A stretch of 64,000 nucleotides of DNA from Endozoicomonas sp. G2_2. Its GTDB lineage: Bacteria > Pseudomonadota > Gammaproteobacteria > Nevskiales > Salinisphaeraceae. The position numbers and the translations under genes are program-made. The stretch spans positions 124,001 through 188,000 of the forward strand of contig NZ_JAGHQU010000002.1 in assembly GCF_017744135.1 (NCBI RefSeq), in the 5' to 3' direction. The notes under the pieces were generated by a model, which saw only the letters and a program-made list of their open reading frames with translations, did not search any database and was not told where the DNA came from. Of this stretch, positions 1 through 64,000 are shown piece after piece (within the stretch, counting starts at the first letter, position 1; each line of letters starts with the position of its first letter).

Positions 1-122
1 GTCATATCGAGCAGCACATTTTGTACCAGCTGATCCGGGTCGCCCGCCCATCGGTTTTGACTCGCGCGGCCGATATCGAGGATAGCGCGGCGATTACCGC
101 GGCCGGCGGTCGGCCGGCTCAT
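1..122 (-). CDS. possible 5' end of an unidentified gene running off the window start
   Basis: On the minus strand a frame opens with ATG at 122 and stays open to base 1, giving about 40 residues beginning MSRPTAGRGNRR. I recognise no family. It would be divergent from the diguanylate cyclase gene, which suits the gap between them. A competing plus-strand frame is open from base 3 to a TAA at 165-167 and could instead be the tail of an upstream gene. Third-position GC is about the same in both, so the choice is weak. Confidence 0.25.
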   Translation of the reverse strand, partial: MSRPTAGRGNRRAILDIGRASQNRWAGDPDQLVQNVLLDM

Positions 123-383
123 GCATGCCCGCTACGCCTTCGAGCGAATGTGCCTGGGACGGCGTAACCAAAAGAATCATCGACACGCGTTGGCAATCGC
201 CATATAAAAACAGGAAAGATCGCGCGACATCTGAGCGCGGGATCTGGGGAGACGGAGTGAGCATCGAGACGATCCATGCGGAGTTCGCCGGCGCGAGGCC
301 GACGATACGCAAGGCGCTGCGGCAGGCCGGCGCCGAGCGGGCCGGGCTCGTTTCACGGCCAGGTCGTTCAGCGCGCGGGGCGG

Positions 384-1418
384 ATGGGCGTGCTCTCGCT
401 TAAGAATCCCTTCCACGACGCCGAGGTGCGCCCGCACCAGCGCGCGGTTCTGCGCGCGCTGCTGTGGTTCACCTGTTCCGCCGTGCTGCTGTTCGCGGTC
501 ATGCATTTGTACATCGGCGACACCTGGCTCGCGGTCGCGGAGCTGTGTCTGGTCGGCTATGCCGCGCTGTTGTTGTACGTGCTTCAGGAAATGGATCGTC
601 TGCGCACGCGCAGCCTGCTGTTCATCGTGCCGTTCTTCGTGGTCATGATGTATGCGCTGGCGTCACCGGAAAACGGTCTGACCGTTTTCGTCTGGGTACT
701 GCTCGTGCCGCTGCTGTCGCATCTGTTGCTCGGCCGCTGGCAGGGCATGCTGGTGGCGATGGTGTTCATGATGTGCGCCGGCGTGATCTTCGTGTTCAAG
801 TTCGAGATGACCCCCGGCATGCCGGGTCTGATCGAAGTCGTGCACATCAGCCTCTGTGCGATCGCGATCTTCGGGTTTTCCTATGTCTACGAGGTCAGCC
901 GGGAGCGCACCGAAGAAGAACTCCGGCGGCTGGCGCTCGTCGACCCGCTGACCGGGCTGCCCAATCGCACGCGCTTTCGTGACGTGTTCGCCCGCGAACG
1001 CCAAAGATACCTGCGTCACAAGACGCCGCTGTCGCTGCTGGTGGTCGACGTGGATCATTTCAAACGGGTCAACGACACGCTAGGCCACGACGCGGGCGAC
1101 ATGGCGTTGCGGTTCGTGGCGGATATTCTCAGCGGCCGGATTCGCAAGACCGATATCGCCGGGCGTCTTGGCGGCGAGGAATTCGGCATCCTGCTCTCCG
1201 GCGCGGATATCGACTACGCGCGGCCGGTCGCGGTGATGCTGCGCGACCGCGTGCGGTTACGGCCATTTCGCTATCACGGCCAGGATATCGCGCTGTCGGT
1301 GAGCATCGGGATCGCGGAACTCGGCCGCGACGGGCTCGATTTTCGCAGCGTGTTCGCGCACGCCGATCGGCGCCTTTACGAGGCCAAGGCGTCGGGGCGC
1401 AACCGGGTGGTCGGCTGA
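384..1418 (+). CDS. membrane-anchored diguanylate cyclase (GGDEF domain)
   Basis: Makes cyclic di-GMP from two GTP at the inner membrane. From the ATG at 384 the product is about 344 residues. The first 170 residues carry about six hydrophobic membrane segments, a layout typical of membrane-sensor diguanylate cyclases. The GGDEF domain follows, opening with the usual DPLTGLPNR motif at about 187. The active site is GGEEF at 263-267, a catalytically competent variant. RKTD at 254-257 sits exactly five residues before it and matches the RxxD inhibitory site, so product feedback is expected. The frame is open further upstream to an ATG at 276, but those residues are arginine-rich and unlike the family, so 384 is preferred. 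The signal sensed cannot be told. Confidence 0.88.
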   Translation: MGVLSLKNPFHDAEVRPHQRAVLRALLWFTCSAVLLFAVMHLYIGDTWLAVAELCLVGYAALLLYVLQEMDRLRTRSLLFIVPFFVVMMYALASPENGLTVFVWVLLVPLLSHLLLGRWQGMLVAMVFMMCAGVIFVFKFEMTPGMPGLIEVVHISLCAIAIFGFSYVYEVSRERTEEELRRLALVDPLTGLPNRTRFRDVFARERQRYLRHKTPLSLLVVDVDHFKRVNDTLGHDAGDMALRFVADILSGRIRKTDIAGRLGGEEFGILLSGADIDYARPVAVMLRDRVRLRPFRYHGQDIALSVSIGIAELGRDGLDFRSVFAHADRRLYEAKASGRNRVVG

Positions 1419-1439
1419 TTGCGGCCGATACTCGGCGCG

Positions 1440-1805
1440 CTATTCGAGCGCTTCGTAGCACTCCGGGTGAAAACGCGGCGTGCAGATCGCGTGAAAAACC
1501 AGATCCTGGTCGCCGATGTTTCGTATGCGCTGGCGTACGCCAGCCGGGATGAGCACCACGTCGCCCGGGCCGACCGCCGCCGGTGGGCGGTCGCCGACTT
1601 CGACTTCGCCGCGGCCGCGCGTGATCAGATAACGCTCGACCGTGCCGCGCAGGCGATGCCAGGCGGTGGTGCCGCCGACCGCGACGCGCGCCCGGGCGAT
1701 GGACACGGCCGGATCGGCCTCGTGGTTCGAGATTTCCAGAATCGCGCAGCGTTCGGCGGTGTCGAACTCGCTGCAAGCCGCTTCGTATCGCACTTGCGGG
1801 CGCAT
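1440..1805 (-). CDS. small cupin-domain protein
   Basis: A 121-residue single-domain cupin. The middle of the protein has the cupin pattern: a Trp-His pair (AWHRL, about residue 48), then ITRGRGEVEVG, a proline-containing turn and VVLIPAGVRQRI, the second motif. Small cupins of this kind bind a metal or small ligand. Several sit beside amino-acid or sugar genes as enzymes or sensors, but the substrate cannot be read from sequence. It is transcribed away from the glycine-riboswitch unit, sharing the intergenic region that holds a 12-base inverted repeat. It is convergent with the diguanylate cyclase gene, with about 20 bases between the stops. Confidence 0.75.
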   Translation of the reverse strand: MRPQVRYEAACSEFDTAERCAILEISNHEADPAVSIARARVAVGGTTAWHRLRGTVERYLITRGRGEVEVGDRPPAAVGPGDVVLIPAGVRQRIRNIGDQDLVFHAICTPRFHPECYEALE

Positions 1806-1836
1806 GCGGACCTCATCAAACGTGATATTCTTGCGT

Positions 1837-1870
1837 CTCGATCGCCGCGACAGGGTTTGCGGCGATCGAG
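1837..1870. repeat. perfect 12-base inverted repeat between the cupin gene and the riboswitch
   Basis: CTCGATCGCCGC at 1837-1848 is repeated as its exact reverse complement at 1859-1870, with a 10-base loop. It lies 32 bases upstream of the cupin ATG and about 47 bases before the riboswitch. No T-tract follows on either strand, so it is not a standard terminator. It could be an operator for divergent promoters or an RNA hairpin in the cupin leader. Confidence 0.6.
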
Positions 1871-1916
1871 GCTCACAACTTCATGTGACCACGGTACACA
1901 AAACAGCGCGTGATAT

Positions 1917-2101
1917 CGGGAGAGACCGGCCAGTCGGCCGGCGCCGAAGGAGCAACCGCCCCGGAAACTCTCAGGCATCAGGGACCGGTATCACCCCATA
2001 TTCCGAAGAGCTGCCGATGCATTCGTCCATCGGCGCACCGAAGGAGCAAGCGGTACGGCCTGGCGGTACCGCGAATCTCTCAGGTCCAGAAACGGAGGGG
2101 C
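1917..2101 (+). promoter_or_regulatory. tandem glycine riboswitch
   Basis: Two glycine aptamers in series. The first (about 1917-1988) has GGGAGAGACCG, then GCCGAAGGAGCAA, then ACTCTCAGGCA and GGGACCG. The second (about 2010-2101) has CACCGAAGGAGCAA, then ATCTCTCAGGTCCAGA and a closing ACGGAGGGG. These are the conserved elements of the glycine riboswitch family, which is often tandem and usually switches expression on when glycine is high. It ends about 57 bases before the ATG of the DadA-like gene. No separate intrinsic terminator is evident downstream, so control may be at translation. Confidence 0.93.
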
Positions 2102-2158
2102 ATTCCCTGCCCACGAATTGCAGGGACTCGAAAGCTCGACGTTATCGGATAGAGAGTC

Positions 2159-3400
2159 ATGAACCAGATTGCAGTCATTGGCGGTGGCATCACGGGCGTC
2201 ACCACGGCCTACGCGCTGATCACGCGGGGTCACGATGTCACCCTCTACGATCGCAACCGCTACGCCGCGATGGAGACATCGTTCGCGAACGGCGGCCAGT
2301 TGTCGGCCTCGAACGCGGAGGTGTGGAACCACTGGCCGATGATCTTCAAGGGGTTGAAGTGGATGCTGCGCAACGACGCGCCGCTGCTGGTCAACCCCAA
2401 GCCCTCCTGGCACAAGCTGTCGTGGTTCTTCGAGTTCATGGCGGCCATCCCGCAGTACGAGAAGAACACGACCGAGACCGCGCGCATGGCGATCGAGGCG
2501 CGCGATTACCTGTTCTCCTGGGCCGAGCGCGAAAACGTGGATTTCGACGTGAAGCGCAAGGGCATTCTGCACATCTACCGCAACCGAGCCGGCTACCGGC
2601 ACGCCGAGAAGGTATCGCGGCTGCTTGCCGCGGGCGGGCTCGAGCGCCAGCCGGTCACGCCGGAAGAGATGCGCGCCATCGAACCGACGCTTGCCGGTAA
2701 TTATTACGGCGGTTTCTTCACCGAAAGCGATTCGACCGGCGATATTCACAAATTCACCAACGGCCTGGCCGCAGCGGCGGAGCGTCACGGCGCGCGGTTT
2801 CGCTACAACCATTCGGTGGAAAGCGTGCGCTCGGACGGTCGGCGCATTCATATCGCCGCCTACGAAAACGATCTACCAGAAGATCGGCATGCCGCAACCT
2901 TCGACCAGGTGGTGGTCTGTGCCGGCACGGGCAGCCGCCATATCGCCGCGCAGCTCGGCGATCGCGTGAACGTCTACCCGGTGAAGGGATATTCCATCAC
3001 CGTGGATCTCGAGGACGAGGCCTCGCGGTCGGCCGCGCCGGAAGTCAGCCTGCTCGACGACGAGACCAAGCTGGTGAGCAGCCGGCTGGGGCCCGACCGT
3101 TTCCGGGTAGCGGGCACGGCAGAGTTCAACGGCTTCAACCGCGATATACGCGCCGACCGTATCGAACCGCTGGTCGACTGGGTCAACCAGTGTTTCCCGG
3201 GGGTGAGTACGCGCCACGTGGTGCCCTGGGCGGGCCTGCGGCCGATGATGCCGAACATGATGCCCAAGGTGGGCCGCGGCCGCGCGCCGAACGTGTTCTA
3301 CAACACCGGCCACGGACACCTGGGCTGGACGCTGTCGGCGCTGACGGCAGACACCATTGCCAACGTGATCGACCCGCAACCGGTCGATACCGCGCGCTAG
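2159..3400 (+). CDS. dadA: FAD-dependent D-amino-acid dehydrogenase (DadA-like), glycine-riboswitch controlled
   Basis: Oxidative deamination of D-amino acids or glycine to the oxo acid, ammonia and reduced FAD, with electrons passed to the respiratory chain at the inner membrane. The 413-residue length is that of the DadA family. The N terminus has the dinucleotide-binding fold with IGGGITG (residues 7-13) and an acidic residue at the end of the second strand. The C terminus has the DAO-family stretch HVVPWAGLRPMMPNMMP and GHGHLGWT. The glycine riboswitch in its leader suggests that glycine is the inducer and perhaps the substrate, so glycine oxidation is as plausible as D-alanine catabolism. 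No alanine racemase lies beside it. The stop overlaps the convergent lipase-like gene by four bases. Confidence 0.88.
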   Translation: MNQIAVIGGGITGVTTAYALITRGHDVTLYDRNRYAAMETSFANGGQLSASNAEVWNHWPMIFKGLKWMLRNDAPLLVNPKPSWHKLSWFFEFMAAIPQYEKNTTETARMAIEARDYLFSWAERENVDFDVKRKGILHIYRNRAGYRHAEKVSRLLAAGGLERQPVTPEEMRAIEPTLAGNYYGGFFTESDSTGDIHKFTNGLAAAAERHGARFRYNHSVESVRSDGRRIHIAAYENDLPEDRHAATFDQVVVCAGTGSRHIAAQLGDRVNVYPVKGYSITVDLEDEASRSAAPEVSLLDDETKLVSSRLGPDRFRVAGTAEFNGFNRDIRADRIEPLVDWVNQCFPGVSTRHVVPWAGLRPMMPNMMPKVGRGRAPNVFYNTGHGHLGWTLSALTADTIANVIDPQPVDTAR

Positions 3401-4968
3401 CCGTTCCACGGACTCGCGCTGATCTGCAGGCGCCCCGAGAAGCCGGGCGCCGGCGGATTGGCACTCTGCCTGTCGAAACCCAGCACAATCTCGAAATGAA
3501 GCGAACCGTCCGCGGCGATTGTCAGGTCGTCGCCAGCGATTTTCTTCGGCGCGCGCCGCGGGGCATGCCGCGACGCCAGTCCGTAGCTGATCGATAACGG
3601 TGTCTGGCGGGGGCGTATTTCGAAGGTGAGCGTCTCGTCGAAGATGTAGTCGCCCGGATAGTGCTCGTCGAACCAGAAGGCGTTGTCGATCTCGTAGGCG
3701 GGGACCTGAATCGCGAGGCGCAGCTGAAAGGCCAGCGCGCGGTCGTGGCTTTCCGGCATTTTCGCGCCCTCATGCAGATAGCCGGTAAACAGGTAGAGCG
3801 GATCGTGCCCGTGCACCAGTTCATCGTAGTTCTTCATCAGCGCCGAACTCTGATCGAAACGCCGCTGGTGTAGGAAATAGCGGGCACCGCGTACCGCGGC
3901 CTCGGTTTCGATGTAGTAGGCCGCATTCACCCGGTGGCGACCCGTGGCGCCGCCCACGGCTTTCTCGATGGCCGGGGGCAGGGTGATCGCATCGATGACG
4001 AGTCTGGCGTCGACGCGAAACTGGCCGAACAGGAATCGCCGCAGGTTCTGGTATCCCTCTTCGCTGTTGACCAGCCCGTAGGCGCCGCTATGGCTGCGAT
4101 GCACGAACGCGCGCGGCGCGCCGCTCACCGCGGCGTTGCCGATCATCACCAGGCCGTCACTCATTGGCCCGGTGCCCTTGCGCGCAAGGCCGAAGAAAGC
4201 CGTGTAATCGTTGTAGTTCGTGCCGATGCAGCAGAAAAAGCGCTCGGGCGGGAAGTGGCCGTCGAGCGTATCGACACGTGCAGGCTGGCCGTCGATGGCC
4301 AGATACCGGGCCATGTCGCCGCGGTTGAAGGTATCGGCTTCGAGCGCGCGGGTCAGACCCAGGTCGGGCACGTTGAGCCCGCGAATATCGATGCCGTTGT
4401 GCGGCGTGCCATAGGTGAAGACCTTGTCGACTAGGCTGGCGCCCGGCAGGCCGAGCTGCGCGTCGAGCGCCTTGTCGCCGCTGCCGTGAATGCACACGTT
4501 CTGCAGGTAGCAGCGGCTGATCAGCCCGCCCATGGAGTGGGCCACGAGATAGACCTGGAATTGCTCGCGCGCCTGCGGATCGTCGCCGCAGACCTTGTCG
4601 CGCACGCTCAGAATGAAACGCCGCAAGTCGGTGGCGAATACCACCATCTGTCGCCGTTTGCCGTCGCCCAAATCGTTGGACGACGGCTCGTAGTAACGAA
4701 AGATCCAGACGCTGCGCGCCGGCGCTGCGCCCTTGACGTAGTCGCCGTCGCGGTAGGTGTCGATATAGTCTTCATCCTTCATCAGCCGCAGCAGCGGCGA
4801 TTCGAAGATGAAGCGATTGATCTTGCCGTCATGGTCCTGGCGGCTTTTGGTCGCCCCCAGATTGAAGCCCATGTAGGGCGTGGCGACGGTGTCTTCGATC
4901 TCGCCGTCCGTGGCCGCATAGCCCCGCACGTAGATGATCGGAAAATAGGGCGGCTCGACGGTCGGCAT
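3397..4968 (-). CDS. alpha/beta-hydrolase, lipase/esterase-like
   Basis: About 523 residues from the ATG at 4968, which has GGGGAG at a good distance upstream; the frame is open further to 5052 without comparable support. The N-terminal half is an alpha/beta-hydrolase: an early IIYVRGY strand, then the nucleophile elbow AHSMGG (serine flanked by glycine and methionine), then TYGTPHNGIDIRG, a motif shared with triacylglycerol lipases and PGAP1-like esterases. The C-terminal 200 residues look like a beta-rich extension of unknown role. I see no clear signal peptide, so it is probably cytoplasmic. The substrate is not known. It is convergent with, and overlaps by four bases, the DadA-like gene. 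Confidence 0.75.
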   Translation of the reverse strand: MPTVEPPYFPIIYVRGYAATDGEIEDTVATPYMGFNLGATKSRQDHDGKINRFIFESPLLRLMKDEDYIDTYRDGDYVKGAAPARSVWIFRYYEPSSNDLGDGKRRQMVVFATDLRRFILSVRDKVCGDDPQAREQFQVYLVAHSMGGLISRCYLQNVCIHGSGDKALDAQLGLPGASLVDKVFTYGTPHNGIDIRGLNVPDLGLTRALEADTFNRGDMARYLAIDGQPARVDTLDGHFPPERFFCCIGTNYNDYTAFFGLARKGTGPMSDGLVMIGNAAVSGAPRAFVHRSHSGAYGLVNSEEGYQNLRRFLFGQFRVDARLVIDAITLPPAIEKAVGGATGRHRVNAAYYIETEAAVRGARYFLHQRRFDQSSALMKNYDELVHGHDPLYLFTGYLHEGAKMPESHDRALAFQLRLAIQVPAYEIDNAFWFDEHYPGDYIFDETLTFEIRPRQTPLSISYGLASRHAPRRAPKKIAGDDLTIAADGSLHFEIVLGFDRQSANPPAPGFSGRLQISASPWNG

Positions 4969-5234
4969 GCGCGGCTCCCCAAGGCTTCGCCGGGCGTGCG
5001 TGGTGCGCGACCGTGCGATGGCGGCATTCATCCCCTGCGGTTTAATTAGCACCGGCGTTGCGATCGCGCAATTGGTTCGTGGCGACGCCCGTGTGGCGGG
5101 ATCGTGAAATTCTTCGCGTGGGCGTGCGTGTTGCGCACTGCTGTCCTGCCGATACGCGTTAGAATATGCGCCCGCGCCGTTCGGCGCGGTAGTTCCCCGG
5201 GCGCACGTTGGCGCCCCGCGCTCGCAGGCAACGC

Positions 5235-7034
5235 ATGGCCGCCTCTCCCCAAGACGATTCCAACCCGGTCGCTTTCCGCGACCTGGGCCTTTCCGACGCC
5301 GTGATGGCCGGTCTGTCGGAGGTTGGCTATGAAACGCCGTCGCCGATCCAGGCCGCGACGATCCCGCCGCTGCTCGCGGGGCGCGATGTGCTCGGCCAGG
5401 CCCAGACCGGTACCGGCAAGACCGCGGCGTTCGCGCTACCCATTCTGTCGCGCCTGCGCAGCGGTGGCCGCGGACAGGGGCCGCAGGCGCTCGTGCTAAC
5501 GCCCACGCGCGAGCTGACGATCCAGGTCGCGGAAGCCTTTCAGCGCTATGCCAGCCATGTGGACGGATTCACCGTGCTGCCGATCTACGGCGGCCAGAGC
5601 TATGGCCCACAGTTGTCCGCGCTCAAGCGCGGTGTCGATGTGGTGGTCGGCACGCCCGGCCGTGTGATGGATCACATCAAGCGCGGCACGCTGCGGCTCG
5701 GGAACCTGGGCTGGATGGTGCTCGACGAAGCCGACGAAATGCTGCGCATGGGGTTCATCGACGACGTCGAATGGATTTTCGAACAGACGCCGGCCGAACG
5801 TCAGGTGGCGCTGTTTTCGGCGACCATGCCGTCGGCGATCCGGCGCATCGCGAAGACGCATCTCAAGGCGCCACAGGAAGTCACCATTCAGGCGAAGACC
5901 ACGACCGCGGTCAACATCCGCCAGCGCTACTGGATCGTCGGCGGCGGCACCAGCAAGCTCGACGCGCTTACGCGGCTGCTCGAGGCCGAGCCTTTCGACG
6001 CGATGATCGTATTCGCGCGCACCAAGAAGGCGACCGATGAACTTGCCGAACGGCTGTCCGCGCGCGGCCATGCCTGTGCTGCGCTCAACGGCGATATCGC
6101 CCAAACCCAGCGCGAGCGCACCGTCGCGCGCCTGAAGAACCGCCAGCTCGATATCCTGGTGGCCACCGACGTGGCGGCCCGCGGCCTGGACGTCGAGCGA
6201 ATCAGCCACGTCATCAATTTTGATATTCCGCACGACACCGAGTCGTATGTGCATCGCATCGGCCGGACCGGTCGCGCCGGGCGCGAGGGCGACGCCATCC
6301 TGTTCGTGACGATGCGCGAAAAGCGGCTGTTCAAGGCCATCGAGCGCGCCACGCGCCAGTCGATCGAGCCGATGGATCTGCCCAGCGTGGCCGAAGTCAA
6401 CGAGCAGCGGGTCGCGCGTTTCAAGCAGCGCATCACCGACACATTGAACAGCGCGGAGCTCGATACGTTCCGGCGGCTGATCGATGAATACCGCGCGGAG
6501 CAGAACGTCGAGCTCGAAGAGCTCGCGCCGGTGCTCGCCTATATGGCGCAGGGCGACGAGCCGTTGATGCTCGACACGTCGAAGAAAAAGCCATCGAGCG
6601 CGGCCGCCGGCCCCTCTACGGACAAGGCGGCGGGCCGAAACGCTGCGTTCACGGACGGCGATCTGGAAACCTTCCGGATCGAGGTCGGGCGCGCGCACGG
6701 TGTCGAGCCGCGCAATATCGTCGGCGCGATCGCCAACGAGGCCGGCGTGGACAGCAAGCATATCGGGCGTATCGATATTCGCGACGAATTCAGCCTGGTG
6801 GATCTGCCCAAGGGCATGCCGAAGGAGATCTTCGAGCATCTGAAAACGGTCTGGGTGGCCAATCGACAGCTGGCCATCAGCCGCGATCAAGGCGCGCCGC
6901 CGGCGCCGCCCGCCGGGCGTCGGAAGAAACCGAAAACGCCGAAGACGAAAAAACCGGTAAAGAGCAAGGCAGGCAAGGCCAAGCCCAAATCGAAGCGGAA
7001 AGCCGGAAAGCAACCGGCCGGCGGGGCAGGCTGA
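5235..7034 (+). CDS. deaD: DEAD-box ATP-dependent RNA helicase, DeaD/CsdA type
   Basis: Unwinds RNA duplexes using ATP; DeaD proteins act in ribosome assembly and cold-time mRNA decay. About 599 residues from ATG 5235. Motifs in order: the Q motif (FRDLGLS...TPSPIQ), AQTGTGKT Walker A, PTRELTIQ, the DEAD box in VLDEADEML, SAT, VATDVAARGLD and HRIGRTGRAGREG. After the helicase core there is a DbpA-type RNA-binding domain (about 470-550), then a tail rich in lysine and proline. That architecture is the CsdA/DeaD form, not the short RhlB or RhlE. The upstream spacer carries a TAGAAT (5160-5165) that may be its -10 box, but no convincing -35 stands with it. Confidence 0.93.
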   Translation: MAASPQDDSNPVAFRDLGLSDAVMAGLSEVGYETPSPIQAATIPPLLAGRDVLGQAQTGTGKTAAFALPILSRLRSGGRGQGPQALVLTPTRELTIQVAEAFQRYASHVDGFTVLPIYGGQSYGPQLSALKRGVDVVVGTPGRVMDHIKRGTLRLGNLGWMVLDEADEMLRMGFIDDVEWIFEQTPAERQVALFSATMPSAIRRIAKTHLKAPQEVTIQAKTTTAVNIRQRYWIVGGGTSKLDALTRLLEAEPFDAMIVFARTKKATDELAERLSARGHACAALNGDIAQTQRERTVARLKNRQLDILVATDVAARGLDVERISHVINFDIPHDTESYVHRIGRTGRAGREGDAILFVTMREKRLFKAIERATRQSIEPMDLPSVAEVNEQRVARFKQRITDTLNSAELDTFRRLIDEYRAEQNVELEELAPVLAYMAQGDEPLMLDTSKKKPSSAAAGPSTDKAAGRNAAFTDGDLETFRIEVGRAHGVEPRNIVGAIANEAGVDSKHIGRIDIRDEFSLVDLPKGMPKEIFEHLKTVWVANRQLAISRDQGAPPAPPAGRRKKPKTPKTKKPVKSKAGKAKPKSKRKAGKQPAGGAG

Positions 7035-7178
7035 CCGCGTTTCCTTTCTCGCTCGTATCGGGATGCCCGCCCGGACATAACGCCTGGCGATGTTGTCTGG
7101 CGGCGGTTGTACAGCGCGGCCGGGCGCCCCATGCTTCCGGCATCTTCACGGATTGCCAGACCGCGAACGGAGCATAGC

Positions 7179-7475
7179 GTGACCGCCGACTCGAACCATC
7201 TCTCTGCAACCCATATCGATATCGGCGGGGTGGCCCTGCCACGCGACGAGCTTGTCGAGGTGCTGCCGGATATCGCGCGATTCGAACAGCACTTGCCCGA
7301 CGCGCTTGCTGTCGACAAGGCCATGCGCGAAGGCGATGGATCGGTCCCCGATTATGTGCGCGCCTGGCCTCAGCCGCGTATCGAGGCCGTGGTGACCACG
7401 CTCAAGGAAATCGGCAGCCTGCGCGAGCAGGCCGGCGAGCAGATCAAGGCGCATCGCCAGAAATCCGATCGTTGA
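7179..7475 (+). CDS. conserved-looking small hypothetical protein
   Basis: About 98 residues from GTG 7179, which has GGAG at 7169-7172 upstream. The product is soluble, acidic in the middle and helical at the end (VVTTLKEIGSLREQAGEQIKAH). I recognise no family, catalytic motif or membrane segment. The gene stands alone about 145 bases after the helicase gene. Codon use is like its neighbours, which supports real coding. Confidence 0.6.
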   Translation: MTADSNHLSATHIDIGGVALPRDELVEVLPDIARFEQHLPDALAVDKAMREGDGSVPDYVRAWPQPRIEAVVTTLKEIGSLREQAGEQIKAHRQKSDR

Positions 7476-7893
7476 AGCGAAACCCGCGAGGCCCACTCGA
7501 CTCGTCGGTTCTCGGAACGCAGAGTTCCAGAAATGATACCCCTGGATACAAAGCGGCAAAATCGGTTATAGCCAAGTAAGTTATAGGTGCTGCTGCACAA
7601 ATAGCCCGTTTGCGCTTTTGCCGCCGAGGTTGGCAAAAGCACACTTAACGCGATATTTGCCGGCCAGATAAGGGGCGACCGTTTGGTGTAATCGCTAGCC
7701 GCGCCGTCGAAAATTCAAGAATCCGTTGTGAAAAACTTCCCCGAAGGCATGGTTTGATCTGGATTATCGTCATGGGCAAGGCGCGAATCGCGCGCAAGCC
7801 CGCGAACGATAACAGCACCGGACGATACCGGCGCGTAATGCGAGGGGATAGAATCCATTGCGGCGTAATGGATCGTGCCCGGAGGACCGCGGT
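7476..7893. other. intergenic region, AT-richer, with hairpin and promoter-like box
   Basis: About 418 bases with no supported gene. It holds an inverted repeat at 7611-7643 and a TAGAAT at 7849-7854 that may be the -10 box for the downstream LOV-GGDEF-EAL gene. The stretch around 7587-7600 (GGTGCTGCTGCACAAATAG) vaguely resembles insertion-sequence ends, but no transposase or paired end is visible. Confidence 0.5.
7611..7643. repeat. inverted repeat with 9-base perfect arms
   Basis: GCTTTTGCC at 7614-7622 pairs with GGCAAAAGC at 7632-7640 around a 9-base loop. Two more pairs follow past a single mismatch. There is no T-run after the right arm on the plus strand, so termination of the upstream small gene is uncertain. 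Confidence 0.5.
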
Positions 7894-10479
7894 GTGACGG
7901 ACAATGGCGCGCGTGACGACGCGCTTCAGCGGATCCAGTACATGATCGCGCATGACGCGCCGTTGGAGCATACGCTCGCGGCGATCTGCGAAATGATCGA
8001 GTCCCAGCTTTCCGAAGCGATGAGCTCGCTCATGCTTTTCGACTGGGAGTCGCAGACCCTGCGTTTCCGGGCCGGCGGGGGGCGGCTGCCCGAGCGCTTT
8101 CGCAACGCGGCGGCCCAGGTGCCCGTTGGGCCGGCCTCAGCGATCTGTGGCACAGCCGCGCATCGACGCCAGGTCGTGATCTGCGCGGACATCCTTGCAG
8201 ACCCCAACTGCGCGGGATATCACGACCTCTGCACGGAACTCGACATTCGCGCGGGATGGTCGTACCCGCTGTTCACGAAAGAAGACGAACTGCTCGGCAC
8301 GTTCGCGATCTATCAACGCACAACCGGCGCGCCCGACGATACGGAACGTGCGCCCATCGAGCGTGCTGCGGGGTTGGTCGCGCTCGCGATCGAGCGCCAC
8401 CGTGACCGGCGTGCGCTGCTGGAAAGCGAGCAGCGTTATCGCTCGCTGTTCACGCACAACCCCGATGCCGTGTTCTCGCTCGATAAGGATGGGTTTCTAC
8501 GCAGCGTCAACGAAGCGGCCTGCGATATCACCGGCGTGCCCGAGGCGGATCTCATCGGTCTTCATTATCGGGATTTCGTCGTCGAAGACGATGTGTCCAG
8601 GACCGATCGCTTCTTCGAGGCCGCCGCGAAAGGCGAGCCGCAGCGCTACGAAATACAGATCACCGATGCACGCGGCGAAACACGCGTGCTCGACGTCACC
8701 AATCTTCCCAGCATGGTCGACGGCGCCGTTGCCGGCGTGTACGGCATCGCGAAGGACATCACGCGGCGCCGGGCGCAGGAGACCGAGCTGCGGATTCTCC
8801 AGCGCAGTGTGGAAACCACGGTCAACGGCGTTGTGATCGCGGACGCGGGCCTGCCCGATTTTCCCCTCATCTACGTCAACAAACCTTTCGAGCGCATGAC
8901 CGGCTACCGGCGCGACGAGGTGCTCGGGCGAAACTGTCGTTTCCTCAGGGGGCCGGACACCGATCCCAGGGCCCTTGCGCTGATCCGCCAGCGGGTGAGC
9001 GAATCGCGCGATGTCCGGGTGACGCTGCTCAATTATCGAAAGGACGGCAGCACCTTCTGGAACGACATGTTCGTGTCCCCGGTGACCGCCGATGCCGGCC
9101 AGCTGACCCATTTCGTGGGTATTCAGCACGACGTGACGGCGCAGAAGGCGCATGAGGAGGATCTAGCGCATCAGGCGAGCCACGAACCGTTGACCGGGCT
9201 GCCCAACCGCGGCCTGCTCGAAAAGCGGCTGCAGACGGCGTTCGTTCAGGCCCATCGCGACGCGACGCTGATCGCGCTGCTTTATATCGATCAGGATGAA
9301 TTCAAGCCGGTTAACGACACGCTGGGTCACGGCGTGGGCGACAAGCTTCTCAACGCAGTGGCACGGCGTCTTTCCGGCATACTCGCGCCCGGCGACACAC
9401 TAGCTGACGTGGGCGGCGACGAGTTCGTGATGCTGCTGCCCCGCATCGACGAACCGGCGCAGGCGCTCGCCGTGGCCGAGCGGGCGCTGGCCGTGCTCGA
9501 CAAGCCGCACCGGATCGACAACCACGAGGTTCATGTCACCGCGAGTATCGGCATCGCGATCAACGACCAGAGTGCCGAACACCCGAATGCACTCATCCAG
9601 CATGCCGACATGGCGATGTATCTGGCCAAGCGCCAGGGTCGCAACACCTATCACTGGTACACGCAAGAGATCACGGCGACGATGAACGAGCGCGTGAGCA
9701 TGCGTCGTGAACTTCACGATGCACTGACACAAGCCGAGTTCACGTTGCATTACCAGCCCCTTATCGAAGCCGCATCCGGCGCGGTGGAAGGTTTCGAGGC
9801 CCTGATCCGCTGGGCGCATCCAACACGCGGCATGGTGTCGCCGGTGACCTTCATCCCGCTTGCCGAACAGACCGGACAGATCATCCCCATCGGCGAGTGG
9901 GTCATGCACCGGGCTTGCCGCGATATCGTCGCGCTCAACCGGCATCACGGTACGGCCTACTCGGTCGCGGTGAACATATCGCCGGTGCAGTTCCACGGCC
10001 GCAATTTCCTGGGCAGCCTCCTCGAGACGCTGGAGGAAACCGGGCTTGCGACCTCGCTGCTCAAGATCGAGCTCACCGAGGGGGTGCTGATGGAGAACAC
10101 CGACGCGGCAATCGACATTCTGCGCACGCTGCGGCGCATGGGCGTCGATGTGTTCATCGACGACTTCGGGACCGGGTTCTCCAGTCTGAGTTATCTCAAG
10201 CACCTGCCGATCAACAAGGTGAAGATCGACCGGACATTCACCCGCGACATCACCCGCAACGCCGGGGACGCGGCCATCGCCCAGGGCATCATCACGATGG
10301 CGCATCACCTCGGGCTCGAAGTGGTTGCCGAGGGTATCGAAACCGGCGCGCAGCATCTGTTTCTGCTCGAACGCGGTTGCGATCTGTTTCAGGGCTATCT
10401 GTTCGCCCGGCCCATGCCGTTCGATACGCTCACGCGCTATCTCCAGGAGCAGACGCCGGTCACGACCTCGTCCGGATAA
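7894..10479 (+). CDS. GAF-PAS-LOV-GGDEF-EAL protein, probable blue-light-responsive c-di-GMP enzyme
   Basis: About 861 residues from GTG 7894, placed by GGAGG at 7881-7885; a TTG at 7858 is the only earlier option. Order: GAF domain (about 15-160), a PAS domain opening ESEQRYRSLFTHNPDAV, then a second PAS that matches LOV photoreceptors. The LOV features are GRNCRFLR with the flavin-adduct cysteine at 348, followed by GPDTDPRAL, NYRKDGSTFWN and FVGIQHDVT. Next comes a GGDEF domain with intact GGDEF at 507-511 and no RxxD inhibitory site, then an EAL domain with EAL at 635-637 and DDFGTGFSSL. Both catalytic signatures look intact, so it may make or break c-di-GMP, with balance set by light, redox or a GAF ligand. 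The glutamine usually ending the LOV core (RFLQ) is arginine here. Confidence 0.9.
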   Translation: MTDNGARDDALQRIQYMIAHDAPLEHTLAAICEMIESQLSEAMSSLMLFDWESQTLRFRAGGGRLPERFRNAAAQVPVGPASAICGTAAHRRQVVICADILADPNCAGYHDLCTELDIRAGWSYPLFTKEDELLGTFAIYQRTTGAPDDTERAPIERAAGLVALAIERHRDRRALLESEQRYRSLFTHNPDAVFSLDKDGFLRSVNEAACDITGVPEADLIGLHYRDFVVEDDVSRTDRFFEAAAKGEPQRYEIQITDARGETRVLDVTNLPSMVDGAVAGVYGIAKDITRRRAQETELRILQRSVETTVNGVVIADAGLPDFPLIYVNKPFERMTGYRRDEVLGRNCRFLRGPDTDPRALALIRQRVSESRDVRVTLLNYRKDGSTFWNDMFVSPVTADAGQLTHFVGIQHDVTAQKAHEEDLAHQASHEPLTGLPNRGLLEKRLQTAFVQAHRDATLIALLYIDQDEFKPVNDTLGHGVGDKLLNAVARRLSGILAPGDTLADVGGDEFVMLLPRIDEPAQALAVAERALAVLDKPHRIDNHEVHVTASIGIAINDQSAEHPNALIQHADMAMYLAKRQGRNTYHWYTQEITATMNERVSMRRELHDALTQAEFTLHYQPLIEAASGAVEGFEALIRWAHPTRGMVSPVTFIPLAEQTGQIIPIGEWVMHRACRDIVALNRHHGTAYSVAVNISPVQFHGRNFLGSLLETLEETGLATSLLKIELTEGVLMENTDAAIDILRTLRRMGVDVFIDDFGTGFSSLSYLKHLPINKVKIDRTFTRDITRNAGDAAIAQGIITMAHHLGLEVVAEGIETGAQHLFLLERGCDLFQGYLFARPMPFDTLTRYLQEQTPVTTSSG

Positions 10480-10698
10480 GTCGCGACTTGTCGGCAGGCC
10501 AGCGGCGGGTCGAAGTCCCGTCGGACTTCTGGAGGCCGTGGCACGCGGGTGAGTCGGTGGCGCAGCTCGCGCCCTGGTAATAACGCGCGCATCGGTTCGC
10601 GTCGATCCGGCGGCTCGTGCAAACGCCAACTTTCGTTTACGCTCGAAGAGCCGACGGCTATCGCATCCTGCGGGCGCGGCCATCGAGGTAGAGCCGAG

Positions 10699-12111
10699 AT
10701 GAGCGGGACGTATCGCTACACCCTGGGCGATCGAACCTACCGGTTCGCCCATCTTGCCGAGGTCATGGCCAAGGCCAGCCCGGCGCGCTCCGGCGACCGA
10801 CTGGCAGGGGTCATCGCCGAGTCCGCCGAGGAACGCGTCGTCGCCCAGATGGTGCTCGCCGAGCTGCCGCTCAAGACCTTCCTCAACGAGGCGCTCGTCG
10901 CCTACGAGGACGACGAGATCACGCGGCTCATCGTCGATGATCACGATGCATCGGCCTTCGAAACCATCGCGCACCTGACCGTCGGTGATTTTCGCAATTG
11001 GCTGTTGAGCGACGACAGTACGCCCGAGGTGCTCGAAAAGCTGCGGCCGGGAATCACGCCGGAAATGGCGGCCGCGGTGAGCAAGATCATGCGGAATCAG
11101 GACCTGATCCTCGTCGCGCGCAAATGCCGCGTGACAACTGCCTTTCGCAGCACGATCGGCCTGGCCGGGCACATGTCGACACGGCTGCAACCCAATCACC
11201 CCACCGACGACACCACCGGCATCGCCGCGAGCATTCTCGACGGTCTTTTATACGGCAACGGGGACGCCGTGATCGGCATCAACCCGGCGACAGACAATGT
11301 GGCCCAATCGGTCAAGCTCATGCGTCTGCTCGACGAGGTGATTTGCAAGTACGAGATCCCGACCCAGTCCTGCGTGCTGACCCACGTCACGAACACCATG
11401 GAGGCGATCGAACAGGGCGCGCCGGTCGATCTCGTGTTTCAGTCGATCGGCGGCACCGAGGCGACCAATAGCAGTTTCGGCTTCGGCCTGAAGGATCTCG
11501 CGGAGGCCGAGTCGGCCGCGCAATCGCTGGGCCGCGGCACCGTCGGTAACAACGTGATGTACTTCGAAACCGGTCAGGGCAGTTCGCTCTCGGCCGATGC
11601 CCATCACGGCCTCGACCAGCAGACCTGCGAAGCACGCGCCTATGCCGTGGCGCGCAAGTTCAAGCCGCTGCTTGTGAATACGGTGGTCGGCTTCATCGGC
11701 CCCGAGTATCTGTTCGACGGCAAGGAGATCATCCGTGCCGGTCTGGAAGACCATTTCTGCGGCAAGCTGCTCGGCGTGCCCATGGGCTGCGACGTCTGCT
11801 ACACGAACCACGCCGAAGCCGATCAGAACGATATGGACAACTTGCTCACGCTGCTCGGCGTGGCCGGCTGCAACTTCATCATGGGCATTCCCGGCTCGGA
11901 CGACATCATGCTCAACTACCAGACGACGTCGTTTCACGACGCGCTCTACGCACGGCGCGCGCTCGATCTGCGGCTGGCGCCGGAGTTCGAGGCCTGGCTC
12001 GAACGCATGCAGATCATGCGCGATGCCGACCGCCACGTGCTGCACGAGCAGATGCCGCCGTCCTTTGCCCGCTCGCTCGAGAATCTGCCAGGCGGTGCCG
12101 ACCATGGCTGA
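10699..12111 (+). CDS. eutB: ethanolamine ammonia-lyase, large subunit
   Basis: Adenosylcobalamin-dependent breakdown of ethanolamine to acetaldehyde and ammonia, with EutC as partner. About 470 residues from ATG 10699 (GAGG upstream), the usual EutB length. The TIM-barrel subunit is recognisable by long conserved blocks such as NPATDNVAQSV, FQSIGGTEATN, FETGQGSSLSADAHHG, GVPMGCDVCYTNHAEADQND and FIMGIPGSDDIMLNYQ. The stop overlaps the eutC start by eight bases. The frame is open further upstream, but those residues do not resemble EutB. No reactivating factor EutA and no microcompartment shell genes are present here. Confidence 0.96.
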   Translation: MSGTYRYTLGDRTYRFAHLAEVMAKASPARSGDRLAGVIAESAEERVVAQMVLAELPLKTFLNEALVAYEDDEITRLIVDDHDASAFETIAHLTVGDFRNWLLSDDSTPEVLEKLRPGITPEMAAAVSKIMRNQDLILVARKCRVTTAFRSTIGLAGHMSTRLQPNHPTDDTTGIAASILDGLLYGNGDAVIGINPATDNVAQSVKLMRLLDEVICKYEIPTQSCVLTHVTNTMEAIEQGAPVDLVFQSIGGTEATNSSFGFGLKDLAEAESAAQSLGRGTVGNNVMYFETGQGSSLSADAHHGLDQQTCEARAYAVARKFKPLLVNTVVGFIGPEYLFDGKEIIRAGLEDHFCGKLLGVPMGCDVCYTNHAEADQNDMDNLLTLLGVAGCNFIMGIPGSDDIMLNYQTTSFHDALYARRALDLRLAPEFEAWLERMQIMRDADRHVLHEQMPPSFARSLENLPGGADHG

Positions 12112-12997
12112 TCCAACCGACCGGTCCGACTCACAATCCGACGTCACGAAAGCCGACCCTGCGTCGCGTCGCGAGGCAGGCGTCGTCGACAATCCCTGGC
12201 GCGCGCTGCGCGATTTCACCGACGCCCGCATCGGCCTGGGGCGCGCAGGGGTCAGCCTGCCGACCGACGAAATGCTCGCGTTTCAGCTGGCCCATGCCCA
12301 GGCGCGGGATGCGGTGCACCTGCCGCTCGATGTCGATAGCCTCTGCGACGGCCTGAACGATATCGTCGATTCTGCGGGCGGCGATGGCACAACCGAGCCG
12401 CTGCGCCTGCACAGCCAGGCGTCGGACCGTATCACCTATCTGCAACGCCCCGATCTGGGGCGCCGGCTCGACGACGCGTCGCACAAGGCACTGGGCGACG
12501 GCGCGGACGCCGCGCAGAAGACGTGTGATCTCGCAATCGTGGTCGTGGATGGGCTGTCCTCGCGTGCCGTGCAGGCCCATGCCGCGCCGTTCGTGAAAGC
12601 ACTCGCGTCCGCACTCGCGCAAGACGCGGAGCACTGGGCGCTCGCCCGGTTGTGTGTCGTCGAGCAGGGGCGTGTCGCCATCGGCGACGAGATCGGGGCG
12701 TTACTCAACGCGCGCGCGGTGCTGGTCCTGATCGGCGAGCGGCCGGGGTTGAGTTCACCGGACAGCCTCGGGCTGTATCTCACCTGGAATCCGAAACCTG
12801 GCACGACCGATGCTTTGCGTAACTGCATATCCAACGTGCGGCCCGCGGGCCTGCAGCTGGACGAGGCGAGCCGTCGTGCGCTGTATCTGTTGCGCGAGGC
12901 GCGCCGACTCGAACTGTCTGGCGTGAAGCTCAAGGACCGTAGCGACTCGAACGTTATCGAACACGACAGCGAGCCGGGCAATTTCCTGATTTCCTAG
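12104..12997 (+). CDS. eutC: ethanolamine ammonia-lyase, small subunit
   Basis: Binds the cobalamin cofactor and completes the active site with EutB. About 297 residues from ATG 12104, which lies inside the end of eutB, so translation is probably coupled. The first 25 residues are polar and probably disordered. Family motifs include DFTDARIGLGRAG, then LQRPDLGRRLD, VVVDGLSSRAVQ and IGERPGLSSPDSLGLYLTWNP. The ethanolamine permease follows after 24 bases, giving a compact three-gene catabolic unit. Acetaldehyde use would need an aldehyde dehydrogenase elsewhere. Confidence 0.95.
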   Translation: MADPTDRSDSQSDVTKADPASRREAGVVDNPWRALRDFTDARIGLGRAGVSLPTDEMLAFQLAHAQARDAVHLPLDVDSLCDGLNDIVDSAGGDGTTEPLRLHSQASDRITYLQRPDLGRRLDDASHKALGDGADAAQKTCDLAIVVVDGLSSRAVQAHAAPFVKALASALAQDAEHWALARLCVVEQGRVAIGDEIGALLNARAVLVLIGERPGLSSPDSLGLYLTWNPKPGTTDALRNCISNVRPAGLQLDEASRRALYLLREARRLELSGVKLKDRSDSNVIEHDSEPGNFLIS

Positions 12998-13021
12998 AAA
13001 TCCATAAAGCGAGGTACGGTC

Positions 13022-14449
13022 ATGGCGGCAGAAGGACTGGACGACGACTATCTGGCCAAACGCCAGCTCCGCCGTGGCACGGCCGGATGGGTGCTGCTTG
13101 CCGGTCTTGGCGTGTCTTATGTCATCTCCGGGGATTTCGCCGGCTGGAACTTCGGCATCGCGGAAGCCGGCTGGGGCGGTTTCGCCATTGCCGCGGCCTT
13201 GATGGCCTTGATGTATTTCACGCTCGTCCTGTCGCTTGCCGAGATGTCGGCCGCCATTCCGGCCGCCGGCGGCGGCTACAGCTTCGCCCGTCAGGCCATG
13301 GGGCCGGCCGGGGGATATCTCACCGGGCTCGCCGTGCTCATCGAGTATGCGCTCGCGCCGGCGGCGATCGTCATCTTCATCGGGGCCGCGGTGGAGGAAC
13401 TGCTGGGGGTGAACGGCCCGGTGGTGTATGCCGTCTTCTATGCCGTGTTCATCGCCATTCATCTTGCCGGTGTCGGCGAAGCGCTGAAAGTCATGATGGT
13501 CATCAGCGGCCTCGCGGTTTTCGCGATTCTCGCGACCGCCATCGCACTGATCGGCGATTTCGATACCGCCAACCTGTTCGACATGGCAACCACCGATGCG
13601 GTCGGCGCATCGAGCTTTCTGCCGATGGGCTGGTATGGTGTATGGGCAGCGTTGCCTTTCGGCATGTGGCTTTTCCTCGCGGTGGAAGGGGTTCCGCTGG
13701 CGGCAGAGGAGGCCAAGAACCCGGCCCGCGATGTGCCCAAGGGCATTATCGGCGCAATGATCTTCCTGCTGGGAACGGCAGTGCTCGTGCTGTTTCTGCT
13801 CGCTGGTGCGGCGGGCGCCCAGGCGATCGGCGAGAGCGGCGTGCCGCTGGTGACCGCGCTCAAGGAAAGCGGCAGCGAAACGCTGGGCACGGTCGTCAAT
13901 GTGCTCGGCCTTGCCGGGCTGATCGCCTCTTTCTTCTCGATCATCTACGGCTACAGTCGTCTCGTTTTCGCGCTCTCGCGCGCGGGCTACCTGCCGCAGT
14001 TTCTGTCGCTGACGAGTTCCCGCAAGGCGCCGTCCTGGGCCTTGATCGTGCCCGGCGTACTGGGATTCCTCGTGTCGTTGAGCGGCGCGGGTGATCTGAT
14101 TCTGGGCATGGCCGTTGTCGGCGCGACACTGTCCTACGCGCTCATGGCCCTGAGCCATATCCTGCTGCGCGTGAATCAGCCGCAGCTCGAGCGGCCGTAC
14201 CGCACGCCCGGTGGCATCGTGACTTCGGGGATTGCGCTCGTGCTGTCGCTGGTCGCGCTGACCGGCGTCTATGCATTCGATCCGCGGGCGTTTGGCTACA
14301 CGCTGATCCTGTTTGCTGTCGGCGCGGCGTATTTCTTTCTTTTCAGCCGGCATCATCTGGTCGCCAAGACGGCCGAGGAAGAATTCGCGCTACTCGCGCG
14401 GGCGGAATCGGATCTTGACGGCGAGGGCGCGGCAGAGGGTTCGAGCTAG
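13022..14449 (+). CDS. ethanolamine permease (APC family)
   Basis: Inner-membrane importer of the amino acid-polyamine-organocation family, 475 residues with about 12 membrane helices. The early segment (GVSYVISGDFAGWNFG) carries the helix-1 glycine pattern of the family and resembles proteobacterial ethanolamine transporters. Its position right after eutBC, with GAGG before ATG 13022, makes ethanolamine the likely substrate. The assignment rests on context as much as sequence; other amines cannot be excluded. Confidence 0.88.
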   Translation: MAAEGLDDDYLAKRQLRRGTAGWVLLAGLGVSYVISGDFAGWNFGIAEAGWGGFAIAAALMALMYFTLVLSLAEMSAAIPAAGGGYSFARQAMGPAGGYLTGLAVLIEYALAPAAIVIFIGAAVEELLGVNGPVVYAVFYAVFIAIHLAGVGEALKVMMVISGLAVFAILATAIALIGDFDTANLFDMATTDAVGASSFLPMGWYGVWAALPFGMWLFLAVEGVPLAAEEAKNPARDVPKGIIGAMIFLLGTAVLVLFLLAGAAGAQAIGESGVPLVTALKESGSETLGTVVNVLGLAGLIASFFSIIYGYSRLVFALSRAGYLPQFLSLTSSRKAPSWALIVPGVLGFLVSLSGAGDLILGMAVVGATLSYALMALSHILLRVNQPQLERPYRTPGGIVTSGIALVLSLVALTGVYAFDPRAFGYTLILFAVGAAYFFLFSRHHLVAKTAEEEFALLARAESDLDGEGAAEGSS

Positions 14450-14493
14450 CTACAGGGCGCCGCGCGTCGCCGTGAGGGCTTATGCGCGCCGGC

Positions 14494-14949
14494 TCAGTGG
14501 CGTGTCGGCCGTTTTGCGAGCAGCTGATCCAACTTCTGCGCAAAGGCGTGACGATCGTTCGGGTGAAGCGGTGGCGGGCCGCCGGTATCCACGCCCGCGC
14601 CCCGCAGGCTGTCCATGAAGTCGCGCATGTTCAGACGTGCCTTGACGTTGTCATGCGTATAGAGTTCGCCGCGTGGACTGAGCGCCAGCGCGCCACGTTC
14701 GACGGCTTCGGCGGCCAGCGGTATGTCCGCGGTGATCACGAGGTCGCCCGCCGCGACACGTTTGACGATCTCGTTGTCCGCGACGTCAAAGCCCGCAGCC
14801 ACCTGGATGGCCGCGATGTTTGGCGATCGCGGCACGCGGATCGGCTGGTTCGCGACCAGCGTCAGCGTCATGCCGGTGCGGCGCGCGGCGCGAAAGAGAA
14901 TGTCCTTGATGACGCCGGGGCAGGCGTCGGCATCGACCCAGATGTTCAT
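14494..14949 (-). CDS. UPF0178 / YaiI-YqxD family protein
   Basis: A 151-residue member of a widespread small family of unknown function with a PIN-like nuclease fold. Family marks visible: N-terminal [14 protein letters not shown], the central [13 protein letters not shown] and [11 protein letters not shown], and C-terminal [23 protein letters not shown]. The conserved aspartates would suit a metal site, but no activity is established for the family. It is convergent with the ethanolamine permease gene. Confidence 0.9.
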
Positions 14950-15323
14950 AAGACGCTCGTTGGCGCTTATGCCGCAGGCACGCGGCAGACTTGTGTATGG
15001 CTTGCGGCATGGTCACGGCTATGGAAAAGCCATACCGGCCGTGTCGTTACGCCAGCAGTCAGCCGCGCAATTATCGGGTACGCAAAGATGGGAATGGGGC
15101 GGTTCGGCACCGCCTCCGCCACATGTCGGAAAGCATTGACGAGTAGATTCCCGCCTCCGACGGAGCACGGGATTTCGCTGCTGCTCCCCGACATGCAGTG
15201 GTTTTGAATCGCTAGGATTCGGTGCTGTTGCATCGATCGGTCACGTGCAGGGGCAGATCGCCGGGCGATCCGTCCGGTGTGCCTGCCACGAAAATGTAGC
15301 AGGGCAACCGCGATGCATGGGTC
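14950..15323. other. intergenic region with no convincing gene
   Basis: About 374 bases between the UPF0178 gene and the cold-shock gene. A minus-strand frame (14967-15233, 88 residues) is open but matches nothing I know. A short palindrome GATCGCCGGGCGATC lies at 15256-15270. The stretch GGTGCTGTTGCATCGATCGG at about 15220-15240 resembles insertion-sequence termini, so this may be a decayed mobile-element scar; the evidence is thin. Confidence 0.4.
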
Positions 15324-15530
15324 TTAAACCGCGACCACCTTGTTGGCGCACGGTCCTTTTCTGCCTTCGCCGACTTCGAACTCGACCGCCTGGCCGTCTT
15401 CGAGGGTGGCAAAGCCGCCGCCGTTCTGAATTTCAGAGTGGTGTACGAAAAGGTCCTTGCTGCCATCCTCGGGAGCGATGAAGCCATAGCCCTTTTCGGA
15501 GCTGAACCACTTAACGGTGCCTTTGGCCAT
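15324..15530 (-). CDS. cold-shock protein, CspA family
   Basis: A 68-residue single cold-shock domain that binds single-stranded RNA or DNA and melts RNA structure. Both nucleic-acid-binding motifs are present: KGYGFI (RNP1-like, about residues 13-18) and DLFVHH (RNP2-like, about 26-31). The start at 15530 gives the standard MAKGTVKWF opening; AGAGAA lies upstream as a weak ribosome site. The reading frame is open upstream, but family length fixes the start. About 420 bases separate it from the divergent PilZ gene, room for the long structured leader common in csp mRNAs. Confidence 0.95.
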
Positions 15531-15957
15531 AATTTTCTCTTTGCTTGATCGAACTGATTGATTGCAGATTTCTGCGCCAACAGTGTAGCGGTCGGCCCGG
15601 CGCAACGCGAAGGAAACCATCAGCAAGCCTGTCGCAACAATTGCAGCAGCGGACTGATCCGCCTTGGAGAATCCCGCTAGATTGCAGGCAACCGGGTGAA
15701 GAATCACTCCCATGCCAGATACCTAGGGCCGGCCACACCCGTCATGCGCCACAGCAGACGTGGCGCAACCCGATTGTTTGAATCCGCGCTGCCTCACCGG
15801 GTTCCGTGCCTGGCCGGCGGGCGGGCCGCGCCCAAATCCCGCCCGCGGTCGTCATCGCGCGGGCCGCGTGACTAACGAGGCTGGGCATTAAAGCGAAACG
15901 CGCGCGCCGCCGATAGGTCTGCGTCCAGCGAACCGAAAGCCAGTGGAAACCGTTGCC
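15531..15957. other. divergent intergenic region (csp leader and PilZ gene upstream)
   Basis: About 427 bases with no supported gene. The part next to the cold-shock gene is likely its 5' leader. I see no confident promoter boxes or hairpins with T-tracts. Confidence 0.4.
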
Positions 15958-16740
15958 ATGTCGAATGCGCGCTACGCGGAAATCGAGGCACCGCAAGCAA
16001 TTGCCGATGCCTTTGTCGACCTGACACGCAACGCGCACGAAGTGACCCTGCGTTTCGACGGCACACTGATTCATTATCCGATCAGCGTGATGACCGTCGA
16101 TCGGGTACTCGGCCGATGTCTGCTCGATATCACGGGTATCGGGGACCTCAATCGTATGCTCGGCGCCGACCGGTGGTTCGTGCTGCACGCGCGCCAGGCA
16201 TCCGCCGTCATGCAGACGAGCGCGATGCGAACCGTCGAGGTCCTGCAACGCTCGACCCGCCTCGGCCTGCGCTGCGAGCTGCCGGGTCAGATCACGTTTC
16301 TCAAGCGGCGCAGCTATTTCCGCGCGGCGCTGGGGCAGGGGATGCGCGTGGCCGTCCTGTTGCGTGATTCGCGCGGAAACGAATGGAAGGCCACCCTGCA
16401 CGACCTGTCCATTGGCGGCTGCTTGTTGAGTCTGCCGGCGGACGACGTCCACGGCCTCGAGTTCGGCGATGTGCGCTACCGGGCGCGTGCCTGCTTTCCC
16501 AATGGCGAAACCTTCGAGGCCGCAAGCCAACTCAGCCACAGCCATATCGATACCGACGCGCAGCGGGCCTATATCGGCGTGAGTTTCGATATCGGCCTCG
16601 AGAAGGAGTCGCGGGACGTTTGGTTCTATGTGCGCGAAGTCGAGCGGGAGCAGGCGCGCCAGGCAAGCGCGCGACCGGAGATGCGCCCGCTCGCAGCGTC
16701 GCGCCTGTTCGAGGCCGACGGCGACATGCCTGCCGTCTGA
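15958..16740 (+). CDS. YcgR-like PilZ-domain c-di-GMP effector
   Basis: About 260 residues with an N-terminal YcgR-type beta domain (about 25-110) and a C-terminal PilZ domain. The c-di-GMP motifs are intact: RRSYFR (RxxxR, about 122-127) at the domain junction and DLSIGGC (D/NxSxxG) further on. YcgR proteins slow the flagellar motor when c-di-GMP rises. No flagellar genes lie nearby, so the target is inferred. It precedes a MHYT-GGDEF-EAL gene by 234 bases, a natural signal-effector pairing. An in-frame GTG at 15943 is an alternative start. Confidence 0.85.
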   Translation: MSNARYAEIEAPQAIADAFVDLTRNAHEVTLRFDGTLIHYPISVMTVDRVLGRCLLDITGIGDLNRMLGADRWFVLHARQASAVMQTSAMRTVEVLQRSTRLGLRCELPGQITFLKRRSYFRAALGQGMRVAVLLRDSRGNEWKATLHDLSIGGCLLSLPADDVHGLEFGDVRYRARACFPNGETFEAASQLSHSHIDTDAQRAYIGVSFDIGLEKESRDVWFYVREVEREQARQASARPEMRPLAASRLFEADGDMPAV

Positions 16741-16974
16741 TCGGCCGCCCATGGCTCGGTCTTCGGGCGTTGAGCCCTTGCGCACGAAGCGGTCCGGGCG
16801 ATCGTCTGCGCTCAAGAATCGTGTGACGCGGCCGATCTATAGGCAACGACCTGTGCTGCGGTCGGCGCCACGGCGTACTTCCGGTCGCCGACGCACGCAC
16901 CAGGTCGATCATGCCGCGGTTTCTTGGCTGAACACGTCCCGCGTGATGCGTTCATCGAGATAGGAGCGACGATC

Positions 16975-19092
16975 TTGGGCATCGATTACATGTTCGGTAC
17001 CTACGACTACCGGGTCACGGCGCTGGCCATCGTCGTGGCAATCCTGGCGTCCTATACCGCGCTCGATCTGGTCGGTCGCGTCAGCGCTTCGCGCACCCGT
17101 GATGCCTACGCCTGGCTTGCCGCGGGCGCGGTCTGCATGGGCACGGGTATCTGGTCGATGCATTTCATCGGCATGCTCGCCTTCGATCTGCCGATCGAAA
17201 TGGGGTACGACTTCGAGATTACGGCGCTGTCGTGGGTGATGGCCGTGATCGCCTCCTCGATCGCGCTGCTGGTCGCCAGCCGCAGCCAGATGTCGCGCGC
17301 GCGCTTGATCCTCGGCGCCGTGTTCATGGCGGCCAGTATCGCGGGCATGCATTACACCGGCATGGCCGCCATGCTCATGGAGCCCGGTATCGTCTACGAC
17401 CCGCTCTGGGTCGTGCTGTCGCTGCTGGTTGCCCTCGGCGTGTCCGGCGCGGCGCTGTGGATCGCGTTTGTACTGCGCGACGCGAGCCGTCTGCGCGGTT
17501 TTGCCGGCAAGGCGACAGCCGCGGTGGTCATGGGCGCTGCGATCGTGGGCATGCACTACACCGGCATGGTCGCCGCGCAGTTTCCCATCGGCAGTATCTG
17601 CGGCGCGGCGTCGCAGCTCGACAGTGAGTGGCTGGCCACGCTCGTCGGCGCCTGCACAATTCTGCTGCTCGGGACCGCGTTGACCGCGGCGGCGCTGGAT
17701 CGACGGCTGGAAAACCATACCGCGCAGCTGGTGCGCTCGCTCAGCCAGGCCAATTCGAATCTGCGCCATGCCAGTCGTCACGATCCGCTGACCAATCTGG
17801 CGAACCGCAACCTGCTGCACGAGACCATCGAGGACGCGCTCGCGCGCTGGCGCGAACACGACGAGCCGTTCGCGGTGATCTATGTGGACCTCGACGGTTT
17901 CAAGGTCATCAACGACCAGCTTGGCCATGATGCCGGCGATGTGCTGCTCAAGCGCGCGGCTGCCGCCATGACGGCGGTTGTACGCCATAGCGACACGGTC
18001 GCCCGCATGGGCGGCGACGAGTTCATTCTCGTGCTCGAAGGTGTGTCGTCACGCGCGGGGATCGCGCAGATCTGCGAAAAGCTGCTCGATGCGGTCGCTC
18101 ATATCCAGCAGGGGACCACGAGCTTGTCGGCCAGTATCGGTTCGGCCACATGCCCCGACGACGGGACGAAACTATCGGATCTGGTGACCGCGGCCGATGT
18201 CGCCATGTACATGGCCAAGAACAAGGGCAAGAACTGCTACCAGCCCTATCACGGCGACATGGCCACGCGTATCGCCGAGGAATATGCCGTCCAGGAGGAT
18301 CTGCGGGGCGCGATCCGGGACGGCGAACTGGTGGTCCACTACCAGCCCAAATATTCGACGCGTGACCGCCAGCTTACCGGCGCCGAGGCACTGGTGCGCT
18401 GGCAGCATCCCGAAAAAGGGATGATCCCGCCCGACAAGTTCATCGGCATCGCCGAGCGCACGGGCTTGATCAACGATCTCGAAAGCTGGGTGCTGGATTC
18501 GGTCTGCGCCCAGATACGGCGCTGGCTGGATCAGGGGCTCACCGTGCCGCCGATCTCGGTGAATCTCTCCGCGATTCGCATTCACAACGAGGATCTGCCG
18601 GAGCGTACGCAGGCCTGCCTCGAACAGCACAACGTCGATGCCGGGTATCTCATGTTCGAGATCACCGAATCGCTGGCGGTACGCGAGATTCTGCGGGCGG
18701 TCGAGGCCCTCAAACGCTTCAGCGCGATGGGAGTGCGCGTGGCCCTCGACGATTTCGGCACCGGGCACTCGAGTCTGTCTTACCTTCGCCAGCTGCCGAT
18801 CCAGCAGCTGAAGATCGACCGCTCCTTCATCAAGGATCTCGGCAGCTGCGACGGCGATCATGTCGAGATCGTGCGTTCCATCATCGGGCTCGCGCATGCC
18901 CTGCGGCTGCGGGTGGTTGCCGAGGGCGTCGAGACTGAAGAGCAGATGGCATTTCTCGACAGTCTGAACTGCGACGAGGTGCAGGGTTTTCTCTTGAGCC
19001 GACCCGTACCTGTCGAGGATTTCGGCAATATCATCGCCCGCCAGTCAGCGCGCGAAGGACGGGCGACGATTCACCTGCTGCCGGGGGCCTGA
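16975..19092 (+). CDS. MHYT-GGDEF-EAL membrane sensor, c-di-GMP metabolism
   Basis: About 705 residues from TTG 16975, chosen for GGAG at 16963-16966 at ideal spacing; ATG 16990 and TTG 16924 are alternatives. The N-terminal 240 residues form the seven-helix MHYT sensor with three signature repeats (WSMHFIGM, GMHYTGM, GMHYTGM). MHYT domains are proposed to bind copper and sense oxygen, CO or NO. GGDEF is intact at 346-350 with RHSD (337-340) as an inhibitory site. The EAL motif is intact at 471-473 with DDFGTGHSSL. Net direction cannot be told from sequence. It follows a YcgR-like PilZ gene. Confidence 0.92.
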   Translation: MGIDYMFGTYDYRVTALAIVVAILASYTALDLVGRVSASRTRDAYAWLAAGAVCMGTGIWSMHFIGMLAFDLPIEMGYDFEITALSWVMAVIASSIALLVASRSQMSRARLILGAVFMAASIAGMHYTGMAAMLMEPGIVYDPLWVVLSLLVALGVSGAALWIAFVLRDASRLRGFAGKATAAVVMGAAIVGMHYTGMVAAQFPIGSICGAASQLDSEWLATLVGACTILLLGTALTAAALDRRLENHTAQLVRSLSQANSNLRHASRHDPLTNLANRNLLHETIEDALARWREHDEPFAVIYVDLDGFKVINDQLGHDAGDVLLKRAAAAMTAVVRHSDTVARMGGDEFILVLEGVSSRAGIAQICEKLLDAVAHIQQGTTSLSASIGSATCPDDGTKLSDLVTAADVAMYMAKNKGKNCYQPYHGDMATRIAEEYAVQEDLRGAIRDGELVVHYQPKYSTRDRQLTGAEALVRWQHPEKGMIPPDKFIGIAERTGLINDLESWVLDSVCAQIRRWLDQGLTVPPISVNLSAIRIHNEDLPERTQACLEQHNVDAGYLMFEITESLAVREILRAVEALKRFSAMGVRVALDDFGTGHSSLSYLRQLPIQQLKIDRSFIKDLGSCDGDHVEIVRSIIGLAHALRLRVVAEGVETEEQMAFLDSLNCDEVQGFLLSRPVPVEDFGNIIARQSAREGRATIHLLPGA

Positions 19093-19212
19093 TAGCAGAA
19101 CCGCGGCTAGTCTGCAGGCGAATGCCTCAGCCCAAAGCGGCGCCTTTCTCGCCATCGAGACGCGGTCAGCCGCGCTAAGCCCAAGGCGAATCGATCCGAT
19201 CACGGCATAAAA

Positions 19213-19236
19213 AAAGCCCCGCCGAAGCGGGGCTTT
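19213..19236 (-). terminator. intrinsic terminator of acnA
   Basis: A 10-base perfect stem (AAAGCCCCGC with GCGGGGCTTT) around a CGAA loop. On the minus strand it is followed by a run of T residues (plus-strand A tract at 19208-19215). It lies about 38 bases after the acnA stop. Confidence 0.9.
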
Positions 19237-19273
19237 ATCGCAGGCTTTGGCTGCGAGCGGGTGGCGCCTGTTA

Positions 19274-22012
<2,739 letters not shown>

Positions 22013-22071
22013 AGGTTCTTATCTCCAAAGACACTCGGTGGATCTTCGGCCCGGTACGAGTCCGGGCTCTT

Positions 22072-22098
22072 GAAAACGCTGCGCATTATAGCGTTTTC
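22072..22098 (-). promoter_or_regulatory. probable acnA promoter -10 box inside an inverted repeat
   Basis: On the minus strand TATAAT (plus 22085-22090) lies 73 bases before the acnA ATG. It sits across the loop and one arm of a perfect 9-base inverted repeat: GAAAACGCT at 22072-22080 and AGCGTTTTC at 22090-22098. No strong -35 is seen. The palindrome could be an operator that would cover the -10, or a hairpin ending the hflD transcript. Confidence 0.5.
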
Positions 22099-22150
22099 CG
22101 GCGCAGCCCTGCAGACAAGCAGCTGGATGCGCGCGCGGGCAGGAATGGCG

Positions 22151-22780
22151 TCAGCGTACCGGCGCGCTCGGACCGATGCTTTCCAGTGACTTGAGCAGCG
22201 CCTTGCGGCGGAAGAACAGGGTAATGAAGCCGCCGCCGCACTGCCGCCACATGATCGCGCAACGCACGGCTGCCATGAGCTGGGTACGCGCACGCGCCTG
22301 TATAGCCTCGTTCTGCAGATAGGTCGGGTGGCCGTGCAGCATGATTCGGGGTTTCACCGGGCTGATGCTGTCGCGATAGGCGTCGTCGAGAATCGCCGGC
22401 ACGTCTGCGGCCTCCGCCAGTCGTGCGCGATCGATCGCGCCGCGAATCCGGCTCAGCGCCGCGTCGTCCTTGAGCAGCGCGCCGGACAGGCGCAGGATCT
22501 GGCCGATGTAGCGGGCGACCAGGGCGGCCTTCTGGTCCGGCTTGTGGCCGGCCAGCTGCCCCTTCAGATAGGCGATACCGTCGCCCACGCTCGACAGATC
22601 GCCATACACATCGACCACCGAATCCGGATCGGTCGAGAAGATGGCATGCTGTGCAACCTCCATGCGCTGCGGCAGATCGCGGCCGTCGGAGGCGAGTTCG
22701 TGCGCGTAGAGCGCAAATTGCGCCACGCCGGCCAGGGAGAGGGCCTGGTCACGCAGGGTGTGCGTTTGCTGTTCGCTCAT
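22151..22780 (-). CDS. hflD: HflD-family high-frequency-lysogenization protein homologue
   Basis: About 209 residues from ATG 22780. HflD is a peripheral inner-membrane, mostly helical protein; in E. coli it binds phage lambda CII and affects lysogeny, but its housekeeping role is unclear. Recognised by length, the PRIMLHGHPTYLQNE segment, and position directly after mnmA. The start overlaps the mnmA stop as ATGA, so translation is coupled. The order nudJ-mnmA-hflD is conserved in gammaproteobacteria, where purB often follows; here acnA follows. Confidence 0.88.
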   Translation of the reverse strand: MSEQQTHTLRDQALSLAGVAQFALYAHELASDGRDLPQRMEVAQHAIFSTDPDSVVDVYGDLSSVGDGIAYLKGQLAGHKPDQKAALVARYIGQILRLSGALLKDDAALSRIRGAIDRARLAEAADVPAILDDAYRDSISPVKPRIMLHGHPTYLQNEAIQARARTQLMAAVRCAIMWRQCGGGFITLFFRRKALLKSLESIGPSAPVR

Positions 22781-23925
22781 GCGCTCGCTGAAACTCGAAA
22801 ATCGGGCCGTCCGGCGTGCAGGATCTCGGCACTGCCCAGACACTGATCGCCGTCATAGAACACGGCGTATTGACCGGGGGCGATGGCGCGCGGCGGCGTG
22901 TCGAACTCGACCACGAGGCCGCCGTCCGGGCCCTCGTCGACAACACAGTCGATCGCGCGCTGGCGGTAGCGTACCTGAGCGGCGCAGCGAAACGGAAACA
23001 CGGGGGCTTCGATCAGCCAGTGCGGCGCGATGCTGGTCAACGTCTTCTCGAGGAGCGCGGGATGGGCGTGATCCTGGGTCACCCAGAGCGTATCGCGCTC
23101 CAGATCCTTGGCGGCCACATACCAGGGCGCGTCGGAGGCGCCGGCGACGCCGCCAAGGCCCAGGCCCTTGCGCTGGCCGATCGTGTAGTAGATCAGCCCG
23201 GCGTGTTCGCCGATGGTTCGGCCGTCGAGCGCGCCGCCCGCGACACGTACCGGGCCGGCACGGCCGGACAGGTACTGGCGCAGAAAGCCCTCGAAATCGC
23301 GCTCGCCGATAAAACACACGCCGGTGCTGTCCGGCTTGTCGTGAATCGGCAAACCGGCCGCGCGGGCGATGGCGCGCACGTCCGTCTTCCGGGTCTCGCC
23401 CAGCGGAAACAGCGTGCGCTCGAGCGCGGCCATGGGCACCGCGGCCAGAAAATAGGACTGGTCCTTGCCCGGATCGCGCCCGCGCAGCAGACGGGTGCCG
23501 TTCGCGTCATGCTCGAGACGGGCATAGTGACCGGTGGCGATCGCGTCGGCGCCAAGTCGTTCGGCGTGATGGAGAAACGCGTCGAACTTGATCTCGCGGT
23601 TGCACAGCACATCCGGATTGGGCGTGCGCCCGGCCGCGTAGCTGTCGAGAAAATAGCGGAACACGCGCGCCTTGTACTCGCGCGAGAAATCCGCCCGGTG
23701 CAGCGGGATGTCGAGCGCTTCGCACACTGCAGCGGCGTCGTCGAAGTCGTCGGCGGCCTGGCAGCGGCCGGCTTCGTCCTCGCTCCAGTTGAACATGAAC
23801 AGGCCTTCGACCTGATAACCGGCTTCAACCAGCTGCAGGGCCGTAACCGAGGAGTCCACACCGCCGGAAAGACCCACGATCACGCGGGTTTCGGCGGGCG
23901 GTTTCTGCCAGAACGTGGGCGCCAT
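22777..23925 (-). CDS. mnmA: tRNA-specific 2-thiouridylase MnmA
   Basis: Thiolates uridine 34 in the anticodons of tRNA-Lys, -Glu and -Gln. About 382 residues. The PP-loop ATP site GLSGGVDSSV is at about 18-27. Two catalytic cysteines are in NPDVLCNREIKF and STGVCFIGERDF. The tRNA-recognition and beta-barrel parts (YYTIGQRKGLGLGG; WYVAAKDLERDTLWV) are complete. ATG 23925 gives a normal length and lies directly after the nudJ stop; ATG 23943 is an alternative that would overlap nudJ. Co-directional with nudJ and hflD. Confidence 0.96.
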   Translation of the reverse strand: MAPTFWQKPPAETRVIVGLSGGVDSSVTALQLVEAGYQVEGLFMFNWSEDEAGRCQAADDFDDAAAVCEALDIPLHRADFSREYKARVFRYFLDSYAAGRTPNPDVLCNREIKFDAFLHHAERLGADAIATGHYARLEHDANGTRLLRGRDPGKDQSYFLAAVPMAALERTLFPLGETRKTDVRAIARAAGLPIHDKPDSTGVCFIGERDFEGFLRQYLSGRAGPVRVAGGALDGRTIGEHAGLIYYTIGQRKGLGLGGVAGASDAPWYVAAKDLERDTLWVTQDHAHPALLEKTLTSIAPHWLIEAPVFPFRCAAQVRYRQRAIDCVVDEGPDGGLVVEFDTPPRAIAPGQYAVFYDGDQCLGSAEILHAGRPDFRVSASA

Positions 23926-23926
23926 G

Positions 23927-24385
23927 TCAGCGGCCGTGAACATGCTGCACCCGGTCGAGCGGTAGCGGCTCGCAGGTGCTGAAATCCTCGATCGCGCGCA
24001 GCACCAGCGGGCTGCGCAGATCGTCGCGGCGGGCGAGCTCGTCACGGGTCAGCCAATGGGCGGCGATGATCCCCTCGTCGAGCGACTGATCGCCGGCGTG
24101 ACCGAACACCTCGCCGCAGAACGCGAAGCGCAGTGTCGTGCGGCCGTCGTCGTGCGGCCAGTAGTACATGCCGACCAGGCCGGTGGGCGTGAAGCCCCAG
24201 GCCGTTTCCTCCCGGGTTTCGCGCACGACCGCATCGAGAATCGTCTCGCCCGATTCGACATGACCGGCCGGCTGATTGATCACACGTTCGCCGTGGGCGA
24301 ATTCCTCGACGACCAGGTATCGGTCGTCCACGCGCACGATCGCGGCAACGGTAAGTTCGGCATGAACCAAGGGCAGCCTCGCCAT
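23927..24385 (-). CDS. nudJ: NUDIX hydrolase, NudJ (thiamin-pyrophosphate phosphatase) type
   Basis: About 152 residues from ATG 24385 (an earlier in-frame ATG at 24430 adds 15 unlikely residues). The NUDIX box is intact at about residues 41-63: GHVESGE followed by RETREETAW, fitting GX5EX7REUXEE. NudJ removes phosphate from HMP-PP and thiamin pyrophosphate, and acts on nucleoside tri- and diphosphates in E. coli. The assignment to NudJ rests on the mnmA-hflD neighbours and length. It is divergent from fabD across about 100 bases. Confidence 0.88.
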   Translation of the reverse strand: MARLPLVHAELTVAAIVRVDDRYLVVEEFAHGERVINQPAGHVESGETILDAVVRETREETAWGFTPTGLVGMYYWPHDDGRTTLRFAFCGEVFGHAGDQSLDEGIIAAHWLTRDELARRDDLRSPLVLRAIEDFSTCEPLPLDRVQHVHGR

Positions 24386-24489
24386 GATCCGGGCTATAAG
24401 AACCGCGATTCTAGCAAAGCCGCTTTTCACGTGGCCAAGACCAGAACGGGTGGGTATGATGCCGCCATCGCTTGTTCACGACGATTCTT

Positions 24490-25452
24490 ATGTCGCGTTT
24501 CGGGATGCTTTTTCCCGGTCAGGGGGCCCAGTCGGCCGGTATGCTTTCGGCGCTCGCCGAGCGCTACGCGGTCGTCGGCGAGACCTACGCTGAAGCCAGT
24601 GACGCGCTGGGCTACGACGTCGCCGATCTGATCAACAACGACAGCGAAGGCCGCCTCGATCAGACCGAATACACCCAGCCCGCGCTGGTCACTGCCGGCG
24701 TGGCTGCCTGGCGTGTCTGGCAGAGCCGCGGCGGGCGCACGCCCGAGTTTCTCGCCGGGCACAGTCTCGGCGAATACACGGCGCTGGTCGCAGCCGACGC
24801 GCTCGATTTTGGCGACGCGCTGCGGTTGACGCGTATGCGTGGCAAGGCCATGCAGAACGCCGTGGGCCCGGACGAGGGTGCGATGTCGGCCGTGATCGGC
24901 CTGGACGATGACGCGGTTCGCGAGGCCTGTTCGCAGGCCGAGCAGGAGCACGCGAGCGACGCCCTCGTGGTGTCGGCCGCCAATTTCAACGCGCCGCTTC
25001 AGGTCGTTATCGCCGGGCACGCAGACGCCGTGGCCACGGCCGGGCGTATCGCCAAGGACAAGGGTGCAAAGCTGGTCAAGCCGCTGGCCGTGAGCGTGCC
25101 GTCGCACTGCGCGCTCATGCAGCCGGCCGCGGAGCGGTTGCAGGCGCATCTGCTCGAGATTCCCCTGCGTCAGCCCAAGCTGACCGTGCTGCACAATGTC
25201 GACGCGCAGCCACGCGAGGACGTCGACGGCATTCGCAAGGCGCTGGTGCGCCAGCTTGCCCAGTCGGTGCTCTGGGCAGACACCATTCGCACCATGCGTG
25301 CGGCTAATTGCGAATTGTTTCTGGAGTGCGGACCGGGCAAGGTGCTCACCGGCCTGAACAAGCGCATCGATAAGAGCGTGACGTCCTTCGCCTTGTCGGA
25401 TACCGAAAATCTGCGCCAGGCCCTGACGGCCACACAGAACGACGACGAATAG
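24490..25452 (+). CDS. fabD: malonyl-CoA:ACP transacylase
   Basis: Loads malonate from CoA to acyl carrier protein for fatty-acid synthesis. About 320 residues from ATG 24490, where the family opening FGMLFPGQGAQ appears. The catalytic serine is in GHSLGEY (about residue 92). The conserved histidine region (PSHCALMQPAA) and the C-terminal LECGPGKVL are present. A TATGAT at 24455-24460 may be its -10. It leads the fabD-fabG-acpP-fabF run. fabH and plsX are not adjacent upstream as they are in E. coli, since nudJ lies there divergently. Confidence 0.96.
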   Translation: MSRFGMLFPGQGAQSAGMLSALAERYAVVGETYAEASDALGYDVADLINNDSEGRLDQTEYTQPALVTAGVAAWRVWQSRGGRTPEFLAGHSLGEYTALVAADALDFGDALRLTRMRGKAMQNAVGPDEGAMSAVIGLDDDAVREACSQAEQEHASDALVVSAANFNAPLQVVIAGHADAVATAGRIAKDKGAKLVKPLAVSVPSHCALMQPAAERLQAHLLEIPLRQPKLTVLHNVDAQPREDVDGIRKALVRQLAQSVLWADTIRTMRAANCELFLECGPGKVLTGLNKRIDKSVTSFALSDTENLRQALTATQNDDE

Positions 25453-25496
25453 CCGTTCGTTGCAATCGAGACAGGCCTGAGCGACACAGGAACGAC

Positions 25497-26252
25497 ATGA
25501 CAGAACGCACTCTTTCCGGCCAGGTGGCCCTGGTGACCGGCGCATCGCGCGGCATCGGCGCCGCGATCGCCGACCGCCTGGCGGCCGACGGCGCCACGGT
25601 TGTCGGCACCGCGACCAGCGACGATGGCGCGCAGCGTATCGACGAACACCTCGGCCAGGCCGCAGTAGCGGGCGCGGGGCGTCGCCTGGACGTGACCGAC
25701 GAAGACGGCGTCGCAGCGCTGATCAAGGACATCACCAAAGCATACGGCGCGCCCACCATCGTCGTGAACAATGCCGCGATCACGCGCGACAACCTGCTCA
25801 TGCGCATGAAGGAAGACGACTGGCAGTCGGTGCTGGACGCCAATCTGTCGGGCGTGTTCCGCGTATCGAAGGCGGCGCTGCGCGGCATGATGAAGGCGCG
25901 CGGCGGGCGCATCGTGAACGTGGCCTCAGTGGTCGGTCTGATGGGTAACGCCGGTCAGACGAACTACAGCGCGGCCAAGGCCGGGCTGCTGGGTTTTACC
26001 CGGTCGCTTGCACGGGAAGTCGGATCGCGTCAGATTACGGTCAACGCCATCGCACCCGGCTTCATCGAAACCGACATGACCCGCGATCTCGACGAAAAGA
26101 CCCGCGAAACGATGCTGGAGCAGATCCCATTGCAGCGTCTGGGCAGCGTCGACGACATCGCCGCAAGCGTCGCGTTTCTGGTTTCCCCATCGGCCGCCTA
26201 CATCACCGGCGAGACGCTCAGCGTCAACGGCGGCCTGTATATGGGTTCCTGA
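25497..26252 (+). CDS. fabG: 3-oxoacyl-ACP reductase
   Basis: NADPH-dependent reduction of 3-oxoacyl-ACP in fatty-acid elongation. 251 residues with the short-chain dehydrogenase fold: cofactor loop TGASRGIG (about 17-24), NNAA, catalytic serine in NVASVVGLMG, and YSAAKAG with the tyrosine-lysine pair. The C terminus SVNGGLYM is typical for FabG. AGGAA precedes the ATG. It lies 44 bases after fabD and about 100 before acpP. Confidence 0.96.
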   Translation: MTERTLSGQVALVTGASRGIGAAIADRLAADGATVVGTATSDDGAQRIDEHLGQAAVAGAGRRLDVTDEDGVAALIKDITKAYGAPTIVVNNAAITRDNLLMRMKEDDWQSVLDANLSGVFRVSKAALRGMMKARGGRIVNVASVVGLMGNAGQTNYSAAKAGLLGFTRSLAREVGSRQITVNAIAPGFIETDMTRDLDEKTRETMLEQIPLQRLGSVDDIAASVAFLVSPSAAYITGETLSVNGGLYMGS

Positions 26253-26255
26253 ATC

Positions 26256-26284
26256 TGGCGAGGCCCACCCTTTTTCCCTAGAAT
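26256..26284 (+). promoter_or_regulatory. candidate acpP promoter
   Basis: A TAGAAT -10-like box at 26279-26284 stands 70 bases before the acpP ATG, in the gap after fabG. The -35 at 17-base spacing is poor. Similar TAGAAT boxes stand upstream of deaD and tRNA-Gly in this window. An internal promoter for acpP is common because ACP is needed in excess. Confidence 0.4.
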
Positions 26285-26353
26285 GGCGCGCGGTTCGCGA
26301 GGGCGAATGCGCGCGCTAGACGCGTAAACCATAGTCAATCAGGAGAGAGTCCG

Positions 26354-26593
26354 ATGAGTAGCGTTGAAGAACGAGTACAGAAGATCATTGCCGAACAGCT
26401 TTCGGTCAGCGAAGACCAGGTCACCTCGGAAGCGTCGTTCGTCGACGATCTCGGTGCGGATTCCCTGGATACCGTGGAACTGGTCATGGCCCTCGAAGAA
26501 GAGTTCGAGATCGACATTCCCGACGAGGAAGCCGAGAAGATCGTCAACGTCAAGGACGCGGTCGATTACATCAAGTCCCACGCCGAAGGCTAA
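26354..26593 (+). CDS. acpP: acyl carrier protein
   Basis: A 79-residue acidic helical protein that carries growing acyl chains on a phosphopantetheine arm. The arm attaches to the serine in [20 protein letters not shown] (about residue 38), a perfect match to the family. AGGAGAG precedes the ATG. It sits between fabG and fabF as in most gammaproteobacteria. Confidence 0.98.
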
Positions 26594-26698
26594 AACGCCC
26601 GGCGAGAGACTTCGCGTTGGCGGCCGGTGACGGATCGGCCGACCAGACTCTTCACTCCGCCGCCACGCGCGGCGATTCGAGCAACTAGGGGGCCCCCG

Positions 26699-27940
26699 TT
26701 GAAACAGCGTCGCGTAGTGGTTACCGGGCTGGGTCTGATATCCCCGATGGGCCTGGATGTGGCTTCGAGCTGGTCGGCGATCCTGGCCGGGCGCAGCGGC
26801 ATTTCGACCATCGACAGCTTCGATGTGTCGGGCTATCCGACGCAGTTTGGCGGGCCGATTCGTGACTTCGACGTCACCCAGTACATGTCGGCCAAGGAAG
26901 CCAAGCGTTACGACCCGTTCGTGCACTACGGTGTTGCGGCGTCGGTACAGGCTTTCAACGACAGCGGTCTGGAACTCGACGACGAGTACAACGACCGGGT
27001 CGGCGTGGCCGTGGGTTCCGGTATCGGGGGTATCGGGACCATCCTCAAGACCTGTGTCGGCTTCCACGAGGCCGACTACAGCGCGAAGAAGGTGTCGCCC
27101 TTCTTCATTCCTTCCAGTATCGCCAACATGGCGGCCGGGCAGGTATCCATACAGCTGAACCTGCACGGGCCGAACATCGCGGCGGTGTCCGCCTGTACCA
27201 CGGGCGTGCACAACATCGGTCTCGCCGCACGCCTTATCGCTGCCGGTGATGCCGATGCCATGCTTTCGGGTGGCTGCGAGATGGCCGTTAACCCGATCGG
27301 GCTGGCCGGCTTCTGTGCTGCGCGGGCCCTGTCCAGCCGCAACGACGACCCGCAGGCGGCGAGCCGGCCGTGGGATGTCGACCGCGATGGTTTCGTGCTG
27401 TCCGATGGCGCCGGCGTGGTGATGCTCGAAGAGTACGAGCAGGCCAGGGCGCGTGGCGCGAATATCTACGGCGAGGTCGTCGGCTTCGGCATGAGCGGCG
27501 ACGCCCACCACATCACGCAGCCGAGCGGGCGCGGCGCGCGTCAGTGCATGACCCATGCGCTGGCCGATGCCGAAATGAACCCGGACGAGCTGCAGTACAT
27601 CAATGCCCACGGCACGTCCACGAACGTGGGTGATGTGTCCGAAAGCCAGTCGATCGAATCCGTGCTCGGTGATGCGGCCAAGAATGTCGCCGTCAGCTCG
27701 ACCAAGTCGATGACCGGGCACATGCTCGGCGCGGCGGGTTCCGCGGAGGCGATCTTCACGCTGCTCGCGATCCGCGATCAGGTGGCGCCGCCGACAATCA
27801 ATCTCGACAATCCCGCCGAGGGCTGCAATCTGGACTATGTGCCTCACGAGGCACGCCAGATGCGCATCGACGCCGCCTTGTCGAATTCATTCGGGTTCGG
27901 CGGGACCAACGGGTCACTGATCTTCAAGCGTCTCGATTGA
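26699..27940 (+). CDS. fabF: 3-oxoacyl-ACP synthase II
   Basis: Condenses malonyl-ACP with acyl-ACP during elongation. About 413 residues. The TTG at 26699 is chosen because GGGGG at 26688-26692 lies six bases upstream and the product then begins KQRRVVVTGLG like other FabF proteins. The open frame back to 26627 is arginine-proline-rich and unlike the family. Catalytic Cys-His-His are in SACTTG, NAHGTSTNVGD and MTGHMLGAAG. The pabB start overlaps the stop codon. Confidence 0.96.
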   Translation: MKQRRVVVTGLGLISPMGLDVASSWSAILAGRSGISTIDSFDVSGYPTQFGGPIRDFDVTQYMSAKEAKRYDPFVHYGVAASVQAFNDSGLELDDEYNDRVGVAVGSGIGGIGTILKTCVGFHEADYSAKKVSPFFIPSSIANMAAGQVSIQLNLHGPNIAAVSACTTGVHNIGLAARLIAAGDADAMLSGGCEMAVNPIGLAGFCAARALSSRNDDPQAASRPWDVDRDGFVLSDGAGVVMLEEYEQARARGANIYGEVVGFGMSGDAHHITQPSGRGARQCMTHALADAEMNPDELQYINAHGTSTNVGDVSESQSIESVLGDAAKNVAVSSTKSMTGHMLGAAGSAEAIFTLLAIRDQVAPPTINLDNPAEGCNLDYVPHEARQMRIDAALSNSFGFGGTNGSLIFKRLD

Positions 27941-29334
27941 GCGGTCTGCCCGGCGTCCATCCACGCCAGGCTCGATCGGTGCGCGCTTACGAAGCGGGCG
28001 ATCTGCGAATCGTCGAAAGCGCGATCTCGCAGACGCCGGACCTGTTGCGTCTGGCTTCGGCCTTTCCCGAACGTTATCCCTTTCTTCTGGAAAGCAGTGC
28101 CGGCGCGGCGGCGCAGAGCCGTTTCGACATCCTCCTGGCGTATCCGGGGGACACGATTCGGGGCGCGGCCGCGGACGAGTCCGGTGCGGCATTCTTTGAC
28201 GCGCTCGATCGGCTGAACGCGCAGCGCCATGAGCCCGTGCCGGGCGTGCCGTTTGTCGGCGGGTGGTTTGTCTATCTCGGGTACGAGATGGCGCAGGGCG
28301 TCGAGCCGACGCTCGATCTGCCGGTCGATCCGGACGGCGCCTTTGCCGATGCCTTCGCCGTACGATGCCCGGCGGCGATCATCCACGATCGTCGCGAAGG
28401 CCGGCTGTTGTTTGTGTCGGAAGGCAACGACGACCGACTCGAGCAGATGCAGCAGGATCTGGCCGGCGCGCGTACGGTGGCATCGGATCCGCTGGCCGCG
28501 AATTGGGTAGAACAACCGCCGGATGAATACATGTCGCGTGTCCGCCGCGCGCGCGATCTCATCCACGCCGGCGACGTATTTCAGGTGAATTTGTCGCGCG
28601 CCTGGCGCGGCACGCTGCACGAAGGTGCGGCCCCGGCCAGCGTCTATGCGGCGTTGCGCGACGCCAACCCGGCGCCGTTTTCGGCGCTCGTCCAGTGGGA
28701 GGGCGCCGCGCTGGCCTGCTCGTCGCCCGAGCGCCTCATGCTCGTGGAGAACGGTATCGCCCAGACCCGGCCGATCGCCGGCACGCGCGCACGCACGCCG
28801 GGCACCGACGCCGGGATGACGCAGGCGTTGCTCGCGCATCCGAAGGAGCGGGCCGAACACGTCATGCTCATCGATCTCGAGCGCAACGATCTGGGCCGCG
28901 TCTGTCGGCCCGGCAGTATTGCGGTCGACGAGCTCATGGTCGCCGAATCCTATGCCCACGTGCATCACATCGTGTCCAACATCCGGGGCGAGCTGGCGGT
29001 GGATGTCGGGGCCGGAAGGGCGCTGCGCGCGGTGTTTCCCGGCGGCACCATCACCGGGTGTCCGAAAGTGCGCTGCATGGAGATCATCGCGGAACTGGAA
29101 GGCGAGGGCCGCGGACCGTATACCGGCAGCATCGGGTATCTGAGCCGCTGCGGCCGCCTGGACACGAATATCGTCATTCGCTCGCTCACGCAGCGCGGCC
29201 GGCAGCTTACATTGCGCACCGGGGCGGGAATCGTGGCAGATTCGGATCCGCAGAAAGAACTTGAGGAAACCCGCGTAAAGGCGCGCGGCGTATTGCGAAG
29301 TTTCGTCGACAGCGCGGGAAGGCCGTATGGCTAG
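27937..29334 (+). CDS. pabB: aminodeoxychorismate synthase component I
   Basis: With an amidotransferase partner, converts chorismate to 4-amino-4-deoxychorismate for folate. About 465 residues of the chorismate-binding family, with FQVNLSRAW, ACSSPERLM, PIAGTR, FPGGTITGCPK and GAGIVADSDP in order. The TTG at 27937 overlaps the fabF stop; a GTG at 27979 is possible. PabC directly downstream (8-base overlap) supports PabB over anthranilate synthase. However, the motif is PIAGT (Ala about 281), not the PIKGT with the active-site lysine of E. coli PabB. That difference leaves some doubt on mechanism or identity. Confidence 0.85.
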   Translation: MSGLPGVHPRQARSVRAYEAGDLRIVESAISQTPDLLRLASAFPERYPFLLESSAGAAAQSRFDILLAYPGDTIRGAAADESGAAFFDALDRLNAQRHEPVPGVPFVGGWFVYLGYEMAQGVEPTLDLPVDPDGAFADAFAVRCPAAIIHDRREGRLLFVSEGNDDRLEQMQQDLAGARTVASDPLAANWVEQPPDEYMSRVRRARDLIHAGDVFQVNLSRAWRGTLHEGAAPASVYAALRDANPAPFSALVQWEGAALACSSPERLMLVENGIAQTRPIAGTRARTPGTDAGMTQALLAHPKERAEHVMLIDLERNDLGRVCRPGSIAVDELMVAESYAHVHHIVSNIRGELAVDVGAGRALRAVFPGGTITGCPKVRCMEIIAELEGEGRGPYTGSIGYLSRCGRLDTNIVIRSLTQRGRQLTLRTGAGIVADSDPQKELEETRVKARGVLRSFVDSAGRPYG

Positions 29335-30136
29335 CGAGGTTCTGGTCGACGGCGAGCCGTGCGGCGCGATACCTGCGGACGATCGCGGCCTTGCCTACGG
29401 CGACGGCATATTCCGTACCGTGCGGATTGCGCGCGGCCGCCCGCTGGCCTGGGACGAGCATCAGGCCCGGCTGGCCTACGACTGCGCGGCGTTGTCGCTC
29501 CCGGCACCAGATCAGAGCGTGCTCGAGCGCGATCTTCGTGCTCTGTTTCCGAACGAACGGGACGGCATACTGAAGATCATCATCAGCCGCGGCAGTGGCG
29601 GCCGCGGTTATGCGCCGCCGCACGACAGCGCGCGGCGTATCGTGTCCGCGCATGCCTTGCCCGCACACGCGCACGGCGAGCCTGCGGCACTGACATTGCG
29701 CCGCTCGCCGATCGCGCTGGCCTGCCAGCCGCGCCTCGCCGGGGTGAAACATCTCAACCGCCTGGAGCAGGTGCTGGCTCGGGCGGCCTGTGACGAGCGC
29801 GGCGACGCCGATTCCTGGATGGCCGACAGCGAAGGTTTCGTGGTCGCGACCACCATGCGCAATCTGTTTTTCGTGGACGCGAACGACGCGTGGCATACCC
29901 CGGCCATCACCCGAGCCGGTATCATCGGGGCCACACGCCAGCGACTGATCCGCGCTCTGGGCCGGTCCGGTATCACGTTGCACGAACGCGATATCCGGCC
30001 CGACGAGCTGGGGCAGTTCGGTGCAGCGCTGGCGTGCAACAGCGTCGGCGGGGTGGCCCCCGTGAACGCGCTCGACGGCAGGGCGCTGACGTACAGTGAG
30101 CGAGCCGCCGTGTGGGCGCGCGGCATTATCGAATAA
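29327..30136 (+). CDS. pabC: 4-amino-4-deoxychorismate lyase
   Basis: A PLP-dependent fold-IV enzyme that splits aminodeoxychorismate into p-aminobenzoate and pyruvate. About 269 residues. The opening motif RGLAYGDGIFRTVR is diagnostic, the PLP lysine is in AGVKHLNRLEQVLA (about 143), and the cofactor-binding LACNSVGGVAPV is near the C terminus. Branched-chain aminotransferases share the fold, but the length and the pabB/mltG neighbours indicate PabC. Confidence 0.93.
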   Translation: MASEVLVDGEPCGAIPADDRGLAYGDGIFRTVRIARGRPLAWDEHQARLAYDCAALSLPAPDQSVLERDLRALFPNERDGILKIIISRGSGGRGYAPPHDSARRIVSAHALPAHAHGEPAALTLRRSPIALACQPRLAGVKHLNRLEQVLARAACDERGDADSWMADSEGFVVATTMRNLFFVDANDAWHTPAITRAGIIGATRQRLIRALGRSGITLHERDIRPDELGQFGAALACNSVGGVAPVNALDGRALTYSERAAVWARGIIE

Positions 30137-30187
30137 CGGAACCACATCGCGCGGGCAATACGCCGGGCGCGACGAAGGAACAGGCAG

Positions 30188-31195
30188 GTGCCGGTGATCA
30201 AGCGAGTGATTTGGATATTCGTTGCCGTCGGGCTGCTCGCTGGCGCGGCGCTCGGCCTAGATGCGGGACGGTTCTTCACGTCGCCGCTGCATAATACGTC
30301 GGGACAGCTGGTCACCGTCGAATCCGGCATGAGCTTCAACGCGATTGCCGCACGCCTGGTCGAGGAGGGCGTGATCGTGAATGCGCGCGATGCGCGCTAT
30401 CTGTCGTTGTATGCGCGTTATCAGGGCGTGGCCAATCGCATCAAGGCCGGCGAATACGCAGTACCCGCACGCCAGACGCCGGCCCATCTGCTCGAACTGC
30501 TGGTTTCCGGCAAGACGCGTCAATACCGGATCACGCTCGTGGAAGGCCGGCGCTTCAGCGAGATAAGGCAGTTGATCGAATCCAACGATGCGCTCGACCA
30601 GAAGCTCACCGGCAAGAGCGAGGCCGAGGTGATGGCCGCGATCGGCCATCCGGACGAGCAGGCCGAAGGCCGCTTCATGCCCGATACCTATCTGTTCCCG
30701 CGTGGCATGACGGATATCGCGTTCCTCAAGCGCGCGTACGACGCCATGCAGACATTTCTGGACGAGGCTTGGGAGAACCGCTCGGAAAACACGGTGGTGG
30801 AAACGCCTTATGAAGCCCTGATTCTGGCCTCCATCATCGAGAAGGAAACCGCCGTCCCGGAAGAGCGGGGGCGCATCGCGGGCGTGTTCACGCGTCGGCT
30901 TGAAAAAGGCATGCGTCTGCAGACCGACCCAACCGTGATTTACGGCATCGAGGACTACGATGGCAACATCCGTCGTTCGGACCTGCGGCGCGATACGCCC
31001 TACAACACCTATACCCGCACCGGGCTGCCGCCGACGCCGATTGCCATGCCTTCGCGCGCGGCGATCAAGGCCGCCCTCGATCCCGCCCCGGGCGATGCCC
31101 TGTATTTCGTCTCCCGGGGCGATGGCAGCCATGTGTTTTCGGATTCACTATCCGAACACAATCGCGCGGTCGACAAGTATCAGCGTGGGTCGTGA
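30188..31195 (+). CDS. mltG: endolytic murein transglycosylase MltG
   Basis: A membrane-anchored enzyme that cuts nascent glycan strands, setting their length. 335 residues from GTG 30188 with AAGGA upstream. One N-terminal membrane helix (about 4-22), then a LysM-like region, then the YceG catalytic domain. The catalytic glutamate is in LASIIEKETAVPEERG (about 219), and LQTDPTVIYG and YNTYTRTGLPPTPI follow. The stop overlaps the tmk ATG as TGATG. Confidence 0.94.
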   Translation: MPVIKRVIWIFVAVGLLAGAALGLDAGRFFTSPLHNTSGQLVTVESGMSFNAIAARLVEEGVIVNARDARYLSLYARYQGVANRIKAGEYAVPARQTPAHLLELLVSGKTRQYRITLVEGRRFSEIRQLIESNDALDQKLTGKSEAEVMAAIGHPDEQAEGRFMPDTYLFPRGMTDIAFLKRAYDAMQTFLDEAWENRSENTVVETPYEALILASIIEKETAVPEERGRIAGVFTRRLEKGMRLQTDPTVIYGIEDYDGNIRRSDLRRDTPYNTYTRTGLPPTPIAMPSRAAIKAALDPAPGDALYFVSRGDGSHVFSDSLSEHNRAVDKYQRGS

Positions 31196-31830
31196 TGACG
31201 GAACCGGTCACAGACGCGCCGCGGCTGATTGCGCTCGAGGGCGGCGAGGGCGCCGGCAAGAGCACCCAGATCGAGATGGTGGCTGCGATATTGCGTGGCC
31301 GCGGACTGGATGTCGTCACCTCGCGTGAACCGGGCGGCACGCGTCTCGGCGAAGCGGTTCGCGGCGTATTGATGAACGAATACGATCACCCCATGCCGGC
31401 CATGAGCGAACTACTGCTGATGTTCGCCGCCCGCGCCGCGCATCTGTCGCAGGTGATCGAGCCGGCGCTTGCACGCGGCGCGTGGGTAGTGACCGACCGG
31501 TTTACCGATGCCAGCTATGCCTACCAGGGTGCTGCGCGCGGACTCGGCGACGCGGCGGTCGCCACGCTCGAGCGGCTGGTGCAGGGCGAGCGTCGGCCGG
31601 ACGGCGTGCTGGTTTTCGACATTCCGGTCGAAGCAGGGCTTGCCCGTGCCGGCAAGCGCGGGGACGGCAATCGTTTCGACCGCGAAACGGTTGCATTTCA
31701 TGAACGCGTGCGTGCCGCGTATCTCGCGCGTGCACACGCCGCGCCGGCGCGCTATCGCGTGATCGACGCCGAGGCCTCGCCGGCAGCGGTACGCCGCCAG
31801 ATCGAAACCGCCCTTGCGGACTGGCCATGA
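31195..31830 (+). CDS. tmk: thymidylate kinase
   Basis: Phosphorylates dTMP to dTDP. About 211 residues. The P-loop EGGEGAGKST is at about 14-23, the DR(F/Y) motif is in VVTDRFTDASYAYQG, and the lid region is RAGKRGDGNRFD. ATG 31195 overlaps the mltG stop by one base (TGATG). The stop overlaps the holB start by four bases, consistent with translational coupling through the run. Confidence 0.96.
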   Translation: MTEPVTDAPRLIALEGGEGAGKSTQIEMVAAILRGRGLDVVTSREPGGTRLGEAVRGVLMNEYDHPMPAMSELLLMFAARAAHLSQVIEPALARGAWVVTDRFTDASYAYQGAARGLGDAAVATLERLVQGERRPDGVLVFDIPVEAGLARAGKRGDGNRFDRETVAFHERVRAAYLARAHAAPARYRVIDAEASPAAVRRQIETALADWP

Positions 31831-32855
31831 CCGACGCGGCCGAGGCATCGCGCCGTGCACCGCCGTGGCATGCGCCGCTGTGGGGGCATTTCGGGCAGGC
31901 GATCGAAAGCGATCGCGTCGCCCATGGATTGCTGGTGTGCGGCCCGCCCGGCGTGGGCAAACGCCGCTTCGCGGAACGCATCGTCGCGGCGCTTTTGTGC
32001 TGCGAGCGCCTCGAGAACGGAGATGCCTGCGATCAGTGTGCGACCTGTCGTCAGCGCCTGGCCGATACCCATCCCGACATATCGCGTCTCGTTCCCGAAG
32101 AGCGGGGCAAGCTGATCAAGGTGGATCAGGTGCGCGCCTTCTCCGAGCGTCTGCACCTTACGCCGCAATACGCGACGGGCCGCATCGGCTGGATCGAGCC
32201 TGCCGAGGATCTGTCGCCCAGCGCGGCGAACAGCCTGCTCAAGACGCTGGAAGAGCCGCCCCGAGATTGTCATATCGTGCTGGTTACCGATCGGGTATCG
32301 GCGCTTATGGCCACGGTACGCAGTCGCTGTCAGCTCTGGCGCGTGCCGCCGCCGGACCCGGAGACAGCGGCATCGTGGCTCGACGCGGCGGGTGTCGATG
32401 TGGCCGATCTCGATGCCGACAGCCTGCGCGCACCGTTCGGCGTCATCGAGCGGGCGTCGCGCGATTACGCAAGCCTCGTGTCCGCCTGGGACGACGATCT
32501 CGCCAACGCCATTCGCGGGCGCGAGGACATCGCCCTGATATCCGAACGTCTGGCCGGTCAGCCCCGGGATCTGTTCATGGATTGGCTCTACCGCCGGGCG
32601 GGCGCGATGCTGGCCGCGGCCCTGGAGGCCGCACAAGCAGGCACCGATCCCGGGGCGGGCACTCCAAGCCGCCGCGATCTGCCCGAGTCGCTCGCGCGTA
32701 TCGCGATCCGGCTCGATCCGTTCGTGTTTCAGCCCTGGTGCGCGCGGGTGGCCGATACGGCCCGGCTGGCACGCACTAACGCCGACTGGCAGCTGGTGAT
32801 AGAGTCGTTGTTCCTGAGCCTGAAAAGCTGTCTCAAGCGGAGGCGAACTGCATGA
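31827..32855 (+). CDS. holB: DNA polymerase III delta' subunit
   Basis: A clamp-loader subunit. 342 residues of the AAA+ fold with a P-loop-like GPPGVGKRR, four zinc-binding cysteines in CCERLENGDACDQCATC, the sensor TLEEPP and the SRC motif (RSRCQLW). The C-terminal collar domain is present. The start overlaps the tmk stop and the stop overlaps the PilZ gene (ATGA). Confidence 0.93.
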   Translation: MTDAAEASRRAPPWHAPLWGHFGQAIESDRVAHGLLVCGPPGVGKRRFAERIVAALLCCERLENGDACDQCATCRQRLADTHPDISRLVPEERGKLIKVDQVRAFSERLHLTPQYATGRIGWIEPAEDLSPSAANSLLKTLEEPPRDCHIVLVTDRVSALMATVRSRCQLWRVPPPDPETAASWLDAAGVDVADLDADSLRAPFGVIERASRDYASLVSAWDDDLANAIRGREDIALISERLAGQPRDLFMDWLYRRAGAMLAAALEAAQAGTDPGAGTPSRRDLPESLARIAIRLDPFVFQPWCARVADTARLARTNADWQLVIESLFLSLKSCLKRRRTA

Positions 32856-33223
32856 TGACCGAACCCAATGTTGCCAGTCAGTCCGGCATCGTGCGCCTGG
32901 ACATCAAGGATCGGGACGAGCTGTTCGTCGCCTACATGCCGTTCGTGACCAATGGCGGGCTGTTCGTGACGCAGGCCACGCTCGGCAACGCACGCTACGA
33001 CATGGGCAGCGACGTTTTCCTGCTCATGCATCTTGTCGAGCAGAACGAACGGATGCCGGTCGCCGGCAAGGTAATCTGGGTAACGCCCCGCGGCGGCGGC
33101 GTCCAGCGCCCCTCGGGTATCGGCATCCAGTTCTCGAACCAGGACAACGGCGCGACCCAGCGGCGTCTGGAAACGTTGCTGGCGGGCATGCTCGAAAGTC
33201 CGCGCGCGACGCACACGCTCTAG
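32852..33223 (+). CDS. pilZ: type IV pilus PilZ-family protein
   Basis: A 123-residue PilZ-fold protein. The first ATG overlaps the holB stop. The order tmk-holB-pilZ is the classic pseudomonad and xanthomonad arrangement for the founding PilZ, needed for type IV pilus assembly. The usual c-di-GMP motif RxxxR is absent from its N terminus, as in canonical PilZ, which does not bind the nucleotide. The body holds FVTNGGLFV and GKVIWVTPRGGGVQRPSGIGIQF, typical of the subgroup. Confidence 0.9.
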   Translation: MMTEPNVASQSGIVRLDIKDRDELFVAYMPFVTNGGLFVTQATLGNARYDMGSDVFLLMHLVEQNERMPVAGKVIWVTPRGGGVQRPSGIGIQFSNQDNGATQRRLETLLAGMLESPRATHTL

Positions 33224-33253
33224 CGCCGCGCCTCGCCGCGCGGCGAAGCGTTC

Positions 33254-33940
33254 TCAGCCGGTTGCCGCGGTGTTTTCGGGCATCGAGCGGCCGAGCAGCT
33301 GCTCGGTGAGCACCTGCTCGCTGGCAATCGCGCGCCACACCATGTTGAACAGGGCGGGGGCGTTCGCCGTCAGCGGCTTCTTGCGACCGCGAAGCAACCA
33401 CATGGCCACCGTGCGGTTGGCCACACCCCAGATGAAGTCGGAAATCTCGATCTCGTCGACTTCGTCGGTAAGAATGCCGCGTTCGCGGCCATCCTGAATC
33501 ACGCCGAGAAACACCGACATCAGCGCAGGCTGACGGAAGGTCTCGTCATCGCGCCATGTGCTCAGGTACACCGAGCTGAGGATGATCTGCGCGACCTTGG
33601 GATTGCGTTCGAAGTAATCCAGCAGCACCCAGAACACCTTGCGCAGGCGATCCTCGAAATTCTCGATGCCCTGCAGGTGATCGATCATCCGCGTGGCCAG
33701 GTCGCCGAGCCAGGTATCGAGGCTGGCGAACAGCACGGCTTCCTTGCTGCCGTAGTACTTGTACAGCGTCTGCAGACTGATGCGGGCTTCGCGCGCGATG
33801 TTGATCAGTTTGACCCGGTGAAACTCGCGCTCCGAAAAGAGATCGAGCGCGGCGGCTTCGATGCGCTGGCGTGTTGCCGGGTCCAGACGGGCCAGGGTGC
33901 GTTCGCGTTCGCTTGTCGTTCTCGGATACCGGTCAATCAA
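33254..33940 (-). CDS. TetR-family transcriptional regulator, probable fadE regulator
   Basis: A 228-residue repressor-type protein. The N-terminal helix-turn-helix lies at about 25-70: AALDLFSEREFHRVKLINIAREARISLQTLYKYYGSKEAV, cut here into its recognisable parts, ends in the LYKYYGSKE signature. The C-terminal ligand domain is helical and of unknown specificity. It is divergent from an acyl-CoA dehydrogenase gene across 272 bases with palindromes, so an acyl-CoA-responsive fatty-acid repressor is a reasonable inference. Confidence 0.85.
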   Translation of the reverse strand: MIDRYPRTTSERERTLARLDPATRQRIEAAALDLFSEREFHRVKLINIAREARISLQTLYKYYGSKEAVLFASLDTWLGDLATRMIDHLQGIENFEDRLRKVFWVLLDYFERNPKVAQIILSSVYLSTWRDDETFRQPALMSVFLGVIQDGRERGILTDEVDEIEISDFIWGVANRTVAMWLLRGRKKPLTANAPALFNMVWRAIASEQVLTEQLLGRSMPENTAATG

Positions 33941-34086
33941 CAGTAATCCCCATTACGCGGCGTGTGACGGGTAACTCTAGCAACCTGAACGAGTGCGCCC
34001 AAGTTTGTGTAACTGCTTGAGATAATTGTGTGCAACTTTAAATCGCACGGGTCATGTCGCGTACGCACAGGGTCATCGGCGCAAAT

Positions 34087-34132
34087 GATAATTTCAATTA
34101 TCTTTGTGCAGTGCACCGTGGCGGGGTATAGT
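34087..34132 (+). promoter_or_regulatory. fadE promoter with overlapping palindromic operators
   Basis: A -35-like TTGTGC (34104-34109) and -10-like TATAGT (34127-34132) are 17 bases apart. Two palindromes lie on or beside the -35: GATAATT-TC-AATTATC (34087-34102, perfect 7-base arms) and GTGCAGTGCAC (34106-34116, perfect). Either could be the site of the divergent TetR protein. The surrounding 100 bases are clearly AT-richer than the genome. Confidence 0.55.
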
Positions 34133-34212
34133 CGAACCAGACACGAGTCAAGACCGACGGCCGCGCAAGGCCGCTAGATCGTTCATCTTGTTGGGAATAC
34201 CCCGGAGACGCC

Positions 34213-36465
34213 ATGTTTGCCACGCTTCTCAAAAAAATCAACGACGCCAAGCTGTTGCCCAAGATCTCGGATACCGAGCGTCACGCGCTCGAAGCCGGAT
34301 CGGTCTGGGTGGACGGCGAATTCTTCAGCGGTAATCCGGATTTTCGCCGCATCATGGCAGAAGCCTATCCGGCGCTACCGGCCGAAGAGCAGGCGTTTCT
34401 GGATGGCCCGGTCGAGGAACTGCTGCACAAGGTCGACAGCTGGAAGCTGCGCGAAACGCGCCGCATTCCGGACGATATCTGGCAGTTTTTGCGCGAGAAG
34501 GGCTTCTTCGGGCTGATTATCCCGAAGGAGTACGGCGGCTCGGGCTTTTCCGTGCTGGGCCGCAGCGCGGTAATGATGAAGACCTCGAACCTCGGCCCGA
34601 TCGGCACACTGGTGGTCATCCCCAACACGCTGGGTGCCGCCGAGCTGCTGATCGAGTACGGCACGGATGCGCAGAAGGACAAGTACCTGCCGCGTCTTGC
34701 CAGCGGCGAGCTCGTGCCGTGCTTTGGCCTGACCGAGCCGACCGCCGGTTCGGACGCCGCGTCGATCAAGGCCGAAGGCGTGGTCTTCAAGGACATGGAC
34801 GGTGAGGCCAAGATCCGGCTTAATTTCTCCAAGCGCTACATCACGCTCGCGCCGGTCGCGAACATCGTGAGCCTCGCCTGTTCTCTTCACGACCCGGACA
34901 ACCTGCTCGGCAAGGGCGAGTTCCCCGGTATCAGCGTCGTGATGCTCGAGAAGGGCACGGAGGGGCTGGAGCTGGGCGATCATCATCTGCCGATCGGGCC
35001 GTTCGACAACGGGCCGATCTATGGCAAGGACGTCATCGCGCCGGTCGACAATATCGTTGGCGGCCGCGACGGCGCGGGCCAGGGCTGGCGCATGCTCATG
35101 GAGCAGCTCGGCGGTGGCCGCGCGGTTTCGCTGCCCGCCGGCGGCGTGGCACTCGCCAAGGTCAGCGCGGCGGCAACCGGCCCGTACAGCATGGTGCGCG
35201 AGCAGTTCGGAATTCCGGTCGGCCTCATGGAAGGGGTGGAAACCCGCGTGGCGCGCATCGCGGCGCTGACTTATGCCATGGAATCGGCACGTATCTACGT
35301 CTGTGCCGGTGTCGATAATGGCAACCACCCGCCGGTCATTTCGGCGATCCTCAAGCAGCAGACCACGGAAGTGGGCCAGCAGCTGGTCACGGACGGCATG
35401 GATGTCATGGCCGGGGCCGGCGTCATGCAGGGGCCGAACAACATCCTCGGCGGCGGGTATGTCGGTGCGCCGGTCGGTATCACCGTCGAGGGCGCGAATA
35501 TCCTGACCCGTACGCTGATGATCTTCGGGCAGGGCGCGGTGCGCTGTCATCCGCATGCGCTGGATACGCTCAACGCCATCCAGGCGGACGATGTGCCGGC
35601 GTTCCGCAAGGCCATCCTCGGATGGATGCGGCATTCGACAGCCAACTTCTTCCGCGGGATCGTGCGCGGGCTCACGCGCGGCTGGACGGTGCGCACGCCG
35701 GTCAACGATGAAACCGCGCAGTACTTCCGCAAGCTCGGCTGGGCCGCCAGCCGCTTTGCCTTCATGACCGATCTGGCGATGTTCCTGATCGGCGGCAAGC
35801 TCAAGCAGCGCGGAAAGCTGTCGGGGCGGTTTGCGGATGCGTTGTCGTGGATGCTGTTCGGCGTGACCACGTTGCGGCGTTTCGATGCCGAAGGTCGCCG
35901 TAAGGAAGACCTGCCGCTGGTGCACTGGGCGCTGCGTTACAGCCTGCAGCAGATCCAGCAGGCATTCGAAGGCATCTACGCGAACTTCGATGTGCCGGTG
36001 ATCGGCTGGTTCCTGCGCTACCCGGGCCGGTTCTGGCTGCGTATCAACCCGCTGTCCACCGGGCCCAAGGACGCCATGGATCGAGCGGTCGCCGCCAGCA
36101 TCCAGAAGCCGGGCGAGCAGTATGCGCGCGTTGCCGGCGGGCTGGGTACGCCGCGCGACGATGAACCCGGCATGGGCCGCCTGATCCACGCCTGGCGACT
36201 GGTCAGCGATGCACAGACCGCGACCTTCAAGGTTCGCAAGGCCATGCACAAGAAACAGGTCGAGGCCACGGATCTGGTCGCGGCGATCGACCCCGCGGTC
36301 GAAGCCGGTGTGATCACGCAGGACGAGGGCGACAAGATTCGTCGCGCCGAAGCCGCCCGCATGGAGGCGATCCAGGTCGATACCTTCTCGGCCGAGGACT
36401 ATTACAAGGACGAGGTCGCCGACAATCGCGAGGCCCCGCACATGGCACGTGCGGCCAATCAGTAG
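34213..36465 (+). CDS. fadE: acyl-CoA dehydrogenase, FadE type
   Basis: First step of fatty-acid beta-oxidation: FAD-dependent oxidation of acyl-CoA to enoyl-CoA. 750 residues, somewhat shorter than E. coli FadE but with the same long C-terminal extension after the dehydrogenase core. Core motifs: YGGSGFSVLGRSAV, CFGLTEPTAGSDAAS (FAD/substrate), and LGGGRAVSLPAGG. GGAGA precedes ATG 34213. A strong terminator follows, so it is likely monocistronic and controlled by the divergent TetR protein. Confidence 0.93.
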   Translation: MFATLLKKINDAKLLPKISDTERHALEAGSVWVDGEFFSGNPDFRRIMAEAYPALPAEEQAFLDGPVEELLHKVDSWKLRETRRIPDDIWQFLREKGFFGLIIPKEYGGSGFSVLGRSAVMMKTSNLGPIGTLVVIPNTLGAAELLIEYGTDAQKDKYLPRLASGELVPCFGLTEPTAGSDAASIKAEGVVFKDMDGEAKIRLNFSKRYITLAPVANIVSLACSLHDPDNLLGKGEFPGISVVMLEKGTEGLELGDHHLPIGPFDNGPIYGKDVIAPVDNIVGGRDGAGQGWRMLMEQLGGGRAVSLPAGGVALAKVSAAATGPYSMVREQFGIPVGLMEGVETRVARIAALTYAMESARIYVCAGVDNGNHPPVISAILKQQTTEVGQQLVTDGMDVMAGAGVMQGPNNILGGGYVGAPVGITVEGANILTRTLMIFGQGAVRCHPHALDTLNAIQADDVPAFRKAILGWMRHSTANFFRGIVRGLTRGWTVRTPVNDETAQYFRKLGWAASRFAFMTDLAMFLIGGKLKQRGKLSGRFADALSWMLFGVTTLRRFDAEGRRKEDLPLVHWALRYSLQQIQQAFEGIYANFDVPVIGWFLRYPGRFWLRINPLSTGPKDAMDRAVAASIQKPGEQYARVAGGLGTPRDDEPGMGRLIHAWRLVSDAQTATFKVRKAMHKKQVEATDLVAAIDPAVEAGVITQDEGDKIRRAEAARMEAIQVDTFSAEDYYKDEVADNREAPHMARAANQ

Positions 36466-36490
36466 CGCTGGCTCGCTAGCCTGAGACAGA

Positions 36491-36520
36491 CGGGCGCCTC
36501 CTTCGGGGGCGCCCGTTTTT
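36491..36520 (+). terminator. intrinsic terminator of fadE
   Basis: An eight-base perfect stem (CGGGCGCC with GGCGCCCG) and a loop including CTTCGG, followed directly by TTTTT. It lies 26 bases after the fadE stop. Confidence 0.92.
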
Positions 36521-36620
36521 CGTTCGGGGCGCGGCTACGGCCTGCGGGCCGGGTTCGGTGCGTTGCCTATCGACGCCATTGCAGCGGCAAATGAGCCCGG
36601 CGCATGGCAGAATGCGCGCC

Positions 36621-37325
36621 ATGACAACGACCGCCAGCACACCGAACCAGCCGCGCGTGAACAGCTCCGGCTACACCCTCGGCGAAGAGATCGCCAACGC
36701 GATCACCTCGGGCATCGGCACCGCGCTTTCGATCGCGGGGCTGGTGCTTCTCGTCGTCTATGCCGCGCTGCATGGTGATGTCTGGCACGTGATCAGCGTG
36801 AGCATTTTCGGCACCAGCCTGATTCTCAGCCATCTGTCGTCCACGCTGTACCACGCCATCGCGCCGCCGCGCGCGAAGAGCGTGCTCAAGGTCTTCGATC
36901 ACCTGGCGATTTACGTGTTGATCGCCGGCACCTATACGCCTTTCACGCTGGTCAACCTGCGTGGTGTCTGGGGTTGGAGCCTGTTCGCCCTGATCTGGTC
37001 GCTCGCGATCGGCGGCGTGCTGATCAAGCTCACGCGGCTCAACGATGTGAAGTATCTGTCGACCGCCTTCTATGTAGCCATGGGCTGGACCGTCGTGCTG
37101 GTGATCGGCCCGGTGATCGAGAACGTCGCCATGGGCGGCGTGTGGCTGCTGCTGGCCGGCGGCATCTCTTACACGGTCGGCGTGCTGTTCTATGTCTGGA
37201 ATCGCATGCCCTATAACCATGCGATCTGGCATCTGTTCGTGATCGGCGGCAGCGTGTTCCATTTCTTCGCCGTGCTGTTCTACGTGATCCCGCTCGCGCC
37301 GGCCGCGCTCGAGCTGCTGGGCTAG
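36621..37325 (+). CDS. hemolysin III / PAQR-family membrane protein
   Basis: About 234 residues from ATG 36621, with seven predicted helices and the family's metal-site residues: SHLSSTLYH in helix 2, [15 protein letters not shown] in helix 3, and [17 protein letters not shown] near the end, giving the Ser, Asp and His set seen in PAQR hydrolases. The bacterial members (YqfA, HlyIII) have no settled function; despite the name, toxicity should not be assumed. recQ starts two bases after its stop. Confidence 0.9.
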
Positions 37326-37326
37326 C

Positions 37327-39141
37327 ATGCAGGACGAGGCGCGCACGCCGACCGCCGTACTGCAATCGGTGTTCGGCTACGACGCTTTCCGGGGGCGTCA
37401 GGCCGAAATCATCGATGCCGTCTGTGCCGGCCAGGATGCCCTGGTGCTCATGCCCACCGGCGGTGGCAAGTCGCTGTGCTACCAGATTCCGGCGCTGGTG
37501 CGCAGCGGTGTGGCCATCGTGGTCTCGCCGCTGATTGCGCTCATGGCGGACCAGGTGGCCGCGCTCGAGCAGCTCGGCGTGCGCGCAGCGTATCTGAACT
37601 CGACGCTCGAATTCGGCCGCCAGGTGGATATCGAGCAGGCCATGCGTGCCGGCACCATCGATCTCGTATACGTCGCGCCGGAGCGGCTCATGCAGCCGCG
37701 CATGCTGGACCTCGTCGCGGACTGCCATGTCTCGCTGTTCGCAATCGACGAAGCGCATTGCGTATCCCAGTGGGGACACGACTTCAGGCCCGAGTATCGC
37801 CAGCTGGCCGCGCTCGCGGACCGGTTTCCGGACATTCCGCGTGTCGCGCTCACGGCCACGGCCGATCTGCCCACGCGCGACGAGATCGTCGAACGCCTGC
37901 GCTTGGAACGCGCCGCGATCTATCTGCACAGCTTCGACCGGCCCAACATCCAGTATCGCGTCGCCGAGCGCGGCAGTGCGCGCCAGCAGCTGCTCGATTT
38001 CATCGAGCGCGAGCACGACGGCGATGCGGGCATCGTCTACTGCCTGTCGCGACGCAAGACCGAGGAAACAGCCGAATGGCTGAATGCGCGCGGCAAGACC
38101 GCGCTTGCGTATCACGCCGGCTTGCCCGCAGCGCTGCGCCAGACCCACCAAGCGCGCTTTCTGCGCGAAGAGGGGGTGATCGTGTGTGCGACGGTCGCCT
38201 TCGGCATGGGTATCGACAAGCCCGATGTCCGCTTCGTCGCCCATGTCGATCTGCCGGCAAGCATGGAAGCCTATTACCAGGAGACCGGCCGCGCCGGCCG
38301 TGACGGCGCGCCGGCCACGGCCTGGATGCTGTACGGGCTCAACGACGTGGTTCAGCGCACGCGCATGATCGAGCAGGGCAACGCGCCCGAGGAGCGCAAG
38401 CGCGTCGAGCGCGCCAAGCTCGACGCCATGTTGGCCTACTGCGAGCTGGCCAGTTGCCGCCGGGTGAGCCTGCTCGGCTATTTCGGTGAGCAGTGCGATG
38501 CGGCCTGCGGCAACTGCGACACCTGTCTCAACCCGCCCGAAACTTACGACGCGACACGCAACGCGCGCATGGCGCTATCCGCGATCTATCGCACCGGGCA
38601 GCGGTTCGGCACCGGCTATGTGATCAGCCATCTGCGCGGCGGCGACAGCGATCGCGCAAAGGAACTCGGCCACGACCGGCTCTCGACATTCGGCGTTGGC
38701 GCCGAAACCGAAACCAAGCAGTGGCGTTCCGTGCTGCGACAGCTGATCGCGCTCGGTTACGTGCGGGTGGACCAGGCCTATGGCGGGCTCGCGCTCGGGG
38801 GCACCTGTCGCGACCTGCTCAAGGGCCGGGAGACGCTGGAGCTGCGGGTGGACCGCAGCGCCAAGCGTAGCCGCAGCCGCAGCCGGCTGAAAAAGGAACT
38901 GCCGCCGATCGAGCTCGAGGACGAACCGCTCTGGGAGGCGTTACGGGCGCTGCGCCTCGACCTCGCGAAGGAACAGGACGTGCCCCCGTACGTGATCTTT
39001 CACGATGCGACGCTGCGCGAGATGCTGGCGCGACGGCCGACCGAAGTGCGCGAACTCGCGGACGTGCCCGGCATCGGTGAAAAGAAGCGCGATGCCTACG
39101 GGCGCGCTTTCGTGGACGTCATCGCCGCACACGTGTCGTAG
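37327..39141 (+). CDS. recQ: ATP-dependent DNA helicase RecQ
   Basis: A 3'-5' DNA helicase of recombination and fork repair. 604 residues with [10 protein letters not shown] (Walker A), the DEAH box in [22 protein letters not shown], and the motif VI block [11 protein letters not shown]. The zinc-binding cysteines follow (CELASCRR ... [11 protein letters not shown]), then a winged-helix and a C-terminal HRDC domain (about 530-600). Complete in all parts. It lies directly after the HlyIII-family gene. Confidence 0.97.
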
Positions 39142-39224
39142 ACGAACGTTAGCGGCGCTCGCGCGCTAGCGTCGCCGCGCCGGGCTTCGTCGGCAACGCC
39201 CAGGCTATGGCTATCCGCCGCGTT

Positions 39225-40055
39225 TCACGGCACCGCGCCCCATCGAAACGTCGGTCGCGCCGCGCCATAGATCGCCTGCGGTTCGTCCCGCGTCCAGGCC
39301 CACAGCTGGTCACCGTAGTCGTAGTGCCACCATTCGCTCGGCAGGTTCACGAAGCCGGCGTCGATCATGGCGTGATAGAGCAAACGCCGGTTGTCGCGGA
39401 TCGTGCGCTCGCCTGCAGCCGCAGCGTCTTCGAACGCTCGCGTATGCGATGCCGCGGTCATGGTGTCGAAATCGGTACCCATGTCGAGTAACCGCCCGCG
39501 CGGGTCGACGATCGACAGATCCACCGCGCCGCCGGTGAGGTGATAGGGCGGGTTGGTCTGGCTATCCGCCATGGGGCGCGAAACGAACGATTCGGCCTGT
39601 TCGAGACCGGCCCCGGGTTCGTGTTCTTCACATTCGGCCACGAAGCGTTCGAACAGCCAGCGCTGCAGCCCGACCGGTCGCCAGGTATCGAACAGCACCA
39701 GCCGATGACCCGTGGGCAGCGCCGCGGCGGCGGCCAGCAGGCGCGTCCATACGCCTTCCCTCACAAAACATTCCGGCAAGGCACCCGGCAGACCTTCGAG
39801 GTGATAGCGCGGGCGGGCGAGCACCTGTTCGGGAGCGAGGCTGGCGGGTACCAGGGGTTCGCCATTGTCCACGATGGGTAACGCGCGAATACGCGGCGTG
39901 TCGGGCGTTGGCTGGGGTGGTATGGGCTGTTGGGGAATCGGGGGTATTGGCGTTCGTGAAAGCTGGGCGAGCCGCACAGGGTAATCGAGTGGGCAATGCA
40001 AGTTGTTGAGAATTCGATGCAAATGATAGCCGGTCGCGATACCGATAATCTGCAT
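39225..40055 (-). CDS. D-alanyl-D-alanine dipeptidase-like protein (VanX/DdpX family)
   Basis: A zinc peptidase family that splits D-Ala-D-Ala. 276 residues, longer than E. coli DdpX because of an N-terminal stretch with many prolines (about 36-55). The zinc motifs are both present: YHLTGGAVDLSIVD (HxxxxxxD) and SEWWHYDYG (ExxWH-like). Arginine in DTWRP is conserved. No vanA/vanH-type genes or dipeptide transporter are adjacent, so a role in murein turnover or D-Ala scavenging is more likely than glycopeptide resistance. It is divergent from iorA. Confidence 0.85.
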   Translation of the reverse strand: MQIIGIATGYHLHRILNNLHCPLDYPVRLAQLSRTPIPPIPQQPIPPQPTPDTPRIRALPIVDNGEPLVPASLAPEQVLARPRYHLEGLPGALPECFVREGVWTRLLAAAAALPTGHRLVLFDTWRPVGLQRWLFERFVAECEEHEPGAGLEQAESFVSRPMADSQTNPPYHLTGGAVDLSIVDPRGRLLDMGTDFDTMTAASHTRAFEDAAAAGERTIRDNRRLLYHAMIDAGFVNLPSEWWHYDYGDQLWAWTRDEPQAIYGAARPTFRWGAVP

Positions 40056-40125
40056 TTCGCGGGGTTGCGCTCATGACCTGAAGCGGTACATTTGCCTCAT
40101 ACAAGTAAACGGGGGATCGCGGCAC

Positions 40126-40581
<456 letters not shown>

Positions 40582-40583
40582 CC

Positions 40584-42776
40584 ATGAGCATGACAACCAC
40601 ATCGCTGAGCCGGCGTGCCTTCCTGCGCAACGCCGCCTGGGGCAGTGCGGGCCTGGTCATCGCCATGGCGCTGCCGGGACGCGGGCGTGCCGCCGAGGCC
40701 GACCTGGGCGCGGCGAATTCCGCGCTTCTGGGTGGCGAAAACGCCGATTTCGCCCCCAATGCCTTTGTGCGGATCGCGCCGGACAACACCGTTACCGTAC
40801 TTATCAAGCACATCGAATTCGGCCAAGGGCCGTTCACCGGTTTGTCCACGCTGGTGGCCGAAGAACTGGATGCGGACTGGTCCCAGATGCGCGCCGCCAG
40901 CGCGCCGGCCGACTCCGAGCTGTACAAGAACTTCGCCTTCGGTATGCAGGGCACCGGCGGCTCTACCGCGATCGCCAATTCCTATAATCAGATGCGCAAG
41001 GCGGGCGCGACGGCCCGGGCGCTGCTGGTACGCGCCGCGGCCGAACAGTGGTCGGTACCGGAGAGTGAGATCACGGTCGAAAAAGGCGTGATCTCGCATG
41101 CCGGCAGCGGCCAGTCCGCCAAATTCGGCGAATTCGCCCAGGCCGCTGCGCAGTACGACCCGCCCGAGGACGTGCCGCTCAAGAAGGCCAGCGAATTCAA
41201 GCTCATCGGCACCGACGTGCCGAAGCTGGATACGAACATCAAGACCGACGGCCGGGCCCTGTTCACCCAGGACCTGCATTTCGACGACATGCTCACTGTC
41301 ATGGTCGCCCACCCGCCGCAGTTCGGCGCCACGGTGGCCTCGGTGAACAAGGCCGCGGCGATGAAAACCCCGGGCGTGGTCGATATCCAGCAGATTCCTA
41401 CCGGCGTGGCGGTCTATGCCGAAGACACCTGGGCCGCGCTGCAGGGCCGGCGCGCGCTGCAGATCGAATGGAACACGGCCAAGGCCGAAACCCGTTCCAG
41501 CCGCCAGATAACCGAACACTACCGCGAGCGCGCCCAGAAGCCGGGCAAGACCGCGGCCTCGCGCGGCAAGCCGGAACAGGTGGGTACGGCCACGAAGACG
41601 CTCACCGCGGAATACAGCTTCCCCTATCTGGCCCATGCGCCGATGGAAACGCTCGACTGCGTGATCCATGCCGGGGAAGGCACGGTCGAGACCTGGTTCG
41701 GCTCGCAGTTGCAGACCGGGGACCAGGGTGCGATCGCCGAGGTCTTCGGTATCGAACCCCCGCAGGTGACCATTCACACCATGTTCGCCGGCGGCAGCTT
41801 CGGCCGGCGTGCCCAGCCGGGCAGCCCGCTGGCCGCGGAAGCCGCGCATGTGGCCAAGGCACATGCCGAGTCGCGCCCGCTCAAGCTGGTGTGGTCGCGC
41901 GAGGACGATATCCAGGGCGGCTGGTATCGCCCGCTGAACGTGCATCGCCTGACCGGCGGCGTGGATGCCGACGGCAATATCGTCGGCTGGGATCAGACCA
42001 TCGTCGGCCAGTCCATTTTCGGCGGCAGCGCCTTCGCGGCGATGATCAAGGACGGGATCGATCCGTCCTCGGTCGAAGGCGCGGAAGACTTGCCGTATGC
42101 GATCGACAACTTCCGCGTTTCGCTGCACGACGGCGAAGCCGGCGTACCGATTCTCTGGTGGCGCTCGGTCGGCCATACGCATACCGCGTACTCGACAGAA
42201 ACGTTCGTCGACGAGCTGCTCGAACTCGCCGAGAAGGACCCGATCGAAGGCCGGATCGCCATGCTCGGCGAACATCCGCGCCATGCTGGCGTGCTCAAGG
42301 CTGTGGCCGATCTCGCCGGCGGGCTCGAACCGTCGTCACCCGATCGCGCCCGCGGCGTGGCCGTACACAAGTCTTTTGGCAGCTATGTCGCCCAGATCGT
42401 GGAAGTCTCGCGCGACGACGACGGCCGCCCGAAGGTGAACAAGGTCTGGTGCGCGGTGGACTGCGGCGTGGCCGTGAACCCGAACGTCATCACCGCACAG
42501 ATGGAAGGCGGTATCGGCTACGGCCTGAGCGCCGCGCTGTATAACGAGATCACGCTGGAAGAGGGCGGTACGGTCGCGCAGGCCAACTTCGACCGCTACC
42601 GCTCGCTGCGTATTCACGAAATGCCGGAGGTCAAGGTCACCATCGTGCAATCCGATGCCGACCCCACCGGCGTGGGCGAACCCGGCGTGCCGCCGATCGC
42701 CCCCGCGCTCGCCAACGCCTGGCGCCGCCTCACCGGCGACACCGTGCGCGATCTGCCTTTCGTGACCATTTCCTAA
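40584..42776 (+). CDS. iorB: isoquinoline 1-oxidoreductase-type molybdopterin subunit, Tat-exported
   Basis: Catalytic subunit binding molybdopterin-cytosine dinucleotide. About 730 residues from ATG 40584. A twin-arginine signal is clear ([15 protein letters not shown], then a hydrophobic run to about 35), so the folded enzyme goes to the periplasm with IorA. Molybdenum-domain motifs include [24 protein letters not shown] and the C-terminal GVGEPGVPP with the likely base glutamate. This split, Tat-exported form with no FAD subunit is typical of the Ior group. A diheme cytochrome c gene follows after three bases. Confidence 0.9.
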
Positions 42777-42779
42777 AGG

Positions 42780-43409
42780 ATGCCGGCCACCGTGAATATT
42801 CTACGTATCGCCAGCTTTACCGCTGCTCTGGGCCTTGGCCTGCTGGGCAGCGTGCATGCCACCGAACTCCCAAGCAGCCAAGAGCTCAAGGGGCCCGAAG
42901 CCTTCAGCCAGATCGAGGATGAAACCGAGCGTTCGCGTGCCATGTTCAAGGAGGCCGGCAAGGTCATCCAGCACCCGCGCTGCGTGAACTGCCATCCCGT
43001 TTCCGACACCCCGCGCCAGGGCCTGGACATGCGCCCGCATGAACCGCCGGTCGTGCGCGGGCCGGACAACCACGGCGCCCCCGGCATGGTCTGCAGCACC
43101 TGCCACCAGCCCCAGAATGTCGACCCGGTCGGCAACGGCGTGCCCGGCAACCCGAAATGGCATCTCGCGCCGAAATCCATGGCCTGGTACGGCAAGTCAC
43201 TTGCCGAGATCTGCACCCAGATCAAGGATCAGGATCGCAACGGCGGCATGGATATGGATGACCTCATTCAGCACATGGCCGAAGACAGCCTCGTCGGCTG
43301 GGCCTGGAACCCAGGCGGCGACCGCCAGCCGGTGCCCGGCACGCAGGAGAAGTTCGGCAAGCTCTTCGCCGCCTGGGTGCATTCCGGGGCGCATTGTCCG
43401 GTTGAATAG
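42780..43409 (+). CDS. periplasmic diheme cytochrome c
   Basis: About 209 residues with an N-terminal signal peptide ending near SVHA and two haem sites, CVNCH (about 68) and CSTCH (about 102). It lies three bases after iorB and is probably the electron acceptor for the molybdenum hydroxylase, passing electrons to the respiratory chain. GTG 42792 is an alternative start and sits at better spacing from AAAGGA. No membrane anchor besides the signal is seen. Confidence 0.88.
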
Positions 43410-43525
43410 GGCTAATCCGCCGATTTCGCATCGCCTGGTTTCACGACTAACGGCGTGGCCGTGATGCGTGTTCCCGGCTTCCAGCTTATGGCGACGAGAA
43501 TTCGAACATCCGCAACGTGGTGCCC

Positions 43526-43645
43526 ATGAGTCGGTATATCGCCAGCATCAACGATTTGCCGATCAGCGCAGACGAGCGCAAGTTTTACTGGCTGATCGGT
43601 CGGCGACCCGATGATCACCCCGGGTTGTCCGAACTGGGGTTGTAG
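43526..43645 (+). CDS. very short open frame, unidentified
   Basis: 39 residues ([20 protein letters not shown] and onward) from ATG 43526 to TAG 43645, in the gap after the cytochrome gene. The frame is open back to 43451, and the upstream residues ([12 protein letters not shown]) also read like protein. It could be a small gene, or the tail of a longer gene lost by frameshift. No family recognised. Confidence 0.3.
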
Positions 43646-43679
43646 CGGTGCGGTATGTGACCCAGCGCCCGGGTGCGGC

Positions 43680-44132
43680 GTGAACGCGCGGCCATCTTCA
43701 TCGCCGGTGGCGGCGGGCGAGCGTGTGATTCTGTTCGACGGCGTGTGCAAGCTCTGCAACGCGTGGTGCCGATTTATCATTCGTCATGACCATGGGCGCC
43801 TGTTTCGGCTGGCGTCAGTGCAGTCGCCGGCGGGCCAGCGCATCCTCGCGCATTTCGATATGTCGACGACGACCTTCGACACCATGCTCTATGTCGAGGG
43901 TGACCGGGCGTTCGAGAAAAGCGATGCCTTTCTGCGAATCGTCGTTCAGCTCGGTTGGTCTTGGAAACTGCTCGCAGTGGCACGACTATGCCCGCGCGTG
44001 GTGCGCGACTGGTGCTATGACCGAATCGCGCTAAACCGCTACACGATCTTCGGTCGCTACGATCAATGCGTGTTGCCGAGCCCGGATCACGAGCGGCGGT
44101 TTCTGGACGACACGATTGCCGATGACGACTGA
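43680..44132 (+). CDS. DCC-family thiol-disulfide oxidoreductase-like protein (DUF393)
   Basis: About 150 residues from GTG 43680. The family signature is plain: ILFDGVCKLCNAWCRFIIRHD with the CxxC pair. Members have a thioredoxin-like fold and are presumed to handle disulfides, but no substrate is settled. The stop lies 11 bases inside the next gene, which encodes a DoxX-like membrane protein, a common partner of DCC proteins. Confidence 0.88.
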   Translation: MNARPSSSPVAAGERVILFDGVCKLCNAWCRFIIRHDHGRLFRLASVQSPAGQRILAHFDMSTTTFDTMLYVEGDRAFEKSDAFLRIVVQLGWSWKLLAVARLCPRVVRDWCYDRIALNRYTIFGRYDQCVLPSPDHERRFLDDTIADDD

Positions 44133-44517
44133 GCCGGCGCGTATCAATCGCGTCTGCCGTTACGCGCTGGCTTTCGTGTTCGCTTTTCACGGTCTCGTGC
44201 CAAAGATTCTCTGGCTGAGCCCGGTCGAAGTCGCCTGGGTGAATGCGCATCACCTGCCGTTGCCGCCTGCGCTGTTTGCGGCGGTCGCGGGCGTGTTCGA
44301 GATCGCGATCGCGCTGGCCATCGCGATGCGCCCACGCGTTCTGTGGCCGGTTGGCGTCGCTGGTGCGCTACTGGTCGCTCTGCTGGCGGACGCTATGCTT
44401 TTCGCGCCCGGTCTGTTCGTGCAGGCGTTCAACCCGGCGACGACCAATATTGCGGCGCTCGGGCTGTGCTATGCGATTTATGCGAGCCAACCCGCCATGC
44501 GATCGCCGACGCGATAG
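44122..44517 (+). CDS. DoxX-like four-helix membrane protein
   Basis: About 131 residues with four hydrophobic segments, beginning ALAFVFAFHGLVPKILWLSP. The layout and the KILWLSPxE motif resemble the DoxX-like family in which members accompany DCC proteins. The start overlaps the DCC gene by 11 bases. Function not established. Confidence 0.7.
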   Translation: MTTEPARINRVCRYALAFVFAFHGLVPKILWLSPVEVAWVNAHHLPLPPALFAAVAGVFEIAIALAIAMRPRVLWPVGVAGALLVALLADAMLFAPGLFVQAFNPATTNIAALGLCYAIYASQPAMRSPTR

Positions 44518-44656
44518 CCGTTCGCCGCCGCTCGGGTGTCGAATGCCGTTTCAAGCCTATGGGCGGGCAACGGTTTCAGGCCTTGTCTGTATCGTGCAAT
44601 ATCGCGTTTCGGCGGCGACGGCGCCGTGACATTTCGGGTAGGCGGGGAGCACGAAC

Positions 44657-45367
44657 ATGGGCGGGCAGACGGGGCTGCGGGACGACTTTCTCTCCGGTGC
44701 GCGCGTGGTGGCACCCGTGCTGATCGGCGTGCTGCCGTTCGCGCTGATTGCAGGGGTGGTCGCCGTTCGGCTGGGGCTGTCGCCGCTCGCGGCGAGCGGG
44801 CTGTCCGTGCTGATATTCGCGGGCGCGTCCCAGCTCGCCGCGATCCAGTTGATACACGACGGCGCGCCGCTGCTGATCATCCTGATCACGGTGTTTTTCA
44901 TCAACTTGCGTTTCACCATGTACAGCGCCTCGATCGCGCCGCATTTTCGCGGCGCGCGAGCGCGTACCAAGGCCATGCTCGGGTATCTGCTCACCGATCA
45001 AGCCTATGTGCTGGGTCTTTATGGCTTTTCGGACCGTCCAGCGCTTGCGCGCCGGATCGCGTTCTATCTCGGCGTGGCGCTGCCGCTGTGGCTATGCTGG
45101 CAGGTCGCGACCGTGGTCGGCGCGGTAGCCGGGTCACGCCTGCCGGAGTCGTGGGGATTGGAGTTCGGCATACCGCTGACGTTCATGGCAATGGTCGTGC
45201 CGTCGATCACCGACAGGGCGACGGGCGCGGCGGCCCTGGTCGGCGGCGCGCTCGCGGTGGCGGGCCATGCGCTGCCATGGAATCTCGGGCTGATTCTCGG
45301 CGCACTCGCCGGTATCGCGACCGGTATGCTCGTTTCGACCCTCGCGGGCGATAAGGCGTCGACATGA
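44657..45367 (+). CDS. azlC: AzlC-family branched-chain amino-acid exporter subunit
   Basis: Large subunit of a two-part amino-acid exporter of the LIV-E type. 236 residues, GGGGAG before ATG 44657, with the family block FAGASQLAAIQL and FFINLRFTMYSASIAPHF. About seven helices. Exports branched-chain amino acids or analogues in studied members; no lrp-like regulator is adjacent. Its stop overlaps azlD as ATGA. Confidence 0.93.
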   Translation: MGGQTGLRDDFLSGARVVAPVLIGVLPFALIAGVVAVRLGLSPLAASGLSVLIFAGASQLAAIQLIHDGAPLLIILITVFFINLRFTMYSASIAPHFRGARARTKAMLGYLLTDQAYVLGLYGFSDRPALARRIAFYLGVALPLWLCWQVATVVGAVAGSRLPESWGLEFGIPLTFMAMVVPSITDRATGAAALVGGALAVAGHALPWNLGLILGALAGIATGMLVSTLAGDKAST

Positions 45368-45711
45368 ACGCGGAGCCGCTGGGCACGACAATGCTCTGGT
45401 TCACCATAGCCGCGGCCGGCCTGCTGACGTTCGTGTTGCGCTGGTCGTTCATTGCGATGATCGACTCGCTGGAAATGCCTTCCGGTGTGCGCCGTGCATT
45501 GCGCTTCGTGCCGGCGGCCGTACTGTCGGCGATCATCGGGCCGGCGGTCGTCGTGCAGAACGGCGCGGTCGATCTGTCGCCCGACAACCTCCGCCTGATC
45601 GCGGCGCTGGTGGCTGCGGTGGTGGCCTGGCGCACGCGCAGCATCTTTTACACGATCGCGACCGGCATGCTCGCACTCTGGGGTTTGACCGCGCTTGTAA
45701 ATATCGGCTGA
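45364..45711 (+). CDS. azlD: AzlD-family small subunit of amino-acid exporter
   Basis: 115 residues, four helices, overlapping azlC by four bases. The family segment RRALRFVPAAVLSAIIGPAVV is present (about 39-60). Works with AzlC in the inner membrane. Confidence 0.92.
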   Translation: MNAEPLGTTMLWFTIAAAGLLTFVLRWSFIAMIDSLEMPSGVRRALRFVPAAVLSAIIGPAVVVQNGAVDLSPDNLRLIAALVAAVVAWRTRSIFYTIATGMLALWGLTALVNIG

Positions 45712-45860
45712 GGCTGTGTTGCTGTCAGCAAGGGGCTGCTGCCGTCGTCTCGAAAGGCCGGGTTGGGCGTTCGCATTGACCCGGACAGCAGGTATCGTGA
45801 GCGCATTGTCTGTCGAATGAATCACCGCCGCGGGCCGCTGTTCGGCCCGCGCGTGTCGCC

Positions 45861-47006
45861 ATGTTCCAGCTCCGACTCAAACGCCTGCGGCGACGCTCGC
45901 ACCAGCGTATCGCCCGCGAACTGTATTTCGATATCGGCGCGCGTGTGCGACGGCTGCTGCTCGTGCTGCTGGGCGTGGCGATCGCGCATACGCTGGCCGT
46001 GCTCTGGTTCGAAGACATCGGCGTGTCGGACGCCATCTGGCTCACGCTGACCACGCTCACGACTGTGGGCTATGGCGATTTCTCGGCGGCGACGGTCGGT
46101 GGCCGGATCGCGACCACCGTGCTGATGTATGCGATCGGCATCACCGTGCTTGCGCAACTGGCCAGCGACTATATCGACTATCGCCTGCAGCGCCGCCAGC
46201 GCATGATCGAAGGTAAATGGGACTGGGACATGCAAGACCACCTGCTCGTCATCAACACGCCGAAGTTCAACGGCGCGCACTACTGCGAGATCCTCGTGCG
46301 CCAGATTCGTGAAACACCCGCTTTTGCCGATGTGCCGATCCAGTTTCTGACCACAGGCTTCCCGCACGGCCTGCCCGACGATCTTCGTGCTCACGGCGCG
46401 CTGCATCGCCACGGCGAGGCCGACAACGCCGACGATCTGGCACGCGTCGAACCCGAGCGCGCGCGTCATGTGGTCGTGCTCGCGCACGACCACTACGATC
46501 GCCACGCCGACAGCCTGACGTTCGACACCACCCACCGGCTGATGCAGCACGTCGACCGAAGTCGCACGCATGTGGTGGTCGAGTGCGTGAACGATGCCAA
46601 CCGGCAGCGCCTGCGCGACCTGGGCGCGCATTCCGTGATCCGCCCGATTCGCGCCTATCCGGAGTTGATCGTGCGTGCCATCGTATCGCCGGGCGTGGAA
46701 ACGATGATGGAGAATCTATTCACCCATCACGGCGATCATTCCCAGCGCTACGACCTGCCGGTGGACGGGCTCCGCTGGGCGGATCTGGTGGCCGGGCTTA
46801 TCCAGGCTGACCTTGGCACCGCGTTGGCTTATACGGATGACGCCGGCGAAGTCGTCTGCAATCCCCCTTCGGAGACCCGCGTCCACGGCACCGGGTTGAT
46901 CGTGATGGTGCGCGCCAATCAGGAGCCGACGCCGGCGCGTATCCGTGAATGCCTGGCGGCGATCGCCGCGCAGTCGCCGCACGCCACGACCGCGCCCGGC
47001 AGTTGA
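45861..47006 (+). CDS. two-helix potassium channel with cytoplasmic RCK domain
   Basis: 381 residues. One helix (about 33-52), the selectivity filter TTVGYGD (about 69-75), a second helix (about 82-105), then a TrkA-N/RCK-like domain to the end. The KvAP-type voltage sensor is missing, so this is an MthK or KtrA-like layout. The RCK lacks the usual GxGxxG nucleotide motif (LLVINTPKFNGAHYC), so ligand choice is unclear. Monocistronic. Confidence 0.88.
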   Translation: MFQLRLKRLRRRSHQRIARELYFDIGARVRRLLLVLLGVAIAHTLAVLWFEDIGVSDAIWLTLTTLTTVGYGDFSAATVGGRIATTVLMYAIGITVLAQLASDYIDYRLQRRQRMIEGKWDWDMQDHLLVINTPKFNGAHYCEILVRQIRETPAFADVPIQFLTTGFPHGLPDDLRAHGALHRHGEADNADDLARVEPERARHVVVLAHDHYDRHADSLTFDTTHRLMQHVDRSRTHVVVECVNDANRQRLRDLGAHSVIRPIRAYPELIVRAIVSPGVETMMENLFTHHGDHSQRYDLPVDGLRWADLVAGLIQADLGTALAYTDDAGEVVCNPPSETRVHGTGLIVMVRANQEPTPARIRECLAAIAAQSPHATTAPGS

Positions 47007-47043
47007 CGGCGCGCCGATTTCTTCACGCTACACAGACAATGCC

Positions 47044-47535
47044 ATGACCGCTTTCGTCCCCGATGATTTCGACGTACCGGAACGCCTCGCGGGCGATGGC
47101 TTCGTGTTGCGCCCGCTGACGATCAACGACGTGGTCAAGGACTACGACGCCGTGATGACCAGCCAGGCGCGGCTGCTGGATCTTTTCGGTCCCGGCCACG
47201 GCTGGCCTGCGCCGGATCTGTCGCTGGAGCAGGACCTGATCGATCTCGGATGGCATCAGAAGGAGTTCCAGATCCGCCAGTCCTTTGCGTATACGGTGAT
47301 GACGCCGGACGAGACCCGCTGCCTCGGCTGTGCCTACGTCGAGCCGTCGCCAAAGCAGGGCTACGACGCGCAGGTGTTCTTCTGGGTGCGCGACAGCGAA
47401 CTGGCCACGGGGCTGGAATCCCGGCTCGACGATGCGCTGCATTCCTGGATTGCCGATCGCTGGTGCTTCACGCATGCCGCCTGGCCGGGCCGGGATACGC
47501 CCTGGGCGCACTGGTTGGCCTTGCCGGACAAATAA
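47044..47535 (+). CDS. GNAT-like uncharacterised protein
   Basis: 163 residues, weakly resembling N-acetyltransferases: an early GFVLRPLTINDV block, a middle YTVMTPDETRCLGCAYVEP strand pair and a helical C-terminal half. The acetyl-CoA loop (Q/RxxGxG/A) is not evident, so activity is uncertain. Two bases separate it from the next small gene, so they may be cotranscribed. Confidence 0.65.
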   Translation: MTAFVPDDFDVPERLAGDGFVLRPLTINDVVKDYDAVMTSQARLLDLFGPGHGWPAPDLSLEQDLIDLGWHQKEFQIRQSFAYTVMTPDETRCLGCAYVEPSPKQGYDAQVFFWVRDSELATGLESRLDDALHSWIADRWCFTHAAWPGRDTPWAHWLALPDK

Positions 47536-47537
47536 GG

Positions 47538-47807
47538 ATGACCGTGTCGCAAGATACGCTGCGCTTCTTTCTCGTGTTCGCCGATGGCGCCGATGAGCGG
47601 GCGCTGCAGGCAAACTTCGATGCCGTACGGCTGCGTGACGACCTGTTTGCCGTGCATACGCGGCTGAGCCGGTCCGAGCTCTACCATGCCGTGCGTGATC
47701 TGTGCCTGCCGGACGGCCTGCTTGTGGCACCGCTTTCGGCGCATCCCAAGTTTCGCGGGATGGCGCCCGGCGCATTGAAGTGGTTCAAGTTGCGCAGCAA
47801 CGATTAG
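47538..47807 (+). CDS. small hypothetical protein
   Basis: 89 residues, beginning MTVSQDTLRFFLVFADGADER and ending in KFRGMAPGALKWFKLRSND. It looks like a compact alpha/beta domain. No family recognised. ATG 47538 follows the previous stop by two bases with AAGG close upstream. Confidence 0.65.
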   Translation: MTVSQDTLRFFLVFADGADERALQANFDAVRLRDDLFAVHTRLSRSELYHAVRDLCLPDGLLVAPLSAHPKFRGMAPGALKWFKLRSND

Positions 47808-47874
47808 CTGCCGGGCAACCGATGCCTGCAACCCGGCGTAAGCTGTTCTTCTTTCACGACAACAGGATTCACGT

Positions 47875-48081
47875 ATGGCGCGTTCGATAGGCGACACGGT
47901 TCGCTGGAACTGGGGGCAGGGCACGGCCGAGGGCCGAATCACGCAGATCTACAAGACACGGGTGAGCAAGACGCTCAAGGGGTCCGAGATCGTGCGCGAA
48001 GGCAGCGAGGACAACCCGGCCTACCTGATCGAACAGGATGACGGCGACCAGGTCCTCAAGCTGGCGTCCGAGCTGGATTGA
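47875..48081 (+). CDS. DUF2945 (hypervirulence-associated TUDOR-domain) protein
   Basis: A 68-residue small basic-then-acidic protein. The family marks are all present: GDTVRWNWGQGTAEGRI, GSEIVREGSEDNPAYLIEQDDG and LKLASEL. The fold is tudor-like; the function is not settled. The name does not imply virulence here. Confidence 0.88.
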   Translation: MARSIGDTVRWNWGQGTAEGRITQIYKTRVSKTLKGSEIVREGSEDNPAYLIEQDDGDQVLKLASELD

Positions 48082-48150
48082 GCCGCGGCGAAGACCGCAT
48101 GCGCTGACCGCAGGCTACACTCCGCCGTGTTGACCGATAGGGAGTGACCG

Positions 48151-49041
48151 ATGCCGATGCCGGACGACTTCGACAGCACTGCAGTCGATACGGGCGAGGT
48201 GACGTTGCATGTGGCACACGGCGGTAGCGGGCCGCCTGTCTTGCTGCTGCACGGGTACCCGCAGACGCATGTGATGTGGCATCGACTGGCGGGGCGTCTC
48301 GCGCAGCATTTTCACGTGATCTGTCCGGATCTGCGCGGTTATGGCGACAGCGACAAGCCGTCGGGCGGTGCGGATCACGCCGCCTACAGCAAACGCGCGA
48401 TGGCGCGTGACTGCGTGGCGCTTATGCGTCATTTCGGTCATGCCCGGTTCGATATGGTCGGCCACGATCGCGGTGCACGGGTCGGCCACCGGCTGGCGCT
48501 CGATTATCCGCATGCACTTTCGAGGCTGTGCGTGCTGGATATCGCGCCTACGCTGCATATGTTCGAAACCGCGGACCGGCATTTCGCCAATGGCTACTAC
48601 CACTGGTTCTTTCTGATCCAGCCGGACGGCCTGCCGGAGCGCATGATCGGCGCCGACCCGGCGTATTTCCTCAACGAGAAACTGGCCCGCTGGGCCGCGC
48701 CGAACGCACGTTTCGACGCGGCTGCGGTGGCCGAATACGAACGGTGTTTTCGCGATCCGGCCTGTATCCACGCAACCTGTGAAGACTACCGCGCGACCGC
48801 CGGCATCGATCTGGCCCACGACCGCGCCGATCGTGCGCAGGGTCAGCGTATCGAATGCCCGCTGCTCGTGCTCTGGGGCGCGCACGGTTTTGTGCACAAG
48901 ACTTACGACGTGCTTTCGGTCTGGCGCGACTATGCGCAGCGGGTGGAAGGCCGCGCACTGGACTGTGGCCATTTCGTGCCCGAGGAAGCGCCCGACGCGC
49001 TCTACGCCGAATTGCAGTCGTTTCTCGATATCGCCGACTAG
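48151..49041 (+). CDS. alpha/beta-hydrolase resembling fluoroacetate dehalogenase
   Basis: 296 residues. Family features of haloacetate dehalogenases are unusually complete: the nucleophile elbow GHDRGAR with Asp106 as nucleophile (not Ser), Arg107 and Arg110 placed to hold the substrate carboxylate, the diagnostic IHATCEDYRA, and the catalytic His274 in CGHFVPEEAP. The Asp nucleophile supports dehalogenation or epoxide hydrolysis over esterase activity. Epoxide hydrolase is the main alternative. Neighbours give no pathway clue. Confidence 0.85.
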   Translation: MPMPDDFDSTAVDTGEVTLHVAHGGSGPPVLLLHGYPQTHVMWHRLAGRLAQHFHVICPDLRGYGDSDKPSGGADHAAYSKRAMARDCVALMRHFGHARFDMVGHDRGARVGHRLALDYPHALSRLCVLDIAPTLHMFETADRHFANGYYHWFFLIQPDGLPERMIGADPAYFLNEKLARWAAPNARFDAAAVAEYERCFRDPACIHATCEDYRATAGIDLAHDRADRAQGQRIECPLLVLWGAHGFVHKTYDVLSVWRDYAQRVEGRALDCGHFVPEEAPDALYAELQSFLDIAD

Positions 49042-49046
49042 CGTGG

Positions 49047-50414
49047 CTACTCGGCGTGGCGGCGAATCACGTCCTCGTAGTCGCGGATACGGTGGATATA
49101 ACGCACCGGCTCGGTACCGCGGGCATAGCCGTATTTCAGCGACGGGTAGTAGCGCTTGTCGGCCAGTAACGGCAGCACGCTCTTGAGATCGGCCCAGGAT
49201 TTCGCGTTCTTGCCGAGTCGCCTGGCCAGTTTCTGTGCGTCACGCAGATGCGCCAGGCCGATGTTGTAGGCCGCGAGAGCCATGAACAGCCGGTCCGGCA
49301 TCGGCACCGCGTCGTCGATGCGTGCACGCATCCGATCCAGATACTTCGCGCCGCCGCGCACGCTCTGGGCCGGGTCAAGCCGGTTGTCCACACCCATGGC
49401 CTTGGCGGTCCGCCCGGTGAGCATCATCAGCCCGCGCACACCGGTCGGGCTTTTTGCCTTCGGGTCCCATTTCGATTCCTGGTACGCCTGGGCGGCGAGC
49501 AGCAACGGCGGCAGGGCATGCTGTTCGCCGGCGCGCTCGAACAGAGGGCCGTAGCGGGGCAGCACACTATCGATTCGCCGCACCAGCGCGCGGCGATCGA
49601 CGAAATCGAACTCGGGCAGATAGGCGTAGTAGCGGCGTTCGATTGCAGCGCGTGCCTGTTTTCCAGCCTTGCTTGTCAGCCAGTCGGACGCCTGTGTTGC
49701 CAGCGCCTCGGCGCCTTTCGGCAGGGCCCAGGCCAGGGATTCGGTCTCGTGCAGATCGAACATGACTTCGAGCTGCGGGTAATAGCGCCGGTTGATATCG
49801 ACGATGTTGGTGTCCGCCACCGTGCAGTCGAGCTTGTTCTCCCACACGCGATGCAACAGTTGTTCGGTACCGCGCTTTTCGTCTTCCTTCCAGGTGAGGA
49901 CCGGATGCTCGGCCTTGAGGGCCTGCAGACGCTCCGCGTAGCTGCTGTCCGCGATTACGGTCAGCGACACACCGTCGAGTTCGGCCACGTTCTCGGGCCG
50001 GGCGCTCTTTTTGTTGCAGACCACCTGCTGGCGGACCTGCCGGTAGGGCGCCGCGAAACGAAAACGCGTCTGCCGTGATTCGGTGACGGTCAGGCCCGCG
50101 GCGGCCATATCGGCCTTGCCCGCTTCGAGCGCGGCCAGCACGCCGCGAATCGAGTCCTTGACGATGTATTGAACGTCGACGCCCAGGTGCGCGGCAAACG
50201 CGCTGGTGAGCGCCTGTTCGGGGCCGGCGGCCTGCTTGTGGCGGTTCAGGTAGTAGCTGGTCGGTGCGTTGCGGGTGACCACACGCAGCGTGCCCGTCTC
50301 GCGAATATGCTCGAGCTGGCCGGCATCGCCGTTGTCCGCGCCGTTTTGTGAACAGGCCGCCGCAAGCAGCCCAAGACAGCCCGCAAGCAGCGCGCGGGTG
50401 ATGAATCGGTGCAT
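49047..50414 (-). CDS. mltF: membrane-bound lytic murein transglycosylase F
   Basis: About 455 residues from ATG 50414. A lipoprotein signal (LLAAACSQNG) gives outer-membrane attachment. Then a periplasmic-binding-protein-like domain (about 33-270, with TGTLRVVTRNAPTSYY) followed by a lysozyme-like catalytic domain. The catalytic glutamate is in AQAYQESKWDPKAKSPTG (about 325), followed by VRGLMMLT and AAYNIGLAHL. Cuts glycan strands to 1,6-anhydro ends in murein turnover. Confidence 0.95.
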   Translation of the reverse strand: MHRFITRALLAGCLGLLAAACSQNGADNGDAGQLEHIRETGTLRVVTRNAPTSYYLNRHKQAAGPEQALTSAFAAHLGVDVQYIVKDSIRGVLAALEAGKADMAAAGLTVTESRQTRFRFAAPYRQVRQQVVCNKKSARPENVAELDGVSLTVIADSSYAERLQALKAEHPVLTWKEDEKRGTEQLLHRVWENKLDCTVADTNIVDINRRYYPQLEVMFDLHETESLAWALPKGAEALATQASDWLTSKAGKQARAAIERRYYAYLPEFDFVDRRALVRRIDSVLPRYGPLFERAGEQHALPPLLLAAQAYQESKWDPKAKSPTGVRGLMMLTGRTAKAMGVDNRLDPAQSVRGGAKYLDRMRARIDDAVPMPDRLFMALAAYNIGLAHLRDAQKLARRLGKNAKSWADLKSVLPLLADKRYYPSLKYGYARGTEPVRYIHRIRDYEDVIRRHAE

Positions 50415-50621
50415 ATGTCCCTCGTGCCGAATCCTCGCTAGAACCCTAGCAGAAGCCCCGGGGATGGATGCGGCGGGCGGCCGGCTGCGCAAATATCCGG
50501 ATTGCCGGCGGCGCAAGGCTGGGCAATGCTTTCGCGCCGTCCCCGCTCGCGCATCGCAACCGCCACGCGCCACGTAAGCGCGCTGATCTCACCCGCGGCA
50601 ACACGCACCGAACGGACAGTC

Positions 50622-51653
50622 ATGGCCCAGAACGAAGACGAACAGACCGAAGGCGCGCCCGTTGTCACGCGCCACCGTCACGGCAAGGGCTTCACCTACC
50701 GCTATGCCGACGGGCGTACGCTGCGCGACCGCAAGCGTCGCGCGTGGATTAAGTCTTTGGCGGTGCCGCCGGCCTGGCAGGACGTGGAAATCTCGCTCGA
50801 TCCGCACGCCCGCGTGCATGCGACAGGGCGAGACGCGGCGGGGCGCAAGCAGTATGTCTACAACGCCGCCTGGCGCGAGGCGCGCGAGCAGGCCAAGTTC
50901 GACCGCATACTCGCGTTCGCGCGGCAGCTGTCGACCATGCGACGCGCCACTGGCCAGCATCTGCGCCGCAAGACGATGTGCCGGGAGAAAGTGCTGGCCT
51001 GCATGGTTCGGCTGATCGACGGTGCCTACTTCCGGCCCGGCAGCGAGCACTACGCGCGTGAAAACGACGCGTACGGGCTGACGACCATGCGCTCGAAGCA
51101 TCTCACCATCGAAGGCGATGCCCTGATCTTCGATTACAACGGCAAGAGCGGGCAGGCTCAGCACCGGGTCGTCGAGGATGAACGACTAGCGCGAATCGTC
51201 GCCGAGCTCGACGACCGGCCCGGCTACGAGATATTCAAGTACTACGACGAGCGCGGGCGTCGTGTCGACGTCGACAGCCGCGACCTCAACGACTACATCC
51301 ACGAAATCATGGGCGATGCGTACAGCGCCAAGGATTTTCGCACCTGGGCGGGCACGTCGCTGGCCGCGCTGGCGCTGGACGAGATCGGCCCCGGCGATGA
51401 CGAGAAGGTGAGCGAAAAGAACGTGCGCGATGTGGTCGAGCGGGTGGCCGAGCGTCTGGGCAATACGCCAAGCATTGCGCGGGCGAGCTATATCGATCCG
51501 CGCGTGATCGAAAGTTATCTGGACGGGCGCACGCTGAGCCATTTCCAGACGCTGATCGAGGCCGAGCTGGCCGAAGGGGATCTGACCGGCCGGCAGGAGC
51601 GGGCCGTCATGAAACTGCTGGAAAGCCGCGTGGAACAGGCCGTGCGCCGCTGA
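50622..51653 (+). CDS. DNA topoisomerase IB
   Basis: About 343 residues from ATG 50622, the size of the compact poxvirus-like bacterial enzymes. Catalytic parts: GLTTMRSKHLTIEGD, YNGKSGQ, KDFRTWAGTS and Tyr290 in ASYIDPRVI, the residue that forms the 3'-phosphotyrosyl link. Relaxes both positive and negative supercoils. Found only in part of the bacteria, often as an extra enzyme beside the type IA and II sets. Neighbours are unrelated. Confidence 0.92.
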   Translation: MAQNEDEQTEGAPVVTRHRHGKGFTYRYADGRTLRDRKRRAWIKSLAVPPAWQDVEISLDPHARVHATGRDAAGRKQYVYNAAWREAREQAKFDRILAFARQLSTMRRATGQHLRRKTMCREKVLACMVRLIDGAYFRPGSEHYARENDAYGLTTMRSKHLTIEGDALIFDYNGKSGQAQHRVVEDERLARIVAELDDRPGYEIFKYYDERGRRVDVDSRDLNDYIHEIMGDAYSAKDFRTWAGTSLAALALDEIGPGDDEKVSEKNVRDVVERVAERLGNTPSIARASYIDPRVIESYLDGRTLSHFQTLIEAELAEGDLTGRQERAVMKLLESRVEQAVRR

Positions 51654-51673
51654 ACCCGCGGCGGTATACGACT

Positions 51674-51694
51674 TTTGTATAGTATGCGTACAAA
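51674..51694. promoter_or_regulatory. operator-like palindrome upstream of the reductase gene
   Basis: TTTGTA (51674-51679) and TACAAA (51689-51694) form a perfect 6-base inverted repeat with 9 bases between. A -10-like TATAGT (51678-51683) overlaps the left arm. It lies 20 bases before the preferred ATG. No regulator gene is adjacent. Confidence 0.45.
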
Positions 51695-51713
51695 TTCTTT
51701 CGACGGCGTTCGT

Positions 51714-52775
51714 ATGACATTGGACAAGAGCAAGCCGGTTCTGGTGACCGGTGGCAACGGTTATGTCGCTTCCTGGCTGGTGAAATATCTCCTCGAGGAC
51801 GGCGTCGATGTCCATGCGACGGTTCGCGATCCGGCGAACAAGAAAAAGGTCGGACATCTCGAAGCGATCGCGGCCGACGCACCCGGCACGCTGACGCTGC
51901 ATGCCGCCGACCTGTTCGATGAAAACGCCTTCGACGCGCCGATGCAGGGCTGCGAGGTGGTGTTTCATACGGCTTCGCCATTTGTCATATCCGGTATCGA
52001 CGATCCGCAGGCGGAGCTGGTCGACCCGGCGTTGAAGGGCACCGAGAACGTGCTCAACGCCGTGAACCGCGTCGAAAGCGTCAAGCGTGTGGTACTCACC
52101 TCGAGCGTGGTGGCCATCTACGGCGACGCGGCGGACATGGCCGACGAGGGCGTCGATGCCTTCACCGAAGCGCACTGGAATACCACCAGCAGCGTCGATC
52201 ACCAGCCCTACAATTACTCCAAGGTGTGCGCAGAACGCCGGGCGTGGGAGATCAACGAACAACAGGCGCGCTGGCAGCTGGTCACGATCAACCCCGGCTT
52301 CGTGCTCGGGCCGTCGCTGACCCAGGCCAGTGCATCCACGAGTCTGGCGACGATGAAACAGTTCGCCGACGGCACGCTCAAGATGGGCGCCCCGGAGCTG
52401 TATTTCGGCATCGTCGACGTGCGCGATGTGGCCCTTGCGCATATCAAGGCGGCCAGCGAGCCCGAGGCGAGCGGCCGTCACATCACCTGTAGCGAAACGC
52501 TCAGCATGCTCGATATGGGCGCCGCACTGCGGCGCGCCTTCGGCGATCGCTACCCGTTTCCCCGCCGTGAACTGCCGAAGACGCTGCTATGGCTGGTCGG
52601 GCCGTTCCAGGGGCTGGCGCGCAAGTTCGTGGCGCGCAATGTCGGATATCCGCTCGCCTTCGATAACAGCTATACCCGACGTGACCTCGCCATGGACTTT
52701 CGTCCGGCGCGCGAAACCGTGGTCGAGCACTTTCAGCAGATGCTCGACGATGGCGTGGTGCGTCGGCGCGATTGA
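51714..52775 (+). CDS. NAD(P)-dependent reductase, dihydroflavonol-4-reductase/cinnamoyl-CoA-reductase-like
   Basis: About 353 residues of the extended short-chain dehydrogenase family. The cofactor loop VTGGNGYVASW is near the N terminus (TGGNGY in place of TGATGF), followed by HTASPF, the catalytic serine region TSSVVAIYG, and the tyrosine-lysine pair in YNYSKVCAE. The C terminus is longer than in the shortest members. Substrate not known; this bacterial group reduces aldehydes or ketones. ATG 51684 is an alternative but would put an operator-like palindrome inside the gene. Confidence 0.82.
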   Translation: MTLDKSKPVLVTGGNGYVASWLVKYLLEDGVDVHATVRDPANKKKVGHLEAIAADAPGTLTLHAADLFDENAFDAPMQGCEVVFHTASPFVISGIDDPQAELVDPALKGTENVLNAVNRVESVKRVVLTSSVVAIYGDAADMADEGVDAFTEAHWNTTSSVDHQPYNYSKVCAERRAWEINEQQARWQLVTINPGFVLGPSLTQASASTSLATMKQFADGTLKMGAPELYFGIVDVRDVALAHIKAASEPEASGRHITCSETLSMLDMGAALRRAFGDRYPFPRRELPKTLLWLVGPFQGLARKFVARNVGYPLAFDNSYTRRDLAMDFRPARETVVEHFQQMLDDGVVRRRD

Positions 52776-52857
52776 ATGAGCGCGTCGCCGCGCCCCGTGA
52801 CGTCATCGGCGTTCGCCGCGCATTGTTCGGCCTGGGGCGCTATGGGATGATCGCGCC

Positions 52858-53361
52858 ATGACCACACGCAGCTATTTTCTCGCGGGCTTTCTCGCGTCCG
52901 CGGGCGCCTTGGCGTTTGCCTATTATCTGCAGTATGGCCAGGGCCTGGATCCGTGCCCGCTGTGCATATTCCAGCGTGTCGCGATGGCCGGGGTCGGGCT
53001 GTTTTGCCTGATCGGCGTCGTGCACGGCCCCGACGTGGCCGGGCGCCGCGTGTATTCGGCGCTTGCCGCACTCAGCGCGGTCATCGGTGCGGCGATTGCC
53101 GCGCGCCATGTGTGGTTGATGCATCTGCCGGCCGATCAGGTGCCGGCCTGTGGGCCCGGCCTGGACTACCTGGTCGACGTGATGCCGTTGACGGAGGTGC
53201 TGTCCACCGTATTGCGCGGCGACGCCAGCTGTGCGGAAGTCAAGGGCGCCTTCCTGGGCATCAGCCTGCCCGCATGGACCGGCATCTATTTCCTGCTGCT
53301 GGCCTTCGGTGCGCTGGCCGGTGTATTCGGCCGCCGCGCGCTTGGCAAGCCCGCTGTATAA
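52858..53361 (+). CDS. dsbB: disulfide bond formation protein B
   Basis: An inner-membrane quinone-linked oxidase that reoxidises DsbA. 167 residues and four helices. The first active pair is CPLC (about 33-36). The second pair is formed by the cysteines of VPACGPGLDY (about 98) and GDASCAEV (about 125). Both pairs are intact. About 30 bases before rraA. Confidence 0.95.
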   Translation: MTTRSYFLAGFLASAGALAFAYYLQYGQGLDPCPLCIFQRVAMAGVGLFCLIGVVHGPDVAGRRVYSALAALSAVIGAAIAARHVWLMHLPADQVPACGPGLDYLVDVMPLTEVLSTVLRGDASCAEVKGAFLGISLPAWTGIYFLLLAFGALAGVFGRRALGKPAV

Positions 53362-53391
53362 CGCTCATCAACTTTCGAGAAAGGACAAGCC

Positions 53392-53874
53392 ATGACCACG
53401 CCCGTAACCGACCTCTGTGACGAATTCAGCGACAAACTGCAGATCGCCGAACCGATCTTCACCGATTTCGGCGGCACCCTCGATTTCGCCGGGCCGATCA
53501 GCACGGTGAAGTGCTTCGAGGACAACTCGCTGGTGCGCCAGGCGCTCGAAGAACCGGGCGAAGGCCGGGTGCTGGTCGTCGACGGCGGCGCCTCCGATCG
53601 TTGCGCACTGCTGGGCGACAATCTTGCCCAGCTCGCGATCGACAACGACTGGGCCGGCATCCTCGTATACGGCTGCATTCGCGATTCTGCCGAGATCTCG
53701 CAGATGGGTGTGGCCGTCAAAGCACTGAACACGCATCCGAAGAAGTCGAACAAGAAAAACCAGGGCGAGCGGGACGTCCCGGTGCGCTTCGCGGGCGTAT
53801 CGTTCATGCCCGGCGACTGGATCTATGCCGATCTCGACGGTGTGGTGGTGAGCGCTTCCGAACTGGAACTCTAG
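53392..53874 (+). CDS. rraA: RraA-family regulator (ribonuclease E inhibitor-like)
   Basis: 160 residues. In E. coli RraA binds RNase E and lowers its activity. Some family members are aldolases. Motifs: VVDGGASDRCALLGDNLAQLAI and GILVYGCIRDSAEI, ending EIMPGDWIYADLDGVVVS-like. Length and the lack of extra domains fit RraA. A strong terminator follows. Confidence 0.92.
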   Translation: MTTPVTDLCDEFSDKLQIAEPIFTDFGGTLDFAGPISTVKCFEDNSLVRQALEEPGEGRVLVVDGGASDRCALLGDNLAQLAIDNDWAGILVYGCIRDSAEISQMGVAVKALNTHPKKSNKKNQGERDVPVRFAGVSFMPGDWIYADLDGVVVSASELEL

Positions 53875-53899
53875 CCCGCCACCACGATAGGTCTACGCG

Positions 53900-53930
53900 G
53901 CCCCGAGCGATCCCGATCGCTCGGGGCTTT
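53900..53930 (+). terminator. intrinsic terminator of rraA
   Basis: A perfect 13-base stem (GCCCCGAGCGATC with its exact complement) around CC, followed by TTTCTATT. It lies 25 bases after the rraA stop; the stem is among the longest in the window. Confidence 0.9.
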
Positions 53931-54021
53931 CTATTGCGAGGCCGCTAATCCAAGAATCACTTATAAATCTATTTATCAGATATTTGCGAAACAAAGTTAA
54001 AGCCAGAAATGGCATGAACCC

Positions 54022-54642
54022 GTGACCCAGCCGCCCACGGATTGCGCGCTTTGCCCGCGTCTCGTCGCGCTGCGTCGGCAGGTGCGGGTCGATCATCCCG
54101 ATTATCACGCGGGGCCCGTGCCCGCATTCGGCCCCACCGATGCGCGGCTGCTGGTCGTGGGGCTCGCGCCGGGCATGCATGGGGCAAACGCGACCGGGCG
54201 GCCGTTCACGGGCGACCACGCGGGCGGGCTGCTTTATCGGACGCTGCATGACTTTGGGTTTGCCTCGTCGCCGGTCTCGGAATCGGCCGAGGACGGGCTT
54301 CGGTTGATCGATTGCCGGATCACGAACGTGGTCAAATGCCTGCCGCCGCAGAACAAGCCTGTCGCGGCGGAAGTGAACGCCTGCAACCGCTTTCTCGCCA
54401 CGGAGCTCGAGACGCCGACGGTACTGGTCGCCCTCGGCGGCGTGGCGCATAAGGCTGTGGTTCGTGCCTTTGGCCTGCGCCAGAAGGCGCATGTATTCGG
54501 GCATGGCGCGGCGCACGCGCTGAATGCGCGCCAGACGTTGATCGACTCCTATCACTGCAGCCGGTACAACACGAACACGCGGCGACTGACCGCTGCCATG
54601 TTCGCCGATGTGTTCTCGGCCGCGCGCGATCGGCTTGCCTGA
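54022..54642 (+). CDS. uracil-DNA glycosylase, family 5 (UdgB) type
   Basis: Removes deaminated bases from DNA. About 206 residues from GTG 54022. The N-terminal iron-sulfur cysteines (CALCPRL) and motif GLAPGMHGANATGRPFTGD are characteristic of UdgB, whose motif A has no catalytic Asn/Asp at the UDG position. Motif B is SYHCSRYNTNTRRLT (HxSxxN form, with Cys where many have Pro). Family 5 also acts on hypoxanthine and other damaged bases. It lies just upstream of uvrC, another repair gene. Confidence 0.88.
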   Translation: MTQPPTDCALCPRLVALRRQVRVDHPDYHAGPVPAFGPTDARLLVVGLAPGMHGANATGRPFTGDHAGGLLYRTLHDFGFASSPVSESAEDGLRLIDCRITNVVKCLPPQNKPVAAEVNACNRFLATELETPTVLVALGGVAHKAVVRAFGLRQKAHVFGHGAAHALNARQTLIDSYHCSRYNTNTRRLTAAMFADVFSAARDRLA

Positions 54643-54668
54643 ACCGACTTTGTCGCCATCATGAGCGC

Positions 54669-56492
54669 ATGAGCGATACCGGTTTCGATCCCCGTACCTA
54701 CTTGCGTCAGCTGACTCAGGCGCCCGGCGTGTACCGCATGTACGACGCCAAGGGCGACGTGCTCTATGTCGGCAAGGCCAAGAACCTGAAGAAGCGGGTG
54801 TCCAGCTATTTCCTGCGCGCGTCGGGCAATGCCAAGACCGAGGCCATGCTCGACCAGGTGGCGGATATCGAAGTCACGATCACGCATACGGAAGACGAGG
54901 CGCTGCTGCTCGAATCCACGCTGATCAAGCGTCACCGGCCGCGTTACAACGTCTACCTGCGGGATGACAAGAGTTATCCCTACCTCATGATCACCGGCGA
55001 TAACGACTACCCGCGGGTGGTATATCACCGCGGCGCTCAGAAGCGGAAAGGGCATTATTTCGGCCCGTTCCCCAGTTCCGGCGCGGTCAAGCAGACGCAG
55101 GACACGCTCATGCGTCTGTTCAAGCTGCGCAACTGTCGCGACAGCTTCTTCGAGAACCGCTCGCGGCCCTGCCTGCAGTACCAGATCAAGCGATGCACGG
55201 CGCCCTGTGTCGGCTTCATCAACAAGGCGGACTATGCGCGCGACGTGAAGGATGCGGTGGAACTGCTCGAAGGCCGCAACGAGAAGCTCATCGACCGGCT
55301 GGTCGGCGAGATGGAGGCGGCGGCCAAGGCGCTGGATTTCGAGACCGCGGCGCGGCTGCGCGAGAAGATCGCGGCGCTGCGTCGGCTGCAGTCTCAGAGC
55401 CAGAAGGTCGGCGGGCAGGGCGATTTCGACATCGTCTGTGCCGCGATCGATGGCGGAATCGGCGCCGTGGTGGTGGTCACGGTGCGCGGCGGCATCAATC
55501 TCGGACACCGGAGCTTTTTTCCGCATGCGCCGCCGGGAACCGATGTGGGCGATCTCACCGCCGCGTTCATGAGCCAGTATTATCTCGAACGCCGGCCGCC
55601 GCCGGAGCTGCTCGTCGACCCGCTGCCGGCCGACGACAAGTGGCTCGCGGAAAGCCTGGGCCGTCGCGCGCAACGCAAGGTCGCCTTCAAGACCAACGTG
55701 CGCGCCGAGCGTAAACGCTGGCTCGACAACACGCGCGCCACGCTGGCGCAGACGCTTTCCGCGCAGCTGGCCAGCCGTGCCGGGGTGGAGAAACGGCTAT
55801 CGTCGCTTGCGCAGGGGCTGGGCCTGTCGGCGCCGCCCATGCACATGGCCTGTTTCGATATCAGCCACACCTCCGGCGAACGCACGGTGGCGTCCTGTGT
55901 GGTGTTCGAGGCCGGCACGCCCAACAAGTCGAAGTATCGGCGCTTCAATATCGACGGCATCGAACCCGGCGACGACTACGCGGCCATGCGTCAGGCCCTC
56001 ACACGCCGTTTCAAGCGCGTGCAGGCGGGCGAGGAAAACATGCCCGATCTGTTGCTCATCGACGGCGGCAAGGGCCAGCTCGCGGTGGCGGTCGAAGCGC
56101 TCGACGAACTGGGCGTGACGGGTGTGCAGATCATCGGCGTCGCCAAGGGCTCAACCCGCAAACCGGGGCTGGAGCAGATCTTTTTGCCGGCCGAGAAGTC
56201 GCCACTTATACTTCCGGCAGACTCGCCGGGCCTGCATCTCATCCAGCAGATACGCGACGAGGCGCACCGTTTCGCCATCGCCGGCCATCGCGGTCAGCGC
56301 GGCAAGGCGCGCCAGGGTTCGATGCTCGACGGGGTCGACGGACTCGGCCCGAAACGGCGCAAGAAACTGCTGCAAACCTTTGGTGGCCCAAAGCAGATCG
56401 CCCGTGCCGGCGTGGCCGAACTTGCCCGGGTGGAAGGGATCAGTGCGACCATGGCACAACGGATTTACGATTATTTTCATAACACGGCCTGA
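54669..56492 (+). CDS. uvrC: UvrABC nuclease subunit C
   Basis: Makes both cuts in nucleotide-excision repair. 607 residues: N-terminal GIY-YIG domain (PGVYRMYDAKGDVLYVGKAKNLKKR), a cysteine-containing stretch, the UvrB-interacting UVR helices (DFETAARLREKIAAL), the RNase-H-like endonuclease (CFDISHTSGE; LLIDGGKGQL), and C-terminal helix-hairpin-helix pair (LGPKRRKKLLQTFG). All complete. The order uvrC-pgsA-tRNA-Gly-tRNA-Cys is conserved in gammaproteobacteria. Confidence 0.97.
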   Translation: MSDTGFDPRTYLRQLTQAPGVYRMYDAKGDVLYVGKAKNLKKRVSSYFLRASGNAKTEAMLDQVADIEVTITHTEDEALLLESTLIKRHRPRYNVYLRDDKSYPYLMITGDNDYPRVVYHRGAQKRKGHYFGPFPSSGAVKQTQDTLMRLFKLRNCRDSFFENRSRPCLQYQIKRCTAPCVGFINKADYARDVKDAVELLEGRNEKLIDRLVGEMEAAAKALDFETAARLREKIAALRRLQSQSQKVGGQGDFDIVCAAIDGGIGAVVVVTVRGGINLGHRSFFPHAPPGTDVGDLTAAFMSQYYLERRPPPELLVDPLPADDKWLAESLGRRAQRKVAFKTNVRAERKRWLDNTRATLAQTLSAQLASRAGVEKRLSSLAQGLGLSAPPMHMACFDISHTSGERTVASCVVFEAGTPNKSKYRRFNIDGIEPGDDYAAMRQALTRRFKRVQAGEENMPDLLLIDGGKGQLAVAVEALDELGVTGVQIIGVAKGSTRKPGLEQIFLPAEKSPLILPADSPGLHLIQQIRDEAHRFAIAGHRGQRGKARQGSMLDGVDGLGPKRRKKLLQTFGGPKQIARAGVAELARVEGISATMAQRIYDYFHNTA

Positions 56493-56535
56493 AGACGGTG
56501 CCATCCGATCCGAGCCGGACCGCGAGGAGACCCGC

Positions 56536-57087
56536 TTGAACCTGCCCATCTGGCTGACCCTGTTTCGTCTGATTCTCATCCCATTCGTGGTGGGTCTGAT
56601 GTTCGTGCCGTTGCCCAGCGCCAACATCCTGGCGGCGGTGCTGTTCGGCATCGCGCTCGCCACCGACTGGCTCGATGGCCATCTCGCCCGACGCTGGAAT
56701 CAGACTTCGGCGTTCGGCGCCTTTCTCGACCCGGTCGCCGACAAGCTCATCGTCTGTGCGGTGCTGGTGATGCTCGTCTACCGCGACCCGCATTACTACA
56801 TTGCGCTGCCGGCCACGATCATCGTCGGGCGCGAGCTCACCGTATCGGCGCTTCGGGAGTGGATGGCGGAGCTGGGCGAGCGCGGTGTCGTCGCTGTTGG
56901 CTCGCTCGGCAAGTACAAGACCGCGATCCAGATGACCGCCATTTCGCTGATGCTGTTCGATCTCGTGCAGCGCACGGGAATCTATCTGCTCGGCGTCGTG
57001 CTGCTGGTCATCGCCGCCGCGCTCACGCTGTGGTCGATGGGCGTCTATCTGCGCCAGGCGTGGCCCCGGCTCAGCATGGAACGCTGA
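56536..57087 (+). CDS. pgsA: CDP-diacylglycerol-glycerol-3-phosphate 3-phosphatidyltransferase
   Basis: First committed step of phosphatidylglycerol synthesis at the inner membrane. About 183 residues from TTG 56536, placed by AGGAGA at 56525-56530. The CDP-alcohol phosphotransferase motif DGHLARRWNQTSAFGAFLDPVADK (in parts: DG, AR, G, D, D) is complete at about 58-81. About five helices. Follows uvrC and precedes the tRNA genes. Confidence 0.95.
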   Translation: MNLPIWLTLFRLILIPFVVGLMFVPLPSANILAAVLFGIALATDWLDGHLARRWNQTSAFGAFLDPVADKLIVCAVLVMLVYRDPHYYIALPATIIVGRELTVSALREWMAELGERGVVAVGSLGKYKTAIQMTAISLMLFDLVQRTGIYLLGVVLLVIAAALTLWSMGVYLRQAWPRLSMER

Positions 57088-57114
57088 CCTGTCGAAAACG
57101 TTGCACGATATGGG

Positions 57115-57142
57115 TTGACACCCGTTCGTTTAGCCCTAGAAT
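57115..57142 (+). promoter_or_regulatory. sigma-70 promoter of the tRNA genes
   Basis: Consensus TTGACA at 57115-57120 and TAGAAT at 57137-57142 with a 16-base spacer. The best promoter match in the window, directly before tRNA-Gly. Confidence 0.85.
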
Positions 57143-57158
57143 ACGCACTCTCAACGGC

Positions 57159-57233
57159 GCGGGAATAGCTCAGTGGTAGAGCACAACCTTGCCAAGGTTG
57201 GGGTCGCGAGTTCGAATCTCGTTTCCCGCTCCA
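57159..57233 (+). tRNA. tRNA-Gly (anticodon GCC)
   Basis: Complete cloverleaf: acceptor GCGGGAA with TTCCCGC, D-loop AGCTCAGTGGTAGAGC, anticodon stem and loop with GCC (CTTGCCAAG), T-arm GTTCGAATC, discriminator T and encoded CCA. Reads GGY glycine codons. Stands at the conserved pgsA-distal position. Confidence 0.97.
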
Positions 57234-57247
57234 AATAGACATTGCCG

Positions 57248-57281
57248 AAAAACCTCGGCCCGGCGGTCGGGGTTTTTCTTT
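57248..57281 (+). terminator. terminator-like hairpin between the two tRNA genes
   Basis: AAAAACC-T-CG pairs with CG-G-GGTTTTT around a 10-base loop and is followed by further T-rich sequence. It may partly separate the two tRNAs or process the precursor; no second promoter is evident before tRNA-Cys. Confidence 0.55.
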
Positions 57282-57313
57282 ATCGGCATCCGGTTCTTCG
57301 GATGTATGCGACC

Positions 57314-57387
57314 GGCCAGGTGGCAGAGTGGTGATGCAGCGGCCTGCAAAGCCGCGTACCTCGGTTCGATTCCGGGCCTGGCCTCCA
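57314..57387 (+). tRNA. tRNA-Cys (anticodon GCA)
   Basis: Acceptor GGCCAGG with CCTGGCC, anticodon loop CTGCAAA (GCA), T-arm GGTTCGATTCC, discriminator T and encoded CCA. Its 3' end is the boundary with AT-richer DNA and the NRPS-PKS gene, a typical integration position. Confidence 0.96.
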
Positions 57388-57433
57388 TTTGATTTGCGTT
57401 CGCGCCGCAAGAGCGATGGCACGTTTAACGTAC

Positions 57434-57475
57434 TGGTAGGACGTGATCTGCAAAGTCGCGTCTGCGGCGAGTCAA
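57434..57475 (+). repeat. partial tRNA-Cys-like sequence
   Basis: TGGTAGG...CTGCAAAGTCGCGT resembles the D-arm to anticodon-arm part of tRNA-Cys next door (CTGCAAAGCCGCGT), with one change in the 14-base core. No cloverleaf can be completed. It may be a remnant of a duplicated or displaced tRNA end at an integration site. Confidence 0.35.
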
Positions 57476-57685
57476 AGCGCTGAAAGTCATCTCAGCGGAT
57501 ATATAGCATGCCGCGACAGCCTCTCTCGGGGAATGCTACAAACGGTGTGAAGTAAGTCGTAGCAATTCAAAAATCGGGTGAAGACGCGCGTATCACTCTT
57601 TCGACGAGGGTGTTAAATTTAATACGCGCCACGCCGAGTCTTTTATGGCACGCTTTATAGATTTGTTTACACTGTCCTTAACGGC

Positions 57686-57961
57686 TCAAATGCCTCGATA
57701 GAAACGCCTATCCCCTATCCAATCGATCGGCGTGACCATCACCTCTCGCCAAGTGCGCTTCTGCCAGTCTGACGACTTAAACTCTGTAATCAAAGCTTCA
57801 ATTGAGCGTGCTGTGCTCGCCGCCAATGCTTCGACTTTTTACTGGTCGGCGATATTGGCCTGATCTTGCATCTTGAGCACGGCGTCGATGGAACAATACC
57901 AAAGACGATTCGACTCCCTCGGTTGGTATTTCACCCAAACGTGTTTTTGGCAGATAATGCC
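57686..57961 (-). pseudogene. degraded reading frame, unidentified (possible mobile-element remnant)
   Basis: On the minus strand one frame reads as plausible protein (HVWVKYQPRESNRLWYCSID, then EALITEFKSSDWQKRTWRE) over about 90 codons, broken by a TAA at 57839-57841. The DWQKRTWRE stretch loosely recalls transposase C-termini, but no catalytic residues are seen. Another frame joins in the A-run near 57945, hinting at a frameshift. Identity uncertain. Confidence 0.3.
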
Positions 57962-58070
57962 TTATCGGCACGTAGGGGGGCTGATGGATGACGATGACCC
58001 ACATCGCGTATGACGCGCGGATAGCTTTCGCGTTGCGACTCTGGGCTACCCAGCTGATGCGGGCACGGTC

Positions 58071-61000
58071 GTGAGCGGCTCGAGGGTTATAGCGGAATAC
58101 GCGCCGACGCCCGCGCAGGAGGGAATGATTCTCCAGGCGCACGCGGCACCGGATTCCCCAGTCAATGTCGCGCAGTTCGTCATTCGGGTCGACGAGCCCC
58201 TTGACCAATCGGCTTTTGCAGCCGCATGGAAGTCGTTAATCGTCCGCCACGAGGCGCTCCGGACACGTTTCATCTACCGAGCTCGCGGCAGCGCACGTCA
58301 GCTCGTACAGGACAGCGTCGAGTTGCCACTGCAATGGCATGACGCGAGAAATTGGTCGCAGGCCGAAGTCGATGCCTTCGTCGAAGCCGACTTTGAGTCA
58401 CCTATAGATTTATCTGTAGCGCCGGCGTTTCGGTTCGCGGGTTTGGAACTTGGCAACCGGCAATGGTGCGTGGTTTGGTCATTTCATCATGTGCTGATGG
58501 ACAGCCGCGGATTCGTTCTGCTGGTCGATGAGTTCTTCGAGCATTACGAAGCGTTTGCGACCGGCCATAGTGCGCCCGAGCTGGCGCCGCCGCGATCGCC
58601 GCGTGAGTTTTCCGAATGGCACCAAGCGCGCGATGCAGAGCCTGATCGCCAGTTCTGGAGCGAATATCTGCGTGGCGTGAATCGTATGCCGCCGTTGCCG
58701 GGCGCATTTGCTGCCGGCAGCGCTGAGCAGTTTTCAGCGCCCGGGACGGCGCGGGTGATACGCCGGATGGCGCCCAACGTGAGCGCGCAACTCGCGCAAC
58801 TGGCAGACGAACGGGGTATTGGCGGGTCGGCGCTGGTCGAGGGGCTATGGGCCATTTTGCTCTGGCGGCATACCGGCGAGGCCGATGTGGTGTTCGGTGT
58901 GACCCGCACGGGCCGTACGGGTGGCGTGCGTGATGCGGGGAGTGTGCGGGGGCTTTTTATCACCACAACGCCGTGTCGCGTGAAGGTCTCGCCCGAGATG
59001 TCCTTAAGAACATTCCTGCACGCGCGGCGCCAAGACCAGCGGCGCACGCATCCGCATCAGCATCTCGGCTTGCTGGAAATTCAGCGCGCGGCTGCCACTG
59101 GCCGGGGATTGCTGGATTCGCTTGTTCTCTACGAGCATCGAACGGTCGATGCCGCCTTGACCCCTCACAAACGCGGCCACGCCTGGGACTTTCATTTTCG
59201 TGGCCATACCGGTTATCCGCTGACGCTGTTTGCTTACGGCGGCGATCAGATGATGCTGGAAATGGAATACGATCCGCAGCGGTTCGACGAGTCGACAGCC
59301 AACACGCTGGTAGACCGTCTCGTCGCGCTCGCTGAATCGGTGAGTTGCCAGGGCGCGGATGTGCCGCTAAGTGCGCTCGAATGGCTGGCGCCGGCTGATC
59401 GCGTGCGGCTTGTCGAACGATGGCAGCCGCAACCCACGCCGTCGCCGCAAGCGCGCATGATTGACGAGGTCGTGGCTGCACACGCACAAGCGCAGCCCGA
59501 TGCCGTCGCCTTGTGCTGCAGTGGTCGCGAACTGAGTTATGCGGGACTCGATGCGGCCATCGACCGATTGGCTGCGCGTCTGGCCGCGGCCTCGGTTCAC
59601 CCACGTGACCGTGTCGCCATCGTGCTGCCGCGTTCGGAGCAACTGGTTATCGCAGCACTTGCGGTGCAGCGTGTGGGTGCGGCCTACGTGCCTTGTGATC
59701 CGACACATCCTGTATCCCGGTTGGCGCGTGTGTTCGAGGTGGCCAAACCGGTGTGTGTCATCGCAATGCGTTCGGTCGTGGACCGGCTGCCTGACAACGC
59801 GCCATCGATAGTCGAGTTGGACGGAGCGGTCAGCTCTACCGATGATGCAGAGCACTTTGCCCGGCCAGAGCGGGCTGTCGTATCCGCCAGTGATGCGGCC
59901 TATGTGATTTTCACGTCGGGGTCGAGCGGGCTGCCCAAGGGCGTGGTCCTGACACACGCCAACGTGATGAATTTTCTGCACGGCATGGTGCAGCGCCCGG
60001 GTATCGGCAAGGCAGACCGCTGGCTCGCCGTCACCACGCTGTCTTTCGACATCGCCGTACTCGAGCTGTTTGGCCCGCTCATGACGGGCGCTCGCGCGGT
60101 GATTGCCCAAGACGACGACGTAGTCGATGGTATGCGTCTCGCGCGCCTGATCGACTCGGCCGGCGTCGATCATTTGCAGGCCACCCCGTCCGCCTGGCGG
60201 CTATTGCGTATGGCGGGCTGGAGTCCGCCTGCGGGTTTCGTCGGATTAGTCGGCGGTGAGCCGCTGGACGCAGCGCTGGCAGCCGATCTGCTCGGCTCGG
60301 CAGCGGACGGCTTTGCTTTGTGGAACATGTACGGTCCGACCGAAACCACGGTCTGGTCCACGTGCGAGCAGATCGTTGCGAGCGACGATATCGGGATCGG
60401 AACACCCATTGCCAACACTCGCTGCTATGTGGTCGATTCGGACGGCGCGCTCGTGGCACCCGGCGTGGTGGGGGAACTCTATATCTCGGGCGCCGGTGTC
60501 GCCGCCGGTTATCTGAACGACGCCGAGCGTACCGCGGCGGCATTCATTGATTGGTCGCCGGGCCACGGGGTTGCGCCGGAGCGTACTTATCGCACCGGCG
60601 ATCTGGCGCGTTGGCAGGCTGGATCGGATGGCGGTGGCCGGCTGATGTGTCTCGGGCGTAGCGATGACCAGATCAAATTGCGCGGCCATCGGATCGAACC
60701 CGGCGAGATCGAGACCGCCATGACGGCGCATGCGAGCGTCGAGCAGGCGGTCGTGAAACTCGTGGGCCACGAACCGCCGCGGCTGGTCATCTACTTGCGC
60801 CTGAACAGTGCGTTCGACGAGTATGCCCTGCGCGCGCACGCGAGCGAGCGGCTGCCGGCGATCATGTGTCCGAGCGTGTATATGCCGGTTGACACATTTC
60901 CGCTCACAGCGAACGGCAAAATTGATCGGCGAAGTTTGCCGTTGCCGGATTCTGCGGGCGAGCTGGCCGGTAGCCTGCGCTTCGTTGCCCCCCGTAGCGA

Positions 61001-64000
61001 AACCGAAAAGACCCTCGCAACAATCTGGACTCAGGTGACTGGCGCAGTCCGTCCGGGAATCGACGACAGTTTCTTCGATATCGGCGGGGACTCGTTGTCG
61101 CTGGTGACCGCACGCGGGCAAATCGCTGAGTATTTTGGCGACGCGCCCTCGATCGCAGAGCTCTTTCAATACGCCACGATTCGGAAATTGGCTGAGCGGC
61201 TGGACGGCCGAGCCGATAGTTCTTCACCCGCTTCAGCGGAAACGGACGACCGGCGCGAAAGACGTCGCCAGGCCCAAGATCGACGGATCGCGATCATCGG
61301 CATGGCCGGGCGTTTTCCGGGCGCGGGCGATGTGTCTGCTTTTTGGGTCAATCTGGTCGCGGGTGTCGAATCCATCACCCATTTTGATGCAGATGCATTG
61401 CGCGCCCACGAGCTCGATATCGACACGCTCATGGCGCACCCGGATTTTGTGGCCGCCCGCGGTATACTTGATGATATCGAGTATTTCGACGCGTCGTTCT
61501 TTGGCTTTACGCCGCGGGAGGCGGCATTGCTCGATCCGCAGCAGCGGCTATGGCTGGAAACCGCCTGGTCGGCGCTCGAACAGGCCGGCGTGGACCCTGC
61601 ACGCCAGGGTGCGGACGTGGGTGTGTTCGCCGGCGCAGGCTACTTGGAGCCTTATCTTCTCTACAATATATTGCACGATCGCGCCCAGATCGACGATCAA
61701 GTACGCTTGCGTGGCGTCGAAAGTTTCGCCGCCATGGTCTCGAACGACAAGGACTATCTGCCGACCCGAACAGCCTACAAGTTTGGCCTCACCGGCCCGG
61801 CAATCAACGTTCAGACGGCATGTTCCACGAGCCTCGTCGCGGTGCATCAGGCCTGCCTGAGTCTGCTTGCAGGCGAATCACGGCTGGCGATTGCAGGCGG
61901 CGTCTCCATCGGCTTGCCCCAAGAGCTCGGGTATTTCGCCCAAGAAGGCGGCATGGCGTCCCAAGACGGCCATGTAAGAACGTTCGATGCAGATGCCTGC
62001 GGCACGGTGTTCTCCAGTGGCTTGGGAGCGTTCGTTCTCAAATGCTATGACGATGCAATCGCCGATGGCGATGACATTCTTGCGGTAATCCGTGGCAGCG
62101 CCATCAACAACGACGGCGCATCCAAGATGAGTTTCACCGCGCCCAGCCCGGCGGGGCAGGCGGCCGTGATCCACGCCGCGCAAAAAGCCGCGGGGGTGAC
62201 GCCCGACGAGGTCGGCTATATCGAAGCGCACGGCACTGGGACGCCGCTCGGGGATCCGATCGAGGTCGAAGGTTTGGCGATGGCGTGGCGCGAGGGCGGT
62301 GCCACGGGCGCGCCGGTATGGCTGGGTTCGGTCAAACCCAACATCGGCCATCTCGACTCGGCGGCTGGCGCAGCGGGTCTGGTCAAGGTGGTGCATGCGG
62401 TACGCGAAGGGCAGCTGCCCGCAACCCTGCATTACAGGCGTCCCAATCCGCGCATCGATTTTTCAGCGACGCCGTTCACGATCGTCGGCGCGCTCACGCC
62501 GTGGCCGGCCCAGCCTGATCGTCCGCGTATTGCCGGCGTGTCCTCATTCGGCGTAGGCGGCACCAACGCGCATATTATTGTGTCCGAGCCGCCGCCCCGG
62601 CCTGTGAGCAGCGTACCCCCTCGGGCGCCGCAGCTGCTTATCTTGTCCGCGAAGACGCCGACCGCACTTGCGGCGCGTTGCACGACGCTGGCCGAGTGGC
62701 TGAACGCGCACCCGGACGCAGTGCTAGCTGACGTAGCGTGGACGCTGGCAGTCGGGCGCGCACAGATGCGTTATCGCATCAGTTTGGTAGCGGCGACGCC
62801 GGCCGAGGCTGCCGAAGCCTTGGCTCGTGCCGCACGCCGAGCTGCGACGCGGCCCGCGACCGAATCCGACGCACCGCCGATACTTTTTGTAATGCCAGGC
62901 CAGGGTGCCCAGCATCCGGGGATGGGGCGCGCGCTCTATGACGTGCCCGGCGTCTTCCGGGATACAGTGGATCGTCTCGCCGGATACCTAGCGGAACCGC
63001 TTGGGCTCGACCTGCGGGAGCTGATTTTTCCGGCACCTGCCGCGCAGGCCGTAGCAGCGGACCGGCTGGCCGATACCGCCATCACCCAGCCTGCAGTCCT
63101 CGTGATTGAACTGGCGCTGGCCTATCAATGGCGCGCATGGGGGATCGAGGCACAGACGCTGATCGGGCATAGTCTTGGCGAGTTTGCCGCGGCCGTGCTC
63201 GCGGGCGTATTTACCGAGGCCGACGCATGTCGGCTGATTGTGACCCGCGCACGCCTCATGGCGGCACAGCCCAGCGGTGCGATGCTGGCGATACACGCCG
63301 CGCCCACACAGGTTCAAGCGCATCTGGATGACAGCGTAGAGATCAGTGCGATCAACGCGCCGGAATTATGTGTGGTTTCCGGCGATCACACGGCGATCGA
63401 TGCGCTCGACGATCGTTTGCTGACGGCAGGTCTCCGAACCACCCGGCTTGCCACGTCGCACGCCTTTCATAGCCGCGCCATGGCGCCTGCGATGACCGCG
63501 CTGGAAGAGGCCGTGGCGGCGGTGTCTCGCGCGCCGGCGCAACGCCCGATCATATCCACGCTCACTGGCGCCGCGTTGACAGCCGACGACATGAGCGCGC
63601 CTGACTACTGGTCGCGCCAGATGCGCGAGGCCGTGCGTTTCGCGCCGGCCATCGAGGCCGCGCACGAAAGCCTTCGCCCGGTCTTTCTCGAATGCGGGCC
63701 CGGTGGGCAACTCACGGCTGCCATCAGCCAGCAGCACGCCGCCGATTCGCCGCCGGTCGCCATCGCCAGCCAACCAGGCGCGCGCGATGACACGCCGGCC
63801 GACGTGGCGTTACTTAGCGCACTGGGCGCGCTCTGGCAGGTGGGCGTAATGCCCGACTGGCGCGGGGTGTTCGGCTGCGAGCAGGCGCCGCGCCTGCGCT
63901 TGCATCTGCCGACCTATCCCTTTGAACGCCAGCGCTACTGGATCGACCCGCCGAATCGCGTGTCGCCCGATGTCGCGTCTGCCATGGAATCGGCTATGTC
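58071..64000 (+). CDS. hybrid NRPS-PKS megasynthase, 5' part (C-A-PCP-KS-AT...), truncated by window end
   Basis: About 1976 residues seen from GTG 58071; no stop before the window ends. Domains: condensation (about 10-440; HHVLMDS at 139-145, the usual HHxxxDG ending in Ser), adenylation (about 465-960; FTSGSSGLPKG, MYGPTETT, YRTGDL, NGKID), PCP with FFDIGGDSLS (Ser1008), ketosynthase (1071-1500; Cys1251, His1387, His1427), and acyltransferase (1602-1900; Ser1701 in GHSLGEF, HAFH at 1797-1800). The A-pocket residues read D-I-L-Q-L-G-M-V-W-K, close to known glycine codes. HAFH indicates malonyl-CoA. The post-AT linker (PTYPFERQRYW) is reached at the end. Beginning with a C domain, it either accepts an upstream chain or starts on an acyl unit. 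No clear ribosome site precedes the GTG. Confidence 0.93.
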   Translation, partial: MSGSRVIAEYAPTPAQEGMILQAHAAPDSPVNVAQFVIRVDEPLDQSAFAAAWKSLIVRHEALRTRFIYRARGSARQLVQDSVELPLQWHDARNWSQAEVDAFVEADFESPIDLSVAPAFRFAGLELGNRQWCVVWSFHHVLMDSRGFVLLVDEFFEHYEAFATGHSAPELAPPRSPREFSEWHQARDAEPDRQFWSEYLRGVNRMPPLPGAFAAGSAEQFSAPGTARVIRRMAPNVSAQLAQLADERGIGGSALVEGLWAILLWRHTGEADVVFGVTRTGRTGGVRDAGSVRGLFITTTPCRVKVSPEMSLRTFLHARRQDQRRTHPHQHLGLLEIQRAAATGRGLLDSLVLYEHRTVDAALTPHKRGHAWDFHFRGHTGYPLTLFAYGGDQMMLEMEYDPQRFDESTANTLVDRLVALAESVSCQGADVPLSALEWLAPADRVRLVERWQPQPTPSPQARMIDEVVAAHAQAQPDAVALCCSGRELSYAGLDAAIDRLAARLAAASVHPRDRVAIVLPRSEQLVIAALAVQRVGAAYVPCDPTHPVSRLARVFEVAKPVCVIAMRSVVDRLPDNAPSIVELDGAVSSTDDAEHFARPERAVVSASDAAYVIFTSGSSGLPKGVVLTHANVMNFLHGMVQRPGIGKADRWLAVTTLSFDIAVLELFGPLMTGARAVIAQDDDVVDGMRLARLIDSAGVDHLQATPSAWRLLRMAGWSPPAGFVGLVGGEPLDAALAADLLGSAADGFALWNMYGPTETTVWSTCEQIVASDDIGIGTPIANTRCYVVDSDGALVAPGVVGELYISGAGVAAGYLNDAERTAAAFIDWSPGHGVAPERTYRTGDLARWQAGSDGGGRLMCLGRSDDQIKLRGHRIEPGEIETAMTAHASVEQAVVKLVGHEPPRLVIYLRLNSAFDEYALRAHASERLPAIMCPSVYMPVDTFPLTANGKIDRRSLPLPDSAGELAGSLRFVAPRSETEKTLATIWTQVTGAVRPGIDDSFFDIGGDSLSLVTARGQIAEYFGDAPSIAELFQYATIRKLAERLDGRADSSSPASAETDDRRERRRQAQDRRIAIIGMAGRFPGAGDVSAFWVNLVAGVESITHFDADALRAHELDIDTLMAHPDFVAARGILDDIEYFDASFFGFTPREAALLDPQQRLWLETAWSALEQAGVDPARQGADVGVFAGAGYLEPYLLYNILHDRAQIDDQVRLRGVESFAAMVSNDKDYLPTRTAYKFGLTGPAINVQTACSTSLVAVHQACLSLLAGESRLAIAGGVSIGLPQELGYFAQEGGMASQDGHVRTFDADACGTVFSSGLGAFVLKCYDDAIADGDDILAVIRGSAINNDGASKMSFTAPSPAGQAAVIHAAQKAAGVTPDEVGYIEAHGTGTPLGDPIEVEGLAMAWREGGATGAPVWLGSVKPNIGHLDSAAGAAGLVKVVHAVREGQLPATLHYRRPNPRIDFSATPFTIVGALTPWPAQPDRPRIAGVSSFGVGGTNAHIIVSEPPPRPVSSVPPRAPQLLILSAKTPTALAARCTTLAEWLNAHPDAVLADVAWTLAVGRAQMRYRISLVAATPAEAAEALARAARRAATRPATESDAPPILFVMPGQGAQHPGMGRALYDVPGVFRDTVDRLAGYLAEPLGLDLRELIFPAPAAQAVAADRLADTAITQPAVLVIELALAYQWRAWGIEAQTLIGHSLGEFAAAVLAGVFTEADACRLIVTRARLMAAQPSGAMLAIHAAPTQVQAHLDDSVEISAINAPELCVVSGDHTAIDALDDRLLTAGLRTTRLATSHAFHSRAMAPAMTALEEAVAAVSRAPAQRPIISTLTGAALTADDMSAPDYWSRQMREAVRFAPAIEAAHESLRPVFLECGPGGQLTAAISQQHAADSPPVAIASQPGARDDTPADVALLSALGALWQVGVMPDWRGVFGCEQAPRLRLHLPTYPFERQRYWIDPPNRVSPDVASAMESAM

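Follow-up and report, generated by a model that had tools for sequence, protein, structure and literature searches.

A hybrid NRPS-PKS megasynthase with a MycA-type aminotransferase beside an exopolysaccharide gene cluster in Endozoicomonas sp. G2_2

The window analysed here, a 64,000-nucleotide stretch of DNA from Endozoicomonas sp. G2_2 (G000:C22:124001-188000; genome of 3.73 Mb in 33 contigs), ends within a gene for a hybrid NRPS-PKS megasynthase, beyond which lie two alpha/beta-hydrolase genes (hydA and hydB) and an exopolysaccharide (EPS) cluster. It is proposed, with a probability of about 0.42, that the megasynthase is a bimodular NRPS with an intervening PKS-aminotransferase (AMT) module, and that its acyl product would be put on the EPS.

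Domain organisation of the megasynthase and its expected product

The megasynthase is a single 3759-residue frame with a GTG start at 58071, an end at 69350 (extended window coordinates), and 0 internal stops; the window edge (64000) cuts the gene, with C1, A1, PCP1, KS, and AT lying inside (Table 1). Pfam and a motif scan gave the domain order C-A-PCP-KS-AT-ACP-AMT-C-A-PCP, confirming the original prediction of a C-A-PCP module joined to KS-AT in one polypeptide. The Pfam matches over cut-offs were Condensation (best stretch 9-438), AMP-binding (470-815), and AMP-binding_C (879-950), followed in the PKS part by ketoacyl-synt (1071-1329), Ketoacyl-synt_C (1337-1455), and Acyl_transf_1 (1606-1899), together with three stretches of PP-binding and, beyond the window, Aminotran_3 at residues 2261-2556 between the ACP and C2. 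Judged by the active-site motifs carried in one chain, the megasynthase is a hybrid type I PKS-NRPS line. The original prediction had suggested a search downstream for KR, ACP, and TE domains; an ACP was found, followed by the AMT, but KR was absent from the Pfam hits of the megasynthase, and neither a thioesterase nor a reductase domain was among the 11 Pfam families found in it.

Table 1. Features in and immediately upstream of the in-window part of the megasynthase gene
Feature	Window position	Strand	Remarks
Hybrid NRPS-PKS megasynthase, in-window part	58071..64000	+	whole gene G000:C22:182071-193350
C1 condensation domain	58095..59384	+	residues 9-438; motif HHVLMDS; best solved match PvdL
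A1 adenylation domain	59463..60938	+	~residues 465-956; code DILQLGMVWK, glycine-type
PCP1 peptidyl carrier protein	60993..61235	+	~residues 975-1055; GGDSLS at 1005
KS ketosynthase	61281..62570	+	~residues 1071-1500; TACSTS (1249), EAHGTGT, KPNIGH
AT acyltransferase	62886..63767	+	residues 1606-1899; GHSLGE (1699), HAFH (1797); malonyl-type
tRNA-Gly(gcc), neighbour upstream of megasynthase	57159..57233	+	
tRNA-Cys(gca), neighbour upstream of megasynthase	57314..57387	+	

The C1 motif HHVLMDS differs from HHxxxDG, and among solved chains PvdL was closest to C1 (196.3 bits), a closeness that hints that C1 may be of the acyl-initiation subtype. The HAFH motif claimed for the AT is present at residue 1797 and is taken here to be a malonyl motif; it occurred in 68 of the 85 AT stretches scanned. 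The A1 code, read from residues 660, 661, 664, 703, 726, 728, 753, 761, 762, and 950 under what we take to be the PheA position scheme, was identical on recomputation to the D-I-L-Q-L-G-M-V-W-K given originally. Its nearness to glycine codes also stood, as DILQLGMIWK, one residue off, is printed as a glycine code (PMC12283262), and by its sequence the A1 code belongs to the glycine group. The original expectation of glycine extended by malonate agrees with a 2013 survey, in which the Aminotran_3 part of Table 2 (row 11) lists F7QBN5 of Salinisphaera shabanensis E1L3A as C-A-CP-KS-AT-CP-PLP1-C-HxxPF-A-CP, with the prediction Gly-Mal-Nrp and no product given (PMC3870968). This layout, likened here as printed and not by sequence, is that of the megasynthase, and the enzyme is therefore not of a new kind; exosortase and polysaccharide do not occur in the main text of that paper. 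The second adenylation domain, A2, lies beyond the window and has the code DFFSMGCVFK, with DVFGVACVFK, DFFSFGCVFK, DFFSCGVIFK, and DLFNCALTYK at the same place in relatives. The last of these presumably resembles an alanine code, which weakly suggests that the A2 residue may be small, perhaps alanine.

For the domain after the ACP, a profile of 16 family members had the mycosubtilin MycA AMT (6kfm) as its best solved match (553.6 bits), the next family being glutamate-1-semialdehyde aminomutase (253.6 bits). Residues K315 (the YGK lysine) and D287, which presumably bind PLP, were invariant in 16/16 aligned rows. By sequence, then, the domain is a MycA-type aminotransferase; MycA itself acts on a fatty beta-keto chain in a lipopeptide line. 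With such an AMT after the ACP the beta-ketone should become a beta-amine, and from domain chemistry the expected ACP-bound product is 3,4-diaminobutanoyl, to which a second residue would be added; neither a statine nor a tetramic acid is expected. To our knowledge, it is uncommon for 3,4-diaminobutanoyl to arise from glycine and malonate by transamination.

Both condensation-domain matches of the genome fall in the megasynthase. Apart from its KS, the beta-ketoacyl synthase matches listed were a single strong one, in a frame of 448 residues, and five weak matches, so that a second such assembly line is not apparent. Upstream, ~680 bases (window 57390-58070) separate the tRNA-Cys gene from the megasynthase, and the GC minimum of the window is the 2-kb bin 56001-58000 (0.590); the stretch between the two genes is possibly an island edge. 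A promoter scan gave one site, shuffles averaging 0.6.

The hydA/hydB pair and the exopolysaccharide neighbourhood

The hydA frame begins 2 bases after the stop codon of the megasynthase, and directly behind it comes hydB, whose start position was read from the frame by eye. HydA has an alpha/beta-hydrolase fold whose nucleophile elbow carries Arg (22/22 aligned), and HydB is an alpha/beta-hydrolase with Cys at the elbow and a C-terminal His (each 22/22); both elbow residues align with the elbow Ser of solved hydrolases. Using models seeded with the proteins of this genome, both genes were found in 22 of 82 AMT loci (17 regions from the relatives and 65 named loci, some with cut flanks; a further 15 loci, whose aminotransferases stand alone, were not counted). 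In a Planctomycetaceae MAG (L105:11652-13499) the two are fused in one 615-residue frame, which suggests that they may work together. Structure models of the Lysobacter concretionis proteins had mean pLDDT of 82.4 (HydB) and 87.3 (HydA), and the best 50 matches of each in fold searches were esterases, lipases, and other alpha/beta-hydrolases, leaving hydrolase and transferase unseparated. As no TE was found in the megasynthase chain, release is tentatively assigned to HydB with HydA, an assignment drawn from conservation and gene order and based on Cys-thioesterase chemistry.

HydB matched TIGR03100 at 88.8 bits (cut-off 168.45) and HydA matched TIGR03101 at 86.8 bits (cut-off 202.75), both below threshold; HydA and HydB are distant relatives of exosortase A hydrolase 2 and hydrolase 1, respectively, and the NCBIfam models of these exosortase-associated hydrolases are typed as hypothetical equivalogs. 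Membership in an exosortase system was rejected for the present locus on these sub-threshold scores and on the exosortase search (TIGR02602), which returned 0 matches in the genome at E 0.001. In Novosphingobium rosa (L132:3705-5197, G124:C100), a hydrolase 1 that exceeds the TIGR03100 cut-off has a GNCDA elbow and the protein before it has ALRGG, with Arg at the elbow, both read by eye; from this single example, exosortase loci may generally share the Cys/Arg pair.

Downstream of hydA/hydB lie a PPTase (PF17837 and PF01648 over cut-off) and then the EPS cluster. Its initiating transferase WcaJ scored 456.8 bits against TIGR03023 (cut-off 410.75), and Wzx, Wzy, and Wza exceeded the cut-offs of PF13440, PF04932, and PF02563, respectively, whereas Wzz fell just below that of PF02706 (24.2 against 25.5 bits). 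Also present are an EpsL-like outer-membrane protein (215.1 bits, cut-off 275), a BNR protein, a short CbiA/BcsQ-like ATPase, and three glycosyltransferases, of which one exceeds Pfam cut-offs, another matches weakly in NCBIfam, and the third was named by eye; no glycan acyltransferase was identified. Since it combines an initiating transferase with a flippase, a polymerase, and an export channel, the region is, by its gene content, a Wzx/Wzy-type EPS cluster. The originally predicted continuation past the window is borne out for the megasynthase, which runs on to 69350, but its surroundings are an EPS cluster and not a stand-alone metabolite cluster.

The gene order is largely kept in three relatives (G003, G004, and G005) at 62-81% AMT identity, although G004 has the megasynthase in two frames, Wzx on the opposite strand, and additional frames inserted. 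In G007 one contig stops after the hydrolase and PPTase genes, and the AMT match at G007:C262:1673-3371 (L032) falls into two pieces, either because the gene is broken or because the assembly is wrong. An AMT match above 350 bits was present in 17 of 100 relatives, the present genome included, the next match being 185.7 bits. Of the 14 genomes of the genus, 5 have the AMT megasynthase, and the same 5 carry the EPS-cluster BNR protein, which was in no other genome of the 100; linkage without function may explain the co-occurrence.

Distribution of the cassette and its linkage to EPS genes

For the wider comparison, 67 genomes were chosen for having an AMT (17 relatives and 50 of the 65 named loci). 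Poly_export lay within 35 kb of the AMT in at least 16 of them, where copy number and genome size predict 2.67, and none of 200000 simulations reached 16 genomes (maximum 12), under a null of even gene placement and with genomes that are not independent. Among the matches listed, Poly_export was this close in 9/22 genomes with hydA/hydB and 7/45 without (Fisher p 0.033, genomes not independent). Conversely, 51 of the 67, including 13 of the 22 with hydA/hydB, were without Poly_export within 35 kb among the matches listed, some contigs being broken, and Bacteroidota contributed none of the 16 genomes with a nearby Poly_export. A TIGR03100 match lay within 12 kb of the AMT in 23 of 65 genomes searched. 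Exosortase exceeded its cut-off in 7 of 33 chosen AMT genomes, on the AMT contig at ~40 kb (G131) and ~490 kb (G004), with the other listed matches on other contigs.

Two cassettes stand apart from EPS genes in the frames scanned. G026:C178:8742-22885 (L030, L031) has the same order and domains, with hydA, hydB, and PPTase, but no EPS gene was found among six neighbour frames (magnesium transporter, M61 peptidase, biotin/lipoate ligase, and three without match) and no Poly_export within 35 kb among the matches listed; its C1 was a weak match in which the HHxxxD motif was not found. Likewise, four frames near the G071 cassette (iron alcohol dehydrogenase, MFS protein, AraC regulator, and one without match) included no EPS gene.

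An AMT tree was built from 79 of the 82 loci, three rows having been removed for their length or score. On this tree the hydA/hydB label (21 rows) required 8 changes, compared with a shuffled mean of 19.0, where the rows scored without the pair include cut flanks (L052) and genomes with a TIGR03100 match 25-28 kb off (G123 and G149). The presence of hydA/hydB is clustered on the tree but does not form one clade, and gains and losses are not distinguishable. A supported group, separate from the other hydA/hydB rows, unites the present genome with G003, G004, G005, G026, and the Chloroflexota locus L052; outside the order, the closest AMT belongs to a Chloroflexota MAG in which the enzyme likewise starts with C-A(Gly)-T-KS-AT-T-AMT-C.

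Cassettes of the form [A-T][KS-AT-ACP-AMT][C-A-T]n in Lysobacter, Pseudoxanthomonas, Xenophilus, Aquabacterium, and Pirellulaceae share the PKS-AMT core of the megasynthase, and 11 named loci with this layout also carry hydA-hydB; the leading C domain was not found in these 11. In such cassettes a Val- or Pro-type residue often precedes the PKS and a glycine-type one comes after it, the reverse of the megasynthase. By our own code patterns, the A domain nearest before the AMT was Val-type in 16, Pro-type in 9, Gly-type in 7, and other in 28 of 60 loci, and the first A domain after it was Gly-type in 36/66, making glycine before the PKS, as in the megasynthase, a minority arrangement (7/60). 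DAFWLGGTFK is printed as a Val code (PMC9113097). In L059, L063, L072, L089, and L090, a Val-/Pro-type A domain, a PKS-AMT module, and a glycine-type A domain follow one another beside hydA/hydB, and this is a recurring recipe. We know of no product for it.

Possible fates of the product

Domain order and residues are observed, and on established domain chemistry A1 would load glycine on PCP1, where C1 may first acylate the glycine nitrogen with a donor supplied in trans; the KS would join the glycyl and AT-supplied malonyl units to 4-amino-3-oxobutanoyl-ACP; the AMT would convert the 3-keto group to an amine, giving 3,4-diaminobutanoyl-ACP; and C2-A2-PCP3 would append the second residue. HydB, with HydA, would then take the product off, and the acyl group might be placed onto a sugar or lipid-linked repeat unit of the EPS made by the adjacent Wzx/Wzy genes. 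This last step, drawn from gene neighbourhood only, is the weakest.

In favour of this explanation are the adjoining PPTase and Wzx/Wzy genes, the largely conserved gene order, the shared distribution of megasynthase and BNR protein, and the excess of nearby Poly_export genes. Against it count the G026 and G071 cassettes, the 51 genomes with no Poly_export listed close by, the failure to identify a glycan acyltransferase, the C1 motif, the HHxxxD not found in C1 of G026, and the weak A2 assignment. A precedent also weighs against a role in EPS decoration, namely the stieleriacines of Stieleria maiorica, free N-acyl tyrosines that alter biofilms and are encoded beside EPS and PEP-CTERM genes (PMC7293339, which refers to Craig 2011 for a link between N-acyl amino acid synthases and exosortase loci). 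That locus resembles the present one in encoding an amino-acid-derived small molecule beside EPS genes, but it has a stand-alone N-acyl amino acid synthase, a free product, and no NRPS-PKS. The precedent makes it nearly as likely as polymer attachment that the same line yields a small free secreted molecule (a diamino-acyl peptide or N-acyl form), perhaps a biofilm signal or surfactant, that is co-inherited with the EPS genes and not attached. The cassettes lacking EPS genes in the frames scanned are consistent with such a product, as is mycosubtilin, a free lipopeptide made with the same kind of AMT (PMC3870968). Of the export and self-protection genes that the original prediction proposed to seek, however, the flippase Wzx is present, but the frames called from the megasynthase up to the EPS genes (hydA, hydB, PPTase, and Wzx) include no evident dedicated small-molecule exporter or self-protection gene.

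The absent TE, the hydB Cys at the nucleophile place in 22/22, and the free amines expected from the domain order would also fit attack of a free amine on the terminal thioester to give a lactam or ring, with HydA/HydB as cyclase or editing factors. We consider this rather improbable, as the leading C domain suggests that the gamma-nitrogen would be acylated in the clade of the megasynthase, and nothing in the sequence requires a ring. The beta-keto-gamma-amino acid unit of the original prediction, as in tetramic acids or statine, accords with the glycine code and malonyl AT motif; it was rejected, and is very improbable, given the AMT with invariant residues after the ACP and the lack of KR and TE among Pfam hits.

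The locus differs in several respects from the systems it resembles. The MycA module of mycosubtilin has an AMT of the same family at the same PKS-NRPS interface (PMC3870968); in the megasynthase, by contrast, the KS receives its substrate from a glycine module, which should lead to a beta,gamma-diamino unit, and hydA/hydB and EPS genes lie next to the gene. Exosortase A loci (acyl ligase TIGR03098, hydrolase 1 TIGR03100, and hydrolase 2 TIGR03101) contain hydrolases distantly related to HydB/HydA but have a small ligase where this locus has an NRPS-PKS. An EPS-producing Alteromonas with an NRPS cluster has been described, in passages that do not link the two (PMC6361997). In the open-licence literature searched, no NRPS-PKS of this type with an Arg/Cys hydrolase pair and repeated EPS linkage was found.

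More broadly, the locus may represent an unnoticed, widespread form of EPS decoration, in which assembly-line beta-amino acyl groups (here beta,gamma-diamino, from glycine and malonate) would be transferred from carrier to glycan or lipid carrier by an Arg pseudo-hydrolase/Cys-hydrolase pair, with the exosortase ligase and hydrolases 1/2 as its minimal form; we regard this generalisation as doubtful. If the proposed explanation of the locus is right, an NRPS-PKS line would build part of a cell-surface polysaccharide or a co-inherited small molecule, implying a wider role for such enzymes, and the exosortase-associated hydrolases would gain a testable role in handling carrier-bound acyl groups via Cys with an Arg partner.
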